This document shows positions 1-64,000 of a stretch of 64,000 nucleotides of DNA, piece by piece. Source of the stretch: Flavobacteriales bacterium (GTDB lineage Bacteria; Bacteroidota; Bacteroidia; Flavobacteriales_G; Salibacteraceae); assembly GCA_018660685.1 (NCBI GenBank), contig JABJJW010000009.1:1-64000 (forward strand). The letters run 5' to 3'. The notes beneath the pieces are model-generated. The model did no database searches. It was not told the origin of the DNA and saw only the letters and a program-made list of their open reading frames with translations. The position numbers and the translations under genes were made by a program. The number at the start of each line of letters is the position of its first letter. The first letter of the stretch is position 1.

Positions 1-2
1 CA

Positions 3-19
3 GGATCACGAAGTAATCC
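3..19. repeat. short imperfect palindrome GGATCACGAAGTAATCC (hairpin element)
   Basis: GGATCAC / GTAATCC arms; same arms recur at 95-119 and 212-228. Confidence 0.6.
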
Positions 20-55
20 TGCTCCTAAACTGATGATAAAAAGCCCAGAGCAAGT

Positions 56-103
56 ATGGCTTGCATGGGCGAAGTCCAATGCTCGGTCTAGACAGGATCA
101 CGA
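56..103. repeat. intergenic direct repeat, copy 1 (48 nt)
   Basis: atggcttgcatgggcgaagtccaatgctcggtctagacaggatcacga; 47/48 identical to 173-220. Confidence 0.85.
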
Positions 104-172
104 ACAGAGCGAGTAATCCGAGACTGATTAGGAAATTAGACAATTAGCTGATTGATAGAAATAGATCAAAGC

Positions 173-220
173 ATGGCTTGCATGGGCGAAGTCCAATGCT
201 CGGTCTAGATAGGATCACGA
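173..220. repeat. intergenic direct repeat, copy 2 (48 nt)
   Basis: Matches 56-103 with a single c/t difference; followed by GGATCACGATGTAATCC. Confidence 0.85.
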
Positions 221-255
221 TGTAATCCAATATCTTCACTCTCTAATTCACCAAT

Positions 256-1080
256 TTGGACTACCAAGAAATCGCGCTCCGTTTTGAAAGTGATCTGTTT
301 CCCGAAATCCTCGAAGCAGAACTTGCCGAAATTGGCTTTGACAGCTTCACTTCTAATCGAGACACACTCAAAGCATATATCCCAGCATCGGAATTCGATC
401 CCGATTTGTTGGAGGCCATTCTGACGGCATACAGGGAAAACATCATCTCCAAGGAGATCCAGCAAATCGATCATCAAAACTGGAATGAACTCTGGGAGTC
501 CAATTACGATCCCGTTACTGTCGATGACAAAATATTCATAGGCGCTCCATTCCATCAAGTGCCTGATGGATTCGAGAATAATATCATCCTAGAACCGAAC
601 ATGAGTTTCGGCACAGGACATCACCCGACCACGCACATGATGCTCCGAACACTTTCCACGATGGATATTATGGGCAAGTCACTATTTGACTTTGGCGCCG
701 GCAGCGGAATCTTGTGCATCTATGCCGATCAGCGGGGAGCAAATGGATTTGGTGTTGAAATTGACGAACATGCGGCGCAAGCAGCAAATGAGAACCTAAA
801 CCTCAACAAGTGCGAATCATTCCACATAGTGGCCGGCGGTATTGAGGAGGCCGCGGAACGAAAGGTCGACATCATTGTTGCTAATATTAACCGTAACGTC
901 ATTGAAGAATCTGCGAATAAGCTCCGAGCAATAATCGAAGACGGAGGCACTCTCCTTTGCGCTGGATTCCTCAACTCCGACACTCCCGCCCTTACTTCGT
1001 TTCTCGAAGCCAATCGTTTTGAGAAGAGTGGCGAACTCAGCGACGGTGAATGGACTTTGCTTAAATTCATCGCTTCTTGA
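256..1080 (+). CDS. prmA: ribosomal protein L11 methyltransferase
   Basis: SAM-MTase motif DFGAGSGILCIYA, IVANINRNVI, MSFGTGHHPTT typical of PrmA; TTG start. Confidence 0.9.
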   Translation: MDYQEIALRFESDLFPEILEAELAEIGFDSFTSNRDTLKAYIPASEFDPDLLEAILTAYRENIISKEIQQIDHQNWNELWESNYDPVTVDDKIFIGAPFHQVPDGFENNIILEPNMSFGTGHHPTTHMMLRTLSTMDIMGKSLFDFGAGSGILCIYADQRGANGFGVEIDEHAAQAANENLNLNKCESFHIVAGGIEEAAERKVDIIVANINRNVIEESANKLRAIIEDGGTLLCAGFLNSDTPALTSFLEANRFEKSGELSDGEWTLLKFIAS

Positions 1081-4000
1081 TACGAAACCTAGTTATATCC
1101 TTAAGCCTCATCCTAGCATTTGGATTGGAGTTGAGCGCACAAGCGTTCAAAGAATTTGCGGGTGAAGATGTCTTTCTTGAAGAATTAGAGGCTCAAATGG
1201 TAGAGCGAGCAGTTGGAGACGCCAAAAAGACGAATAAGGAACTGCATGAGCAATTCACCGAAATGTGGGTTGAACTCAATGTACTTAACCCTTCCCAAAA
1301 GACGAGGATTTTCAATGCTTCAAATACCATCCTGAAAAGAAGGCTTGCAGTGATCCCAGGAGTTCGTGACTACATCGTGACCGTTATGGACATTGCTAAC
1401 TCACCACTCGGATTAAGTGCCTTTGAAGAATGGCACCGTACAGTTGACGCAATCCTTGAGCTAAGATCGGTGCGGAAAGAGTTTGCTCGTTACATGGACT
1501 TTAGCGCAGCTTTATTCTCGGACAATGTCGTTTACAAGTCTCCTTCTGTTCAATGGATCAGTGATAGTCCGAACTTTTCGTTTCAACTCGAAGATGGCAA
1601 GCCAAAACTCATCTTTCCAGAACTCAATTTGAAATGCGAGGCCAAGCGCTCGGATGGACATATCAAAAACACCAGCGGCGTCTATTATCCGCTTGACGGA
1701 AAGTGGATTGGCAAAAACGGCCTCGTAACTTGGGAGCGAGCAGGTCTTGATCCGAATAAAGTCTACGCAATTATCAATGAATATGACATGCTCATGAAGT
1801 TTTCCAACTTCGACGCAGACTCAGTCACATTCTATAATACAGACTACTTTGACACTCCTTTGCTCGGCCGTCTTGAAGATAAGGTCCAAGCTAATGTCAC
1901 CCCGGAAAACGCTTCATTTCCATACTTCATTTCATACAGTAAGCGATTAAGAATCGCCAACATCGATAGAGGAGTGGATTACGAAGGCGGTTTTTCACAG
2001 AAAGGGGCCCGTTTTATTGCAAGTGGATCTGAAAAGGACCCTGCGATATTGGTTTTTCACTTAAATGATAAGCCATTTTTGGAGGTGAATTCAATGAGTT
2101 TCAGCATCAAGGATGACAGGATTATTTCCACGAATGCTGCGATTAGATTCTCCCTTCATGAAGACTCAATTTATCACCCTGGTCTTGACTTCAAGTACTT
2201 CAGAAAAGATCGTATTGTGAATTTGTACAAGGCTGATGAAGGCCTTCAAAAGGCTCCGTACTTTGATAGCTATCATGGCATTGACATACACACAGAGTTA
2301 GTACAATGGAAAATTGACCAACCGCGAATCACTTTCGGGACTATACCGAACAGCTCTGACAACCGGGCAATGTTTGAGTCCGACTTCTACTTCCGAGCTG
2401 GCAGATTTGATCAATTAATGGCTCTGAGCATGAACCACCCAATGGTGATGATAAAAAACTGTTTTGAGGAAAAAGAAGTCGACGTGCTTACAGATCGAGA
2501 AGTGGCATCCTGTATGCACTCAAGCTTAACAGACGCCCAAGTAACCCTTCTCAACTACACCAATTTGGGGCTGGTTAAGTACAATATCAAAACAGGTAAA
2601 GTGAGGTCAACCGACCGATTGTACCATTATGTAAGAGCAAAGTCCGAAAAGGAAGACTACGATGTAATTCAAATCGCCTCAGACATCGGCACAATGGAGA
2701 ATGCAAGTCTCGATTTGGTTGACGAGGTTTTTAAACTCAAGATGAACGGCATTCGAAATATTACGGTATCTGACTCGCATCAGGTGGTCATTTACCCTAA
2801 AGATGGAACGATCACCATGAAGAAGGATAAGGACTTCGATTTTTCTGGTGTCGTAAGGGCGGGTCGCTTGGAGTACTTCGGAAACAATTTTGAATTCCTC
2901 TACAATGATTTCAAAATGGAAATGCCCAACATCGACTCCATCAGGCTCATTGTCTCTACTGATCAAAAGACAGCTGGAGGAAAAGAACGTCTCGCGAGGG
3001 TGAGTACAGTGATTGAAGATGTTGAAGGAACTCTAGAAATTGATCACCCAAAGAATAAGTCTGGACTCGAAGAACTGGAGCAGTATCCAATCTTTACTAG
3101 TCATAAGAAGTCTTATGTCTACTATGATCGATCGAGCATCCAAAACAAAGCCTACCATCGAGATAATTTTTACTTCGAACTGGACCCATTCGTTTTTGAC
3201 AGTTTGGACAACTTCGAGAATAGACGAATCGATTTTGAAGGGCGTTTTGTCAGCGCCGACATATTCCCTGAATTCAGAGAGAGCTTAACGCTTCAAGAGG
3301 ATTATTCACTTGGATTCATTCGAAACACACCAAAGGATGGTTTCGATGTTTACCGTGGAAAAGGAGAATATCATGACACGATCAAACTCAGCCATGATGG
3401 ACTGAGAGGATCTGGAAAGTTAAAATACCTCACGAGCACGTCTAAATCTGACAACTTCTTATTTCTGCCCGAAGAGATGAAATGCATCGCTCAATCATTG
3501 GTCATTGATGAGCAAATGGGTCAAGTTGAGTATCCGCCTGCCACAGGAAAGGACATTATTGAGGATTGGCATCCCTATGACGATAATATGCACCTCGAAA
3601 CGGATGAAAATCCGTTTGTCATGTACGATGGCTCGGAATTAACAGGTAGCCTAGACTTATCGCCCGAAGAGCTACAAGGAGCAGGATTATTTGCATTTGA
3701 CAAAGCCGAATTAGAATCAGAATCATTCCATTTCAACTTTTCCGGGTTTGATAGTGACACGGCCGACTTCAAACTTCTTTCAGAGGTTTCAACTTTCGAA
3801 GGCTTGCAGTTCAGGACAAACAATGTTGAGGCACACGTCGACTTTGCAAAGAGGAAGGGTGTTTTCATTTCGAATGACGGAACTTCCATGATGGAATTCC
3901 CGAATAATCAATACGTCGCATTCATGGACCGTTTTACGTGGTATATGGACCAAGAGGCGATAGAATTATCAGGAGGCAAGGCTGACAAGAGCAATGCATC

Positions 4001-5540
4001 TGGAGCAATGCAGTATGAGGGATCAAGATTTATCTCCGTTCATCCAGACCAAGATTCACTGGAATTTTACTCTCCAGCCGCGCGATATGACTTAAGACGA
4101 AGTATTATCAAAGCAAAAGAAGTGGAATTCATCCAAGTTGCCGATGCATTAATCTATCCAGACAGTGGTTTCATTACTGTGCGAAGAAGAGCAAAAATGA
4201 AAACCCTCACTAACGCTCGCATTGTAGCTAATGCGATTACCAAGTACCACAAAATCGATAGCGCAACCATCGACATCTTCGCGAAAAGAGAGTACGTTGG
4301 AACCGGACTGTACACTTACAAAGACGCTAAAGGAAACAAGCAGCGAATTCGATTTCACAACATTAATGTCGACAGCACCGATCAAACTTATGCGAAGGGA
4401 GACATCTCCACAGAGAGGAATTTTACGCTGAGTCCGTATTTCGATTATAAAGGGAAAGTGCGCCTGAATGCCAGCGTTAAGGATTTAACATTCAACGGTA
4501 TGTCGAGAATTAAACATCAATGCGAGGCTTCTGTTTCTATGCATTGGTTCAAATTCAAGGCGGCAATTGATCCAGACGACATCTTCATACCGGTTGACAA
4601 AACCACATTTGATAAAGACGACAACTTGCTAAAAGCGTCATTGGTCCTCGATCCCGACACCGGGGCGATCTATACCACATTCATGTCTCCAAAACTTGAG
4701 GACAAGGATTACGATCTGTTACCTGCGACAGGATTCCTCACTTACAATACTGATGGGCAGGAATACCGGATATCGAACATCAATAAACTTGCTCAACAGA
4801 CTTTACCCGGGCAATATCTGAGTCTAGATGCTGAAGACTGCAAAGTATTTGGAGAAGGCAAACTCGGATTTGGATTCAATCCTGGTCAAGTGGACATCTC
4901 GACTGTTGGAAACATGAAGCACGACCTCAGCTCAAACGGCGTCGACCTCGATGTTATGCTTGTGCTTGACTTCTTCTTCGTTGACAAGGCAATTGATGAT
5001 ATGGCCAAGATCATGCAGGAGAACGCTATGGGCGAACCAATAAGTTTTGAACGAGAGACATATCAGCGTGGATTAGGAGAACTGATTGGCACTGACGAAG
5101 CAGATCGCCTTATTTCTCAAATAACATTGATAGGACAATTCAAAAAATTCCCTTCAGACCTCGAAAAGCATTTCTTTTTGACCGATGTTCAAATGAAATG
5201 GAATGCTGAGACAAACAGCTATCAATCGGTTGGAGATAAAATCGGAATTGGAAATATCGGCAAGCGTCAAATAAACGTGAAGGTGAAAGGAAAACTAGAA
5301 GTTGTGGTAGGGCGAATTCCTGAGATCAACCTGTACTTGGAAGCCGACAACGACACTTGGTATTACTTCAAATATTCAAGAAACATCATGCAAGCTTATT
5401 CTAGCATGGATGACTTCAATACAGCAATTGGAGATCTTAAGGCAGATAAGCGAAAGAAGAAGGTCGAAAAGGGTCAATCTCCTTACAGTTTTATGCTCTC
5501 GAGCAAGCGGCGACGTGACGACTTCGTGACTAAGTTTTAA
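1077..5540 (+). CDS. large secreted protein of unknown function (1487 aa)
   Basis: N-terminal signal peptide MIRNLVISLSLILAFGLELSAQA; long intact ORF; no family recognised. Confidence 0.8.
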   Translation: MIRNLVISLSLILAFGLELSAQAFKEFAGEDVFLEELEAQMVERAVGDAKKTNKELHEQFTEMWVELNVLNPSQKTRIFNASNTILKRRLAVIPGVRDYIVTVMDIANSPLGLSAFEEWHRTVDAILELRSVRKEFARYMDFSAALFSDNVVYKSPSVQWISDSPNFSFQLEDGKPKLIFPELNLKCEAKRSDGHIKNTSGVYYPLDGKWIGKNGLVTWERAGLDPNKVYAIINEYDMLMKFSNFDADSVTFYNTDYFDTPLLGRLEDKVQANVTPENASFPYFISYSKRLRIANIDRGVDYEGGFSQKGARFIASGSEKDPAILVFHLNDKPFLEVNSMSFSIKDDRIISTNAAIRFSLHEDSIYHPGLDFKYFRKDRIVNLYKADEGLQKAPYFDSYHGIDIHTELVQWKIDQPRITFGTIPNSSDNRAMFESDFYFRAGRFDQLMALSMNHPMVMIKNCFEEKEVDVLTDREVASCMHSSLTDAQVTLLNYTNLGLVKYNIKTGKVRSTDRLYHYVRAKSEKEDYDVIQIASDIGTMENASLDLVDEVFKLKMNGIRNITVSDSHQVVIYPKDGTITMKKDKDFDFSGVVRAGRLEYFGNNFEFLYNDFKMEMPNIDSIRLIVSTDQKTAGGKERLARVSTVIEDVEGTLEIDHPKNKSGLEELEQYPIFTSHKKSYVYYDRSSIQNKAYHRDNFYFELDPFVFDSLDNFENRRIDFEGRFVSADIFPEFRESLTLQEDYSLGFIRNTPKDGFDVYRGKGEYHDTIKLSHDGLRGSGKLKYLTSTSKSDNFLFLPEEMKCIAQSLVIDEQMGQVEYPPATGKDIIEDWHPYDDNMHLETDENPFVMYDGSELTGSLDLSPEELQGAGLFAFDKAELESESFHFNFSGFDSDTADFKLLSEVSTFEGLQFRTNNVEAHVDFAKRKGVFISNDGTSMMEFPNNQYVAFMDRFTWYMDQEAIELSGGKADKSNASGAMQYEGSRFISVHPDQDSLEFYSPAARYDLRRSIIKAKEVEFIQVADALIYPDSGFITVRRRAKMKTLTNARIVANAITKYHKIDSATIDIFAKREYVGTGLYTYKDAKGNKQRIRFHNINVDSTDQTYAKGDISTERNFTLSPYFDYKGKVRLNASVKDLTFNGMSRIKHQCEASVSMHWFKFKAAIDPDDIFIPVDKTTFDKDDNLLKASLVLDPDTGAIYTTFMSPKLEDKDYDLLPATGFLTYNTDGQEYRISNINKLAQQTLPGQYLSLDAEDCKVFGEGKLGFGFNPGQVDISTVGNMKHDLSSNGVDLDVMLVLDFFFVDKAIDDMAKIMQENAMGEPISFERETYQRGLGELIGTDEADRLISQITLIGQFKKFPSDLEKHFFLTDVQMKWNAETNSYQSVGDKIGIGNIGKRQINVKVKGKLEVVVGRIPEINLYLEADNDTWYYFKYSRNIMQAYSSMDDFNTAIGDLKADKRKKKVEKGQSPYSFMLSSKRRRDDFVTKF

Positions 5541-5559
5541 TCGAATTTTGACAGAATAT

Positions 5560-5567
5560 TAAATTTG
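5560..5567 (+). promoter_or_regulatory. Bacteroidota-type -7 box TAAATTTG upstream of plsY
   Basis: Exact TAnnTTTG 10 nt before the GTG start at 5578. Confidence 0.5.
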
Positions 5568-5577
5568 CGCCTCGATA

Positions 5578-6237
5578 GTGCTGACTTTACCAGTCATATC
5601 ATCTTTAATTCTTGCCTACGTCTTGGGCTCCATTCCAACTGCAGTTTGGATTGGCAAAGCCTTCTACGATATAGACGTCAGAGAATACGGTAGCGGCAAT
5701 GCTGGTGCCACGAATACTTTTCGTGTTTTAGGTAAAAAGGCTGGAATACCCGTTCTGCTGATCGATGCATTTAAAGGATTCGCAGCCGTATCCCTAGTTC
5801 ATCTCTTTACTGAGGAACCAATCAGCACAGAAGCTTTCGTTAATTATCAGCTCGGTTTAGGAATTGCGGCTGTAATTGGTCACATATTCCCACTATTCGC
5901 TGGATTCAGAGGAGGAAAAGGTATTGCGACGCTGTTAGGCCTGATGTTAGGAATACATCCAGAGGGAGCTTTGCTTGCCTTAGTTGTCTTCCTTCTAGTA
6001 TTTGCACTTACTCGGTTTGTATCGCTTGGATCGATGTCGGCGGCCATCAGTTTTCCGTTTCTAATTGTGCTCGTATTTCAAGCAACCGTGCCGAGTTTGA
6101 TCATTTTCTCCATGTTCGTAGCCATTCTGGTTTTAGTCACACATCAAAAGAATATTGAGCGATTAGTGCGTCGAGAGGAAAACAAAGCCAATATTTCAAT
6201 TAAGAATTTAATTCGCCAAGCCGGCGAAGACGACTGA
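5578..6237 (+). CDS. plsY: glycerol-3-phosphate acyltransferase PlsY
   Basis: GSIPTAVWIGK, YGSGNAGATNTFRVLGKKAG, GFRGGKGIAT motifs. Confidence 0.95.
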   Translation: MLTLPVISSLILAYVLGSIPTAVWIGKAFYDIDVREYGSGNAGATNTFRVLGKKAGIPVLLIDAFKGFAAVSLVHLFTEEPISTEAFVNYQLGLGIAAVIGHIFPLFAGFRGGKGIATLLGLMLGIHPEGALLALVVFLLVFALTRFVSLGSMSAAISFPFLIVLVFQATVPSLIIFSMFVAILVLVTHQKNIERLVRREENKANISIKNLIRQAGEDD

Positions 6238-6348
6238 TTCTCCCCTAACTTTACTCACATTTGTTTGCTGAAAAGACCTATTTGGCGGTGTTTTTGCAAC
6301 TAGTCTTATTAGGATTTTTACCATCTGTTAGAAAACAGGACTACAAAT

Positions 6349-9300
6349 TTGAGCCTGAAGAATCATATCGTTGCGCTGACACTGGCGTTCGTTTCTGTGC
6401 TTCACGTGAGTGGACAAGAATCAGAGGAAGCTCTTCGAGAAAAGGCTGAAGCCTTATTCGAACAAGAGAATTTTCCAGAGGCATTTCCAATCTACTCGCA
6501 GCTACTGAGCCTTAAACTTCAGAGTCCTGAGTACAATTACCGATTTGGCGCCTGTCAACTTTTTACAATTCAAAACAAGGAAGAACCTCTTAAGTATCTT
6601 GACTTTGCTGTAAAGGCGGAAGAGCCACCCGCTCTCGCCTATTTCTACTATGGCTTAGGATTACATCTTAACTATCGATTTGATAAGGCGATTGAGCAGT
6701 ATCAGAAGTATAAGGAATTAGGTGCTACAAAGGACAAAATGTTCAAATTAGCCGATCGGTATATAAAACAATGTACGGACGGCAAGACGCTCGTTTCTAG
6801 CTTCACAGACATTTCAGTAGTCGAAGCGCAAGTCCTGCCTCGCCGAGAGTTCTACAGAAACTATGACTTGAGGGAGTTTGGAGGAAAAATCATCGTTAAA
6901 CCTGATGACTTTATGTCCGATGAGGACAAAAAGAGGGATGCACGCTTTCTAATGTACTTTCAAGAAAGTGCAGACTTAATCTACTACGCCTCCTATTCAG
7001 ACAAAAACGCCACGGGTAAGGATCTCTACTATATTCAAAAACTACCAACAGGTGGATGGAGCACTCCCAGCAAGCTGCCTGCTACGATTAATACTTCCTA
7101 TGATGAAGACTACCCATTCATCCATCCGGAGGGCGATGTACTCTACTTCGCCTCTAAGGGACACAACAGCATGGGTGGTTATGACATTTTCAAAAGCACT
7201 CGTCGTGGAGATGGAACTTGGACTCAGCCAGAGAACATGGAATTTGCGATCAACACTCCATGGGACGAATTCATGTTCATTTCTGACTTGGATGAAAAAC
7301 TAGCCTGGTTCGCATCAAATCGTGAAACAAGTAATCATGATGTCACTTTATACAAGATTGGCATCGATCGAGTGCCTTTAGACTTGACGTTGATCAAAGG
7401 AAATTTTCAAGCAGAAGGTTCGCGCAAGGCAAAAATCACCGTCCAGGATTTAACACAAAACAAAATTGTCGGTGTGTACCACTCTGAAAGGCAGTTTGGC
7501 GAATACATTTTGGATTTGCGTGGAAGTGGTAAGTACAAATTCATCGTTGAGGCACAAGAGAGTAATTCCATCCATGAAGGAATCGTTGAAATCCCTCGCG
7601 AAAAAGGCCTCAAACAATTCAAGCAAGAAATGATTCTCGCCGTTGATGGAGGCGAAGAAAAACTTCAAATCATAAACCACTTTGACGAAGAGCTTGATTC
7701 GGACGAAACACTTCTTACGGCTGATATTCTTAGACGCCAAGCAAGCCTTACGGTTAACAGTTCTGAAGACGAAGTGGTTCGAACCACTGAAATTCTCGAT
7801 GATGGAGTCGCTAGTTCTGGGAGCGTTACAGAAGGGAAGTCTCAGGAAGAGCTGATTGCAGAAGCGACAAACCTCACCTCAGAAATGGAAGGTGATGCGA
7901 AATTGCTCAATCAGAAGGCCGCCTATCTATATGACGTGGCCGTTGAGAAACAAAGTTCATCAGATCCTGAGCAAGTGGCAGAAGGTGCTATTGCTGCGGA
8001 GTTAGCTGGAGTCTATAAAATGGAAGCTGACAATCGGGGGACGGCTGCCGACCGCATGAACGGTTCATTGAGTACGCTAAGTTCTGGGGCGCTCGAAGAA
8101 GCCGCGTTCAATGCTCAATTCAATCAGCTGCAAGTTACTTCCTCCAACTATGATGAACTTTCAAAATTTGAGGATCGGGTACCGAATGAATTTGAACGTA
8201 GAATAGCTCCAACCTTGAGTGAGTATGAAGTGAAAGTCGAAGAAGTATCGACCCTAGAAGATGATCTCATCGAACTAGACAAGGAGATTGAGTATCTGAC
8301 TTCTGAAAAAGAAAACACCAAGGATGAAACCATGCAGGCTGAGTACCAAGCTCAGATTGATGAAGCTCAAGCCACAAAACCTGATAAACAAGCTTCTCAC
8401 GACAGAGCAACGGCCGAATTAGACGTACTCGAAGATTCAAAGGATAAAGCGAGTAATTATTTCACGATCGCAAAATCCTTGATGTTGAGCGCTGATGCTG
8501 GAGCCAGTGGCGTTGCGAACCTTGTAACAGCTGCTTCAATCAATACGATCCAAATCGCATTCACGACAGGAGCAGAAAACAATCCTGCATTGCTGGCAAT
8601 GATCGCCCCAACATTAGCGGAAGGCGCACTTGCACAGAGCGTCGCTGCAGGAAGAAAAGAAGACAGTCAATCTTCAGAGCCTAATGATACTTTCAATGCT
8701 CCAGCATCGATAGCAGGTACGGACGAACCAGCGTCACAAGGGACTCAAATCGATGAGCCTGAAACAACAACGGAACAACCAGCAGATGAAGTCGTGCAGT
8801 CAAGTGATCAAGACACTGATGTAAATGATCAAATTCAACAAATCGTTGGCTCGGAATCCGAACCAGAGATCGTTTCCGGCGACTACAATGCATTTTTCAA
8901 TACGGAAGTTGCCATGGCTGGAAATGCAGAAGATCCAGTAATTGCCGAAACAAGAAAAGCCGAGTTATATGATCAATGGGTAGATAATCTTCAATTTAGG
9001 ATTGACTCATTGGAAGGAGTTCAGCAGAGCGAAGACCTTTCTGAAGAACAGAATACTGTTATTAATGATCAACTTGCTTCGCTAGAATCAACAAAAGATG
9101 AGAAACTAGACCTTTCACTCAATTCGTATCAACGGATAGCAGAACTGAGCGATCAAGCGTCGTCTAGCGAAAGCGACGGCGGGGGCGATGGTCAAATCTC
9201 AGGAGTAGATTCTCCTGGAGGTGATGAATCAACCGGATCAGGTACTGAAGATTCTTCGCTTGTTGATGATAATACCCCAGCGCTATCGCTGGCAGATTTT

Positions 9301-12054
9301 AGCACAGATGCTTTACCCGTAAAAGTCATCAGGCTGAACAGTAGTTACACTGCCCAGTTAGACGCTGTTCAAGAACCTGATCCAATCGATCAGAAAAAAG
9401 CTCAAGCCGGTGTCTATCAAGATTGGGCCGATGAATTACTGGGTCAGCTAACTGCAATTCAAACTCAAAGAGATGCAACTTCTTCCATTGAGGAACAGAA
9501 TATTTTGGATCAAAAAGCGACAGAAGTAAGTGATCTCCGGCTCGAAAAAGTAGCCGCTGCAGCTAAACTGAATCAGGAAGCGGGAGATGCTGAATTCGCC
9601 CAAGCTAATATTGGAGTCCAGAACAACTTACAAGAGCAACTCTATCAGTATGTAGATAACTACGATAAAAGAGCATTTGATCAGATCAAAACTGGAATTG
9701 AGAACGGTACTAATCAGGAGGAAAAAGATGCGCAATTAACCACACTGAATAAGAATTGGTTGATGGCCATTCAAAACGAAAAAGTCAAGCTCGAGGCGCG
9801 ATTCGAAAACACCGACGATCCGGAACAGATAAGATATATTGAAGATCAACTAGCGAAGCTAATTACAGAAAAGGATGAGGTACAGGCAGATCTTGCTGCG
9901 CTAGACCCTGACGCAAAAGTTGCTGAGCTAAGCGCTCCTAGTTCTATCCTCGTAGAAGGAGCCGAACGATTTGAAGGCTACGAGCCTGTAGATAATCCAA
10001 CTGTTGGTAATTACCGTGATGTTTCAGCAATGGCAGCCGCTTCCGCAACCGACGTGACCAATTCCATTAACGCATTGGAAACCGAGCTCGCCGGAACAAA
10101 GAAGAAAAAGCATCGCGCTGAAATTGAAGACAGAATCGTCGTTGAAGAAGGAGCTGAAGCTGTAGCAGAAATGAGGAGTATATTCTATGAGGAAGCAGCG
10201 GAAATCCTTGCGACTACAGAAAGTCAACTACTCCAGTTAGGACCTGAGGACCCACTTCCATCAACGAAGCAAGCTCGTGTTGCCGAAGATTTGGCTATGG
10301 AGGCGACCATGGCTGCTAATACAGCGGCTAAAATGATGGAGGACGCACTGAATATCAGGAAGAAAAAGGTGCGAATTGCCGCAGTAAGAGATGCTCAACG
10401 AGCTTCAAATGATGCGACCGTCAAACAACAAAAATCACAACTGAGTGCGCAGCTGGTGGAGGATATTAAGTCAGTCGAACAAGAAGCAGTTGCTCAGAAT
10501 TTCCTCATTCTTCCCAAGGATCAAATCACCCTACCGATGACTCGAAGAGAGCTCAACCCTACCGAGCAGGCAGACGTGAAAGCAACGTCCGAGTTCCAGT
10601 ACTATGAATCTAACCGTGCAGTTGCTGATTCAATCCGCAGAGAACTCAAGATGATTGAGATGCGGGAAGAGCAGTTTACGAAGAGAGGACAAGCCACCAT
10701 GGCCCAATCAGCCATGATTAATTCTGGCGACGACGGAGGCAGATCACGAATGGCTTTAGCTGAACAAGCTTATGCTGACTTTGAAACAGCGGACAGTCTT
10801 AGCTCCGAAGCAGCCAAATTGAAGAGACAAGCCACTTTCTATGAGAATGAAGCTAATCGCAAACTTCTCATGGAGCCAGAAGAGGTATATATGAACATCA
10901 TTGCTTACTACAACCTAAATGCAGTAAACATTACGATTGACACAAGCGATAGTTCATTTGCCATGACCGCACTTCCCTCGATTAAAGAGGCAGCGGAAGC
11001 TGAGGAGCCTGAAGATCCTTTTAACTTAAATGCTCCAATTCTAGGAGGTAATGAACCAGTCGCAATAAGAGAAGATGATAAGCTGACCTCCACCATTTTT
11101 GAATTAAATCCAGGTGGAAATTCATCATCTTACAGCGAGTCCAATCCAATTCCGATTGATCCGCCCAAACCTCCTGGTGTCATTTACAAAGTTCAGATTG
11201 GAGCATTCAAAAGGGAAATTCCGCAAGATGCATTTCCGGGTATAGTACCAATTGAAGGAGAGTCAACCAATTTTGGTTTTACGCGATACACGGCAGGCGA
11301 ATTCAAAGCGTTTGGATCCGCAGACAATGCTAAAATTCGAATCCGGTCAGCTGGATACTCTGATGCGTTTGTTGTTGCCTATAGAGATGGAGTTAGAATA
11401 TCTGTCTCACAGGCCAGAGGAGGTGCTGGTTCTGTAGCGAGCTCTGGAAGTGGAACCGGAACAGGACGCGTTAGTTCAAGCGGATCGAGTTTAGTGCAAC
11501 AAGGATCTACATCCATTACGAATGTTTCTGAAATCGCTGGCATGTTCTACACCGTCCAAGTGGGAGTGTACTCAAGACCAGTTCGACCAAATGAAATTTA
11601 CAATATATCTCCACTCAATCAAGAGAATCTGAGCAATGGAACTTATCGTTACACCACTGGCGTCTTTGACAATGAGGGAACCGCTACTCGCGCAAGAGAC
11701 GAAGTAAGGTCATTGGGCATCAGCGATGCCTTTGTCACAGCCTATCGCAGCGGTCAGAGAATTACAATGAATGAAGCACGCGAAAGCAGCGGTGGTTTTG
11801 CTACGCAACCTTCTGGAGGGTCCAGTGGGCCTTGGTCTTACCAAGTTCTGCTTGGAACTTACACTGGAGAAGTGCCAGTTCAAGATGCTGTAGTAATTCT
11901 GCGTTTGAGCTCCCAAGGAGTAGACAAAGTTTCGAATGGAGATGGCTCAAGCAGCTATTATTATGGTGCCTTTACGAACAGCTCTGAAGCTGATGCGGAA
12001 GCTGAAAGGTTAAGAGGTCAGGGAATGACCCAGGCAAAATCAATTGAGCGTTAG
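6349..12054 (+). CDS. giant secreted TPR / PD40 beta-propeller / coiled-coil protein with three C-terminal SPOR-like repeats (PorE-like front end)
   Basis: Signal peptide; TPR-like N-terminus; PD40-like DEDYPFIHPEGDVLYFASKGHNSMGGYDIF; long Glu/Ala-rich middle; repeated YKVQIGAF / YTVQVGVY / YQVLLGTY units. Confidence 0.8.
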   Translation: MSLKNHIVALTLAFVSVLHVSGQESEEALREKAEALFEQENFPEAFPIYSQLLSLKLQSPEYNYRFGACQLFTIQNKEEPLKYLDFAVKAEEPPALAYFYYGLGLHLNYRFDKAIEQYQKYKELGATKDKMFKLADRYIKQCTDGKTLVSSFTDISVVEAQVLPRREFYRNYDLREFGGKIIVKPDDFMSDEDKKRDARFLMYFQESADLIYYASYSDKNATGKDLYYIQKLPTGGWSTPSKLPATINTSYDEDYPFIHPEGDVLYFASKGHNSMGGYDIFKSTRRGDGTWTQPENMEFAINTPWDEFMFISDLDEKLAWFASNRETSNHDVTLYKIGIDRVPLDLTLIKGNFQAEGSRKAKITVQDLTQNKIVGVYHSERQFGEYILDLRGSGKYKFIVEAQESNSIHEGIVEIPREKGLKQFKQEMILAVDGGEEKLQIINHFDEELDSDETLLTADILRRQASLTVNSSEDEVVRTTEILDDGVASSGSVTEGKSQEELIAEATNLTSEMEGDAKLLNQKAAYLYDVAVEKQSSSDPEQVAEGAIAAELAGVYKMEADNRGTAADRMNGSLSTLSSGALEEAAFNAQFNQLQVTSSNYDELSKFEDRVPNEFERRIAPTLSEYEVKVEEVSTLEDDLIELDKEIEYLTSEKENTKDETMQAEYQAQIDEAQATKPDKQASHDRATAELDVLEDSKDKASNYFTIAKSLMLSADAGASGVANLVTAASINTIQIAFTTGAENNPALLAMIAPTLAEGALAQSVAAGRKEDSQSSEPNDTFNAPASIAGTDEPASQGTQIDEPETTTEQPADEVVQSSDQDTDVNDQIQQIVGSESEPEIVSGDYNAFFNTEVAMAGNAEDPVIAETRKAELYDQWVDNLQFRIDSLEGVQQSEDLSEEQNTVINDQLASLESTKDEKLDLSLNSYQRIAELSDQASSSESDGGGDGQISGVDSPGGDESTGSGTEDSSLVDDNTPALSLADFSTDALPVKVIRLNSSYTAQLDAVQEPDPIDQKKAQAGVYQDWADELLGQLTAIQTQRDATSSIEEQNILDQKATEVSDLRLEKVAAAAKLNQEAGDAEFAQANIGVQNNLQEQLYQYVDNYDKRAFDQIKTGIENGTNQEEKDAQLTTLNKNWLMAIQNEKVKLEARFENTDDPEQIRYIEDQLAKLITEKDEVQADLAALDPDAKVAELSAPSSILVEGAERFEGYEPVDNPTVGNYRDVSAMAAASATDVTNSINALETELAGTKKKKHRAEIEDRIVVEEGAEAVAEMRSIFYEEAAEILATTESQLLQLGPEDPLPSTKQARVAEDLAMEATMAANTAAKMMEDALNIRKKKVRIAAVRDAQRASNDATVKQQKSQLSAQLVEDIKSVEQEAVAQNFLILPKDQITLPMTRRELNPTEQADVKATSEFQYYESNRAVADSIRRELKMIEMREEQFTKRGQATMAQSAMINSGDDGGRSRMALAEQAYADFETADSLSSEAAKLKRQATFYENEANRKLLMEPEEVYMNIIAYYNLNAVNITIDTSDSSFAMTALPSIKEAAEAEEPEDPFNLNAPILGGNEPVAIREDDKLTSTIFELNPGGNSSSYSESNPIPIDPPKPPGVIYKVQIGAFKREIPQDAFPGIVPIEGESTNFGFTRYTAGEFKAFGSADNAKIRIRSAGYSDAFVVAYRDGVRISVSQARGGAGSVASSGSGTGTGRVSSSGSSLVQQGSTSITNVSEIAGMFYTVQVGVYSRPVRPNEIYNISPLNQENLSNGTYRYTTGVFDNEGTATRARDEVRSLGISDAFVTAYRSGQRITMNEARESSGGFATQPSGGSSGPWSYQVLLGTYTGEVPVQDAVVILRLSSQGVDKVSNGDGSSSYYYGAFTNSSEADAEAERLRGQGMTQAKSIER

Positions 12055-12073
12055 AACCTATCCTCTTAGCTCA

Positions 12074-12081
12074 TACTTTTG
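12074..12081 (+). promoter_or_regulatory. Bacteroidota-type -7 box TACTTTTG upstream of clpS
   Basis: Exact TAnnTTTG, ATG at 12099. Confidence 0.5.
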
Positions 12082-12098
12082 AGATCTTTTAAAAGGTC

Positions 12099-12377
12099 AT
12101 GAGTACAATTCACGAAACAGAAGAAGAAGTTGAGCAGGACGTCGTAGATATTACGGTCCACTCCATCATTTTGTACAATGACGATGTAAACACGTTTGAC
12201 CATGTGATTCTATCGCTGGTCCAAGTTTGTCAGCATACTGAAGTTCAAGCCGAACAAGTGGCTTGGATCGTCCATACAAAAGGCAAGTGTGATGTTAAAC
12301 ACGGTGAATTTGACACGCTCCATCCGATATGTCAAAAACTAAGAGACAAAGGCCTTTCTGCCGTAATAGAAGCATGA
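12099..12377 (+). CDS. clpS: ATP-dependent Clp protease adaptor ClpS
   Basis: ILYNDDVNTFDHVI, AWIVHTKGKCDVKHGEF motifs. Confidence 0.9.
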   Translation: MSTIHETEEEVEQDVVDITVHSIILYNDDVNTFDHVILSLVQVCQHTEVQAEQVAWIVHTKGKCDVKHGEFDTLHPICQKLRDKGLSAVIEA

Positions 12378-13162
12378 GAAAATATTCTGGTATTATCGTT
12401 TTAACCCTTTTCATGGTTGCTTGCTCCAAGGTCCCAATTACTGGGCGCAAACAATTGAACATGTTACCTGAAAGCCAGCTCATGTCAATGAGTCTTACCC
12501 AGTATCAGACTTTCTTGAAGGAGAATAAAACCATAAAATCTGGCTCGAATGCCGAAATGGTAAAAAGGGTTGGAAACAAGATTGCCAAACAAGTAGAGGC
12601 TTACATGAAGAAACATGGTCACGGCAATCGTGTCAAGGACTACAAGTGGGAATTCAACCTGGTTGATGACGACTTGGTAAATGCTTGGTGCATGTCGGGC
12701 GGCAAGGTTGTTTTCTATACTGGGATTTTGCCAATCACAAAGAATGAAACCGGGTTGGCTGTTGTGATGGGGCATGAAATTGCTCATGCCATTGCACGGC
12801 ACGGAAACGAACGAATGAGTCAAGGATTGTTGGTTCAAGCGGGTGGCTTGGGTCTGAGCGTTGCTTTGAGTGAAAAACCTGAATTGACTCGCAATCTACT
12901 ACTACAATCATTTGGAGTAGGAGGAACATTGGGTATTTTGAAATTTAGCCGAATGCACGAAAGCGAAGCGGACAAAATGGGATTGATCTTTATGGCTATG
13001 GCCGGATACGACCCGAATGAAGCAGTTAAGTTTTGGCAACGCATGTCCGAACAAGGAGGACAGAAACCGCCAGAATTTCTATCTACCCACCCACACGACG
13101 ATACAAGAATTGCAGACATTAAAGCGTATCTTCCCGAAGCGCTTAAGTTCTACAAACCTTGA
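12374..13162 (+). CDS. M48 family metallopeptidase lipoprotein
   Basis: Lipobox FMVAC; HEIAH zinc site; start trimmed to the ATG overlapping the clpS stop (ATGA). Confidence 0.88.
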   Translation: MRKYSGIIVLTLFMVACSKVPITGRKQLNMLPESQLMSMSLTQYQTFLKENKTIKSGSNAEMVKRVGNKIAKQVEAYMKKHGHGNRVKDYKWEFNLVDDDLVNAWCMSGGKVVFYTGILPITKNETGLAVVMGHEIAHAIARHGNERMSQGLLVQAGGLGLSVALSEKPELTRNLLLQSFGVGGTLGILKFSRMHESEADKMGLIFMAMAGYDPNEAVKFWQRMSEQGGQKPPEFLSTHPHDDTRIADIKAYLPEALKFYKP

Positions 13163-13617
13163 CAGTAAACATTCTCATACTGCTGATTGCCATCGCCATC
13201 GGCTTAATACTCATCGAGATTTTTCTTATTCCCGGTGTCGGAATTCCAGGAATCGTTGGAGCCGTGCTCCTCATTGTTGCCCTCGTCCTTGCTTATCAGA
13301 TCAGCGGCATGGTAGGACACATTGCGCTTGTGGTCACTGGCATCATATCAATCGGCTTAGTCTACCTTGCTTTTCAGGCCAAAACATGGGATAAGCTTAG
13401 CCAAAAAGAAGAGATTACCTCGAAGGTAGAATCGCACACAGACGAATTGAACATTGGAGATAAAGGTCAAACCATCAGTAGACTTTCTCCAATGGGTAAA
13501 GTAATGTTCAACGAAGCGTTTTTTGAAGTGAGTTCCAAGGGAGAATACATTGAAGAAAATACTCAAGTGGAAATCGCTAACATTGAAGGAAGCAAAATCA
13601 TCGTAATACCAGCATAG
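13159..13617 (+). CDS. NfeD-like membrane protein
   Basis: Three hydrophobic helices plus short C-terminal OB-like domain; directly upstream of floA; TTG start overlapping TGA. Confidence 0.8.
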
Positions 13618-13619
13618 CT

Positions 13620-14618
13620 ATGTTTTCAGGAATCGGATTAATCGTCGTCATCATCATCCTCGCCATCGTTGGCCTTTGGGTACTACTCTACTTCATCCCA
13701 GTTGGTTTATGGTTTCAAGCCGTTTTAACCGGGACCAGAGTTTCATTGATTCAACTCATATTTATGCGTTGGAGACGTGTGCCACCAGCCATTGTCGTTA
13801 ACGCGATGATTGGAGCGAAAAAAGCAGGAATCACTATTAGTTCCGATCAACTAGAAGCACATTACCTAGCAGGTGGTCATGTACAGAATGTTGTAAATGC
13901 ACTCATATCGGCCGATAAAGCAAACATCCCTCTCGACTTTAATATGGCTACCGCAATAGATCTAGCGGGAAGAAATGTATTCGAAGCAGTAACGATGTCC
14001 GTGAATCCAAAGGTGATTGATACACCACCAGTCACTGCCGTTGCAAAAGATGGAATTCAGTTGATCGCCAAAGCGCGTGTGACGGTTAGAGCAAACATTA
14101 AGCAGCTCGTTGGTGGAGCAGGTGAAGACACAATCTTGGCGCGTGTTGGAGAAGGAATCGTAACGTCGATTGGTTCGTCTGAAAGTCACAAAAAAGTACT
14201 CGAAAACCCTGATTCAATTTCGAAGGTTGTCCTTGCACGTGGGCTTGACTCTGGAACTGCTTTTGAGATTTTATCGATTGACATTGCTGATGTGGACATT
14301 GGGAAGAATATTGGGGCAGAGCTTCAAATAGACCAAGCGGAAGCCGATAAGAACATTGCACAAGCAAAAGCGGAAGAGCGTAGAGCCATGGCCGTTGCTG
14401 AGGAACAAGAAATGAAGGCCAAGGCTCAAGAAGCAAGAGCTAAGGTGATTGAAGCCGAAGCCGAGATTCCGATGGCCATTTCAGAAGCTTTTCGAAGCGG
14501 TCATCTTGGTGTCATGGATTTTCAACGCTACAAGAATATTCAAGCTGATACCGAGATGCGTGATTCGATCGCGAAGCCTCAGGATAAGAAGCCCGGACAA
14601 GGAGGTAAAAACAAATAA
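13620..14618 (+). CDS. floA: flotillin-like protein FloA
   Basis: N-terminal [38 protein letters not shown] domain and Ala/Glu-rich C-terminus. Confidence 0.93.
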
Positions 14619-15374
14619 TTAGGCAGACTGAATAATCTGGAGAAAGGAATCAATCTTTAGTGACGCTCCTCCTACCAGGCCGCCATCGATGTCTTGCTGG
14701 CCGAATAGCTCCTTGGCATTTCCAGCATTTACGCTTCCACCGTAAAGAATTCGAATGCGTGAAGCAACATCGTCACCATACTTAGTTGCTACTTGATCGC
14801 GAATGAAAGAATGCATTTCCTGCGCTTGTTCTGGAGAAGCCGTCTCCCCTGTTCCAATTGCCCAAACTGGTTCATAAGCAATCGTACATTTTGAAATCTC
14901 CTCATTGGACATCGCGAACAATGCCTCTTCCAATTGAGTTTGAACGACGTCAAAATGGTTGTTGGATTGGCGTTCATCAAGCTTTTCACCGCAGCAAAAA
15001 ATCGGCTGAATGCCAGCCCCGATCGAGTGTTGAAGCTTCTTTGTCAACGTCTCACCGCGCTCACCCTGATACTCTCTTCTCTCCGAGTGACCTACAAGAA
15101 CGAACGACGAACCAATAGAAGAAAGCATACCCGCTGAGATTTCTCCCGTAAAGGCGCCATCTGTAGAAGAAGCACAATCCTGTGCTCCGACAGAAATCGC
15201 CGACTTCGCATTTTTTAGAAATTCAAATGTGTGGCGGACGTATGGAGATGGCGGACAAATGAGCACGTCGCAATTCCAGTCCTTCTCGTTCTTGACCAAA
15301 TCGGAAACAAGACTCATTGCCTCGTTCCAATGCAAATTCATTTTCCAATTCCCAGCAACTAGCTTTCTACGCAT
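14619..15374 (-). CDS. tpiA: triosephosphate isomerase
   Basis: AGNWKMN, VLVGHSERR, AYEPVWAIGTG, ILYGGSVN. Confidence 0.97.
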   Translation of the reverse strand: MRRKLVAGNWKMNLHWNEAMSLVSDLVKNEKDWNCDVLICPPSPYVRHTFEFLKNAKSAISVGAQDCASSTDGAFTGEISAGMLSSIGSSFVLVGHSERREYQGERGETLTKKLQHSIGAGIQPIFCCGEKLDERQSNNHFDVVQTQLEEALFAMSNEEISKCTIAYEPVWAIGTGETASPEQAQEMHSFIRDQVATKYGDDVASRIRILYGGSVNAGNAKELFGQQDIDGGLVGGASLKIDSFLQIIQSA

Positions 15375-15386
15375 GCTGCAATATTA

Positions 15387-16733
15387 CTAGTTCATGTAAT
15401 TCTGCTTGACCTCTTCATAGGTCGGAATGGAATTGTAATGCCATTTGCCGATCACCGTTCCTTCTTTCAGCAACACCAGACCCGCATTTGAACGAATAAT
15501 AGTCTTGAGCATAGTGGCATCCGCAGTTAAATAATCAAACTGGTTTTGGTTTGCGTGGCGGAAGGTTTCAATTTCAGAATATGAATTGGCGGCCAATCCA
15601 TACATGTAAGGACCGCCTTCAGGGTCATTCATTGCAGCTTCATTGATTGCATTGATTTTTACCTGTGAAGCATTGTCCGTTTCGGTGATGTCGTAACAAA
15701 CAGAAAGAAAGATGTACCCTTCTGCTAGAATGTCTTCGGTGTAGTCATTTCCATCACTATCTTCCAAAACGAAGTCATGGATAGGAGGCTCGCATCCTTT
15801 GAATATCAGTTCCGTTTCTCTATCAACAAATTCAGCTCCCTCAATATTCCAAGGTTCATCTTCCGTTGTGTAGGTATTCACCTCCCCATTGACGCTGTAG
15901 AACCACGTGTCTTCGTAAATGTCTTGGGGCGCATCAGGAGGACACTCCTTGAGCTCTGAAATGTTATTCCCGATTTTATATGGTCGAAAATCCTTTATAG
16001 GAAGGTACATGACACAGTACAAGCAGAACCAAGTTGTTATGATTGTCGCAACTGAGGCCATCACCCAATCTTTCCAATCTTGCTTCATGAATTCCTTGAT
16101 GCCCAACAGCACTATAAATGTGACGATCGAGAACCAGATTGGGAAGGCCCAACCTACCATGCCCAAAGAGAAGACGGAAATCAGAATGAGTGAACCACCC
16201 AAATTCAACAGATCGGAATTCCTATCTGCAGGTTCAGTGTTCCTTCGATCCAGGAATATGATGATCGAAAACACCATGAGAACAACGTCCTTCCAGAAGC
16301 TTTCCCAGGGGTCCAACTTAATGGCATCACCAAAGCAGCCGCAGTCTTTCATATAGCTGATATCGTCCCTTGCTACGAATCCCAATACTCCTTCGAAAAA
16401 ATGGGTAAGTCCTGACTCATGATTATCGAAGAACCAATTCGCTACCGCTGTGTAGCCAGTCAAAAAGGTGAAGAAAATCATCAACAGTAAGAGTGCCCAA
16501 GAAGCCAGTTTCATCCTCGCTCCCAACAGAACGGCCACACCTAACACAATCTCAGCCACACATACTAGAATGCTTAGTTCGAGTGCAAACGGATCTAACC
16601 ATGGAAGATCAAAGACACCTGGTGCGAAATAGTCATTGAGTTTGTAGGAGAATCCCACTGGGTCATTTGCTTTGATGAGTCCAGAGACAATGAAAAGCGA
16701 TCCAACCAGGATTCGAGATATTCTACTCAGCAT
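15387..16733 (-). CDS. DoxX-family membrane protein (BT_3928-like) with thioredoxin-like C-terminal region
   Basis: RILVGSLFIVSGLIKANDPVGFSYKLNDYF; four TMs; start moved to MLSRISRI because a TACATTTG -7 box lies inside the longer ORF. Confidence 0.8.
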   Translation of the reverse strand: MLSRISRILVGSLFIVSGLIKANDPVGFSYKLNDYFAPGVFDLPWLDPFALELSILVCVAEIVLGVAVLLGARMKLASWALLLLMIFFTFLTGYTAVANWFFDNHESGLTHFFEGVLGFVARDDISYMKDCGCFGDAIKLDPWESFWKDVVLMVFSIIIFLDRRNTEPADRNSDLLNLGGSLILISVFSLGMVGWAFPIWFSIVTFIVLLGIKEFMKQDWKDWVMASVATIITTWFCLYCVMYLPIKDFRPYKIGNNISELKECPPDAPQDIYEDTWFYSVNGEVNTYTTEDEPWNIEGAEFVDRETELIFKGCEPPIHDFVLEDSDGNDYTEDILAEGYIFLSVCYDITETDNASQVKINAINEAAMNDPEGGPYMYGLAANSYSEIETFRHANQNQFDYLTADATMLKTIIRSNAGLVLLKEGTVIGKWHYNSIPTYEEVKQNYMN

Positions 16734-16756
16734 AAAGCCATCATTTTTGAGTTGGA

Positions 16757-16764
16757 CAAATGTA
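16757..16764 (-). promoter_or_regulatory. Bacteroidota-type -7 box TACATTTG (minus strand)
   Basis: Reverse complement of caaatgta; exact TAnnTTTG upstream of the trimmed DoxX start. Confidence 0.5.
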
Positions 16765-16901
16765 AAAGCTGAAGCTTGCTTTTGCATTCGATTAACAGGT
16801 GGTTAACTGAGTGTAACTACCGAATTCTCATTTATTCTTTTCGCTGGAACACTTTTCATCGAGTTTAGGCGTCTTATTGATAGCACCCTAACTCTGCAAT
16901 A

Positions 16902-17111
16902 ATGAAATCAAAATGGACTTTGGCTCTGACCCTGCCATTTCTTATTGGATTTATTTCTTGCAATAAGTGCAAAACATGCTACCTCGTTGATGAGAGCAAC
17001 GATCGACGCATCGAAACGGAACTGGGATTGTTCTGTGGAGAGAAACTAATTGAAGATGTTTCCGTTGATTTTTTAGCTTCCAATGGAGGTGAGCACGTTT
17101 ACTGTAGATAA
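16902..17111 (+). CDS. small lipoprotein
   Basis: Signal peptide with lipobox GFISC; 69 aa. Confidence 0.6.
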   Translation: MKSKWTLALTLPFLIGFISCNKCKTCYLVDESNDRRIETELGLFCGEKLIEDVSVDFLASNGGEHVYCR

Positions 17112-17137
17112 ACCATGACCATATTTTGGTCACCACT

Positions 17138-17189
17138 GAAAAGGCGCGAACGTTGTCGATAAGACAATTCTTCGGGCCTTTCTTTTTTT
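17138..17189 (+). terminator. probable rho-independent terminator
   Basis: AAAGGC...GCCTTT outer stem, TTGTC-gataa-GACAA inner hairpin, then a run of seven T. Confidence 0.6.
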
Positions 17190-17324
17190 CAGGCAAGTCG
17201 ATGAACCTCTCACGATTCCGTCGACCAAGATTCGGATTAAATATGTGCTTGGGGGAATTAAAAACCAAAACCCCAATTAGGTCCTGACTGTTCAACTAGC
17301 TCCAACCTCATCACCTAATATTTT

Positions 17325-17343
17325 ATTTAGATCGGTTCTAAAT
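17325..17343. promoter_or_regulatory. 19-bp palindromic operator-like site ATTTAGA-tcggt-TCTAAAT
   Basis: Perfect 7-nt inverted arms, 80 bp upstream of a FecA-like TonB receptor. Confidence 0.55.
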
Positions 17344-17395
17344 ACCGTAAACAGGGTATTGCGCAGAACCTATTTCGAACCGTTCTTTGCATTCT

Positions 17396-17414
17396 ATTTA
17401 GAATCAGTCTAAGG
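17396..17414. promoter_or_regulatory. second 19-bp operator-like site ATTTAGA-atcag-TCTAAGG
   Basis: Same left arm and N5 spacing as 17325-17343; ends 8 bp before the ATG. Confidence 0.5.
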
Positions 17415-17422
17415 GCACATTA

Positions 17423-19882
17423 ATGATGAATCCGAAACGCAAAAACTATTGGCTAACCACCGCAGCCGCCATGGTTTTCTCCTTTAGCCTTTTGGCGCAA
17501 TCCGCCTCAGTAAAAGGCAAAATCCAAAGCTCAGATAGCACCCAAAACCTATCTGGTGTATCGGTCTATCTTGACGGCACGAATCACGGCACGATATCCA
17601 ATGGAAGTGGCCATTTTCGATTAGAAGAGATTCCAGTTGGTGATTACACCTTGGTCATAAGCTCAATAGGATATTCACCTCAGCGCATTGCTGTCCAGTT
17701 AAGCGAAGGCGATGTACTCACCCACAGAGCATTTCTAGAAGAATGGGTAAACACCCTCGATGCCGTGAATATTATTTCAAAAGGAGTAACTGGAATCAAA
17801 GATGCTCCAGGCTCAATGCACGTGCTCACACCACGGGTAATTGAGAAATTCAGCTACACCGACATTAATCGAACGCTGAGGTCAATACCTGGAATCAACC
17901 TACAAGAAGAAGATGGGTTTGGCCTACGACCCAACATTGGACTTCGAGGTACCGGCGTTGAGCGAAGCTCGAAGATCACCGTAATGGAAGATGGTGTGCT
18001 TATGGCACCTGCTCCATACGCAGCTCCGGCAGCATATTATTTTCCCACGATTGGTAGGATGCAGGGAATTGAAGTATTGAAAGGAAGCAGCCAGATCAAA
18101 TATGGCCCTTACACGACTGGCGGAGCCATCAATCTAATATCCACTCAAATTCCGTCTGAGTTCGGAGGCAGAATTCACATGATCGGCGGAAGCTTCGGCG
18201 GAAGAAACCTTCATGCATACGTTGGAAATTCTCATAAGAATGTGTCCTACCTAGTGGAAACGTTTCAATTCGGCTCAGAGGGTTTTAAAAAGCTTGATGG
18301 TGGGGGGAACACAGGCTTTTCTAAGCAAGACTATTTGGCTAAAGTACGCGTCAATACCAACGCAGATGCCAAGTACTACCAGAGCTTGACATTTAAAGTT
18401 GGCCAGTCTGCAGAATCAAGTAACGAGACTTATCTCGGCCTAAGTGAATCTGACTTTAGTGCGAATCCATTGAGAAGGTATGCAGCCTCTCAAATGGATC
18501 ACATGGCCACGACTCAACATCAGTATTCAATCAGTCATAGCATTCGATTTCCAAAAGTTGCAGAATTAACAACGACAGCATATCGAAGCGACTTCAGCCG
18601 GAACTGGTATAAATTAGATAAGGTCGTTGATAGCTCAGGTGCCAAAACGAGCATTTCCTCCATTCTGGATGATCCAAATTCCTACGCAAACGCATTTGCC
18701 ATCTTGAACGGCGGGAGCAGCTTGAACTCCAATGCTCTTCATGTGAAGGCGAACAATCGTGATTACTACGCCCAGGGCATCCAGACCAATTTATCCCTAG
18801 ACTTCAAAACAGGAAAATTGTCGCATAAGGCTGATATCGGCGTCCGAGTGCATCAAGATCAAATCGATCGATTTCAGTGGGTGGACGAGTACGCCATGGT
18901 CAATAATGTAATGCTAAAGAGCAGTGCAGGAACTCCAGGCACAGAAAGCAACAGAGTAGAAACGGCTAACGCGATTGCATCCTATATCCAATATAGGATC
19001 AAATACCGCAAGTTTACCTTCACTCCAGGTCTGCGATATGAGAATATACACCTGAAACGACTTGATTATGGTAAATCAGATCCCGATCGGACAGAATCTA
19101 ATTTATCAAACCGCAGCAACTGGGTTCAGGCATTGATTCCCGGTGCCGCCATAGACTATCAGCACAGCAAGTTTTTCAGTGCATTTGTTGGCGTTCACCA
19201 GGGATTTGCCCCAGCAGGAAGTAAGGATGGAGCAGAACCAGAGCAGAGTGTGAACTACGAAGCTGGAATTCGCTATGCAAAGAATGCATTGAGCGGGCAG
19301 GTTGTCTATTTCATAAATGACTACGAAAACTTGTTAGGAGCTGACTTGAATGCCGCTGGTGGAGCTGGGTCAGGAAATCTATTCAACGGCGGTCAAGCAA
19401 TCACTCAAGGTGTAGAGTTTCAAGCCTCGCAAGACCTCATCTGGAAAAATGAGGACAGCAAATACAGTCTTCCACTTTCTGTTGTATATACGTTCACCGA
19501 AGGGCATTTCGAGAATGATTTTTCAAGTGATTTTGAAGGTTGGGGTTCTGTGGCGGCCGGCGACCATCTGCCCTACTTGGCAAATCATCAATTCTCCGTA
19601 ATTCTAGGAATTGAACATCACAAGTTCAGCGCGAATGTAAGCGGTCGTTTTGTAGATGAAATGAGAACAAACCCGGGTCAAGGAGCAATACCGTCAAACG
19701 AAAAGACTGACGCATATTTTGTCTTGGATGCTAGTGCATCATACAACCTCCATAAGTACATTTCGCTATTTGGTAATATGACCAACATCTCTGATGAGAC
19801 GTATGTTGTGGCTCGAAGACCAGCAGGACTTAGACCAGGTATGCCTCGGGCATTTAACCTAGGACTTAAAGTCAACTTCTAG
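17423..19882 (+). CDS. TonB-dependent receptor, FecA-like with carboxypeptidase-regulatory-like N-terminal domain
   Basis: CarboxypepD_reg-like VKGKIQSSDSTQNLSGVSVYLDGT; plug domain with APAPYAAPAAYYFP and IEVLKGSSQIKYGPYTTGGAINL. Confidence 0.9.
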   Translation: MMNPKRKNYWLTTAAAMVFSFSLLAQSASVKGKIQSSDSTQNLSGVSVYLDGTNHGTISNGSGHFRLEEIPVGDYTLVISSIGYSPQRIAVQLSEGDVLTHRAFLEEWVNTLDAVNIISKGVTGIKDAPGSMHVLTPRVIEKFSYTDINRTLRSIPGINLQEEDGFGLRPNIGLRGTGVERSSKITVMEDGVLMAPAPYAAPAAYYFPTIGRMQGIEVLKGSSQIKYGPYTTGGAINLISTQIPSEFGGRIHMIGGSFGGRNLHAYVGNSHKNVSYLVETFQFGSEGFKKLDGGGNTGFSKQDYLAKVRVNTNADAKYYQSLTFKVGQSAESSNETYLGLSESDFSANPLRRYAASQMDHMATTQHQYSISHSIRFPKVAELTTTAYRSDFSRNWYKLDKVVDSSGAKTSISSILDDPNSYANAFAILNGGSSLNSNALHVKANNRDYYAQGIQTNLSLDFKTGKLSHKADIGVRVHQDQIDRFQWVDEYAMVNNVMLKSSAGTPGTESNRVETANAIASYIQYRIKYRKFTFTPGLRYENIHLKRLDYGKSDPDRTESNLSNRSNWVQALIPGAAIDYQHSKFFSAFVGVHQGFAPAGSKDGAEPEQSVNYEAGIRYAKNALSGQVVYFINDYENLLGADLNAAGGAGSGNLFNGGQAITQGVEFQASQDLIWKNEDSKYSLPLSVVYTFTEGHFENDFSSDFEGWGSVAAGDHLPYLANHQFSVILGIEHHKFSANVSGRFVDEMRTNPGQGAIPSNEKTDAYFVLDASASYNLHKYISLFGNMTNISDETYVVARRPAGLRPGMPRAFNLGLKVNF

Positions 19883-21090
19883 CGGTTCTTCTCCTCGATC
19901 CATCGAGACATGTACTCCGTACTTCGAAGCGTGTGGTGGTTTAGCATCTGACCAAGGAAATCTGATTTCCTGTGATCTCCTAGGTTGGATGAAAGAAGAT
20001 TCAAGTCGTGAATGAATTTTAGCTCGAATGGATCTTTTGAGAATCGATTCTTAAGCAGAGGCACTATTCTCTTTGCCGAAGATTCCCACTCTTCTTCATT
20101 CTGATAAAGTTCAATCGCCTTCTTCGCAAACTCTTCAAAACCTGTTGCTACAATTCCTGGGAACTCGTCTTTGGTTGAAATCCCCTCCAATCCAATTACC
20201 GTAGTCACAGATGGTGTACCACTTTGCATGGCGTCGAATAATTTGCCTTTCAAGCCGGCTCCAAAGCGCAGTGGAGCTAAGAGAAGTCGATACTGTGAAA
20301 CTGTCTCGATTGCTTCTTCTGCCCTGCCTTTAATCAAAAAACCAATTGCCTTATCATTGAGTTGATGCTCACTTTCTTTAGAGTAAGAGCCATAAACGTG
20401 CATTTCTGCTCCGGGCAGTTCCTTCCTGATCAAAGGCCAGATGTCTTTTTTAAGATAGCGGATCGAATCCAAGTTCGGGGCGTGTCTAAAGTTCCCAATG
20501 GTGACAAAATGCTCTCGGTTCTTCCAATTCACCTCTGGCTCAATCGCTTCAACCATGAATGGAATGTAATGCAACTTTGACGCATCAATTTTGAATACTC
20601 TCTGCAGCAAAGCGTACTCATACTCAGAGATCATGAGGCTTAAGTCGCAGCGATGAATGCAAGCGAGTTCGCGAATCGCGACTTCATTGAACAGATCGGA
20701 CTCTTCATAACCTCTGTCACTTTCAAGTGCAATTTGCCGCCCACGCCTAAGACAGTGAAGATCCTCGGTATCCAAAACCTTCACAGCACTCGGACAGTGC
20801 TGCGACACTCTCCATCCAAATTGTTCTTCGCACATGAAGCGGTCAAAGAGCACGATATCTGGATTGAGTTCCTTCACCAACGAATCAAAACCTGAGTCAT
20901 TGACCTGTATTGATCCTGCTTTAATTCCTAATGCTCTAAAGTCAATGCTATGCTTACTCGGAGCTGCGGTAGACACATAGGTCATTGACCATTTTTGATC
21001 GAGGAACGCGCTGAGCAATTGAAGCATCCGGCTACCTGCTGCTGTGGATGTCGGCTCAGGCCAAACGGTGCTTATGATGAGGATTTTCAT
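19879..21090 (-). CDS. glycosyltransferase (GT4-like)
   Basis: GSRMLQLLSAF N-terminus; TIGNFRHAPNLDSIRYLKKDIWPLI; APLRFGAGLKGKLFDAMQSGTPSVTT. Confidence 0.85.
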   Translation of the reverse strand: MKILIISTVWPEPTSTAAGSRMLQLLSAFLDQKWSMTYVSTAAPSKHSIDFRALGIKAGSIQVNDSGFDSLVKELNPDIVLFDRFMCEEQFGWRVSQHCPSAVKVLDTEDLHCLRRGRQIALESDRGYEESDLFNEVAIRELACIHRCDLSLMISEYEYALLQRVFKIDASKLHYIPFMVEAIEPEVNWKNREHFVTIGNFRHAPNLDSIRYLKKDIWPLIRKELPGAEMHVYGSYSKESEHQLNDKAIGFLIKGRAEEAIETVSQYRLLLAPLRFGAGLKGKLFDAMQSGTPSVTTVIGLEGISTKDEFPGIVATGFEEFAKKAIELYQNEEEWESSAKRIVPLLKNRFSKDPFELKFIHDLNLLSSNLGDHRKSDFLGQMLNHHTLRSTEYMSRWIEEKNR

Positions 21091-21117
21091 TTCTATTGAT
21101 GCTCATCCTGGGGGCTC

Positions 21118-21186
21118 GAGGCCTTCTCGAAGGAGGCCATCAAAGATAATTGGCTTGTCTTCGGGACGACCAAGATTGTCGCCAAT
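21118..21186. repeat. intergenic inverted-repeat cluster (possible structured or dispersed element)
   Basis: GGCCTTctcgAAGGaGGCC, ATTGGC...GCCAAT enclosing CTTGTC-TTCG-GGACGACCAAG. Confidence 0.45.
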
Positions 21187-21230
21187 AGTATGCTTGCATG
21201 AAGTAATATGTCATATTTACTACCTGAACC

Positions 21231-21800
21231 ATGAAGGATTTCTTTGTACTTCTAATTTCTCTTCTTTTTGCACTACAAGTTCCAGCTCAAAAAAAGTATA
21301 GACTGGTATTTCAGAACCATACGACGGAAAAGAAACTCATCCTTAAAAAAGGGCATTTTCTTAATTACGAGCTCGCTAAAAAGTATGGCGAGATTGAAAA
21401 TGACAATCCCCGGTTACTCATTTCGGAGGATAAACATGAACACAAGATCACAAATGGAAAAATTAAAAAGATTATTCCTGGTGATAATCCAGCGGTCTAT
21501 CTCAAACAGTACGGAAAAGAAAGTGTGATTTTACTAGCCGATGTTGACGTCGTACATAAATACTTCTATGTGGACATTATTTCGATAACCAGTTCAATTG
21601 CCCTCACAGGCGTCATGGGCGCAGCCCTCATTGGAATGGGCATTGGATTTAAGGAATCTGGACTGGGGTTTATTGGAGTGCCATTACTAGCCACCGGGAT
21701 AATTTCTGGTTTTCTTTTTAAGCAAAAGACATATAGAATGTCGGAAAACAGCACTGCGCATGTTGCAAGTAAAGAAAACATCAAGAAAAGATTCAATTAA
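21231..21800 (+). CDS. secreted/membrane protein of unknown function
   Basis: Signal peptide MKDFFVLLISLLFALQVPAQ; two Gly-rich TMs. Confidence 0.65.
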   Translation: MKDFFVLLISLLFALQVPAQKKYRLVFQNHTTEKKLILKKGHFLNYELAKKYGEIENDNPRLLISEDKHEHKITNGKIKKIIPGDNPAVYLKQYGKESVILLADVDVVHKYFYVDIISITSSIALTGVMGAALIGMGIGFKESGLGFIGVPLLATGIISGFLFKQKTYRMSENSTAHVASKENIKKRFN

Positions 21801-22334
21801 CTATCCTAACCGAATCAATGCAAAGAGCGCATAATTCATCATGTCCTGATAATTTGCATCGATGCCTTCTGAGATGAGTGTTTTGCCTTGATTGTCTTCG
21901 ATCTGACGAATTCTCAAAATTTTCATAAGGATCAAATCGGTGAGCGAACTCACCCTCATTTCTCTCCATGCTTCTCCGTAATCTGAATTCTTTTTGATCA
22001 TGAGATCACGTGTCTCTTGAACTTTGGCTTCATACAATTTTGAGGTCCGCTCCACTTCCATCTCGTGATCAGAATCTGTAGGGAGCTCCAATTGGAGCTG
22101 AGCCATGACACAGTAGTTGACAATTCCAACGTATTCATTGCCGATGTCTTCTCCGACCTTATTCTCCCCTGTTTCTTCGATGGTTCGTATTCGTTGAGCT
22201 TTGATGAATATTTGATCTGTCAACGACTTCGGCCGGAGTATTCTCCATGCAGTTCCATAATCCTTGGTTTTCTTAAGGAAGATATCCCGGCATTTACCTA
22301 ATGCCTCATCGTATTGTTTCAATGTCAGTTCCAT
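21801..22334 (-). CDS. DUF1599-like protein with two tandem homologous halves
   Basis: KKTKDYGTAWRILRPKSLTDQIFIKAQRIRTIEE vs KKNSDYGEAWREMRVSSLTDLILMKILRIRQIED. Confidence 0.75.
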   Translation of the reverse strand: MELTLKQYDEALGKCRDIFLKKTKDYGTAWRILRPKSLTDQIFIKAQRIRTIEETGENKVGEDIGNEYVGIVNYCVMAQLQLELPTDSDHEMEVERTSKLYEAKVQETRDLMIKKNSDYGEAWREMRVSSLTDLILMKILRIRQIEDNQGKTLISEGIDANYQDMMNYALFALIRLG

Positions 22335-22379
22335 CTATTTTCGCTATCGATTATGTGGTCACAAATTACTGCAATTCCG

Positions 22380-23213
22380 ATGAAAAAAACGCTCAACTGT
22401 CGAGGTAGATTGATTGACATGAGCACGCCTGCAGTAATGGGAATCCTGAACGTAACTCCCGATTCATTTTTTGATGGTGGAACCTATCAATCTGAAGATC
22501 TGTTAATGCATCGTGCTGAGCAACACTTGAAGGATGGCGCTAAATTCTTGGATGTAGGAGCGATCTCCTCTCGTCCAATGGCTGAAATGGTAAGCGAAGA
22601 ACAAGAGAAGACAAGGCTCATTCCTGCTGTTGAAGCGATTCATAAAAGGTTTCCCGAGGCGATCATATCCGTTGACACTTTCAGAGCGAATATTGCCCAC
22701 ATGGCGATCCAAGCCGGTGGAGACATCATTAACGACATCAGTGGCGGTGAACTGGACGAAGCAATGTTTGAGACCATCGCCCAACTTCAAGTTCCATACA
22801 TCCTCATGCACATGAAAGGAACCCCCCAAACCATGCAGCATGACCCAAAATATGGAGACGTCACAGAAGAAGTATTTAATTTTCTCGTTACCCGAGTTCA
22901 TCGCCTCAAGGAGCTAGGTGTTCACGACATCATATTGGATCCTGGATTCGGGTTTGGAAAGAGCGTTGACCACAACTACGATCTGCTTGACGAGCTGGAC
23001 CATTTTCTTGCCATGGGACTGCCACTCCTTGCTGGGTTTTCACGAAAAAGCATGATCAACAAGGTAATTGGTACAACTCCAGATACGGCCTTAAACGGGA
23101 CGTCTGTATTGAATACATTAGCACTTCAGAAAGGTGCTTCTATACTTAGAGTTCATGACGTAAAAGAAGCGATGCAGGCCGTTGCACTCATTAACCGAAT
23201 GAGAAGGGCTTAA
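22380..23213 (+). CDS. folP: dihydropteroate synthase
   Basis: MGILNVTPDSFFDGG, DVGAISSRP, DPGFGFGKSVDHNY; start trimmed to MKKTLNCRG. Confidence 0.95.
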   Translation: MKKTLNCRGRLIDMSTPAVMGILNVTPDSFFDGGTYQSEDLLMHRAEQHLKDGAKFLDVGAISSRPMAEMVSEEQEKTRLIPAVEAIHKRFPEAIISVDTFRANIAHMAIQAGGDIINDISGGELDEAMFETIAQLQVPYILMHMKGTPQTMQHDPKYGDVTEEVFNFLVTRVHRLKELGVHDIILDPGFGFGKSVDHNYDLLDELDHFLAMGLPLLAGFSRKSMINKVIGTTPDTALNGTSVLNTLALQKGASILRVHDVKEAMQAVALINRMRRA

Positions 23214-23229
23214 CATTCACTTCAAATTC

Positions 23230-23237
23230 TACCTTTG
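23230..23237 (+). promoter_or_regulatory. Bacteroidota-type -7 box TACCTTTG upstream of accA
   Basis: Exact TAnnTTTG; the automated TTG start (23235) lies within it. Confidence 0.5.
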
Positions 23238-23258
23238 GCCGCAGATAATTCCAATTCT

Positions 23259-24218
23259 ATGGCCGTTTATCTGGATTTTGAAACACCAATTCAGGAACTC
23301 GAGGAACAACTCGAAAACCTGAAACAAGTCAAGGAAAAAAGCAAGCTCAAGTCAGACGATGCGATTGTTGAACTAGAAGCCAAACTGGTTCAGACCAAAA
23401 AGAGCATCTACAAAAACTTGACCGCTTGGCAAAAAGTACAAGTCTCTCGACATCCCGAGCGACCGTATACGCTGGCTTATATCGAAGCCCTCACCGGAGG
23501 GAACTTTATTGAGCTCCACGGCGATCGCAATGTTCGCGATGACAAAGCCATGGTCGGTGGTATGGGAAGCATTGATGGTAAGACCTTCATGTTCGTTGGC
23601 CAGCAAAAAGGCATTAACACCAAGATGCGCCAATACCGAAACTTCGGAATGGCAAATCCAGAAGGATATCGTAAGGCACTCAGGCTGTTTAAAATGGCCG
23701 AGAAATTCAATAAGCCGATTGTTTGCTTCATCGATACACCGGGTGCTTTTCCTGGACTCGAGGCAGAGGAAAGAGGGCAAGGAGAGGCGATCGCCAAGAA
23801 CATTTTTGAAATGATGAACCTGAGAGTTCCAGTAATTGCCATTGTAATTGGTGAAGGAGCTTCTGGTGGTGCACTAGGTATTGGCGTTGCTGATAAGGTC
23901 ATGATGATGGAATACACATGGTATTCGGTTATCTCACCTGAGTCCTGTTCTTCCATTCTTTGGAGAAGTTGGGATTTCAAAGAGCAAGCCGCTGAAGCCC
24001 TGAAGCTTACAGCTGATGACATGCTCAGCAATGGTCTTGTAGATGGAATCATCAAAGAGCCTGTCGGAGGAGCGCACGGCAATCCACTTGAGGCATACGA
24101 GAATGTCAAAGAAGAAATTCTTCTCCAATACAATTCACTCAAATCACTTAATGCCGATGCTCGGATCACCAAACGAATCGAGAAGTATAGTGGCATGGGT
24201 GTGTTTGTAGAAGGCTAA
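23259..24218 (+). CDS. accA: acetyl-CoA carboxylase carboxyltransferase subunit alpha
   Basis: [29 protein letters not shown]-like region, [24 protein letters not shown]. Confidence 0.97.
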
Positions 24219-24223
24219 TTGCC

Positions 24224-25267
24224 TTGAAGTATTCCTGGACTAAACACCGACTTCAATTTCTTCGCCCTGGCGGCACATCTAGGGGGGTTTTAACCCATAA
24301 AGACTCGTGGTTTTTGATGGCTACAAGTCCAGAATTTGAATATCCAGCAATTGGGGAATGCAGTATTATTCCTGGCCTTAGTCCCGATCCGTTTAATGAA
24401 ATCGAGAAAATGCTCGATGTTATTTGTGTAGGACTTACCGAAAATGGGGATGAACCAGATCTATCGAAATTCCCAGCACTAAAATTCGGTTTAGAAATGT
24501 TGAATACCGACATAGCCGCAAAGGGAACCAAGGTCTTTCGTCACGATAAATTCACCTCAGGAGAAAGCGGAATCTTAATCAACGGACTCGTATGGATGGG
24601 CGATACGGATTTCATGAAAAGTCAACTCGACGCTAAAATTTCAGAGGGCTTTACTTGTATCAAGATCAAAATCGGTTCGTTGGATTTCGAAACCGAAAAG
24701 CGTTTTCTAAGTGATCTGAGAAATCGATATGGTGATGAATTGGAGTTACGCTTAGATGCAAATGGCGCGTTTCCCATATCCGACGCATCACAGATGCTGG
24801 ATCAGTTGAATGCCTTCGGAATACATTCGATCGAACAACCGATTAAAGCTGGAAATTGGACGGACATGGCCTCCATTTGCTCAGCTTCACCGATTCCAAT
24901 CGCACTGGACGAAGAACTTATCGGAGTGAAATCTCACAATGAAAAAAATGAGCTACTGGATGCGATAAAACCTCAATTCATCATTCTAAAACCGAGTTTG
25001 GTTGGTGGGTTAAAAGAGTGCTCGCAATGGATCGATCTCGCTGAATCCAAAGGGACTGGATGGTGGATCACATCAGCCTTAGAGTCCAACATTGGTTTGA
25101 ATGCCATCGCGCAATATGTATTCAATAAAGGAGCATTTATGCCCCAGGGTTTGGGAACGGGAAGCCTATTTGCAAACAATTTCGATTCACCGCTGTCTAT
25201 TCAAGGTGAAATGTTGAGATTTAGCGCACATTCTAGCTGGAACCTAGATGAATTGAAAGATGACTGA
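24224..25267 (+). CDS. menC: o-succinylbenzoate synthase (enolase superfamily)
   Basis: IKIKIG, LRLDANGAF, SIEQPIKAG, ALDEELIG, LKPSLVGG; followed by menE. Confidence 0.85.
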   Translation: MKYSWTKHRLQFLRPGGTSRGVLTHKDSWFLMATSPEFEYPAIGECSIIPGLSPDPFNEIEKMLDVICVGLTENGDEPDLSKFPALKFGLEMLNTDIAAKGTKVFRHDKFTSGESGILINGLVWMGDTDFMKSQLDAKISEGFTCIKIKIGSLDFETEKRFLSDLRNRYGDELELRLDANGAFPISDASQMLDQLNAFGIHSIEQPIKAGNWTDMASICSASPIPIALDEELIGVKSHNEKNELLDAIKPQFIILKPSLVGGLKECSQWIDLAESKGTGWWITSALESNIGLNAIAQYVFNKGAFMPQGLGTGSLFANNFDSPLSIQGEMLRFSAHSSWNLDELKDD

Positions 25268-26357
25268 TTTTAAAGCATACAAAACCCTTTCGCTTAACGG
25301 GCGGAAAAGATCTCTCCAAGAATGGCGAGCACACGCTCAGCAACAACTCCAAGAGGGTTATGGATTGGGAGACTTGGAAGAGATTCTTGAATTCGTGGTA
25401 GATTGGAGTGACCGAAGGGAATGGATCGAAACACGAACTTCTGGAAGCACCGGCAGACCTAAGAACATCAAGATTCGCAAAGAGCACATTATTTCTAGCG
25501 CCTTACGTACACTCGAATTTCTTAAGCTAAAATCTGGAGACTCAGCCCTCCTCTGTATCCCTGATCAATTCATTGGAGGAAAAATGATGATTGCGAGATC
25601 CATCATTGGAGAGCTTGACCTTCACATCGCAGATAGCAGCTCAACTCCAGAGCTTCCAGAAGGAAAAACAATTGACTTCGCGGCGCTCATTCCAATGCAA
25701 GCCTATCATATTGCTCAGAATAAGGATTTAAAAAAGACGTGGCAAGGAGTCAAGAAAATAATCATCGGAGGGGGTCACATTGACCCTCTATTGGAAGCTG
25801 AGCTAGCGACTTGGAAATGTGAGATCTATGAGTCTTTTGGAATGACAGAAACCATCTCACACATTGCTCTCCGGAAAATTGGGAGCAAAGAAAGAGAACC
25901 TTTTGTGCTGCTTCCAGATATCACCATATCCCAGGATGAACGGAATTGCTTGCTCATCGAGTCTGAGTTGCTACCAACCAACCCTCTCGTCACCAACGAC
26001 ATCGTTGAAATGGTGGATGATAAGTCCTTTCATTGGATGGGGAGAGCAGACAACCTCATTAACAGTGGAGGTGTTAAAATCATTCCAGAAGTAATAGAAA
26101 AGCTGGCCAAACCGCACGTCAATTCCAATTTCATATTTGGTGGAATGCCCGATGAAGAACTTGGCCAAAAAGTGGTTCTGCTCATAGAAAGTCAACCGCT
26201 CAGTGACGATGATCAAAAGGAATTGTTGAAAGACCTGAGGAAAGAATTACACAAGTATGAAATGCCGAAGGAAATACACTATCTCGATGCATTTGAAGAA
26301 ACCGAAAATGGCAAGGTGAATCGCAAAAAGACGCTGAAGCTTATCAACGCCTCGTGA
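25260..26357 (+). CDS. menE: o-succinylbenzoate-CoA ligase-like AMP-binding enzyme
   Basis: TSGSTGRPKNI, YESFGMTETISHIA, GRADNLINSGGVKI; overlaps menC. Confidence 0.88.
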   Translation: MTDFKAYKTLSLNGRKRSLQEWRAHAQQQLQEGYGLGDLEEILEFVVDWSDRREWIETRTSGSTGRPKNIKIRKEHIISSALRTLEFLKLKSGDSALLCIPDQFIGGKMMIARSIIGELDLHIADSSSTPELPEGKTIDFAALIPMQAYHIAQNKDLKKTWQGVKKIIIGGGHIDPLLEAELATWKCEIYESFGMTETISHIALRKIGSKEREPFVLLPDITISQDERNCLLIESELLPTNPLVTNDIVEMVDDKSFHWMGRADNLINSGGVKIIPEVIEKLAKPHVNSNFIFGGMPDEELGQKVVLLIESQPLSDDDQKELLKDLRKELHKYEMPKEIHYLDAFEETENGKVNRKKTLKLINAS

Positions 26358-26381
26358 GGCTAATCAATATCACAGGTAGAT

Positions 26382-27566
26382 TTAGCTTTTACGCCTGTTG
26401 ATCTCTTTCAAAATCATACTATATTCCTTCCCCATTTGACCTGCGATTGCGGTGTTTTCCTTCGCTCTACGAATTAAGTATGGAAGCGTTGATCGAACAG
26501 GGCCATATGGAAGATACTTGCTCACATTGTATCCTGCAGCAGCAAGGTTAAAGCTCATATAGTCGCTCATTCCATAGAGCTGAGAAAAGTAAACGTGAGG
26601 GTGGTTTTTGTCTAGCCCTTTTTCATTTAGGAGCTGAGTTAAATAGATCGAACTGTACTCATTGTGAGTCCCAGCGCATATTTCTACGATGTCAATGTTT
26701 TCGATACAAAGCTGCAACGCGGCGTTATACGCATCATCCGTTGCTTGCTTACTTAGTTGTATTGGCGTGGGATATCCTTGTTCTGCAGCTCGGGCATTTT
26801 CTTTGTCTAAGTATGCTCCTCGAACAATTTTGTTTCCAATCCGAAATCCTTCTCGCCTTCCTTTCAATATCAATTGGGTGAGGTATTCCAATCGATCGTG
26901 CCGGAACATTTGCGTGGTTTGGAAGACGATGGCCTTCTCCCTATTAAACTGGGTCATCATACTCTCGACCAAACGATCAATTGCATCCTGAATCCAGCTC
27001 TCTTCCGCATCCACATAGATCGGCACGTTCGCTTCATACGCTGAACGACAAATTCGCTCAAATCGTTGATGCAAATTGGCTGCTGCTTCTTTGTCTGAGC
27101 TGGACAAGTCCGAACCAGTACTCAATTTTTCGAGCAAACCATTCGAAGCTATTCCACTGACCTTTATACATGACACCGGAATATTTTCATTGTCTTTTGC
27201 CAGTTGAATCGTTCGGATTATTTCCTGTTCGGTCATGGCAAAATCAGACTCCTTCTCCTGCCCTTCCACGGAATAATCCAGTATGGCCCCAACATGGCTT
27301 TCACGAAGTTTTTCAATTACCGAGATCGATTCGGAAATGGTTTCACCACCACAGAAAACCCTAAAAACCGTTGGTTTAGCCGCCCATCGAACGGGCATCC
27401 TTGACGAAAGGGCGAATTCAGCCAACGAAGTAGCAAACTTGGTAAGGCCAGCATTATTCATCAGCCTGAAAATCCAATAGTTGAAGCGCAGGTCGCCATT
27501 GCTTAAATGAGCAAATGCCGTTGAACTATCCTCGAAACTTACTTGCGGTTCTGATTCGTTCGCCAT
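26382..27566 (-). CDS. proline dehydrogenase family protein
   Basis: LDYSVEGQ, IVFQTTQMFRHDRL, GNKIVRGAYLDKE, FSQLYGMSDYMSFNLA. Confidence 0.9.
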   Translation of the reverse strand: MANESEPQVSFEDSSTAFAHLSNGDLRFNYWIFRLMNNAGLTKFATSLAEFALSSRMPVRWAAKPTVFRVFCGGETISESISVIEKLRESHVGAILDYSVEGQEKESDFAMTEQEIIRTIQLAKDNENIPVSCIKVSGIASNGLLEKLSTGSDLSSSDKEAAANLHQRFERICRSAYEANVPIYVDAEESWIQDAIDRLVESMMTQFNREKAIVFQTTQMFRHDRLEYLTQLILKGRREGFRIGNKIVRGAYLDKENARAAEQGYPTPIQLSKQATDDAYNAALQLCIENIDIVEICAGTHNEYSSIYLTQLLNEKGLDKNHPHVYFSQLYGMSDYMSFNLAAAGYNVSKYLPYGPVRSTLPYLIRRAKENTAIAGQMGKEYSMILKEINRRKS

Positions 27567-27571
27567 AGGGC

Positions 27572-27579
27572 CAAAGTTA
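27572..27579 (-). promoter_or_regulatory. Bacteroidota-type -7 box TAACTTTG (minus strand) for proline dehydrogenase gene
   Basis: Reverse complement of caaagtta, close to the ATG; overlaps the end of the upstream M1 peptidase gene. Confidence 0.5.
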
Positions 27580-29439
27580 ATTCAGCTGTAGCATGTCATC
27601 CAAAGTATTGGTGGAGACAGAATGATAATTTGGACGAGCCTTCTGATAGATCGCTTTAGCTCGAACCATTTCTGGTTCGGCTTCGATCAATGCTCTGTAG
27701 ATTGGAACTAGGAACTTCCTACGGCCGACGCTGATCAGAAATGCCTCTACCTCTTCATTGACAGCCTCATAACCCACAGAAATAGATAGTACGAACCACT
27801 CAGCGGCAATTTCGCTGTTCCCAGTAGATGTAAATCCGAATGCACGATCCAACTCCATCATTTTGTCTTGTTGGATATCTCGAGGTAGCCTCCGTAAGAA
27901 GTGAAGCCAATGATGAGTCGTCCAGTTGCTTGAATCAATTTCCATCGCTGGTGAGCCCTCAAGCCACTTCGTCATTTCGTTTTCGACTTGGGCAAATAGT
28001 GGTGACTCAACCGACACGCAATTGCTAGGAATACCCGGTTCGTATACCCACTGATCAACCATTAGAGCGTCATACGCTTCGTCAGAGCTACCAAATAAAT
28101 CTGCCTTCAAATTCTCAAGAAATGTCTCCGTATCAATGGTCTTAAACGCGTTGTCGCTAAAGTGTTTATTGAGAAATGCATCAAACTCTTCCCGACCAAC
28201 AGACTCTTCCATTGTGCGCAGTAGCAAATAGCCTTTTTCGTAGGCGATGTCGCTCATCCCGTCATCTGGGTTACGGCCGTCAAGCGCTAGTTTCAATTTG
28301 GTATCATCCGGTGTATCAGCAAATTCCACCAAGGTGTGATCTAGGTCCTGTTTTCCCAGGATGGCCAACATGTTTGCATAGTCTTTTCCATAAACCGACT
28401 CCATGATTCGACGCTCAAAGTAGACCGTAAACCCTTCATTGAGCCAGAAGTCATTCCACGTGGAATTAGTCACCAAATTCCCACTCCAGCTATGAGCCAA
28501 CTCATGCGCAACAAGTGCAGTGAGCGATTTGTCTCCAGCAAGTATTGTTGGCGTTGCAAAAGTCAATCTAGGATTCTCCATCCCACCAAAAGGAAAACTA
28601 GGCGGAAGCACCAAAACATCGTATCGATCCCAAGCATACCGACCGTAGATCGCTTCGGCGGCTTCGAGCATTTTTTGCATGTCCTCAAATTCATAAGCCG
28701 CTGCATCCAATATACTTGGTTCTGCATAGACTCCTGTTCGTTCACCAATTTCCGCAAATCGTAAATCCCCAACTGAAAGTGCCATCAGGTAGCTGGGAAT
28801 AGGTTGATTCATTTGAAAAGTATAAACACCCGTCGTATCAATTTGAACTGGATTTGATGCACTCATAACAGCCAGCAGGTCTTTTGGAACACTCACCGTT
28901 GCCTCATAAGTATACCGCACACCGGGACTATCCTGTGAAGGAATCCATGTTCGTGCTAGGATGGCTTGGGACTGTGTAAATAGAAATGGTTTTTCCTTTC
29001 CAGCAGTCTGTTGAGGATTGAGCCACTGCAATGCTTCTGCCCCTTCCGTTGTCTCATAATCAATTGAAACTTGCTTCGACTCAGGAGTGATCGCAATCGC
29101 CAATTCTTGTCCCAAGAATGGTTTCTCAGGCCCAATCCACCACTCCTTGGTTTCAGCGCCATCAACCCGTATGGCTTTGATGTTGAGGTTTCTGATATCC
29201 AGTTTCAGCCGCTCAGCATCTGCAGCGACCAGCATGTCATATGTTGCGGTGGCCACAATTTTCTGATTGTCAAAATCAACGTGTGCATTCCAATTTAAAT
29301 GGGTCACAACTGCTTTTGATGGATCAGCAAACGAATGAATCAAGGGTGACGATGCTTCTTGTTCGGCATCAGGTCTTTCTACTTTGGATTCAGAGCATCC
29401 AAAAAGTACAATCAGTAAGATGAGAGATAAATAGCGCAT
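27577..29439 (-). CDS. M1 family aminopeptidase lipoprotein
   Basis: Lipobox LFGC; GGMENPRLTF, HELAHSWSGNLVTNSTWNDFWLNEGFTVYFE. Confidence 0.92.
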   Translation of the reverse strand: MRYLSLILLIVLFGCSESKVERPDAEQEASSPLIHSFADPSKAVVTHLNWNAHVDFDNQKIVATATYDMLVAADAERLKLDIRNLNIKAIRVDGAETKEWWIGPEKPFLGQELAIAITPESKQVSIDYETTEGAEALQWLNPQQTAGKEKPFLFTQSQAILARTWIPSQDSPGVRYTYEATVSVPKDLLAVMSASNPVQIDTTGVYTFQMNQPIPSYLMALSVGDLRFAEIGERTGVYAEPSILDAAAYEFEDMQKMLEAAEAIYGRYAWDRYDVLVLPPSFPFGGMENPRLTFATPTILAGDKSLTALVAHELAHSWSGNLVTNSTWNDFWLNEGFTVYFERRIMESVYGKDYANMLAILGKQDLDHTLVEFADTPDDTKLKLALDGRNPDDGMSDIAYEKGYLLLRTMEESVGREEFDAFLNKHFSDNAFKTIDTETFLENLKADLFGSSDEAYDALMVDQWVYEPGIPSNCVSVESPLFAQVENEMTKWLEGSPAMEIDSSNWTTHHWLHFLRRLPRDIQQDKMMELDRAFGFTSTGNSEIAAEWFVLSISVGYEAVNEEVEAFLISVGRRKFLVPIYRALIEAEPEMVRAKAIYQKARPNYHSVSTNTLDDMLQLN

Positions 29440-29496
29440 ACTTTTTATTTGAAGGAGGCGCGAAAATAGCTCTCCTCACGATGATTGACATTGATT

Positions 29497-30798
29497 TTAA
29501 AACTTCGTCAGATTTGCATGGATGGTTGCTTTGTCAACTACTTCTGGTTCCAATTGAATTCTCTGAAGATTTCCTGTCGTCATTTGATGCTCGGCGTAAA
29601 CATATTTGTTGTTAACCTTACCGTAGGCCACAATCCAGACTTCCTCGTTGCTAGGAATTTCATTGAAACCCAGCAATCCAGTCGCATCAATAATCTGAGC
29701 CGGCAATATGCTATTGATCGTATCGAAGATCATTCGGACTCCAATTTCATTATTGAAATCAGGGACATCAACCATCAAATTGGTTGGGTTGTCAATTTCA
29801 TAGAACAGGTCGCAGTTAATCCAGCCGAGAGCACTACTTTCTAACAAGTATCCATCTCCTTCAAACCAACTTCCATCTAACAAGTCAAATTCACTCCACT
29901 CTTCATCTTCCCATTCATCCTCTTCCCATTCATCTTCTTGCTGAAGTTGAACATTACTCCAACTCATTCTTTCCCAGTTGATGATGTCGAATTCATCCTC
30001 TCCTTGAAAGACCTTCATCTCCCTTTTAAGGTCATAGGCCGGAATAAAAATTTCAATGAGTTTACCTCGTCTGAGCTCGATAGGTTCCCCGCTGCACGTT
30101 GCTGAGATGTAGAGCATGCCTGCGCTTTCCAGCATCTTTTCACCAGAATTTGATGTGAGTTCATTTAAAAGAAATTCTTCCTTCGACAAGTATGAATGAA
30201 GTTCAATATCCACGAAATCACACTCACCCAGAATTCCACTTTCACTTTGAAAAGCGTATTGAGGAAACCGAACAAGCACTCCCTTCGAATCGTAGATTTC
30301 TGCAACTTCCGTATTGTCAATTGTGAAAGACTCACCTCCTTCAAGTAGCGGATTGATACCGCTGTGCGTGAATTGAAGTGGCATATCTGGCTGTCGTGAA
30401 ACAATCAAATTGTTCACCAACATTCGGTCAGATACAATCGCATTGTCATAGCTTAGATCTCGAACGTATCTCCGGCGTTCGTACTGTTTCACCTTGAATC
30501 GATGGACCTCTACTCCCCTTGTTCGGAGGTGTTCAAAAATTGCTCTACATCGGTTCAGTGAGAGTCGACAGGCTGTTGGATAATCTCTTTGCCGCTCATA
30601 GTTTGAAACAAGGACTAGTTCCACTTCAAAATTGATGGGTAGCTTGTCATAGACTTGATCGACCTGATGAATAACCGATTGAGTAAGTCGAGATCCACCA
30701 TGCGTAAACTCAATGATGGCCTTAGACAAATTTGTTCCGGCGAAGGAGGGAAAAACGAGAAGGAGGGTGCTTGCTTTCAGAATCAGAATGTTCTTCAT
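29497..30798 (-). CDS. secreted protein of unknown function with OmpA-like N-terminal region and acidic/Trp tract
   Basis: Signal peptide; FEVELVLVSNYERQRDYPTACRLSLNRCRAIFEHLRTRGV; EDEWEEDEWEDEEWSEFD. Confidence 0.6.
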   Translation of the reverse strand: MKNILILKASTLLLVFPSFAGTNLSKAIIEFTHGGSRLTQSVIHQVDQVYDKLPINFEVELVLVSNYERQRDYPTACRLSLNRCRAIFEHLRTRGVEVHRFKVKQYERRRYVRDLSYDNAIVSDRMLVNNLIVSRQPDMPLQFTHSGINPLLEGGESFTIDNTEVAEIYDSKGVLVRFPQYAFQSESGILGECDFVDIELHSYLSKEEFLLNELTSNSGEKMLESAGMLYISATCSGEPIELRRGKLIEIFIPAYDLKREMKVFQGEDEFDIINWERMSWSNVQLQQEDEWEEDEWEDEEWSEFDLLDGSWFEGDGYLLESSALGWINCDLFYEIDNPTNLMVDVPDFNNEIGVRMIFDTINSILPAQIIDATGLLGFNEIPSNEEVWIVAYGKVNNKYVYAEHQMTTGNLQRIQLEPEVVDKATIHANLTKF

Positions 30799-30951
30799 GT
30801 TGAAGCAATTAGGCTTTCAATGCAAACGATTCCTTCAATACTAAAGTGCTTCTCGATCAATCATTTATACGGACGTAACTATTTTCTCTGTGAATCGTAC
30901 TTTAATAAAGACCAACCAAAATCATTGCTTGCGTCTTTTTGACATCGCCAT

Positions 30952-31164
30952 ATGACACGCTCAGTTATTATATCAATCGTATTACTAAGTCTTTTGTTGA
31001 CCTCTACGGTCGGCTACTTTGAATATGGAGCGGAAAACCTAAGAACATTGAGCATTGATTGGAGTTACGGTCTAACAATACTACTTGCCACGGGCGTTCT
31101 TAGCCTTTCACTGGTTATGCTCTTAGAAGCCATTCGCAAACTGCGTTCAGTCCCGGAAGGTTAG
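30952..31164 (+). CDS. small membrane protein (two TM helices)
   Basis: 70 aa with two hydrophobic segments; stop 8 bp from convergent gene. Confidence 0.5.
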   Translation: MTRSVIISIVLLSLLLTSTVGYFEYGAENLRTLSIDWSYGLTILLATGVLSLSLVMLLEAIRKLRSVPEG

Positions 31165-31172
31165 AAGAGTTT

Positions 31173-32567
31173 TTAGAAAATCTTTCCAGGATTTAAAATC
31201 CCTTTCGGGTCAAAGACCTTCTTGATTGATCTCATCAAATTCAAGTGTTCTTCGCTAAACATAATATCCATGTAGTCACGTTGCACATATCCAATTCCAT
31301 GCTCTCCTGATATCGTTCCACCAAGCTCTTTTACACTGGTGAATAATTCTCTAATGGCCACAGGAAGGTTTTCATCCCAATTTTCATCCGACATATCATC
31401 CTTCAAGATGTTGACATGGAGATTCCCATCACCAGCATGGCCATAACATATACTTCGAAAACCATGGTCCGATCCAATTTCTTTAACAGACTTCAGCAAT
31501 TCTGGCAGCTGAAACCTAGGAACAACAGTGTCTTCCTCTTTGTAGACTGATTGTGCCTTCACCGCTTCACCAACTCTCCGGCGCAGCTTCCATAGCTGAT
31601 CTTTCTTTGCTTGATCCTCCGCGAACAGGATTTCACCACAGTCGAATTGAGCCACAATTTCAGAAATCGTTTCGCAATCTTTCATCAGTAATTCCTCATC
31701 GTTTCCATCAACTTCTATAAGCAGGTGTGCTTCTTCGCCATCCTTCAACGGCACGGGTTCTTCACCGATGAAATCCATTGTGAACTGAATCGCGTCACGC
31801 TCCATGAATTCCATTCCGCTCGGAACCACACCGGCTTTGAAAATGGCGCTCACAGCTTTACATGCATTCGTCGCCGTTGAGAACGGCACCAGCATCAGAA
31901 GATCGTTCGTCGGATGAGGAATCAGCCTCATCACAATTTTGGTAATAACTGCCAAGGTTCCTTCACTCCCTACAAGAAGTTGTGTGAGATTATATCCGGT
32001 ACTATTCTTTAAGGTATTTGCTCCCGTCCAGATAACTTCACCACTGGGAAGTACAGCCTCTATGTTAATGACAAAATCCTTCGTCACTCCATATTTTACC
32101 GCTTTCGGGCCGCCCGAGTTTTCGGCAACATTTCCACCAATAAAACAACTTCCACGACTTGCCGGATCTGGTGGATACATCAGTCCTTTTTCCTTAACCG
32201 CAATTTGAAAAACTTCGGTTATCACTCCTGGCTCCACTGTGGCCTGAAGGTTCTGCTCATCGATTTCTAAAATTTGATTGAATCGTTCCATACTCAATCC
32301 TATTCCACCATGAAGCGAAAGGGCTCCACCACTCAATCCGGTTCGAGCTCCGATTGGTGTGACTGGGATCCCATGGTCTGATGCAATCTTCATGATTGCA
32401 GAGACTTGTGACGTGTCTTGTGGCTTGAGGACGGCATCAGGAGGGAAATTAAAATCTTCCGTCTCATCATGCCCGTACTCGATCCGAGTCTCTTGGTCCA
32501 CGTAGATGTTCTCATCCCCAACAATGGCCCTCAATTGAGAGGTTAGCTCTTGATCTAATTTATTCAT
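31173..32567 (-). CDS. FAD-binding oxidase / glycolate-lactate dehydrogenase GlcD-like
   Basis: PVTPIGARTGLSGGALSLHGGI, YPPDPASRGSCFIGGNVAENSGGP, CYGHAGDGNLHVNI, SGEHGIGYVQ; start trimmed to MNKLDQEL. Confidence 0.92.
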   Translation of the reverse strand: MNKLDQELTSQLRAIVGDENIYVDQETRIEYGHDETEDFNFPPDAVLKPQDTSQVSAIMKIASDHGIPVTPIGARTGLSGGALSLHGGIGLSMERFNQILEIDEQNLQATVEPGVITEVFQIAVKEKGLMYPPDPASRGSCFIGGNVAENSGGPKAVKYGVTKDFVINIEAVLPSGEVIWTGANTLKNSTGYNLTQLLVGSEGTLAVITKIVMRLIPHPTNDLLMLVPFSTATNACKAVSAIFKAGVVPSGMEFMERDAIQFTMDFIGEEPVPLKDGEEAHLLIEVDGNDEELLMKDCETISEIVAQFDCGEILFAEDQAKKDQLWKLRRRVGEAVKAQSVYKEEDTVVPRFQLPELLKSVKEIGSDHGFRSICYGHAGDGNLHVNILKDDMSDENWDENLPVAIRELFTSVKELGGTISGEHGIGYVQRDYMDIMFSEEHLNLMRSIKKVFDPKGILNPGKIF

Positions 32568-32660
32568 CTGTTCGTCACAAAGATGGGAGTACACCTCAAG
32601 GCAAGAAACACAACGCCCAAATATTTCTATTTTCGGCTCCCCCACAAACAAACACAGGAA

Positions 32661-34829
32661 ATGAGAAGAGGATTAATTACAGTCTTGATAATTGCTGTTT
32701 GGATTCCAGCCTATACACAGGAGCTGACACTCGCTGATATTTGGAAAAATGGAACTTACCGCCAAGAATCCGTCCGTGGCTTACGCTCCATGGAAGATGG
32801 ATTGCAGTATACCGTCCTTGAAACGGATCGCGGTGGAAAAACAATCAACCGATATGAGTATGCAACAGGCGACAAGAAAGGACAAGTTCTAGCTGAAAAC
32901 ACACTCAAAGATTTAACCGGTGATCCGGAGGCAAAAATCGAAGACTATCGCTTCAGCTCTGATGAACGATACTTGGTGATTTCTTCGGATGTCGAACGAA
33001 TTTATCGTCATTCGACCAAGGAGAAATACTACATCGTCGACGTCCTAAATAAGCAAGCTCGACTATTGAGTGAAGATGGCAAGCAAAGGCATGCTACGAT
33101 ATCTCCTGATGGACTGAACATTGCATACATTAAGGGAAACGATCTCTTCATGCAGGACTACCAAACCTCTAAAGAGACTCAGGTAACCAAGGATGGCAAG
33201 GCGAACAGTATTATTAACGGATACGCCGATTGGGTTTATGAGGAGGAGTTCACATTTGACAAAGCATTCTTTTGGTCTCCAGATGGAAAAAAGATTGCAT
33301 TCTATCGCTTTGATGAAACAGAAGTTCCTGAATTCCACATGCCAAAATATGGCGATCTCTACCCTGAAGATTACACGTTTAAGTATCCTAAAGCTGGCGA
33401 AAAGAACTCCAAAGTGACCATCATGGTTTATGATATTGGTGAGGGTTTGATTCACAAATTGGATCTTGGAGATTACGAATACATCCCAAGAATAAAATGG
33501 ACAAAATCAAGTGGTCTATTGGCAGTCATGAAAATGCCTCGATTACAAAATAAGCTTGATATTGATCTTGTAAACACACAAGACTACACTGCCAAGACGG
33601 TATATAGTGAGTCGAGTGATACGTACATTGAAATTAGCGACGATCTAACATTCTTTGGGGAAAACGAAGGCTTCATTTGGAGAACGGAAAAGGATGGTTA
33701 TTATCACCTCTATAGTTACGACATGGAAGGCCAGAATGAGAAGCAGCTCACTTCTGGACCTTGGGATGTGAGAACCTTTTTAGGTTATGATGAAGGGAGT
33801 TCGTGGCTTTATTTCAGCGGAAGTATGGATCAGCCTTACGACAATGGAATTTTCCGAATCAATTTGAACGGTGCAGCACCAGAGCCAATCAGTCCACCGA
33901 TCGGATCGAACAGAGCGAGCTTCAGCAAAGGGTTTAAGTACTTTATGCTTTACCATAGTAAGGCAACCGAGCCGTCTCGTGTTTCCCTTCATCGCTCTGA
34001 CGGGTCAGAAGTGAGGATATTAGAAGAAAACTTAGAGCTCCACGAAAAGATGCACGGCATGAAGCTCTCCGATGTTGAATTCATGGAAATTCCAAATTCA
34101 GAAGGAACATCATTGAATGCATGGATGATGAAGCCGGCGGATTTCAATGCCAAAAAGAAATATCCAGTGCTTATGTATGTCTATGGTGGGCCGGGTTCAC
34201 AAACCGTAACCAATGGAATGAGCAGCAACTTCTGGTGGCATCAATTGTTATGTCAGCGAGGTTATATCGTGGTGTCAGTGGACAATCGTGGAACCGGTGC
34301 TCGAGGTCGCGACTTCAGGACAAGCACATATCGAGAATTAGGGAAATTAGAAACCATGGATCAAATAGATGCCGCTAAATGGCTCGCTTCCCAAGATTAC
34401 GTGGATGGCTCCCGCATTGGAATATGGGGTTGGAGTTATGGAGGCTACATGTCTAGTCTGTGTCTTTTCAAAGGAGCGGATGTTTTCAAAGCTGCCATTG
34501 CGGTCGCGCCCGTGAGTAATTGGAAGTACTATGACAACATATATACGGAGCGATACATGGGACTGCCCCAAGACAATGCGGATGGCTACGACAAGAATTC
34601 ACCCATAAACTTTGTAGAGAAAATGGAAGGCAACTATCTACTAGTTCATGGTACTGGAGACGACAACGTTCATTACCAGAACTCCGTGGAGATGGTGAAT
34701 GCGCTGATATCAGCTGACAAACAATTTGATTTCTATATTTACCCCGACCGCAATCATGGTATTTATGGCGGAAACACGCGCCATCATTTGTTTACCAAGA
34801 TCACGGACTTTATTACTGAAAATCTCTAA
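32661..34829 (+). CDS. S9 family peptidase, dipeptidyl peptidase IV-like
   Basis: GWSYGGYMS catalytic motif, DWVYEEEF, DRNHGIYGGNTRHHL; start trimmed to signal peptide MRRGLITVLIIAVW. Confidence 0.93.
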   Translation: MRRGLITVLIIAVWIPAYTQELTLADIWKNGTYRQESVRGLRSMEDGLQYTVLETDRGGKTINRYEYATGDKKGQVLAENTLKDLTGDPEAKIEDYRFSSDERYLVISSDVERIYRHSTKEKYYIVDVLNKQARLLSEDGKQRHATISPDGLNIAYIKGNDLFMQDYQTSKETQVTKDGKANSIINGYADWVYEEEFTFDKAFFWSPDGKKIAFYRFDETEVPEFHMPKYGDLYPEDYTFKYPKAGEKNSKVTIMVYDIGEGLIHKLDLGDYEYIPRIKWTKSSGLLAVMKMPRLQNKLDIDLVNTQDYTAKTVYSESSDTYIEISDDLTFFGENEGFIWRTEKDGYYHLYSYDMEGQNEKQLTSGPWDVRTFLGYDEGSSWLYFSGSMDQPYDNGIFRINLNGAAPEPISPPIGSNRASFSKGFKYFMLYHSKATEPSRVSLHRSDGSEVRILEENLELHEKMHGMKLSDVEFMEIPNSEGTSLNAWMMKPADFNAKKKYPVLMYVYGGPGSQTVTNGMSSNFWWHQLLCQRGYIVVSVDNRGTGARGRDFRTSTYRELGKLETMDQIDAAKWLASQDYVDGSRIGIWGWSYGGYMSSLCLFKGADVFKAAIAVAPVSNWKYYDNIYTERYMGLPQDNADGYDKNSPINFVEKMEGNYLLVHGTGDDNVHYQNSVEMVNALISADKQFDFYIYPDRNHGIYGGNTRHHLFTKITDFITENL

Positions 34830-34848
34830 TCACTAACTACACAACTAT

Positions 34849-36333
34849 ATGAGTTCTATTACCAAGGGCCATCCACAGGGCCTAATGACGCTGTTCTTCT
34901 CAGAAATGTGGGAACGGTTTTGTTATTATGGAATGAGGGTTCTCCTCACGCTTTATCTCGTTAAATCATTAATGAAAGGAGATGCCGAAGCGTCCTTGAT
35001 CTATGGAGCCTATACCGGCCTCGTTTACGCAGCACCTATTCTTGGTGGCAAGATGGCGGACAAATATTTAGGTTACCGCTATGCTGTAATTCTCGGAGCC
35101 ATATTAATGGCAATTGGAGAGTTCTTGATTCTAGAAGGAAGCGAAATGTTCCTCATGATTGGTATGGGAGCGCTGATTGTTGGTAATGGCTACTTCAAAG
35201 CGAACATCTCAACCATTGTCGGTAAGCTTTACGAAGACAACGATCCGCGTCGAGACTCGGGTTTTACGATCTTTTATATTGGCATTAATATCGGCGCTCT
35301 TCTGGCGACGACGGTCGTCGCCTATGTTGGTGAAACCTATGGTTTTGATAAAGGCTTCGGTTTAGCCGGTATTGGAATGTTACTGGGTACGTTTATATTC
35401 TGGTCTGGCCGGAAAAACTATGCAGCTGCCGCAGGTCTGAATCCTACGGAAGCAGGTCTGAAAAAGGCAATCGGCCCATTGAATATGGTCCAGGTGATTT
35501 CAATAGGATCGCTCCTGCTTATTCCACTTTGCTACGTTCTGGTTTTACAAAACCAAGTGCTTGACTACATCCTTCTTGGTCTATTCATCTACATCAGCTA
35601 TGCGATGATCTCTGCTGGTGCTAAAGAAGATCAAACTTCAGACAAACCCATTTGGAAGGATAGGATGATTGCGCTCATCATTTTCATGGTTATCAATATT
35701 ACTTTCTGGGCATGCTTTGAGCAGGCGGGAACATCGCTCACGCTCTTCGCTGATCGAAATGTTGATCGTGAAATTATGGGATGGATTATGCCAGCCTCAA
35801 TGACGCAGTTCTTTAACCCGTTCTTCATCATCACGTTTGGATCTATATTTTCCATCATGTGGGTAAAGCTGAGTGCCATTGGTAAGAATCCTAGCATTCC
35901 TATGAAGTTCGCTCTTGGTATTCTTCAACTTGCTGCAGGTTTCTTAATCACAAAAGTAGGAATGATGTTCGTAGATGACGCATTTCAAGTTCCACTATTG
36001 ACGCTTTTCTTCCTTTACATGTTACATACGACTGGTGAATTATTCTTGTCACCGATTGGACTGTCCATGGTAACGAAGTTGTCACCAAAGAGCATGGCTG
36101 GAACGGCCATGGGAGCTTGGTTCTTGAGCTTTGCGATAGCGAACTATGTTGGAGGTAAAATCGCTTCACTGACCGGTGGTCATGGTGACAGTGGTGAAGC
36201 TTTAAGTGCTGCTGAAGGACTAGATAAGTACATCGGAGTCTTTTCGACAATTGGTTTGGTTCTCGTTGGAATCTCGATTCTAATCATGATCGCGAACAAG
36301 CCACTTAAAAAGCTAATGCACGGAGTAGAATAG
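34849..36333 (+). CDS. POT family proton-dependent oligopeptide transporter
   Basis: MWERFCYYGMRVLLTLYLV, GNGYFKANISTIVGKLY, GELFLSPIGLSMVTKLSP. Confidence 0.95.
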   Translation: MSSITKGHPQGLMTLFFSEMWERFCYYGMRVLLTLYLVKSLMKGDAEASLIYGAYTGLVYAAPILGGKMADKYLGYRYAVILGAILMAIGEFLILEGSEMFLMIGMGALIVGNGYFKANISTIVGKLYEDNDPRRDSGFTIFYIGINIGALLATTVVAYVGETYGFDKGFGLAGIGMLLGTFIFWSGRKNYAAAAGLNPTEAGLKKAIGPLNMVQVISIGSLLLIPLCYVLVLQNQVLDYILLGLFIYISYAMISAGAKEDQTSDKPIWKDRMIALIIFMVINITFWACFEQAGTSLTLFADRNVDREIMGWIMPASMTQFFNPFFIITFGSIFSIMWVKLSAIGKNPSIPMKFALGILQLAAGFLITKVGMMFVDDAFQVPLLTLFFLYMLHTTGELFLSPIGLSMVTKLSPKSMAGTAMGAWFLSFAIANYVGGKIASLTGGHGDSGEALSAAEGLDKYIGVFSTIGLVLVGISILIMIANKPLKKLMHGVE

Positions 36334-36359
36334 CCGAATTGCATTGCAAGAATTTGGAT

Positions 36360-36404
36360 GAAGGCAGTTGTTAATATGCATTAATGACTGCCTTCTTCTT
36401 TTTT
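36360..36404 (+). terminator. rho-independent terminator
   Basis: Perfect 9-bp stem GAAGGCAGT/ACTGCCTTC with inner TTAAT/ATTAA, followed by TTCTTTTTT. Confidence 0.85.
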
Positions 36405-36435
36405 AAGAAACGTCTTATATCCGTAATTTCACCGT

Positions 36436-36993
36436 ATGAAACCATTGTTTCTTATAGCTATAAGTCTGAGTTTAAGTTTATCCAGCCTTGCCCAAGCAAA
36501 GGTGAATTGGATGTCGTGGGAAGAAGCTGTTGAAGCTTCGAAAACGGAGCCTCGACTTGTTTTCGTTGATATGTACACGTCATGGTGTGGCTGGTGCAAG
36601 ACCATGGATCGCAACACGTTTGCGAATCCTGTAATCGCCGAAGTCATGAACGACCACTACTATGCGGTCAAGATGAATGCAGAAATGAAGGACACCATCG
36701 ACTTCAATGGCTACCAATTTGTGAATCCACGGCCTAAAGGCAAGAGAAGTGCTCATCAATTGGCTGCTTCCCTTTTAGAGAACAAGTTGAGTTATCCAAG
36801 TTTTGTCTTCCTGAATGGAAAATTTGAGCGATTACAAATCGTCCCCGGATACAAAAGTCCACAGCAGTTTGAACCAATCATTCGATACTTTGTTGAGGGC
36901 GCGCCTCAAAGTGTGCCTTATGAAAAGTACATGCAGACGTTTGAGACTCGGCTGAAGAAAAAACCGCAGCAAGCGAAGCCGACGAACAACTAG
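36436..36993 (+). CDS. secreted thioredoxin-family protein
   Basis: Signal peptide; YTSWCGWCKTMD. Confidence 0.88.
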   Translation: MKPLFLIAISLSLSLSSLAQAKVNWMSWEEAVEASKTEPRLVFVDMYTSWCGWCKTMDRNTFANPVIAEVMNDHYYAVKMNAEMKDTIDFNGYQFVNPRPKGKRSAHQLAASLLENKLSYPSFVFLNGKFERLQIVPGYKSPQQFEPIIRYFVEGAPQSVPYEKYMQTFETRLKKKPQQAKPTNN

Positions 36994-37023
36994 TACACTA
37001 GAACTTCGTTAGACTAATCTTCA

Positions 37024-37632
37024 TCAGTGAGCGGAGTATTGCTGTTCACCTGCCTCCACCTTAACATCTACAAAATTCACCGTTGGCGGTATGGGACATG
37101 AAAATCCTCCTCCATACGCGCAGTATGGATTGTAGCAACGGTTAAAATCCAGCTCAATCTCTCCGTCCCCTTCTGGAATGTTGATGTCAAGGTACCTACC
37201 ACCTCCATACGTCTCCTCCCCCGTTGTTAAGTCTTTGAATGGAAGAAATAGAGACGGTGGATACGGCGATACATAGCCTTCGGGCCAGATTCGTTTGTAA
37301 GCATATAGAGTATCCATCCTTTGGCCGTTGTTGAAAGTGATCATGCCATAGGTCTGAAACTGCTTTACCTTCCCAATTGAAGTCATGATATCCAATACTT
37401 CGCCGTCAATGATCAGACTGAAATCGGCGGTCTTGTTCCAACCTTCATCCACATCAAAGTAGTTCAAGTGGGAAAATGCTTTCCGATCTACTTTCTGCAG
37501 TGGAGAGTGCTTTCTGCTTTCGAGCTCTTCGTCCTTTTCGTGGCGCTCGGTTATGATTTCGTTTTGGTAGACCGATTGGGCCGAGATAGCCGTAGTATGG
37601 AGAATGAAAAGAACGGCGATCAGACGTTTCAT
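37024..37632 (-). CDS. DUF1684-like secreted protein
   Basis: TYGGGRYLDINIPEG...ELDFNRCYNPYCAYGGGFSCPIPP. Confidence 0.8.
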   Translation of the reverse strand: MKRLIAVLFILHTTAISAQSVYQNEIITERHEKDEELESRKHSPLQKVDRKAFSHLNYFDVDEGWNKTADFSLIIDGEVLDIMTSIGKVKQFQTYGMITFNNGQRMDTLYAYKRIWPEGYVSPYPPSLFLPFKDLTTGEETYGGGRYLDINIPEGDGEIELDFNRCYNPYCAYGGGFSCPIPPTVNFVDVKVEAGEQQYSAH

Positions 37633-37764
37633 AGGATGAATTTGATTACAAAAATAGCACGACCCGACGCTCGACCAGGGTTTTCAGATTGTCATGATAA
37701 AATGAGCTCCATAATTCGAACTTTCGTTCTAGGAACAGACGTCAATTAACCACACCTTTGCGCC

Positions 37765-38139
37765 GTGCAAGACACACATCGCATAACCACTGACCTTGAA
37801 CGTCGGATTATCCGAGTGGAATTTCTTCTCGAAGAAGACACTAAGGAAGACCGGGAGAAGTGCATGAAAGAAGTGTCGGAAATCATGAGCAAAGACTCAT
37901 GGGAAGGATTGCTCATTGATACACGAACGCTGAAAGATCCTATGCCCGTTGTGGAGCAATTGCAGATTGGGCAAAGCGTGCAAAAATCAATGATGAGCTT
38001 GATTAAGACTGCAATGCTGTACAATCCAAATGGAGGTAATGTGAATGAATTCATCACTGCGGTTTCCAAGAAACGAGGTCGGAGAATTCAGGAATTCACC
38101 GATGCAGAAGAAGCGGAAGCCTGGCTCGCGGAGCAGTAA
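37765..38139 (+). CDS. small protein, SpoIIAA/STAS-like (tentative)
   Basis: 124-aa ORF, GTG start, C-terminal FTDAEEAEAWL typical of STAS-like proteins. Confidence 0.55.
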   Translation: MQDTHRITTDLERRIIRVEFLLEEDTKEDREKCMKEVSEIMSKDSWEGLLIDTRTLKDPMPVVEQLQIGQSVQKSMMSLIKTAMLYNPNGGNVNEFITAVSKKRGRRIQEFTDAEEAEAWLAEQ

Positions 38140-38149
38140 GTTGGCCCTC

Positions 38150-38662
38150 ATGGATTTCAAACTTAGATCTTGGTCTATTGACGATAGAGAGGCGCTGACA
38201 CGGAATGCGAACAATCGGCTCATCGCGAAGTTCATGACCGATGGATTCCCGCATCCATACAATGAGGCTGATGCCGAGCGATTCATAGGAATGGCAACTT
38301 CAAATACTCCTGCAAACATCCTCTGCATTGAAGTGGATGGAGAAGCATCAGGTGGGATTGGAATTCACCCACAAGCTGATATCCATCGAATGAACGCAGA
38401 ATTGGGGTATTGGCTTGCCGAGCATCATTGGGGAAAAGGCATTATCACCAAAGCAATCAAAGAGATGGTGGATTATGCATTCACTAGTTGGGACTTTCAA
38501 AGGATTTATGCCATCCCGTACGGAACCAATATTGGTTCTCAACGTGTATTGGAGAAGGCCGGTTTTCAATTGGAAGCCACGCTAGAAAAAACAATTATTA
38601 AGAACGACGAAATGCTGGATGAGTTAATTTTCGCCATTCGTCGTAAAGATTGGAAGAAATGA
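38150..38662 (+). CDS. GNAT family N-acetyltransferase
   Basis: AELGYWLAEHHWGKGIITKAIKEMVDYAF, NIGSQRVLEKAGFQLEATLEK. Confidence 0.92.
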   Translation: MDFKLRSWSIDDREALTRNANNRLIAKFMTDGFPHPYNEADAERFIGMATSNTPANILCIEVDGEASGGIGIHPQADIHRMNAELGYWLAEHHWGKGIITKAIKEMVDYAFTSWDFQRIYAIPYGTNIGSQRVLEKAGFQLEATLEKTIIKNDEMLDELIFAIRRKDWKK

Positions 38663-39186
38663 AATTTGAATTATCAAACGCCTTAGAGATCCTAGAGCGC
38701 ACACCATACGTGCTTGATGCCATGCTCTCTGAAATTCCAGATGAGTGGGGCCGACAAAATGAAGGTGATGAAACGTGGAGTGCCTTTGATGTGATGGGTC
38801 ACCTAGTACACGGAGAGCGCACAGATTGGATGGCCAGATTGGACATCATCATGTCCGATGCAGATAAAAAGACATTCACTCCTTTTGATCGCTTTGCACA
38901 ATTTGAAGAAAGTAAAGGCAAAACCATGAATGGCTTACTAAGAGAATTCACCAAGCTTCGAAACGACAATCTGGACCGACTTGTAGAAATGAGCCTCGAA
39001 AAAGATGATTTCAAGAGGGTTGGAAATCATCCGTCATTGGGTCAGGTGACGTTATCACAACTCATCTCTACTTGGGTAGTGCATGATCTTTCCCACATCT
39101 CGCAAATTTCTAGAGCCATGGCTCATCAATTTAAAGATGAAGTGGGTCCATGGAAAGAGTACTTGAGAGTGCTCGAAGGCAAGTAG
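38659..39186 (+). CDS. DinB family protein
   Basis: WSAFDVMGHLVHGERTDW, HDLSHISQISRAMA. Confidence 0.88.
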   Translation: MKFELSNALEILERTPYVLDAMLSEIPDEWGRQNEGDETWSAFDVMGHLVHGERTDWMARLDIIMSDADKKTFTPFDRFAQFEESKGKTMNGLLREFTKLRNDNLDRLVEMSLEKDDFKRVGNHPSLGQVTLSQLISTWVVHDLSHISQISRAMAHQFKDEVGPWKEYLRVLEGK

Positions 39187-39213
39187 TATTTTTCGCATCC
39201 AAAACTGAAGTGA

Positions 39214-40056
39214 ATGGAGAAGGCTAATTGGACGACCGTCAAAGAGTATCAAGACATCACCTACAAGAAGTCTGGAGGAACGGCTAGAATTGCCTTCAAC
39301 CGACCAGATGTAAGAAATGCATTCCGCCCGCGAACCGTCTTCGAATTATACGAAGCCTTCCACAATGCGCGTGAGGATGACAACATAGGCGTTGTTCTCT
39401 TTTCTGCAGAAGGACCATCATCTAAAGATGGAATCTATTCATTCTGCAGTGGAGGAGATCAAAACGCCCGCGGACATCAAGGCTATGTAGATGACGATGG
39501 AGTTCCTCGTCTAAATATTCTTGAAGTTCAACGTCTGATACGATTCATGCCTAAAGTCGTGATCGCCGTCGTTCCTGGTTGGGCGGTTGGTGGAGGACAC
39601 AGTCTGCACGTGGTATGTGACCTAACGTTGGCGAGTAAAGAGCACGGCATCTTCAAGCAAACGGATGCTGATGTTACCAGCTTTGATGGTGGATATGGCT
39701 CAGCGTATCTCGCCAAAATGATCGGTCAAAAACGCGCCCGAGAGATCTTCTTCCTAGGTCGAAGTTATTCGGCTCAAGAGGCATTTGACATGGGTATGGT
39801 CAACGCCGCGATTCCTCATGCGGAATTAGAGGACGAAGCTTACCAATGGGCTCAGGAAATCTTAGCCAAGTCACCTACCTCAATCAAGATGTTGAAGTTC
39901 GCCTTTAACCTCACGGATGACGGAATGGTCGGACAACAAGTCTTTGCTGGTGAAGCGACACGGCTTGCTTACATGACGGAAGAAGCCAAAGAAGGAAGAG
40001 ACGCCTTTTTGGAAAAACGCAAACCAGACTTCAAGGACATTAAGTGGATTTCCTAA
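39214..40056 (+). CDS. menB: 1,4-dihydroxy-2-naphthoyl-CoA synthase
   Basis: RPDVRNAFRPRTVFEL, FCSGGDQNARG, WAVGGGHSLHVVCDLTLAS, FDGGYGS. Confidence 0.95.
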   Translation: MEKANWTTVKEYQDITYKKSGGTARIAFNRPDVRNAFRPRTVFELYEAFHNAREDDNIGVVLFSAEGPSSKDGIYSFCSGGDQNARGHQGYVDDDGVPRLNILEVQRLIRFMPKVVIAVVPGWAVGGGHSLHVVCDLTLASKEHGIFKQTDADVTSFDGGYGSAYLAKMIGQKRAREIFFLGRSYSAQEAFDMGMVNAAIPHAELEDEAYQWAQEILAKSPTSIKMLKFAFNLTDDGMVGQQVFAGEATRLAYMTEEAKEGRDAFLEKRKPDFKDIKWIS

Positions 40057-40754
40057 ACGCTGGCGAAATAATTTTCTAGCTCCTCCAATGTTCCGTCCGA
40101 CGTTCGGATGTCATTGATGATCTTTCCTTTTTCAAGCAACACCACTCTTTCACAAACTTCAGTTACATGACTTAAGTCGTGGCTTGAGATCAACATTGTG
40201 ACTCCGTGATCATCCTTCAAATTTCTGAGAAGCTCTTTTAATCGAATCTGTGTGGATGGATCGAGGTTGGCAAAGGGTTCGTCCAAAACCAAAACTTTAG
40301 GGTCAAACACAAGCGAGGCTGCTATTCCCACCTTTTTCTGGTTTCCTTTACTGAGGTCTCGGATCAACTTCTTTCCTCCAAGAATCTCTCCGTTGAACAA
40401 GTGCTCAAACTCATCGAGTTTAGCCTGTAGATCTGTTTTAGTGATGCCGTGGATTGAGGCAATGAAATTGAAATACTCTTCAGGGAGCAGGTGTCCAATT
40501 AAGAAACCTTCGTCAAGAAAACTTCCTGTAAAATGTTTCCATGAATCATTTCCAGATGTTGACGTGTCTCCTATTGTGACTAGTCCTTCATCTGGTTCAA
40601 TTAAGTCCAACACACATCTAAATAAGGTTGTCTTTCCTGCTCCGTTATTTCCGACCAGCCCAAAGCTTTCCCCCGAAGGAATTGTTAGAAGCGCTAAGTC
40701 CGCAGCGGCATAGTCGCCGTAAATTTTCTTGAGGTTGCTAATGCTTATTTCCAT
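40053..40754 (-). CDS. ABC transporter ATP-binding protein
   Basis: Walker A GNNGAGKTT, LSKGNQKK, LVLDEPFANLDP. Confidence 0.93.
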   Translation of the reverse strand: MEISISNLKKIYGDYAAADLALLTIPSGESFGLVGNNGAGKTTLFRCVLDLIEPDEGLVTIGDTSTSGNDSWKHFTGSFLDEGFLIGHLLPEEYFNFIASIHGITKTDLQAKLDEFEHLFNGEILGGKKLIRDLSKGNQKKVGIAASLVFDPKVLVLDEPFANLDPSTQIRLKELLRNLKDDHGVTMLISSHDLSHVTEVCERVVLLEKGKIINDIRTSDGTLEELENYFASV

Positions 40755-40755
40755 G

Positions 40756-42261
40756 TCATCCTTTTCTAAAATCCTCAGCAATTTCATATCGCTGATTGTG
40801 TAGCCATTTAGCTAAAAGTGAAATCCAAAATCGCGTTCCAGCCAATCCGAGAACTCCAATTGCCCCAACCAACAAGATTCCAACTTGATCTCCCCACAGG
40901 AATGATCCGAGCATGTAGAAGAGAACTGGAAGCCCCATGACTGGAATGACCAGAATGAATTGAGCAGCTCCCACGCCTTGCATATTCATTACCGTCCCTT
41001 TGGTCAGGTCAATTTTCTTGGGGTTGAAGGATCCGAAAAACATGACCACAAACGTGTTAATCCCAATATTGAAAAGGAAAACACAAAAAATGGTCAATAA
41101 AACTTCATATCCGAAGTAGACATAGGGAATCGAACAAATCATTGCTGCCAGGCTCACGAGGGTGAACAAAGTGAACTTACTCATGTAGTACTCCTCAAAA
41201 CTCACATTCCGAGTTAGAACATGGTCAAAATGGCTTCCCTCCCATCCCAGTAAGTACTGTCCATAATTCATGATGAACATTCCAGTGATGATCAATGAGA
41301 ATAGAAGATAAATCCACTTCATATCAACAAAGTCATTTGTTGTAAATGCCAAAAGCCCGTAGCCAAGAAACAGGATTGTAATGAGCAGAACAGACTTCGG
41401 CCGTTTGTTTCTCCAAATGAGTTTGAATTCAAGTTCCGTTAGTTTTCCAACCATTCCAAATCGGCTTAATATTCCGTTGCCCACATAGGTCACTTTGCTT
41501 TCTCTAAATTTTGAAAGGCGCTGCAGGTACATGTTCGCTCTCAGAAATCGGAAATTGGAATAGTATGCAATTGAAATGAAGATCAATGGGATTGCCGCTG
41601 TCCATGGATGCTGAAAGAGGATGTCAAATAAACGTCCTGATAATGCCATAAAGTCAACGATGTCGAACCATCCTAGAATGAATATTGCGAACACCACAAC
41701 AAGCAATCCGATATAGATTCCTGAATTGATTTCTGAGGTCCGTTTTACAAGGAGTAGGAGGAAATTATTGGTGTAGATCAAGAGAAAAAAACCGGCAGAC
41801 CAACCCAATGCAGAAGCAAACGGCAAGTTTGAAAATACTTCGATTGTGAAGGGAATGAAAAGCAGAAAGTGAAATAGATTGAACGGATTCCAGATCGATT
41901 TAACTAGCATGAAATTGGCTAACTGCGATCGTTTAATGGGTAAGTGAAGTAAAGGCCGAATCGAAAGGGCCGGGAGTTTTTGCATAAAATACCTCACTGT
42001 GAAGTCGAGCATTATATAGTAAAGCAGAAGTCGATTTAAACGTTGCAATACCCAAGATATGCCATGTGACTTATAAGTTACCTCGTCCATAGGTATGGCC
42101 ATGAGGATATTATCCATCACCATTCCGAGTGCCAGAAAATTAGCTGCGAGATACACAAACATGAGTACCATCAGGGCATTGATCACCGCTCGGCGATGCC
42201 AAATCGGTGATCGAACAGACTCACGCCAATCATTGCGTATTATAAGCCATAATGAATTCAT
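40756..42261 (-). CDS. ABC exporter membrane protein (DUF5687-like)
   Basis: Multi-TM protein immediately upstream of ABC ATPase; MNYGQYLLGWEGSHFD. Confidence 0.8.
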   Translation of the reverse strand: MNSLWLIIRNDWRESVRSPIWHRRAVINALMVLMFVYLAANFLALGMVMDNILMAIPMDEVTYKSHGISWVLQRLNRLLLYYIMLDFTVRYFMQKLPALSIRPLLHLPIKRSQLANFMLVKSIWNPFNLFHFLLFIPFTIEVFSNLPFASALGWSAGFFLLIYTNNFLLLLVKRTSEINSGIYIGLLVVVFAIFILGWFDIVDFMALSGRLFDILFQHPWTAAIPLIFISIAYYSNFRFLRANMYLQRLSKFRESKVTYVGNGILSRFGMVGKLTELEFKLIWRNKRPKSVLLITILFLGYGLLAFTTNDFVDMKWIYLLFSLIITGMFIMNYGQYLLGWEGSHFDHVLTRNVSFEEYYMSKFTLFTLVSLAAMICSIPYVYFGYEVLLTIFCVFLFNIGINTFVVMFFGSFNPKKIDLTKGTVMNMQGVGAAQFILVIPVMGLPVLFYMLGSFLWGDQVGILLVGAIGVLGLAGTRFWISLLAKWLHNQRYEIAEDFRKG

Positions 42262-42496
42262 GGCAGCGAAGTAAATCCATTAGTCGAGGCCTCTAAGTCA
42301 CAAGAGGATCATCGGTAATTTAGCTACATGAACGAAGATTGAACTCACTGTCTATTGAGAATTTTCCATGCCCAAATTGGGCGCTCGCGGTTATTAACAA
42401 TCAGTGGGATTAGATGTCGAGAACTATTGGCTTTCAAAAGATTTGCGTGCAATATCTTCGCCTACAATTTGAGCAATTGTAACTTCTCCCAGATTT

Positions 42497-45316
42497 ATGC
42501 CGAAAGACAATAGCATTAAGTCCGTCCTGATCATAGGAAGCGGACCAATCATTATTGGACAAGCATGTGAATTTGATTATTCCGGATCCCAAGCAGCCCG
42601 TTCTCTCAAGGAAGAGGGAATCGAGGTTGTCCTGATAAATTCAAATCCGGCTACGATCATGACGGATCCGGTTACTGCGGATCACATTTACTTGAGACCA
42701 CTTGAGCCGAAGTATATCCGTCAAATTTTGGAAGAACATCCAGAAATTGACGCCGTCCTATCTACGATGGGAGGTCAGACTGCCTTGAACTTGGCGATCG
42801 AATGCGACAAGCAAGGCATCTTCAAGGACCACAATGTCCAAATGATAGGCGTGGATATTAAGGCGATAGATGTCACAGAAAACAGAGAGGAGTTTAGAAA
42901 ACTACTTGACACAATCGATATTCCTTATGCTCCATCAGCGATCGCTCGCTCATTCTTAGAAGGAAAAGAAATTGCTCAAAAATTTGGATTTCCTCTCGTG
43001 ATCCGACCTTCTTATACCCTGGGAGGAACAGGGGCTTCATTTGTCCATCATCAAGAAGATTTCGATAAGCTACTCGAAAGAGGGTTACATGCCTCTCCGA
43101 TCCATGAAGTCTTGATTGATAAAGCCTTGATTGGCTGGAAGGAATTTGAGCTCGAGTTGCTCAGAGACAACAACAATAATGTTGTCATAATATGTTCGGT
43201 CGAGAATATGGATCCAATGGGGATTCACACAGGAGACTCGATCACTGTTGCTCCAGCCATGACGCTGTCTGATAAGACATATCAACGCATGCGAGACCTG
43301 GCCATCAAGATGATGCGATCCATTGGAGACTTTGCCGGAGGATGTAATGTTCAATTTGCTGTCAGTCCCGATGACAAGGAAGAAATTATCGCGATTGAGA
43401 TCAACCCAAGGGTGAGTCGATCGTCAGCACTGTCATCTAAGGCCACGGGATATCCAATCGCAAAAGTGGCGGCCAAGCTCGCCATCGGATACAACCTGGA
43501 CGAATTGAAAAACCAGATTACGGGAAATACTTCTGCGTTTTTCGAACCAACTCTCGACTATGTAATCGTCAAAATTCCAAGGTGGAACTTTGACAAATTC
43601 AAGGGGTCAGAGCGAGAGCTTGGCCTACAGATGAAATCTGTTGGTGAGGTAATGGGAATTGGAAGATCCTTTCAAGAGGCGCTTCAAAAGGCGTGTCAAT
43701 CATTAGAAATTCGCAGAAATGGTCTCGGTGCAGATGGTAAGGAATTAAAGGATCAAGGAGCAATTCTGCAGAGCCTTGAACACCCGAGTTGGAACCGTCT
43801 TTTTCATATTTACGATGCTGTGAAGCTGGGTATTCCTTTCAAGACGATTTATGATACGACCAAAATTGATCCTTGGTTCTTGCACCAAATCGAAGAGCTT
43901 ATTAGCATCGAACGGGTAATGGAAAAGGAGACCGTCGATTCAATTTCTTATGACTTAATGTGGGATGCGAAACAGCGCGGTTATGCTGATCGCCAGATTG
44001 CACATTTACTTGGGTGCTTGGAAAGTCAAGTTCACTCCAAGAGGAAGGAACTTGGAGTCAATCGAGTTTACAAGCTTGTCGATACGTGCTCTGCTGAATT
44101 TGAGGCAAAAACACCGTATTACTATTCGAGCTTCGAAGGCGAGAATGAGAGCGTTCGATCTGATAAGAAAAAAGTTGTAGTGCTAGGTTCCGGACCAAAT
44201 AGAATCGGTCAGGGAATTGAGTTTGACTACTGCTGTGTGCATGGAGTATTGGCAGCCAAGGAATGTGGCTACGAAACCATCATGATCAATTGCAACCCAG
44301 AAACTGTATCGACCGATTTTGACACGGCGGATAAGCTCTATTTCGAGCCTGTCTTCTGGGAACACATTTATGACATCATTGAGCACGAGCAGCCAGATGG
44401 CGTCATCGTGCAGCTCGGTGGTCAAACAGCCCTTAAACTTGCGGAAAAGCTTGAGCGATATGGCATCAAAATTTTCGGAACAAGCTATCAAGCCTTAGAT
44501 CTTGCCGAAGACCGAGGAAGGTTTTCAGACAGACTGAAGGAGCTTAATATCCCCTATCCTAAATACGGGGCCGTAGAAACGGCAGACGAAGCCATTGAAC
44601 TTTCCCGAGATTTAGGATACCCGCTCTTAGTTCGTCCGAGTTATGTCCTTGGAGGACAAGGGATGAAGATCGTCATCAATGAGAAAGAATTAGAGCAACA
44701 CGTCGTGAATATATTTCGTGATATGCCGGATAATCGAGTTCTTCTGGATCACTTCCTTGAAGGAGCGATTGAGGCAGAGGCCGACGCCCTTTGCGATGGG
44801 GAAGATGTGTACATCATTGGCATCATGGAACACATTGAACCAGCAGGTATTCATTCTGGTGATTCGTCCGCAGTCCTCCCTGCGTTTGACTTGAGCGACA
44901 ACGTTATGAATCAAATCACAGAGCACACCAAGAAAATTGCCGTTGAGCTTGAAACGGTTGGATTAATCAACATCCAATTTGCAGTAAAAGATGAAACTGT
45001 ATTCGTTATTGAAGCAAATCCTCGAGCATCTCGAACAGTGCCCTTCATCGCCAAGGCGTACAGAGAACCGTATGTGAATTACGCTACGAAACTTATGCTT
45101 GGCGAAGCCAAAATCAAGGATTTCAACTTCAATCCGCATAAGGAAGGATATGCAATCAAGCTTCCAGTCTTTTCATTCGACAAGTTTCCCAATGTGTCGA
45201 AAGAACTGGGTCCAGAGATGAAGTCAACGGGAGAGGCAATCTATTTCATCGACGATTTGAAAGACGAGTACTTTCAAAAAATCTATTCTGAAAGAAATCT
45301 TTATCTATCTCGATAG
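42497..45316 (+). CDS. carB: carbamoyl-phosphate synthase large subunit
   Basis: Two CPSase ATP-grasp halves, IGSGPIIIGQACEFDYSGSQA and VLGSGPNRIGQGIEFDYCCVH. Confidence 0.97.
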   Translation: MPKDNSIKSVLIIGSGPIIIGQACEFDYSGSQAARSLKEEGIEVVLINSNPATIMTDPVTADHIYLRPLEPKYIRQILEEHPEIDAVLSTMGGQTALNLAIECDKQGIFKDHNVQMIGVDIKAIDVTENREEFRKLLDTIDIPYAPSAIARSFLEGKEIAQKFGFPLVIRPSYTLGGTGASFVHHQEDFDKLLERGLHASPIHEVLIDKALIGWKEFELELLRDNNNNVVIICSVENMDPMGIHTGDSITVAPAMTLSDKTYQRMRDLAIKMMRSIGDFAGGCNVQFAVSPDDKEEIIAIEINPRVSRSSALSSKATGYPIAKVAAKLAIGYNLDELKNQITGNTSAFFEPTLDYVIVKIPRWNFDKFKGSERELGLQMKSVGEVMGIGRSFQEALQKACQSLEIRRNGLGADGKELKDQGAILQSLEHPSWNRLFHIYDAVKLGIPFKTIYDTTKIDPWFLHQIEELISIERVMEKETVDSISYDLMWDAKQRGYADRQIAHLLGCLESQVHSKRKELGVNRVYKLVDTCSAEFEAKTPYYYSSFEGENESVRSDKKKVVVLGSGPNRIGQGIEFDYCCVHGVLAAKECGYETIMINCNPETVSTDFDTADKLYFEPVFWEHIYDIIEHEQPDGVIVQLGGQTALKLAEKLERYGIKIFGTSYQALDLAEDRGRFSDRLKELNIPYPKYGAVETADEAIELSRDLGYPLLVRPSYVLGGQGMKIVINEKELEQHVVNIFRDMPDNRVLLDHFLEGAIEAEADALCDGEDVYIIGIMEHIEPAGIHSGDSSAVLPAFDLSDNVMNQITEHTKKIAVELETVGLINIQFAVKDETVFVIEANPRASRTVPFIAKAYREPYVNYATKLMLGEAKIKDFNFNPHKEGYAIKLPVFSFDKFPNVSKELGPEMKSTGEAIYFIDDLKDEYFQKIYSERNLYLSR

Positions 45317-45579
45317 TGGGACTCATCCGACTTCTCGCAATAATTTTTCTTGTCTACTTAGTTTTTAGACTAGCGGCTCGATTTCTCTTCCCATTAGTCG
45401 CACGGTACTTCATGAAAAAAGCGGCGAGTACCATGGAGGAGCACATGAAGTCACAGAAATCTGGAGAAAAGGTGTTTCAGGAGGGTGATGTTGAAATTCG
45501 CAAAATGGACAATCCCAATAGTCAAGCTGCTTCGGATCGCCAGGATGACTACATAGATTTTGAGGAGATTGATGATTAA
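45316..45579 (+). CDS. DUF4834-like small membrane protein
   Basis: N-terminal TM, acidic C-terminus, GTG start overlapping carB stop (TAGTG). Confidence 0.65.
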   Translation: MGLIRLLAIIFLVYLVFRLAARFLFPLVARYFMKKAASTMEEHMKSQKSGEKVFQEGDVEIRKMDNPNSQAASDRQDDYIDFEEIDD

Positions 45580-45626
45580 TCAAGTCAGTTAGATATTTTC
45601 ACGAGTTCATACTAAGAAGCCGATTT

Positions 45627-46427
45627 ATGGCATTCGAATTTCACAAAGACAAAGAGCGATACTTCAGGATGCAGCACGAGACTACTCGCGACTACATCAT
45701 TCCTTTTCTGGAAACTAAAATCAAGGTGTCGGCGGGACTTAGAATCCTCGAGATTGGGTGTGCAGAAGCGGGAGTTTTAAAAGCCTTCACTGATAAAGGG
45801 TGTACTTGCCTTGGAATTGAACTTGCGTCGAACAGACTAGAGACAGCCAGATATTTCATGAAAGATGAAATGGAGAAAGGTCTCATCACGTTTATGGATA
45901 AGGACATTCATGACGTGGACGTTGAGAATGAGCTCGATGAAAAATTTGACCTCGTGATTCTGAAAGATGTGATAGAGCACATCCATGACCAACGCAGTTT
46001 CGTTATGAGGCTTCGTGATTTCTTGAAGGATGGCGGAATGATCTTCTATGCTTTCCCACCTTGGTATATGCCTTTTGGAGGGCATCAACAGGTCGCTAAA
46101 AACAAATTTTTATCTAAGCTTCCTTACTATCACTTACTGCCGCTGCCTTTATACAAGGCATTTCTACGATCGTTTGGAGAAACCAAAGAGAAGATAGCCA
46201 ACCTTGTAGAAATTAAGGAAACAGGAATATCAATTGAACGATTCGAACGCGTGGTCAGAGACGCCAATTTTGAGATTGCCGGAAAGCAACACTATTTATT
46301 CAATCCAATCTACAAGTTCAAATTTGGGTTGCAGCCTAAGAAGCAATATGGATTCATATCATCCATTCCTTTTATTCGAAATTTTTTCACGACCGGCGTC
46401 TATTACCTAACCATGCTGAAAAGGTAG
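45627..46427 (+). CDS. class I SAM-dependent methyltransferase
   Basis: ILEIGCAEAGVLKAF, LVILKDVIEHIHDQ. Confidence 0.9.
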   Translation: MAFEFHKDKERYFRMQHETTRDYIIPFLETKIKVSAGLRILEIGCAEAGVLKAFTDKGCTCLGIELASNRLETARYFMKDEMEKGLITFMDKDIHDVDVENELDEKFDLVILKDVIEHIHDQRSFVMRLRDFLKDGGMIFYAFPPWYMPFGGHQQVAKNKFLSKLPYYHLLPLPLYKAFLRSFGETKEKIANLVEIKETGISIERFERVVRDANFEIAGKQHYLFNPIYKFKFGLQPKKQYGFISSIPFIRNFFTTGVYYLTMLKR

Positions 46428-46434
46428 ACCCAAG

Positions 46435-46668
46435 CTAGTTTAATCTCACCAATTCTTCAGCGAGGAGTGCGGTATATTCTCTAGCCCCTTTTTCATTCAA
46501 ATGAAATAGGTCAAATGAGTTTTGTTTGGTATAGAGTTGGGGATATTCTTGCGGATTCGAGTAATCTAATACGACATATCCTTTTGAGCTCAGAAAATCG
46601 GCTTGGGCGCTTACTGCGATGGCAGCATTCGGGCCTTGCCTTGGAGGGATTAAACAAATTAATTGGGT
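46435..46668 (-). pseudogene. 3' remnant of an SGNH/GDSL-type hydrolase
   Basis: Minus-strand frame TQLICLIPPRQGPNAAIAVSAQADFLSSKGYVVLDYSNPQEYPQLYTKQNSFDLFHLNEKGAREYTALLAEELVRLN*; D-x-x-H block; in-frame TGA at 46669-46671 and no usable upstream start. Confidence 0.6.
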
Positions 46669-46775
46669 TCAATAGTCCGGATCGACTTTCAATTCGTGAT
46701 AATAAATTACACATTTGAAGACGCCTGAATTAGGCGATCATTGTACGTCCTTCAGTCACCTCTAACTTTTTCACT

Positions 46776-49307
46776 TTGAGTTCTACGATTCTACCATTTT
46801 CGAGAAAAGCCATCCTGACTCATTCGAGCAGCATTGCCATTTTCATTGTCACAGCTATGTTGTACTGCTCACCCGTTCTTGAGGGCAAGAGAATAGTGCA
46901 AGATGATATTGTGAAGAACACTGCACAAAGCAAAGAGAGGTTAGATTTTTTCGAAGAAACAGGGGAAGAACCGTTGTGGACCAGTCGGGTGTTCAGCGGA
47001 ATGACCATGTTCAACATCGGGACTCGTTTTTCAGGGAATGGATTGATCTATCTCGATTCCTTAGTCCGAAAATGGCTTCCTGTGACTGTCAACATCATGT
47101 TTGTCACGATGCTCGGATTCTATTTGCTCATGATGGCACTTGGAATAAATCCATGGCTTTCAGTCGGCGGGGCTGTTGGCTATGCTCTGTCCTCAAACCT
47201 CTTGGTATCGCTGATGGCAGGACATAACACCAAGATTTTAACCATAGGCTATATGGGAATGGCGCTTGCTGGTCTATACATGGTCTTGAATTCGAAAAAA
47301 TATCTCGGAGCTACCCTCCTATCAATTGGCATGGGATTAATGGTACGCGCGAATCACCTCCAAATTCTGTACTATTTCATACTGCTTGGGCTGATTATCA
47401 GCATTGTTGAGTTGGTGAGAGCCTATCAAGAAAAGCGTCTTCCAGACTTTGCCAAAACAATCGGCCTCATTGCAATAGCAGGAATTATTGGAGCCCTTCC
47501 TGCTGCGGGAAAGGCGTATAACATTTATGCACACTCAGGCCCGACTATTCGAGGCGGTAATTCGGAGCTCTCGACGAAGAAAGAAGAGGACAAAGGTGGC
47601 CTCGACAGAGATTATGCCTGGCGTTGGTCCAATGGGCCTATCGAATCATTCACAATGGTCATTCCCAGCTTCATGGGAGGTTCCACTGGAGAAGCTCTTC
47701 CAAAAGACGGTAATGTTCAAAAAGAACTCCAGAAATTTCAGCTGAATAAACAGCAGAAAGAACAAATTCTTGGGAGAGCACCAATGTATGTTGGAAAGCA
47801 GCCCTTCTTGCTCGGAACAGTTTATGTCGGTTCAGCATTTATCCTCCTCTTCATATTTTCAATGTTCGTTGTAAAAGGGCCAATCAGACTCTGGGTAGGT
47901 ATTGCGACCGTGTTTTTCTTAATACTGAGTTTCGGAAGGCATTTTGAATTGATCAATGGCTTGCTCTTCGACTATCTACCAATGTTCAATAAATTCAGAA
48001 CTCCATCAATGGCATTGGCCATTCCGGGATTACTGATTCCATTTTTCGGACTGATAGGCCTAAATCTCGCGCTCAAAGGAGAACTTGAAGAAGCTGAATT
48101 CAAAAAAGCGCTGAAAATGACGCTGTATGTTGCAGGAGGAATTATGGCGTTGCTGTTGGTTTATGGTCTCACCAATGATTGGATTGGACCAAAAGACAGT
48201 CAATATCAGGGTGAGAATTCTCCTTGGGGTATTGACGGGGTGTATGAGGCACTCCTTGCAGATCGCAAAAGTCGATACATGACCGATTGGTTTCTCAGTC
48301 TAGTCATGATGGTTGGAGGTCTCGGTGTAATATGGGCTGGATACAAAAAGAAGATTTCGAATGTCCTAGTCTACGTTATCATTTTCCTCATTCTCGGAGG
48401 AGATAACTGGCGCGTCAGCAAACGATATCTGAACAATGACAAGTTTGAGAATCCACGCGATTATGAAAAGAACTTTGTTTCGAGTGCCGCAGATAAGTCA
48501 ATCCTTAAAGATGCAGACCCAAACTATCGCGTAATAAACATTACCCGTAACCCGTGGACAGATGGAATGACATGCTACCATCACAAAAACATTGGCGGCC
48601 ATCACGCGGCAAAATTGCAGCGATATCAAGAGTTGATAGAATACCAACTATCACCGCAACTACAAAAGCTTCAGGGTGGCTTGAGACAGGCAGGGGAGCG
48701 TGTGTTACTTGATCCCCAAGTAAGTGCTCAAATGCCAGTATACAATATGTTGAATACGAAGTACTTCATCCTTCGCCCCAATAACCCAATGGGTTTTGCT
48801 ACCAATCCTAGCGCTTGCGGAAATGCATGGTTTGTTAGTGAAATAGAGCAAGTTGGAAGTGCTCAAGATGAAATTCAAGCACTCGCAAACTTTAATCCGA
48901 ATGAAACGGCAATCGTTGAATCGGAATACAGTGAACAGCTTTATGGGTATTCATTCGGGAAATCAGATGATGCCAAAATTGAGTTGAACGAATTTCGCCC
49001 AAACCGAATCACTTACAGTTCGAATAATACAGAGGACGGACTTGCAGTGTTCTCTGAAATCTACTATCCTCTCGGATGGGAGGCATATGTTGATGACGCT
49101 CCAGCAGAAATTTATCGTGTTAACTATCTGCTCCGGGCCATCAAAATACCAGCAGGTAAGCACGAAGTGTTCATGATCTTTAAACCAGCGAGCTACTCTA
49201 TTGGGCAAGGTATTTCATTGGCTGGAACCATTTTGTTGGCCCTCTTCGCTGGTAGCATGATATATTTCTATCGAAAGCAAAGCCAAACGGAAGAGTCTGA
49301 AGCTTGA
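46776..49307 (+). CDS. YfhO-family membrane protein
   Basis: Multi-TM; YCSPVLEGKRIVQDDI, MYNMLNTKYFI-like region (VYNMLNTKYFILRPN), C-terminal beta domain YYPLGWEAYVDDAPAEIYRVNYLLRAI. Confidence 0.88.
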   Translation: MSSTILPFSRKAILTHSSSIAIFIVTAMLYCSPVLEGKRIVQDDIVKNTAQSKERLDFFEETGEEPLWTSRVFSGMTMFNIGTRFSGNGLIYLDSLVRKWLPVTVNIMFVTMLGFYLLMMALGINPWLSVGGAVGYALSSNLLVSLMAGHNTKILTIGYMGMALAGLYMVLNSKKYLGATLLSIGMGLMVRANHLQILYYFILLGLIISIVELVRAYQEKRLPDFAKTIGLIAIAGIIGALPAAGKAYNIYAHSGPTIRGGNSELSTKKEEDKGGLDRDYAWRWSNGPIESFTMVIPSFMGGSTGEALPKDGNVQKELQKFQLNKQQKEQILGRAPMYVGKQPFLLGTVYVGSAFILLFIFSMFVVKGPIRLWVGIATVFFLILSFGRHFELINGLLFDYLPMFNKFRTPSMALAIPGLLIPFFGLIGLNLALKGELEEAEFKKALKMTLYVAGGIMALLLVYGLTNDWIGPKDSQYQGENSPWGIDGVYEALLADRKSRYMTDWFLSLVMMVGGLGVIWAGYKKKISNVLVYVIIFLILGGDNWRVSKRYLNNDKFENPRDYEKNFVSSAADKSILKDADPNYRVINITRNPWTDGMTCYHHKNIGGHHAAKLQRYQELIEYQLSPQLQKLQGGLRQAGERVLLDPQVSAQMPVYNMLNTKYFILRPNNPMGFATNPSACGNAWFVSEIEQVGSAQDEIQALANFNPNETAIVESEYSEQLYGYSFGKSDDAKIELNEFRPNRITYSSNNTEDGLAVFSEIYYPLGWEAYVDDAPAEIYRVNYLLRAIKIPAGKHEVFMIFKPASYSIGQGISLAGTILLALFAGSMIYFYRKQSQTEESEA

Positions 49308-50590
49308 AAAAGGCCCTCATACTCACGTACTACTGGCCGCCAGGATCCGGCCCCGGAGTTCAACGATGGTTGAAATTTTGTAAGTACTTACCAGAATTTG
49401 GTTGGGACACGAAGGTGATCACTGTGAACAATGGAAGCTATCCAAGTGTCGATTCAAGCTTAGAAAATGATATTCCTGAGGGACTAGAAATCCACAAAAC
49501 CAAAACCATTGAACCTTTCGCCATTTACAATGCGCTGCGCGGTAAAAAAGGCAAATCAGTTGAAGTTGCACTAGCTAGTGTAAAGGGTAAACAAAGTCCT
49601 TTTTCCAAGTTTGCTAACTACGTTCGTTCCAACTATTTCATCCCGGATGCTCGGGTTGGTTGGAATACATATTCCTTTCCTAAGGCCATAGAATTAATAA
49701 AGAAGGATAGACCCGATGTCATTATTACGACAGGTCCGCCACACAGCACACACTTGGTTGGGCAACGACTTCATAAAATGTTTGATATTCCTTGGGTAGC
49801 TGATTTTCGTGATCCTTGGACTACGATTTATTACAATCAATTTCTTCTTCGAACGGACTCATCAATAAGAAAGGATAAAGCTTTAGAAGATCTGGTCCTA
49901 TCAGAGGCGAGTGCCCTGGTCACGGCGACTCCAGGAATGAAAGCAGAATATGAGGAAAGGGCGAATTCTGTTCAATTCCTAACCAATGGTTTTGACCAAT
50001 CGGATTTCCCCGAAGATATTTTACCACGCGAAGAAACATTTACCATCTCGTATGTCGGAAACTTCAAACCGATTCAAAACATTGAGATATTGTGGCAAGC
50101 ACTGAAGGACTTGAGCACTGAAGGCGCAAGTCTAAAACTTCAAATTACTGGCAATGTGGCTGAAGAAGTATCGAAGTCAATTCTAACCCATGGATTGGAC
50201 CACATGTTGGAGGTATTACCCTTCGTTCCTCATCATGAATCAATCAAACGAATGATGAGTGCACACATGTTGCTTCTCCCAATTCCGCAAGATGCAAGTA
50301 GTAAACTCATTCTCACTGGTAAGATATTTGAGTATTTGGCCACGCGCCGTCCAATTCTATCCATTGGTCCACCACACGGAAATGCATCAAGCATTCTCGA
50401 TGATTGTGAAAAAGAGTCCATGATTGACTACAAAGATCTTGAAGGTCTGAAGATGCAGATCAAGACTCAGTTAGACTTATGGAGTTCCGGTCAATATGAG
50501 CCTATATCTGGAAATGATAATTATACGAAGTACAGCCGAAAAGGCGTTACTGAGTCGCTTGCTCAATTATTGAATACGCTGGTAGAATGA
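49304..50590 (+). CDS. glycosyltransferase (GT4-like)
   Basis: YWPPGSGPGVQRWLKFCKYLPEFGW, ADFRDPWT, GKIFEYLATRRPILSIG; TTG start. Confidence 0.88.
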   Translation: MKKALILTYYWPPGSGPGVQRWLKFCKYLPEFGWDTKVITVNNGSYPSVDSSLENDIPEGLEIHKTKTIEPFAIYNALRGKKGKSVEVALASVKGKQSPFSKFANYVRSNYFIPDARVGWNTYSFPKAIELIKKDRPDVIITTGPPHSTHLVGQRLHKMFDIPWVADFRDPWTTIYYNQFLLRTDSSIRKDKALEDLVLSEASALVTATPGMKAEYEERANSVQFLTNGFDQSDFPEDILPREETFTISYVGNFKPIQNIEILWQALKDLSTEGASLKLQITGNVAEEVSKSILTHGLDHMLEVLPFVPHHESIKRMMSAHMLLLPIPQDASSKLILTGKIFEYLATRRPILSIGPPHGNASSILDDCEKESMIDYKDLEGLKMQIKTQLDLWSSGQYEPISGNDNYTKYSRKGVTESLAQLLNTLVE

Positions 50591-51906
50591 GATGCGTTGT
50601 TATCGGTAGCAAAGAACTCGGATGTGTCATTGTCGATGAATTAGTTCGACAAAAACACAGCATTCCTCTCGTGATTACTCGCGACGATTCGCCTGGGATG
50701 GCATTGTGGCATAAAATGGGGCACCGATCGCTGAAAGAAGTGGCGACACGGCATGGCTTGAATGTTCTGGAAGGTGTCAAGGTTAATGACGACACAACAC
50801 TTAACGCTATTCGAGAAGCACGTCCCGATCTCATATTGTCTTGCTTCTGGAGCGATCTCTTTAAATCTGAAATTCTAATGATCCCTTCTCGAGGTGTATT
50901 TAACTTTCACACCGCATTTCTCCCAAAAAATCGCGGGTCAAGACCAATTCCTTGGGCGATGATTAACGGGGATGAGTTTACTGGAATCACCTTGCATCAA
51001 ATGCAATTAGGCGTTGATGACGGGCCAATTGTGGCCACCAAGAAAGTGGCCATCACCGACTCTGACACCGGCAAAACTATGTATGACAAAGTCATGCGCG
51101 AAGGCGTAAACTTGGTCACGGAAGTGATCGCGCTATTTGGAGAAGGCAAGGAGGTTTTGACACCACAAGAAGATGCTGATTCGACCTTCCATCTCCGAGG
51201 CGAACCATATGGTGGTCAATTCAACTACTTCTGGGATGAAACCAAAGTGGATCGTTTCAAACGGTCATTCATCTTCCCTCCCTTTCAGGCTCACAGAAAC
51301 CCACCGCAATCGAAGCAACTTAAGCAAGGCGTCTCCTTAATCGTGTCTTCAGAAAGATCAAGTGAATCATGGAATGAGCTAAGCGCTCAAAATCAATTCA
51401 CTCAAGATCTTCGTCCATATCAAATAGAGTCTGGTGGTGATTCAGCGATGCGTAAGGTCTTGAGGACTTGGAACCCAAAAGGCGGCGCTCAATTGTGTTA
51501 TTTTCCAACGCAGAAATCAGGCCTGGATGCGCATTATCCAATATTAGAATCCTTGATGCGGGGCGATTACCTGGCCAGCATTTCATCTCTTGAAACGTTA
51601 GACGGATCACCCGAAAGATGTCAACCTTTTCGATACGAGAACGGAATTCTTGAATTGCCTGTCAATTACGTTAATCCGTCAAAAGAAGAACTCCAATCTC
51701 ACCTCCACACAGCTCAGCGGTTCAGTGCCAAATATGATTGCACGTGCTACCTCCACATACTGTTAGATGAGCATTATGGCACGGATGATCACGAGCTGTT
51801 CACGAGAGAACTCTCACAACAAATTCAAAACAGCACGATATCATTAATGACTTATGGTGATGTTTGCGAAGAATTCAACACAGAATATGAAGACATCAGC
51901 GCTTGA
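50587..51906 (+). CDS. formyltransferase fused to an additional C-terminal domain
   Basis: VFNFHTAFLPKNRGSRPIPWAMINGDEFTGITLHQMQLGVDDGPIV (folate-dependent formyltransferase core); about 220-aa C-terminal extension. Confidence 0.82.
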   Translation: MRCVVIGSKELGCVIVDELVRQKHSIPLVITRDDSPGMALWHKMGHRSLKEVATRHGLNVLEGVKVNDDTTLNAIREARPDLILSCFWSDLFKSEILMIPSRGVFNFHTAFLPKNRGSRPIPWAMINGDEFTGITLHQMQLGVDDGPIVATKKVAITDSDTGKTMYDKVMREGVNLVTEVIALFGEGKEVLTPQEDADSTFHLRGEPYGGQFNYFWDETKVDRFKRSFIFPPFQAHRNPPQSKQLKQGVSLIVSSERSSESWNELSAQNQFTQDLRPYQIESGGDSAMRKVLRTWNPKGGAQLCYFPTQKSGLDAHYPILESLMRGDYLASISSLETLDGSPERCQPFRYENGILELPVNYVNPSKEELQSHLHTAQRFSAKYDCTCYLHILLDEHYGTDDHELFTRELSQQIQNSTISLMTYGDVCEEFNTEYEDISA

Positions 51907-52534
51907 GGCCTTTGATACTGTCCTCGTACTCGCACCACACACAGACGATGGTGAACTCGGCTGCGGCGGGACAATTCACAAACTAAAACAACTTGGAAAA
52001 AGGGTTGTTTATGCAGCATTCTCAACGTGTGAAGAGTCGGTGCCAGAAGGATTTCCGAAGGACGTTTTGACACATGAGGTTAAGGCGGCCACAAAAGAAT
52101 TAGGAATTCCGGAAGAGGACCTTATTATCCTCGACTATCAAGTCCGATACTTTCCACGGGATCGTCAAGCAATCCTCGAGGATATGGTCAAACTAAATAG
52201 AGAATTGAAACCGGACCTCGTTTTCTGTCCTTCATCATATGACATCCACCAAGACCATGGAACCATCAGCATGGAGGCCAAAAGGGCGTTTAAGAGCACC
52301 ACGCTACTTGGATATGAATTCATTTGGAATAATTTCCAGTTCTCATCACAGTCCTTCATTGAGCTAGATGAAGCCGATGTTGCAGCTAAAGTTGCGTCCA
52401 TGGAATGTTATAAGTCCCAATCAAAACGACTTTATGCGAAGGATAAGTTGATCAGAGGAATAGCAAATTATCGAGGGTTGCAAGCGCAAGTCGAATATGC
52501 TGAAGCTTTTGAAGTCATTCGTTGGATTATTTGA
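51887..52534 (+). CDS. PIG-L (LmbE-like) deacetylase
   Basis: VLAPHTDDGELGCGGTIHKLKQLGK, FCPSSYDIHQDHGTISMEAKRAF. Confidence 0.9.
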   Translation: MKTSALEAFDTVLVLAPHTDDGELGCGGTIHKLKQLGKRVVYAAFSTCEESVPEGFPKDVLTHEVKAATKELGIPEEDLIILDYQVRYFPRDRQAILEDMVKLNRELKPDLVFCPSSYDIHQDHGTISMEAKRAFKSTTLLGYEFIWNNFQFSSQSFIELDEADVAAKVASMECYKSQSKRLYAKDKLIRGIANYRGLQAQVEYAEAFEVIRWII

Positions 52535-53517
52535 TGGACACGCAGGCACATACCGTATTTCTGACTGGCACTGGCCGCTCGGGAACAAACATTTTAAAAA
52601 AGGTACTAGGCTCACACAGCAAAGCAGCATCACTGCCTTTCGAGTACAGATTCATCATTGACCCAGACGGCATCGTCGATTTTTACAATTCATATCCGGT
52701 TGTTTGGTCACCTTATCGTGCAGACAAGCAAATAAAAAGGCTCGAGTCATTTTTACTTGGTCTAGCTTCCCTTGATCTCGACAAAGAATCCAGAGCCGCG
52801 AAAGCATTATCTGCTGATCCGCAGGGCCTTGAGCTAACTCCACCTCCTTATAGTGGATGGGAGCTTGAAAAGTGGATTCCTGGATTTACAGAAGCTTCAA
52901 AACATTTGATCAATGACTTAAGCCAATTTGGATATTCTGCCGTCTGGCCCGGTTCCAAAGAAGGTGTGAATAGGAATGAGATGTATTTCCAAACGCCTAA
53001 GACGAAAGAAGAGCTCAAGCCAATAATTTCAGCTTATTTAAACTTCTGTCTCAACGCAATCGTCAATGCTCAGAATAAAGAAGTATTCATTGAAGACAAC
53101 ACTCACAACCTTCTTTTTGCCAATGATTTGCTGGAATTGGTTGATAATAGTAAAATGATTCACGTAATCCGAGATCCTCGGGACGTGGTAAGTTCGCTGA
53201 TTCAACAGCGTTGGGCACCAAAAGAATTAGAGAAAGCCATAGAATGGTACGGTGCTTTGATGGATCATTGGCTTGAAATTAGAAAGCATACGCCGAGTGA
53301 CAGGTTGCTTGAAATACGATTCGAAGACCTCATTCATCAAAGAGAGGAGACTTTGTCAGATGTATGCTCCTTTATCGGAATTGAAATCGAGCAGCCGCTT
53401 CGAGAAATTGATATGAGCAACCACCACATCGGACGTCATGAAAGCGATCTAAGCCTTGAGCAAATCAATTTGATGAACAATCGATTAGCTCGTATTATCG
53501 AAACGTATAATTATTGA
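52534..53517 (+). CDS. sulfotransferase family protein
   Basis: 5'-PSB loop FLTGTGRSGTNIL; 3'-PB HVIRDPRDVVSS. Confidence 0.85.
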   Translation: MDTQAHTVFLTGTGRSGTNILKKVLGSHSKAASLPFEYRFIIDPDGIVDFYNSYPVVWSPYRADKQIKRLESFLLGLASLDLDKESRAAKALSADPQGLELTPPPYSGWELEKWIPGFTEASKHLINDLSQFGYSAVWPGSKEGVNRNEMYFQTPKTKEELKPIISAYLNFCLNAIVNAQNKEVFIEDNTHNLLFANDLLELVDNSKMIHVIRDPRDVVSSLIQQRWAPKELEKAIEWYGALMDHWLEIRKHTPSDRLLEIRFEDLIHQREETLSDVCSFIGIEIEQPLREIDMSNHHIGRHESDLSLEQINLMNNRLARIIETYNY

Positions 53518-54389
53518 TCCTCCAACCAGACTGGAAGCTTCTCACCGCTGTGTCTGAGTAAGCCCTTTACCTGACTTAAGTCCTGTTGGTAGTATTGTTT
53601 CAGTTTCTGCTCTGTTTCTGTGCTGATGTCCGAATCAAAAGGCTTCCCATTTATTGCATGGTAGAAGGATGTCAACCATCGCTTGAGCTTTGGACTGCGA
53701 TTCCAGAAACCTTGAAATCTTCGAAACACAGAAATTCCGATTGACTGCAACTGCGGATTTTTGAAGTCAACGCTTTCATTGTCACGCGTGAACTCGAAGC
53801 TTTCGTAGAATCCAGAGGCGATTCCGAGCCGTTCTGAAATCGACATCATCATGGATTTCGAATTCTTGAGATCGTCACTAAAGTGGATGGTCATGCGAGC
53901 CCCAAAATGGTCTTTCCACGTTACAAGGTCCTCGAAATAGAGACCGTCAACCAAGCCATTGTATACAGACTTATTCAATCTCACGCCCTGTTCCAGACAC
54001 TTATCTACATACTCAGCAAAACTCTCTCCATCAGGAATCTCGAGTCCGCGCTTTTTGTATTTGTAGAATGAATGCAATCTTTTCACTGGGTCACGAAGCA
54101 GTAGAATGATCTTCAAATCTGTTCCTAAGTATTGGTCCAGATATTTGAGATTTCCCGCGATGTCATGAAAGTAGCGAGGCGTTGATTCGAGAATAATTTT
54201 TTCGCCTTGATGGTTAAAATGTTTCAGATAGTCGTCAAGCCTAACATTGTTCCAATCCTCAACCCGATTCCAAAAGAAGGTTTCCTTCACATCAGCTCCG
54301 CATACATCAGGATGTGCACTTAGGTAATTGTGCATGGACGTGGTGCCTGCTTTATTCACTCCTGCTATGATCAGATTTGGTAGAGCCAT
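53511..54389 (-). CDS. sulfotransferase (heparan-sulfotransferase-like)
   Basis: LIIAGVNKAGTTSMHNYLSAHPDV, IILLLRDPVKRLHSFYKY. Confidence 0.88.
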   Translation of the reverse strand: MALPNLIIAGVNKAGTTSMHNYLSAHPDVCGADVKETFFWNRVEDWNNVRLDDYLKHFNHQGEKIILESTPRYFHDIAGNLKYLDQYLGTDLKIILLLRDPVKRLHSFYKYKKRGLEIPDGESFAEYVDKCLEQGVRLNKSVYNGLVDGLYFEDLVTWKDHFGARMTIHFSDDLKNSKSMMMSISERLGIASGFYESFEFTRDNESVDFKNPQLQSIGISVFRRFQGFWNRSPKLKRWLTSFYHAINGKPFDSDISTETEQKLKQYYQQDLSQVKGLLRHSGEKLPVWLEDQ

Positions 54390-55882
54390 TACAGTTTTAT
54401 CCCCACCTTTTTCAAACTCAGCAAAACCATTTCTTTAAGATCCTCTGAAAATCGCATCCGCATCACGATAAAAACAAACATTACCAAGATTAGAGCTGAT
54501 CTCATTACAATATTGATCAAGGGATAGTCAAACTCGATTGGCACGAGCCATGCGACAAAGAAGATCAAACTCAACCAAATGAGTGCGTACAGATTATCCA
54601 CTTTGAATGGCTGCATTTTCAGCTTAACCCAAACGAATAGAAAGAGTAACAAATTGTTGGATAGAATGGAAATTGAAGTGGCCAGTGCAGCGCCAGTAAT
54701 ACCATAAATGGGTATGAAGTAGAGGTTTGTAATTATTGCTGTAACGACCAACAGCAAACGGATTGCCAATGAGTATCGATAATGATCCGAGACAAGCAGG
54801 ATTTCATTGTTTATACCGGTTGCAGAGCTAAATATCTTGGCCAATCCAATAAAGAAAACGACCCAAACTCCCTGTCTAAACACATCCCCATTTGGTATAA
54901 GGTCGAAGAGGTCTTGAATATTCAACCAAACGAGCGTAAAAATCAATCCTGAGGCTATGAATTGGTTCAAGCTAGTCCTGTGGTAGATGTCTCGAATGTT
55001 GGCCATGTTCCCATTTTTCCAAGAATTAGAAATTACAGGAACGGATATCTGTGTAATTGATTTCCGAGGAAGTTCGATGACATTTCCCAGGGCTAATGCA
55101 ATGGCGTAAATACCTGTCGCGCCAAGACCAGCCAATGAACTAATCATCCAGCTGTCAATTTTTATAATCATTGAGCCTGAGAGAACGTTGAGAATTGCGA
55201 ACAGACCATAAGAAAAGACCTCTCTGCGCTTCTCTTTATCGATAGCCTTGAAATTGGAATTAATGCGAACGGTGTTTCGACTCAAATACGATATGATCAT
55301 CGAAATGAATACTAGCGCGTAGGTTAGTATAAAGAGATAGACCAACCATTGCACGCCAAGATCGAGGTAGAAATAGACCAGGACCGTCGTGATGTAGCCA
55401 AGGCGAAGAAAAATTGACTCATAGAAATTGGAAATAGTGATGTTAAACTCTGAACGGAAATACGCTCGAATCAACTTCGCACCACTGATCATGAAAATGA
55501 GTGCAGGCAGCCAATCGATGTATTCTACAAGCAAAGGCGAGTTAGACGCCACCGTGCTTATTAGAAACGGTTTCAAGATATAAAACACGCCCAATCCAAG
55601 GACTGCTCCTAGACCTGGGATGAGCATTGAAAGCAGTTGAAAGGCACCCAACTGGTCAGGAGAGTTTTTAAAGTAGGGATGATACTTTACGTAGGTGTTT
55701 TGCACACCGAGCAGCATAAACGGAACAATGATACCGGACAAGTCAAGCAAGACCCGAATTAGGCCGATTTCTTCCGTAGCCAGATACTTTGGATAAACGA
55801 AAAGTGAGAGGACAAATCCAAGTACAATACCCAGATAAATCACCACGCTGCTTAATGCTCCCTCTCTACGTATTATTCCCAT
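54389..55882 (-). CDS. polysaccharide biosynthesis flippase (Wzx-like)
   Basis: About 12-14 TM helices; YLATEEIGLIRVLLDLSGIIVPFMLLGVQNTYVKY. Confidence 0.88.
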   Translation of the reverse strand: MGIIRREGALSSVVIYLGIVLGFVLSLFVYPKYLATEEIGLIRVLLDLSGIIVPFMLLGVQNTYVKYHPYFKNSPDQLGAFQLLSMLIPGLGAVLGLGVFYILKPFLISTVASNSPLLVEYIDWLPALIFMISGAKLIRAYFRSEFNITISNFYESIFLRLGYITTVLVYFYLDLGVQWLVYLFILTYALVFISMIISYLSRNTVRINSNFKAIDKEKRREVFSYGLFAILNVLSGSMIIKIDSWMISSLAGLGATGIYAIALALGNVIELPRKSITQISVPVISNSWKNGNMANIRDIYHRTSLNQFIASGLIFTLVWLNIQDLFDLIPNGDVFRQGVWVVFFIGLAKIFSSATGINNEILLVSDHYRYSLAIRLLLVVTAIITNLYFIPIYGITGAALATSISILSNNLLLFLFVWVKLKMQPFKVDNLYALIWLSLIFFVAWLVPIEFDYPLINIVMRSALILVMFVFIVMRMRFSEDLKEMVLLSLKKVGIKL

Positions 55883-55883
55883 T

Positions 55884-57149
55884 TTACTTGGATGCGTATT
55901 GCTGGAAAATTTCTTCCTGATTAATTGGTCGTATATCGTTATTCCTACAGAAATCTAACATCGCCCGATATACTTCGAGGTAACCGTCAAACTTCATGTT
56001 TGTGAAATATTTATTGTGCCATAAAACAGAGATGATCGCGTCCTCTTTATGCTTGTCCAAAAGCTCAACCAAGGTAGTTTGCAAACCTGATAAGTCCTGT
56101 TTCCTATACGTCCAGTTGCTTGTATCCATTACCATAAGCGGAACATGCAATGCCCTACATTGTTCTCCTCGATTGATGTCAAATGGTCGAATCGGAAGTG
56201 CGTAGTTATTTCTTAAACCAAATTCTTCCGCAAAGCCAAGAGAGAAATCAATCTCGAGAGGACTGGCGTCAACTTTTGAAAAATGCTCCGGAATTTGAAG
56301 CCTTAGGTAATGGTTCCTATTAGAAATTGTTTTGAATGGAAGAGCTTCTAATTCCGTTGAAAAGCTCTCAGAATTCACTGATTTATGGAGTCCTTGATGA
56401 AAACCGCGAGAGGCAATTTTTTGAATAATTGATTGAGTTCTCGAACTTGAGATTTGATAATCCCCGTTGCTGAGTGTTCTATTTTTTAGCGGCGTGGGAC
56501 GATTATTGGCGATCCAGAAGAACGTGCTTTTCAAATCATACTCATCATTAATGTCCATCATCTGATCCATGTTCATCCATCTGGGATTTCGCATGATTTC
56601 ACTCCACACGATTTGAAGCAGCCAATCCAATCGCCCCTTCTTCAAGGCGTAAAACCCATCTTTCGTGAAACTTCCATACAGACTATCGTTATCATGAGAC
56701 ACGAAAAGACGGGAAGGCTTGGTACCGACTTTTTTTGAATACTGTTCTTCAACAAATTCTCTGAATAGGTTGAGCACCTGATTCTCGGTGCAAACACCAA
56801 AGCGTGCTTGATAACTCTTCGCAAAAGGAAATCTTCCAAGATCGTCTTGGTCCACGGCTCCAACTTCTTGGAAGTAGTTGAGCATGTAAACGATGGTTGA
56901 AAGCCGGTCTATTGTGTCGTCTTCCCGATTTACGAAACCGTTTTCTCCTAAAATTTCATGATGAGAAAAACTGCGTTTCGAAAAATTATCATTGAAGCTA
57001 GATGAAACGAGATAGTTTCCAGATTCTGGGGTCAAGCCTACCTCCAAAGCATCCAATTCAACCGAATGATTTGCATTCAGCTGGTTGAGGCTCACTTCTA
57101 TAGCCTTTGAAAAGGCAGGATCAATTCGAGAATCAAATGATAGTTTCAA
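55884..57149 (-). CDS. NodB-like polysaccharide deacetylase-family protein (DUF7033-type, tentative)
   Basis: FVSHDNDSLYG, STFFWIANN, GFHQGLHKSVNS, ISVLWHNKYF. Confidence 0.72.
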   Translation of the reverse strand: MKLSFDSRIDPAFSKAIEVSLNQLNANHSVELDALEVGLTPESGNYLVSSSFNDNFSKRSFSHHEILGENGFVNREDDTIDRLSTIVYMLNYFQEVGAVDQDDLGRFPFAKSYQARFGVCTENQVLNLFREFVEEQYSKKVGTKPSRLFVSHDNDSLYGSFTKDGFYALKKGRLDWLLQIVWSEIMRNPRWMNMDQMMDINDEYDLKSTFFWIANNRPTPLKNRTLSNGDYQISSSRTQSIIQKIASRGFHQGLHKSVNSESFSTELEALPFKTISNRNHYLRLQIPEHFSKVDASPLEIDFSLGFAEEFGLRNNYALPIRPFDINRGEQCRALHVPLMVMDTSNWTYRKQDLSGLQTTLVELLDKHKEDAIISVLWHNKYFTNMKFDGYLEVYRAMLDFCRNNDIRPINQEEIFQQYASK

Positions 57150-58327
57150 TGAATGTCGACCTTTCTATTCTTACCGAGTACCAATTGTACTATTCGCAAA
57201 GGAAGTTCATAAATCATATAAATCACCCATGGCATGATGTCCTTGGAATCAAAGAATGCGTGAGCTTCAGAAGCAAGGCTCGATCGGACCATCGACCTCA
57301 GGCTCACATTCCGATTGAGAATGAAATTGTAGATGAAGTCCTCCACGAAATAATACCATTCACCTTGGTCAATCTTGTTGAGTTGAGGCGACGATGGTTT
57401 TTCTCCCCTCGCTGCGTCCAAAGTAATCATGGGAAGGTTGACACCAGCGTACTGAGCGAGCGAATGCCAGCTCCAAGATCTTGGATTCATTTCGATGACA
57501 TAAAAGTCATCTTCATACTTTTTGTACTCAATTTGAGCAATGCCTGAGTAGTTGAGCTCAGAAATGATCTTCTCGGAATAATCAACTAGCTTTTGGTCAA
57601 AAACGATTTCAGCCAGAGTCGCTTGACCTGCCTTAGGCGGGTATTGTCTCACCTTTCTTCCGGTGAAGCACCCCAACAATTTCCCATCCCAAGCTGCAAT
57701 ACCAGCAGTGAAGAGCTCGTCATCTCCCCCAGGAATGAATTCCTGAAGGATGTAAGGTGACAATTTAGACTCCAATTCCGCAATGAACTTGCTTGCTACC
57801 TGAGCGTTCTCGCAGAGTTTGACTTTGAATAATCCTTTCGAAAGGTTGTCGGTTGCTCTTCTGTTGTCTGGCTTAATGATAACCGGCCATGTAACCGTTC
57901 CATTTTCAACATCACTTTTCGAAAACTGCTTCGGCTGTGGAATGCTTATGTGATTTACGAAATCCGCAAACTGGAGCTTGTTCGAAATCTTATTTAGTAC
58001 CGTGACATCCGTTTCGTAAAGTGCTTTAAAGTCTGATAAGAGACTTTGATTCTCTGCAAGAAGCTGAACGTACTCATCATTTACAGGAAGTAGATATAGA
58101 TCATCATCTGAAAAATCAGATGCAATTTGAACAAGGCCTTGAACCAGTGCTTTGGGGTCCTTCCCTGGTTTGGGAAATTTGTATCGTTTGTATACGTACT
58201 TAGAATATTGGCCTGCCTTAGCCCAATGATGATCCACGGCAATAACTTTGCATCCAGCTTTCCCTAAGGATCGGATAGACGCTAAGCCGTTTCGGTTACA
58301 GTCTATTATGACAACTGTTGGCTTCAT
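57146..58327 (-). CDS. ATP-grasp ligase
   Basis: WPVIIKPDNR, YILQEFIPGGDDELF, GIAQIEYKKYEDDFYVIEMNPRSWSWHSL. Confidence 0.88.
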   Translation of the reverse strand: MKPTVVIIDCNRNGLASIRSLGKAGCKVIAVDHHWAKAGQYSKYVYKRYKFPKPGKDPKALVQGLVQIASDFSDDDLYLLPVNDEYVQLLAENQSLLSDFKALYETDVTVLNKISNKLQFADFVNHISIPQPKQFSKSDVENGTVTWPVIIKPDNRRATDNLSKGLFKVKLCENAQVASKFIAELESKLSPYILQEFIPGGDDELFTAGIAAWDGKLLGCFTGRKVRQYPPKAGQATLAEIVFDQKLVDYSEKIISELNYSGIAQIEYKKYEDDFYVIEMNPRSWSWHSLAQYAGVNLPMITLDAARGEKPSSPQLNKIDQGEWYYFVEDFIYNFILNRNVSLRSMVRSSLASEAHAFFDSKDIMPWVIYMIYELPLRIVQLVLGKNRKVDIH

Positions 58328-58855
58328 TTAATCCACTTGCATCGTGATCAATTTCCCATTCTCCACAATGCGTTCGTTCATCCCTGTAAGAGATCCTGAG
58401 TTTATGATTGAGATCAATCCCCGAATGAATGCACCATGGGAAACGATCAAAATGATCGGATTCATTTCATACTTCTCTAAAAAAAGCCTAATTCTTATCT
58501 CCAGTTGTTCAAACTCTCCTTTCAGATCACTAGCCAAAGGATCACCCAACCATGAATCTGACATCTCATCCAACATTTGAGTTTTTGGCAACCCTTCAAA
58601 TCTTCCAAAACTCATTTCGCTGACGAGGGGTTCGATGGAATAGTCCAAGCCTAATCGATCAGCAGTTTGTACCGCTCTTTTTAGTGGACTGACCAAAACC
58701 AAATCTGGTTTTACCTGTTCTAGCTCATCTGAAATACTTGCAATTAAGCTGTTATTCAAGGCATCCGACTCAAGCAGTTCGATGTCGGTGAGTCCTTGCA
58801 TCAAACCCTCATCGTTCCAAGATGTTCTTAAATGCCTAATGGCGTGGATGGTCAT
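58328..58855 (-). CDS. histidine phosphatase superfamily protein, variant RHL motif
   Basis: IRHLRTSWNDEGLMQG, LVSPLKRAVQTA, EMSFGRFEG, LIVSHGAFIRG. Confidence 0.88.
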   Translation of the reverse strand: MTIHAIRHLRTSWNDEGLMQGLTDIELLESDALNNSLIASISDELEQVKPDLVLVSPLKRAVQTADRLGLDYSIEPLVSEMSFGRFEGLPKTQMLDEMSDSWLGDPLASDLKGEFEQLEIRIRLFLEKYEMNPIILIVSHGAFIRGLISIINSGSLTGMNERIVENGKLITMQVD

Positions 58856-59646
58856 TATTTCAGGAAGAAGGTTTCGCTTCTCAGTCCTTGACGTTGGGCT
58901 TCAAGCAATGCAAGGTCTAGAGGGTTTACATTACCAAGGTTCACATTGGGTCCAACTTCGTTGATGAAATACATCTGAAGTGATGTAGCCGGTGCTTCAA
59001 AGATCAAGCGCTCTGGATCAGTTTGACTAATAATATCCGCTACAAGCCCAGTTCTTAGTTCTCCACTCGGTCTATAAATACCCGCTGTTCCACTATCCCT
59101 TCCCTCCGTAATTACATATTCCGCTCCTACCTCAAAAAGCATGTTGATTTCTTTGATCCACTCAGATGGAGGCATCACTTTCTCTTTGTCCTTTGACCCA
59201 ACCTCGGATAAAACTGTAAACTCAGACTTCAGATCATCTACCATTCTGCAGCGATCATCTATAGAAATATCCACTGTTCCGGTCGAGATTTCCAACATGT
59301 CAATTTTGTGCTTTCTTAAAAAATCTAGGTATTCGTTGAACTTATTTTGAGCGTAAAACTTCTCAAATAGAGTTCCTCCGAAATAGACCTGAATATCATG
59401 CTTGCGGTAGAGTTCGATTTTGGCATCCAAATTCGGAAGAATGTAAGCCACACCGACACCCAGCTTTGCCACATCTAAGAATATTCCGTAGTCCTCGAGA
59501 ACATTGGCAAGCTCTCCAGTACTTAACCTCGTGTCGTTGACAGCAGTAATTCCTGTCTTCCTTGGTTTTACTGTCCTGACCGGTGTATCTAGCATGATTA
59601 AGCGTTTTGACAAATATCCGAATAATCCAGCTCCAAACGTGCTCAA
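58855..59646 (-). CDS. comA: phosphosulfolactate synthase family protein (ComA/HSA32 family)
   Basis: DVAKLGVGVAYILPNLDAKIELYRKHDIQVYFGGTLFEKF, EISTGTVDIS, EVGSKDKE, ITEGRDSGTAGIY, IFEAPATSLQMYFINEVGPNVNLGNVNPLDLALLEAQRQGLRSETF; start could instead be the internal Met (59595). Confidence 0.92.
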   Translation of the reverse strand: MSTFGAGLFGYLSKRLIMLDTPVRTVKPRKTGITAVNDTRLSTGELANVLEDYGIFLDVAKLGVGVAYILPNLDAKIELYRKHDIQVYFGGTLFEKFYAQNKFNEYLDFLRKHKIDMLEISTGTVDISIDDRCRMVDDLKSEFTVLSEVGSKDKEKVMPPSEWIKEINMLFEVGAEYVITEGRDSGTAGIYRPSGELRTGLVADIISQTDPERLIFEAPATSLQMYFINEVGPNVNLGNVNPLDLALLEAQRQGLRSETFFLK

Positions 59647-59703
59647 AACAGTTAACTCAGATGAAAAATGATTGGGTATTTATAGGTTACTTTGCACCAT
59701 AGT

Positions 59704-61110
59704 ATGGAAACAGCTACCCGAAAAATGACTTTCGAAGAGGCGTTAGTGTCTGGTGGGGATGAACGTCTAGATTTGGATGAAAATGGGTTAAACAAATACT
59801 TCGTCAATCCAACCCAAGGCTCAGGAGTGTTCAATCGAGGGTCTTGCACTTGTTCATTCATAACGGAGGATGCAAAAATTCCTACCCATTCACTTTACGA
59901 AAAGCTTAATCAAAATCCAGACTACTCGGAGCTATACGAATCTCTGAGTTTAAGAATCAAGTCTGCGTTGGAGGAAGGCACCGAACCTTTCGAAGTTTAC
60001 TTGGCGCCAAGCGGCAGTGACCTTTGTTATTTTCCGCTGCTCTTTTCAGCGACCATTCAACCTGAAAAGCCTATTCTAAATGTAGTCACTTGCCCTGAGG
60101 AGTTAGGGTCGGGTTCTGTCCTTGCCTACAAAGGGAATTTTTTCTCCCAGAAAACTCAAATAGAGAAAGTGGAATTATCTGAGCCACTCAATAAGAGTAT
60201 TCCAATTGAGTTCATCTCTTTTCCAGCCCGTGATGAACATGGGGTCATCCTCGATCACAATGAACAAATCATTGAATGCATCACTGAACACCAAGAATCT
60301 CACAACGTAATCGTGAACTTGGTGATTGGGTCTAAGTCTGGAATTGAAGACAACCTATCCATAGTTGAAGAATGTCAGCACCTGAATGTTAAGTGGGTCG
60401 TAGACATCTGTCAGTTGAGGGTTTCAAGAGCTCTTATTCAGAGGCTACTGGCACTCAATTGCAGTCTTTTGGTGACGGGGTCAAAATTCTATCAAAGCCC
60501 TCCATTCTGCGGTGCGTTAATCGTACCCGGCAGTCTTCAAAAACAAATTGACGCATCAACTGCGGATCCAGAGGTGACCAAAGGGTTTGATCGTGTTTTC
60601 ACTTGCTTCGACTTTCCAAAGAATTCGATTTATAGACCGTACTTCCAAGAAAAGGGAAATCATGGACTCTTGCTTCGTTGGGAAGCTGCCCTGTATGAAT
60701 TTGAGGCTATTTCTGCCTACACGGAGAGTGAGGTTATTCGAATAGTTTCCAAATGGAACATTACTATTCAAGACCATATGATCTCTCGGCCAGATGTCTT
60801 TGAGCTCATGAGTGATCAGGACAAAACCAATAAGTCTATTATCTCCTTCCGAATTAAAAAAGAAGGAATTTATCTCAGTCATGAGGAATTAAAAAGCTTG
60901 TACAAGCGGCTTTGCCTCGAAGGCAGTAAATGGATGCCCCAATATGACACTGTCACAATTGGCCAACCGGTGGCATACACATCTGGTTCGTTCCTCCGAG
61001 TGGCCTTAGGATCATTCAATGTTCGTCAATTGATGAGCAAGGACGTTAATCTTGACGAAGACATACAAATCTTAGAGACTTTGGAGGCCATCCTACACGA
61101 GTCCGCTTAA
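59704..61110 (+). CDS. fold-type-I PLP-dependent enzyme, class V aminotransferase-like, function unknown
   Basis: YLAPSGSDLCYFPLLF, VKWVVDICQLR (PLP Asp), LLVTGSKFYQSPPFCGALIVPG (PLP Lys). ATG at 59704 preferred over the track's TTG at 59692. Confidence 0.75.
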   Translation: METATRKMTFEEALVSGGDERLDLDENGLNKYFVNPTQGSGVFNRGSCTCSFITEDAKIPTHSLYEKLNQNPDYSELYESLSLRIKSALEEGTEPFEVYLAPSGSDLCYFPLLFSATIQPEKPILNVVTCPEELGSGSVLAYKGNFFSQKTQIEKVELSEPLNKSIPIEFISFPARDEHGVILDHNEQIIECITEHQESHNVIVNLVIGSKSGIEDNLSIVEECQHLNVKWVVDICQLRVSRALIQRLLALNCSLLVTGSKFYQSPPFCGALIVPGSLQKQIDASTADPEVTKGFDRVFTCFDFPKNSIYRPYFQEKGNHGLLLRWEAALYEFEAISAYTESEVIRIVSKWNITIQDHMISRPDVFELMSDQDKTNKSIISFRIKKEGIYLSHEELKSLYKRLCLEGSKWMPQYDTVTIGQPVAYTSGSFLRVALGSFNVRQLMSKDVNLDEDIQILETLEAILHESA

Positions 61111-62345
61111 TGCGACTTCAATCAAATAGAGCATTAGAGCTATTCAACACAGCGCAGTCCGATGGATTGATCGAAGAATTGGATACAACCATCATTTTCT
61201 ATGACTTGGACATTCTTGAGCAGAGATTGAAAACTGTCCGCTCTGCATTTGGTCCTAGTTATAAACATAGTGTTGCGATCAAGTCGAACCCTTTGTCGAA
61301 GGTCCTTGAATACATCAGCAAAAATGAGAATGGATTAGAAGCGGCATCGTTCGAAGAGCTCTGTCTCGCCAATAATCAAGAACCTTCGTTTACGGTCTGG
61401 GATAGTCCGGTAAAAACGAAGGCAGAAATCATCGAAGCGGAAAAAATGGGTGGCGTACTGATCAACGCTGACAGCCTCGATGAACTTGAGTTGATTCTGG
61501 CACATACGGCTCAGTCAAAAATTGGACTAAGGATCAATCCGCAAGTGAATACAGGTAGCCATGGCTCCATGAGTGTGTCAGGTCAATATTCCAAGTTCGG
61601 TGAACCCATTGCGAATCGCGCCTCCATCATCGAAGCGATTTTAAGGCACCCCAAAAGAATAACGGCTCTACACGTCCATTCCAGCTCGCAAACAACCGAT
61701 TACGATCGACTTTGCAATGCCATTCGTTCTGTTGTGGATTTAGCCAATGAAATCAATCAAGTCTCTGCTGCTCAGATCGAGACCATTGACATAGGTGGTG
61801 GATTTCCCGTAAGCTATGAAGCCGCAAGGGATTTCGACATCGCAGACTATGCTGAAAAGTTAAAAGAAACCTGCCCTGAGCTCTGGAATGGAACGTATCA
61901 GGGAATCACCGAGTTTGGAAGATATTACCATGCCAATGCTGGTTTCACAGCAACCCGCATCGAAGGCTCAAAAGGAGATTCCGAGAATCAAACAATCATT
62001 ACGCATGCTGGTGCAGACCTCTTTTTGAGAGAGGCGTACAATCCTGGGGTGTGGCCTCATGAGTATTCCGTGATAAGAGCTGGTAACGAGGTTAAACAAA
62101 CGTTGATCAGAACAGACATTGGCGGTCCGCTATGTTTCGGAGGAGATTACATTCAAAAAGAAGTTCTGCTTCCAAAATGCCAGCAAGGCGACTGGTTATT
62201 TGTGCTCGATACTGGGGCAAATTCATTTGCGCTTTGGTCACGACATTGCAGCAGGTCTTTTCCAAAGGTCATTGGGTTCGATGGAAAAGCTCAAATATTC
62301 AAAAAGCGCGAATCCATTGAATCTATAATTGGGTTTTGGTCTTAA
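61110..62345 (+). CDS. fold-type-III PLP-dependent decarboxylase (DAP/ornithine decarboxylase-like)
   Basis: HSVAIKSNPLSKVLEYI, LHVHSSSQ, IDIGGGFPVSYEAA, EFGRYYHANAGF, DTGANSFALWSRHCSR; start overlaps previous stop (TAATG). Confidence 0.85.
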   Translation: MRLQSNRALELFNTAQSDGLIEELDTTIIFYDLDILEQRLKTVRSAFGPSYKHSVAIKSNPLSKVLEYISKNENGLEAASFEELCLANNQEPSFTVWDSPVKTKAEIIEAEKMGGVLINADSLDELELILAHTAQSKIGLRINPQVNTGSHGSMSVSGQYSKFGEPIANRASIIEAILRHPKRITALHVHSSSQTTDYDRLCNAIRSVVDLANEINQVSAAQIETIDIGGGFPVSYEAARDFDIADYAEKLKETCPELWNGTYQGITEFGRYYHANAGFTATRIEGSKGDSENQTIITHAGADLFLREAYNPGVWPHEYSVIRAGNEVKQTLIRTDIGGPLCFGGDYIQKEVLLPKCQQGDWLFVLDTGANSFALWSRHCSRSFPKVIGFDGKAQIFKKRESIESIIGFWS

Positions 62346-62360
62346 ACTCTTCAGGTTGAA

Positions 62361-64000
62361 ATGATCGGATATTCTGGCATATATCATAGAGACAAAAGCT
62401 GGTCGCCATCCGACGATGATCATTTGACAGAGATGATCAACCAGCTCCAAGGAACCTCGGCATTGGAGCCATTAATTACTGAGTTTGAAAGCCACGGAAG
62501 ATGTGCAATGAAGATTGCGTCAATCGACCCAAGGTCACCGATGATCACCAAAGAAAATGAGGTTCGAAAGTTGTGTTTGTTTGGCGAATTGTACCCTCAG
62601 TCCACGGCGAATTCCCTTTTGGAAGCAGTGCTTGCCGATGACAGTGAGAATTTGACTTCTAGTATTCAGGATTTGAACGGAGCATTCAATCTCATTGTCT
62701 ACGACAAAACCAATTCTCAAGTCAAGATATTCAGGGACATTGGAGGAGTAAAAGCTTGCTTCTACCATGACAATGGACAGGAGGTGATTTTTTCGTCGGG
62801 GCTCCGGTCGGTAGCAAAATCATCACTTTACCGAGATAAACAAGTGGACACAAAAGGGCTATGGCTCAACCTTGCTTACCCTGCACCTCCACAGCCGCTC
62901 ACCGCATTCAAAGACATTTCTTGTCTCGAACGAGGAAGCCGTCTTTCGATAAATTCCACGGTAACAACCGACCATTACTGGACTATTCCTTCGAGGGATA
63001 TTGATATAGGTATGGACTTCAACTACGCTGTAGAGCGAGTGCATTCGACATTAACTGATGCAACATCCGATCGTGTTCAAGGAATTCAGAATCTAGGATC
63101 AACGCTCAGTGGAGGGGTTGATTCTGCCTATCTCTCTGCTCTAGCGTTCCAGAATAATGAGCACACGGAGGCATACACCTTTAAGCTCGCAGGAGAAGAG
63201 TACAGCCAATTGAATGAAGATGATGTTGCCGCTTTAACTGCACGGAAGTATGGCATGAAACATCACATAAAATCCTTTGTGTATGATGACTTCATGGAAG
63301 ATTTCCAAACGCTCATCAAACTGTACGAGCAGCCTGGTATCTCCATCGGAGCCTACTATAGTATTGCGAAACTGGGGCATCAGCTTGGATACTCGCATGT
63401 TGTGAATGGACTGGCCGGAGATGAGCTCTTTGGGGGATTTCATTTCTTCAAGCATCTCAGCTATTGGCCTCTTTTACGACTTCTCTCCCCAGTTGCCTCG
63501 CTCGTTCCTTCCAATAGAACAAAAGGTATTGACAAGTTCATCAAAGTGGCTGGGGCGGGATCGATTGATGAGTATTACTCTCGTGCATTTGCTATCTATC
63601 TCGACAAGGAATTGAAGAACGTGTTCAACAACCTGTACTTCAGTGCTCTTGACGCTCAGCAAGAGCTGTACAATCCTCGGCGAGAACCATTCAAGGATAG
63701 CATTTCTGGGTTGATGCACTACATGTTTAGCAACTGTCCGAATCACCACATCTACAGGTTCGAATCATTTTCGAATCACTTCGGAATTCAACCGTTGTAT
63801 CCATTTCTGGATAATAATGTGATTGAGCATGCATTTAAAGTTCCTTCTCGTTTCAAAGTGAAGGGCCACAAACGCAAAATTGTTTTAAAACAGGCCGCGG
63901 CTCCGTATGTCGTGCAACCCGCACTCACTGAAAACAAACGCGGCGTCGGAGCTCCAGTAAATAGCTGGATGAATACCCATCTCAAAGACATCAAAGAGGA
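62361..64000 (+). CDS. asparagine synthetase-like ATP-dependent amide ligase lacking the glutaminase Cys; partial (runs off window)
   Basis: PP-loop STLSGGVDSAYLSAL, GLAGDELFGGFHFF, YPFLDNNVIEHAFKVPSRFK; N-terminus MIGYSGIYH instead of MCGI; upstream in-frame TAA at 62343 excludes a longer start. Confidence 0.88.
   Translation, partial: MIGYSGIYHRDKSWSPSDDDHLTEMINQLQGTSALEPLITEFESHGRCAMKIASIDPRSPMITKENEVRKLCLFGELYPQSTANSLLEAVLADDSENLTSSIQDLNGAFNLIVYDKTNSQVKIFRDIGGVKACFYHDNGQEVIFSSGLRSVAKSSLYRDKQVDTKGLWLNLAYPAPPQPLTAFKDISCLERGSRLSINSTVTTDHYWTIPSRDIDIGMDFNYAVERVHSTLTDATSDRVQGIQNLGSTLSGGVDSAYLSALAFQNNEHTEAYTFKLAGEEYSQLNEDDVAALTARKYGMKHHIKSFVYDDFMEDFQTLIKLYEQPGISIGAYYSIAKLGHQLGYSHVVNGLAGDELFGGFHFFKHLSYWPLLRLLSPVASLVPSNRTKGIDKFIKVAGAGSIDEYYSRAFAIYLDKELKNVFNNLYFSALDAQQELYNPRREPFKDSISGLMHYMFSNCPNHHIYRFESFSNHFGIQPLYPFLDNNVIEHAFKVPSRFKVKGHKRKIVLKQAAAPYVVQPALTENKRGVGAPVNSWMNTHLKDIKE

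Follow-up and report, generated by a model that had tools for sequence, protein, structure and literature searches.

A candidate acid-making and ligating cassette with a ComA-family enzyme in a surface-glycan locus of a Flavobacteriales bacterium

Near the end of the window, by which we mean the whole stretch of 64,000 nucleotides of Flavobacteriales DNA analyzed here, six enzyme genes form two modules, A on the minus strand and B on the plus strand. Module A, in which the genes for a ComA-family enzyme, a histidine phosphatase and an ATP-grasp ligase make up an overlapping unit, might be an accessory acid-making and ligating cassette of a surface-glycan locus, placing sulfolactate on a deacetylated amino sugar; we favor this reading tentatively, as a real possibility rather than a settled assignment. 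More tentative still is the proposal that the cassette is self-contained, making sulfolactate from PEP and sulfite and N-linking it to the amino sugar, with a C-sulfonate decoration in the place normally taken by an aminoacyl or acetyl group. The evidence read directly from the sequence comprises gene content, order, overlaps and motifs, the lack of ComB and ComC matches, and the different arrangement of the locus in sister species.

Gene layout of the two modules

The original prediction placed six enzymes on two divergent strands, and the six open reading frames were recovered at the expected positions (Table 1); judged by their sequences, all are real genes, with catalytic motifs kept wherever these can be checked. 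Two details had to be revised. The divergent starts had been put only tens of base pairs apart, with ComA beginning at 59646; the ComA start conserved among relatives is the ATG at 59595, and that of PLP1, the unnamed PLP enzyme of module B, is 59704 or 59725, so that the gap measures about 108-129 bp. Within this gap, no Bacteroidetes-type promoter (TAnnTTTG) was found. The minus-strand unit had been taken to end at 57146; the string in fact continues from the ATP-grasp gene into deacetylase, flippase and sulfotransferase genes, with successive junctions of -4, +1 and -1 bp. The 3' end of the AsnB-like gene lies past 64 kb and was read from L002.

Table 1. Coordinates of module A, the genes that continue its string, and module B
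Product	Coordinates	Strand	Remarks
ComA-family phosphosulfolactate synthase	58855..59595	-	PF02679; ORF extendable to TTG 59646
Histidine phosphatase (branch 1), RHL replacing RHG	58328..58855	-	PF00300
ATP-grasp ligase, proposed sulfolactate-amine ligase	57146..58327	-	PF15632/PF02786
NodB/VimE-like polysaccharide or nucleotide-sugar deacetylase (DUF7033-type)	55884..57149	-	weak NF053580 match
Wzx-type flippase	54389..55882	-	PF01943; in module A gene string
Sulfotransferase	53511..54389	-	in module A gene string
PLP1, unnamed PLP enzyme family	59704..61110	+	motif TGSKFYQSPPFCGAL; ORF start alternatives 59692/59704
Diaminopimelate-decarboxylase-like fold-III PLP decarboxylase	61110..62345	+	PF02784+PF00278; partner of PLP1
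Asn-synthetase-like ligase without glutaminase Cys	62361..64142	+	PF00733; window ends at 64000

In module B, PLP1 matched no Pfam or NCBIfam model, and a contig scan with PLP1 alone as the query found no relative. It is probably a fold-type-I enzyme, judging with due caution from the best PDB fold matches of a low-confidence AlphaFold model (pLDDT 50, two sequences). The decarboxylase keeps K58, H190, C342 and D346 invariant and has LysA and BtrK as PDB relatives; its 188.8 bits against TIGR01048 fall below the cut-off of 297.9, and by sequence it is a relative, not an ortholog, of diaminopimelate decarboxylase. The AsnB-like protein scores 128 bits against PF00733 and stays below all NCBIfam cut-offs. 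As anticipated for a glutaminase-less ligase, its N-terminus reads MIGYSGI and thus lacks the catalytic Cys2 nucleophile that marks glutamine-dependent Asn synthetases; the SGGVDS loop is kept.

Enzymes and putative chemistry of module A

The predicted ComA assignment holds at the family level, with 262.1 bits against PF02679 (Pfam gathering cut-off 25.2); TIGR03849, a model built for archaeal ComA, gave 203.7 bits, below its equivalog level of 280. All 43 residues common to the core, Bacillus subtilis and Methanocaldococcus jannaschii ComA, including K61, E95, E119, E148, K152, E181, R183, E217, R252 and R256, are kept in the four cassette copies. About 10 further family-wide positions are altered in some or all of these copies, with T66 replaced by V or S, K221 by T, S or P, E184 by D, T250 by A and, in three of the four, G40 by R. 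The window ComA is 64-72% identical to the other three cassette ComAs and 36-47% identical to the core Bacteroidia ComA. In the tree, the four form one long (2.37), fully supported branch, apart from 35 core copies; this separate branch led us to reject a recent copy of the core gene of the class as the source of the cassette ComA, though the placement of long branches is unsure.

The histidine phosphatase had been predicted to act next, and the conserved order of the trio, a score of 84.3 bits against PF00300 and the retention of the catalytic residues R7, H8, R60, E80 and H140 in all four cassettes are consistent with this role. The protein belongs to branch 1, with RHG changed to RHL, and at 71.8 bits does not reach the TIGR03162 level (162.9) of CobC alpha-ribazole phosphatase. 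Searches of three of the four cassette genomes (G000, G004 and G005) detected neither ComB (PF04029) nor ComC (PF02615); of the latter, the original prediction had likewise seen no trace. The phosphatase probably replaces ComB in the cassette. ComA and ComB tend to occur together in the class: of 199 genomes, 149 have both, 8 and 4 have a single one of the two, and 38 have neither. These genomes share ancestry, and a Fisher p-value therefore overstates their independence. We know of no role assigned to this near-core Bacteroidia ComA-ComB pair, to which the cassette draws attention. A short PF01507 protein is present besides the CysD-sized one, which suggests a PAPS reductase as the source of sulfite.

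The ligase fold predicted for the third protein is borne out by an AF2 model (pLDDT 80), for which the best PDB fold match is PylC (4ffl), with 2pn1 and the L-amino acid ligase 3vot matching as well. The Mg-ATP residues E267, E279, N281 and K152 are invariant among six relatives and, together with the fold, place the protein among the ATP-grasp enzymes. PylC is an amide ligase, and ATP-grasp folds cover carboxylases and other ligases too; from the sequence, we propose that the cassette enzyme is a putative amide ligase joining sulfolactate to an amine.

We infer all of the substrates and products, as well as the amine acceptor, in the following scheme. ComA would join sulfite and PEP to give (2R)-phospho-3-sulfolactate, from which the histidine phosphatase, in place of ComB, would release 3-sulfolactate. 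A VimE-like deacetylase would free an amine on an amino sugar, and the ATP-grasp enzyme would activate sulfolactate at its carboxylate, through an acyl phosphate, and couple it to this amine as an amide, after which the flippase would export the sulfonate-bearing glycan unit. In P. gingivalis and T. forsythia, VimE has been proposed to deacetylate, with VimA then adding Ser or Gly to the amine (PMC7468200). By analogy, the cassette would match this deacetylase-aminoacyltransferase chemistry, with a sulfonated hydroxy acid replacing the amino acid. Our literature search found no sulfolactyl glycan and nothing decisive on glycans carrying sulfolactyl or sulfoacetamido groups, on the acylation of O-antigen sugars by ATP-grasp enzymes, or on ComA in Bacteroidota.

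Genomic setting and alternative explanations

The cassette is known from four genomes only (that of the window, G004, G005 and that of L074); the related hosts are represented by MAGs. The order ComA-phosphatase-ATP-grasp is kept in all of them, and all four cassettes lie in glycan loci, of two kinds, in agreement with the predicted glycan setting. The ATP-grasp and deacetylase genes overlap in the window (by 4 bp) and in L074; in G004 and G005, a more VimE-like deacetylase (125-143 bits) lies near the trio instead of overlapping it, along with flippase, Wzz/Wzy- and Gfo/Idh-type genes. The deacetylase in the window is only weakly related to VimE, with 38.8 bits against an NF053580 equivalog cut-off of 440. 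At the syntenic locus of the sister species G007 and G009, a FemAB/VimA-like GNAT N-acyltransferase adjoins the deacetylase in place of module A; the VimE/FemAB-like pair of the genus itself lies elsewhere (G000:C15). A GNAT N-acyltransferase neighbors the deacetylase in several other genomes; in G137 and G410, deacetylases of this family directly adjoin more distant ATP-grasps, accompanied by a PHP phosphoesterase. Counting against our main reading, sulfotransferases, glycosyltransferases or aminotransferases are also frequent neighbors of this family.

The original prediction joined all six enzymes in one pathway, with PLP1 and the decarboxylase converting a cysteate- or taurine-like sulfonate on which both ligases would act. 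The two modules do lie side by side in the window and in L074; their wider distribution makes such a pathway distinctly improbable. PLP1 is found in all 13 genomes of the genus, compared with 3 of 13 for ComA, and occurs in other families with no ComA linked to it; in G004 and G005, the trio and PLP1 fall on separate contigs; no decarboxylase adjoins PLP1 in G005; and AsnB-like homologs, 52-53% identical, adjoin PLP1 and the decarboxylase in G007 and G009, both of which lack ComA. Therefore, the cysteate or taurine branch has no linkage support beyond adjacency, and of the conserved linkage expected among the six families, the ComA-phosphatase-ATP-grasp part stands, whereas PLP1, the decarboxylase and AsnB are not tied to ComA. 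From their sequences and distribution, these three look like a separate, older module, and A and B may have come to lie side by side by insertion into a variable glycan locus that they share, next to nadC.

Other explanations concern module A itself. The same cassette could make a small molecule, an exported sulfonated amide or osmolyte rather than a glycan group, if sulfolactate were joined to an amino acid or another amine; sulfolactate is a known free metabolite, and free amino acids are the substrates of PylC and L-amino acid ligase, both among the fold matches of the ATP-grasp enzyme. We regard this as unlikely given that each of the four copies sits in a glycan locus, beside a deacetylase and export or glycan genes, and that the deacetylase overlap would have no role. 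A little less likely again is a changed ComA reaction. Because of the long branch and the substitutions at family-wide positions, the substrates may not be PEP and sulfite; another nucleophile might react with PEP or another enol phosphate, giving a non-sulfonated C3 acid for the ATP-grasp enzyme to ligate, although the universally shared positions are retained throughout. Finally, glycan loci are gene-rich and variable, and the phosphatase and ATP-grasp could serve ordinary sugar metabolism with ComA as a passenger. We give such an unrelated mixture very little credence, as order and tight packing persist in four genomes despite only 46-49% identity of the other ATP-grasps to that of the window and differing loci.

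Comparison with known systems

If the preferred reading, sulfolactate ligation to a deacetylated amino sugar, is true, ComA takes part in surface-glycan chemistry, the ways in which amino sugars are known to be tailored come to include a stable sulfonate group with a negative charge, and the locus represents a deacetylase-coupled acylation site whose acyl-making genes vary between sister species.

The AsnB-like protein of module B presumably resembles the glutaminase-less beta-lactam synthetase/lasso-cyclase type, in which Cys2 is likewise missing and SGGVDS kept; it differs in its linkage to PLP1 and the decarboxylase and in scoring below the NCBIfam cut-offs. The cassette ATP-grasp shares its overall fold and Mg-ATP motif with PylC (4ffl) and L-amino acid ligase (3vot), at about 16-17% identity. 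The ComA-ComB steps of coenzyme M and sulfolactate synthesis (M. jannaschii ComA, 1qwg; B. subtilis YitD, 1u83) are paralleled by a homologous ComA followed by a phosphatase; unlike the coenzyme M pathway, the cassette combines a histidine phosphatase with an ATP-grasp enzyme in a glycan setting, ComB and ComC being those not found in the three genomes searched. The likeness to the Wbp/Vim linking-sugar pathway (PMC7468200) lies in a VimE-related deacetylase paired with a putative N-acylating enzyme, with a flippase and an AsnB-like gene nearby, whereas the cassette has an ATP-grasp and acid-making enzymes in place of VimA, and the window deacetylase is only a distant relative of VimE.

Two gene modules on divergent strands

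The original prediction joined six enzymes, encoded on both strands, into a single sulfonate pathway with divergent starts only tens of base pairs apart. The presence of all six is borne out by open reading frames and family matches. The divergent gap proved wider, about 108-129 bp, because relatives share the ComA and PLP1 starts listed in the table. The window lies on a 99.6 kb contig of a 2.58 Mb genome assembled in 28 contigs (G000). On the minus strand, the genes for ComA, a histidine phosphatase and an ATP-grasp ligase are followed without gaps by those for a NodB/VimE-like deacetylase, a Wzx-type flippase and a sulfotransferase, with successive junctions from ComA through the sulfotransferase of -1, 0, -4, +1 and -1 bp. 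The plus-strand order is PLP1, a decarboxylase resembling the diaminopimelate enzyme and a glutaminase-less AsnB-like ligase, with junctions of -1 and +15 bp. Within the same glycan region, overlapping formyltransferase-like and PIG-L/LmbE-type deacetylase genes possibly represent another deacetylate-and-acylate pairing.

Coordinates of the features discussed (window positions unless a locus is named)
Feature	Position	Strand	Remark
Six enzymes	57146-64000	both	part of the region within the window
ComA, phosphatase, ATP-grasp trio	57146-59595	minus	module A
ComA start	59595	minus	ATG, common to relatives
PLP1 start	59704 or 59725	plus	common to relatives
AsnB-like gene end	64142	plus	beyond the window
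Formyltransferase-like and PIG-L/LmbE-type genes	50587-52534		overlapping pair
VimE-like/FemAB-like pair	L154:9230-11411		G000:C15
PLP1-like gene cluster	L138:7553-11517		G248

Comparison of genomes does not sustain a pathway spanning both strands: the linkage is that of two modules. PLP1 was found in 13/13 examined genomes of the genus; three more genomes of the family also have it, as do, in a sample of the class, G239 and four members of a different family. In the PLP1-bearing genomes inspected, the decarboxylase gene mostly comes next. ComA, by contrast, was present in only 3 of the 13 genomes of the genus. In the congeners G004 and G005, the trio and PLP1 are on separate contigs, and the trio locus also contains flippase, Wzz/Wzy-like, Gfo/Idh and VimE-like genes; in the window and at a fourth trio locus (L074, CAKZPI010000041.1), the trio adjoins PLP1 and the decarboxylase. 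In two sister species (G007 and G009), synteny with the window begins at nadC and reaches at least as far as the PIG-L-type gene, but the trio is absent, and other genes, including those for a sulfotransferase and a FemAB/VimA-like GNAT, lie between PLP1 and the deacetylase, with the AsnB-like gene accompanying PLP1 and the decarboxylase. Given these differences in distribution, contig placement and arrangement, the window genes comprise two modules, of which module A, the minus-strand trio, is a conserved cassette of glycan loci, rarely found, that would make an acid and ligate it.

PLP1 of module B had no family match in Pfam or NCBIfam, and its predicted model, although poor, resembles fold-type-I enzymes. 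The decarboxylase retains the PLP lysine and the catalytic Cys, and a plausible role for this plus-strand module would be the joining of an amine to an acid by the AsnB-like ligase. Elsewhere, in G248, a PLP1-like gene is followed by a sugar-transfer-associated ATP-grasp gene and an octopine-dehydrogenase-like gene, possibly another amine-ligation cluster.

Predicted acid-making steps of the cassette

The window ComA keeps 43 positions common to 35 core Bacteroidia copies, Bacillus subtilis YitD and Methanocaldococcus jannaschii ComA, and is altered at about 10 other family positions, such as K221 and T66, in the same alignment. The four cassette ComAs group together as a single clade with full support, set on a long branch. 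PEP and sulfite are the likely predicted substrates of the cassette enzyme. Each of the three cassette genomes searched encodes two PF01507 proteins; the size of one, about 230 aa, suggests a putative PAPS reductase and hence a source of sulfite.

The histidine phosphatase retains its catalytic residues, with RHL where RHG is usual. Among 199 Bacteroidia relatives (G013, G057 and G095 among them), ComA and ComB occur together in 149, ComA only in 8, ComB only in 4 and neither in 38 (Fisher p 2e-28, which is overstated because the genomes are related). Three of the 8 genomes that have ComA without ComB are the cassette genomes, which fits the predicted substitution of the histidine phosphatase for ComB. 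The absence of a ComC-type dehydrogenase, already apparent in the window, was upheld, with no match to this family in the three cassette genomes searched.

Several features of the wider family were also recorded. In contrast to most of the class, none of the 13 genomes of genus g1, some of them incomplete, has a ComB match, and 10 are without ComA. ComC is present in only some of the Bacteroidia genomes with ComA and ComB that were checked. At L004, L007, L012, L016, L017, L020, L029, L037 and L039, core ComA has an open reading frame of about 470 aa immediately upstream; the upstream product is a TPR protein in the three cases scanned with Pfam (L004, L017 and L124 of G057). A shikimate-dehydrogenase-like gene is found near core ComA at L007 and L012.

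Candidate ligation to an amino sugar

The predicted structure of the ATP-grasp protein (pLDDT 80) has as its nearest folds PylC, a protein resembling carbamoyl-phosphate synthase, biotin carboxylases and an L-amino acid ligase. Its gene overlaps that of the deacetylase by 4 bp in both the window and L074. Among relatives of the deacetylase, those in G137 and G410 directly adjoin an ATP-grasp gene, together with a PHP phosphoesterase gene, and that in G402 has one close by; those in G057, G261, G068, G007 and G009 have a GNAT gene adjacent or near, and others are neighbored by sulfotransferases, glycosyltransferases or aminotransferases.

Because the genus already carries a VimE/FemAB-like pair of its own at another locus, the system at the window locus is an extra one. 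In G000, a protein bearing a T9SS type A sorting domain is encoded close to that pair, and accordingly, a linking-sugar pathway may also be present.

The best reading of the cassette, to which we give somewhat less than even odds, is that sulfolactate is attached to an amino sugar; the steps shown are genomic, and the chemistry is wholly inferred. A parallel is the VimE/VimA system of Porphyromonas gingivalis, in which VimE has been proposed to strip an acetyl group and VimA then to put serine on the amine (PMC7468200). By analogy with this deacetylation followed by aminoacylation, the cassette counterpart of VimA would be the ATP-grasp ligase, acylating the amine exposed at the window locus.
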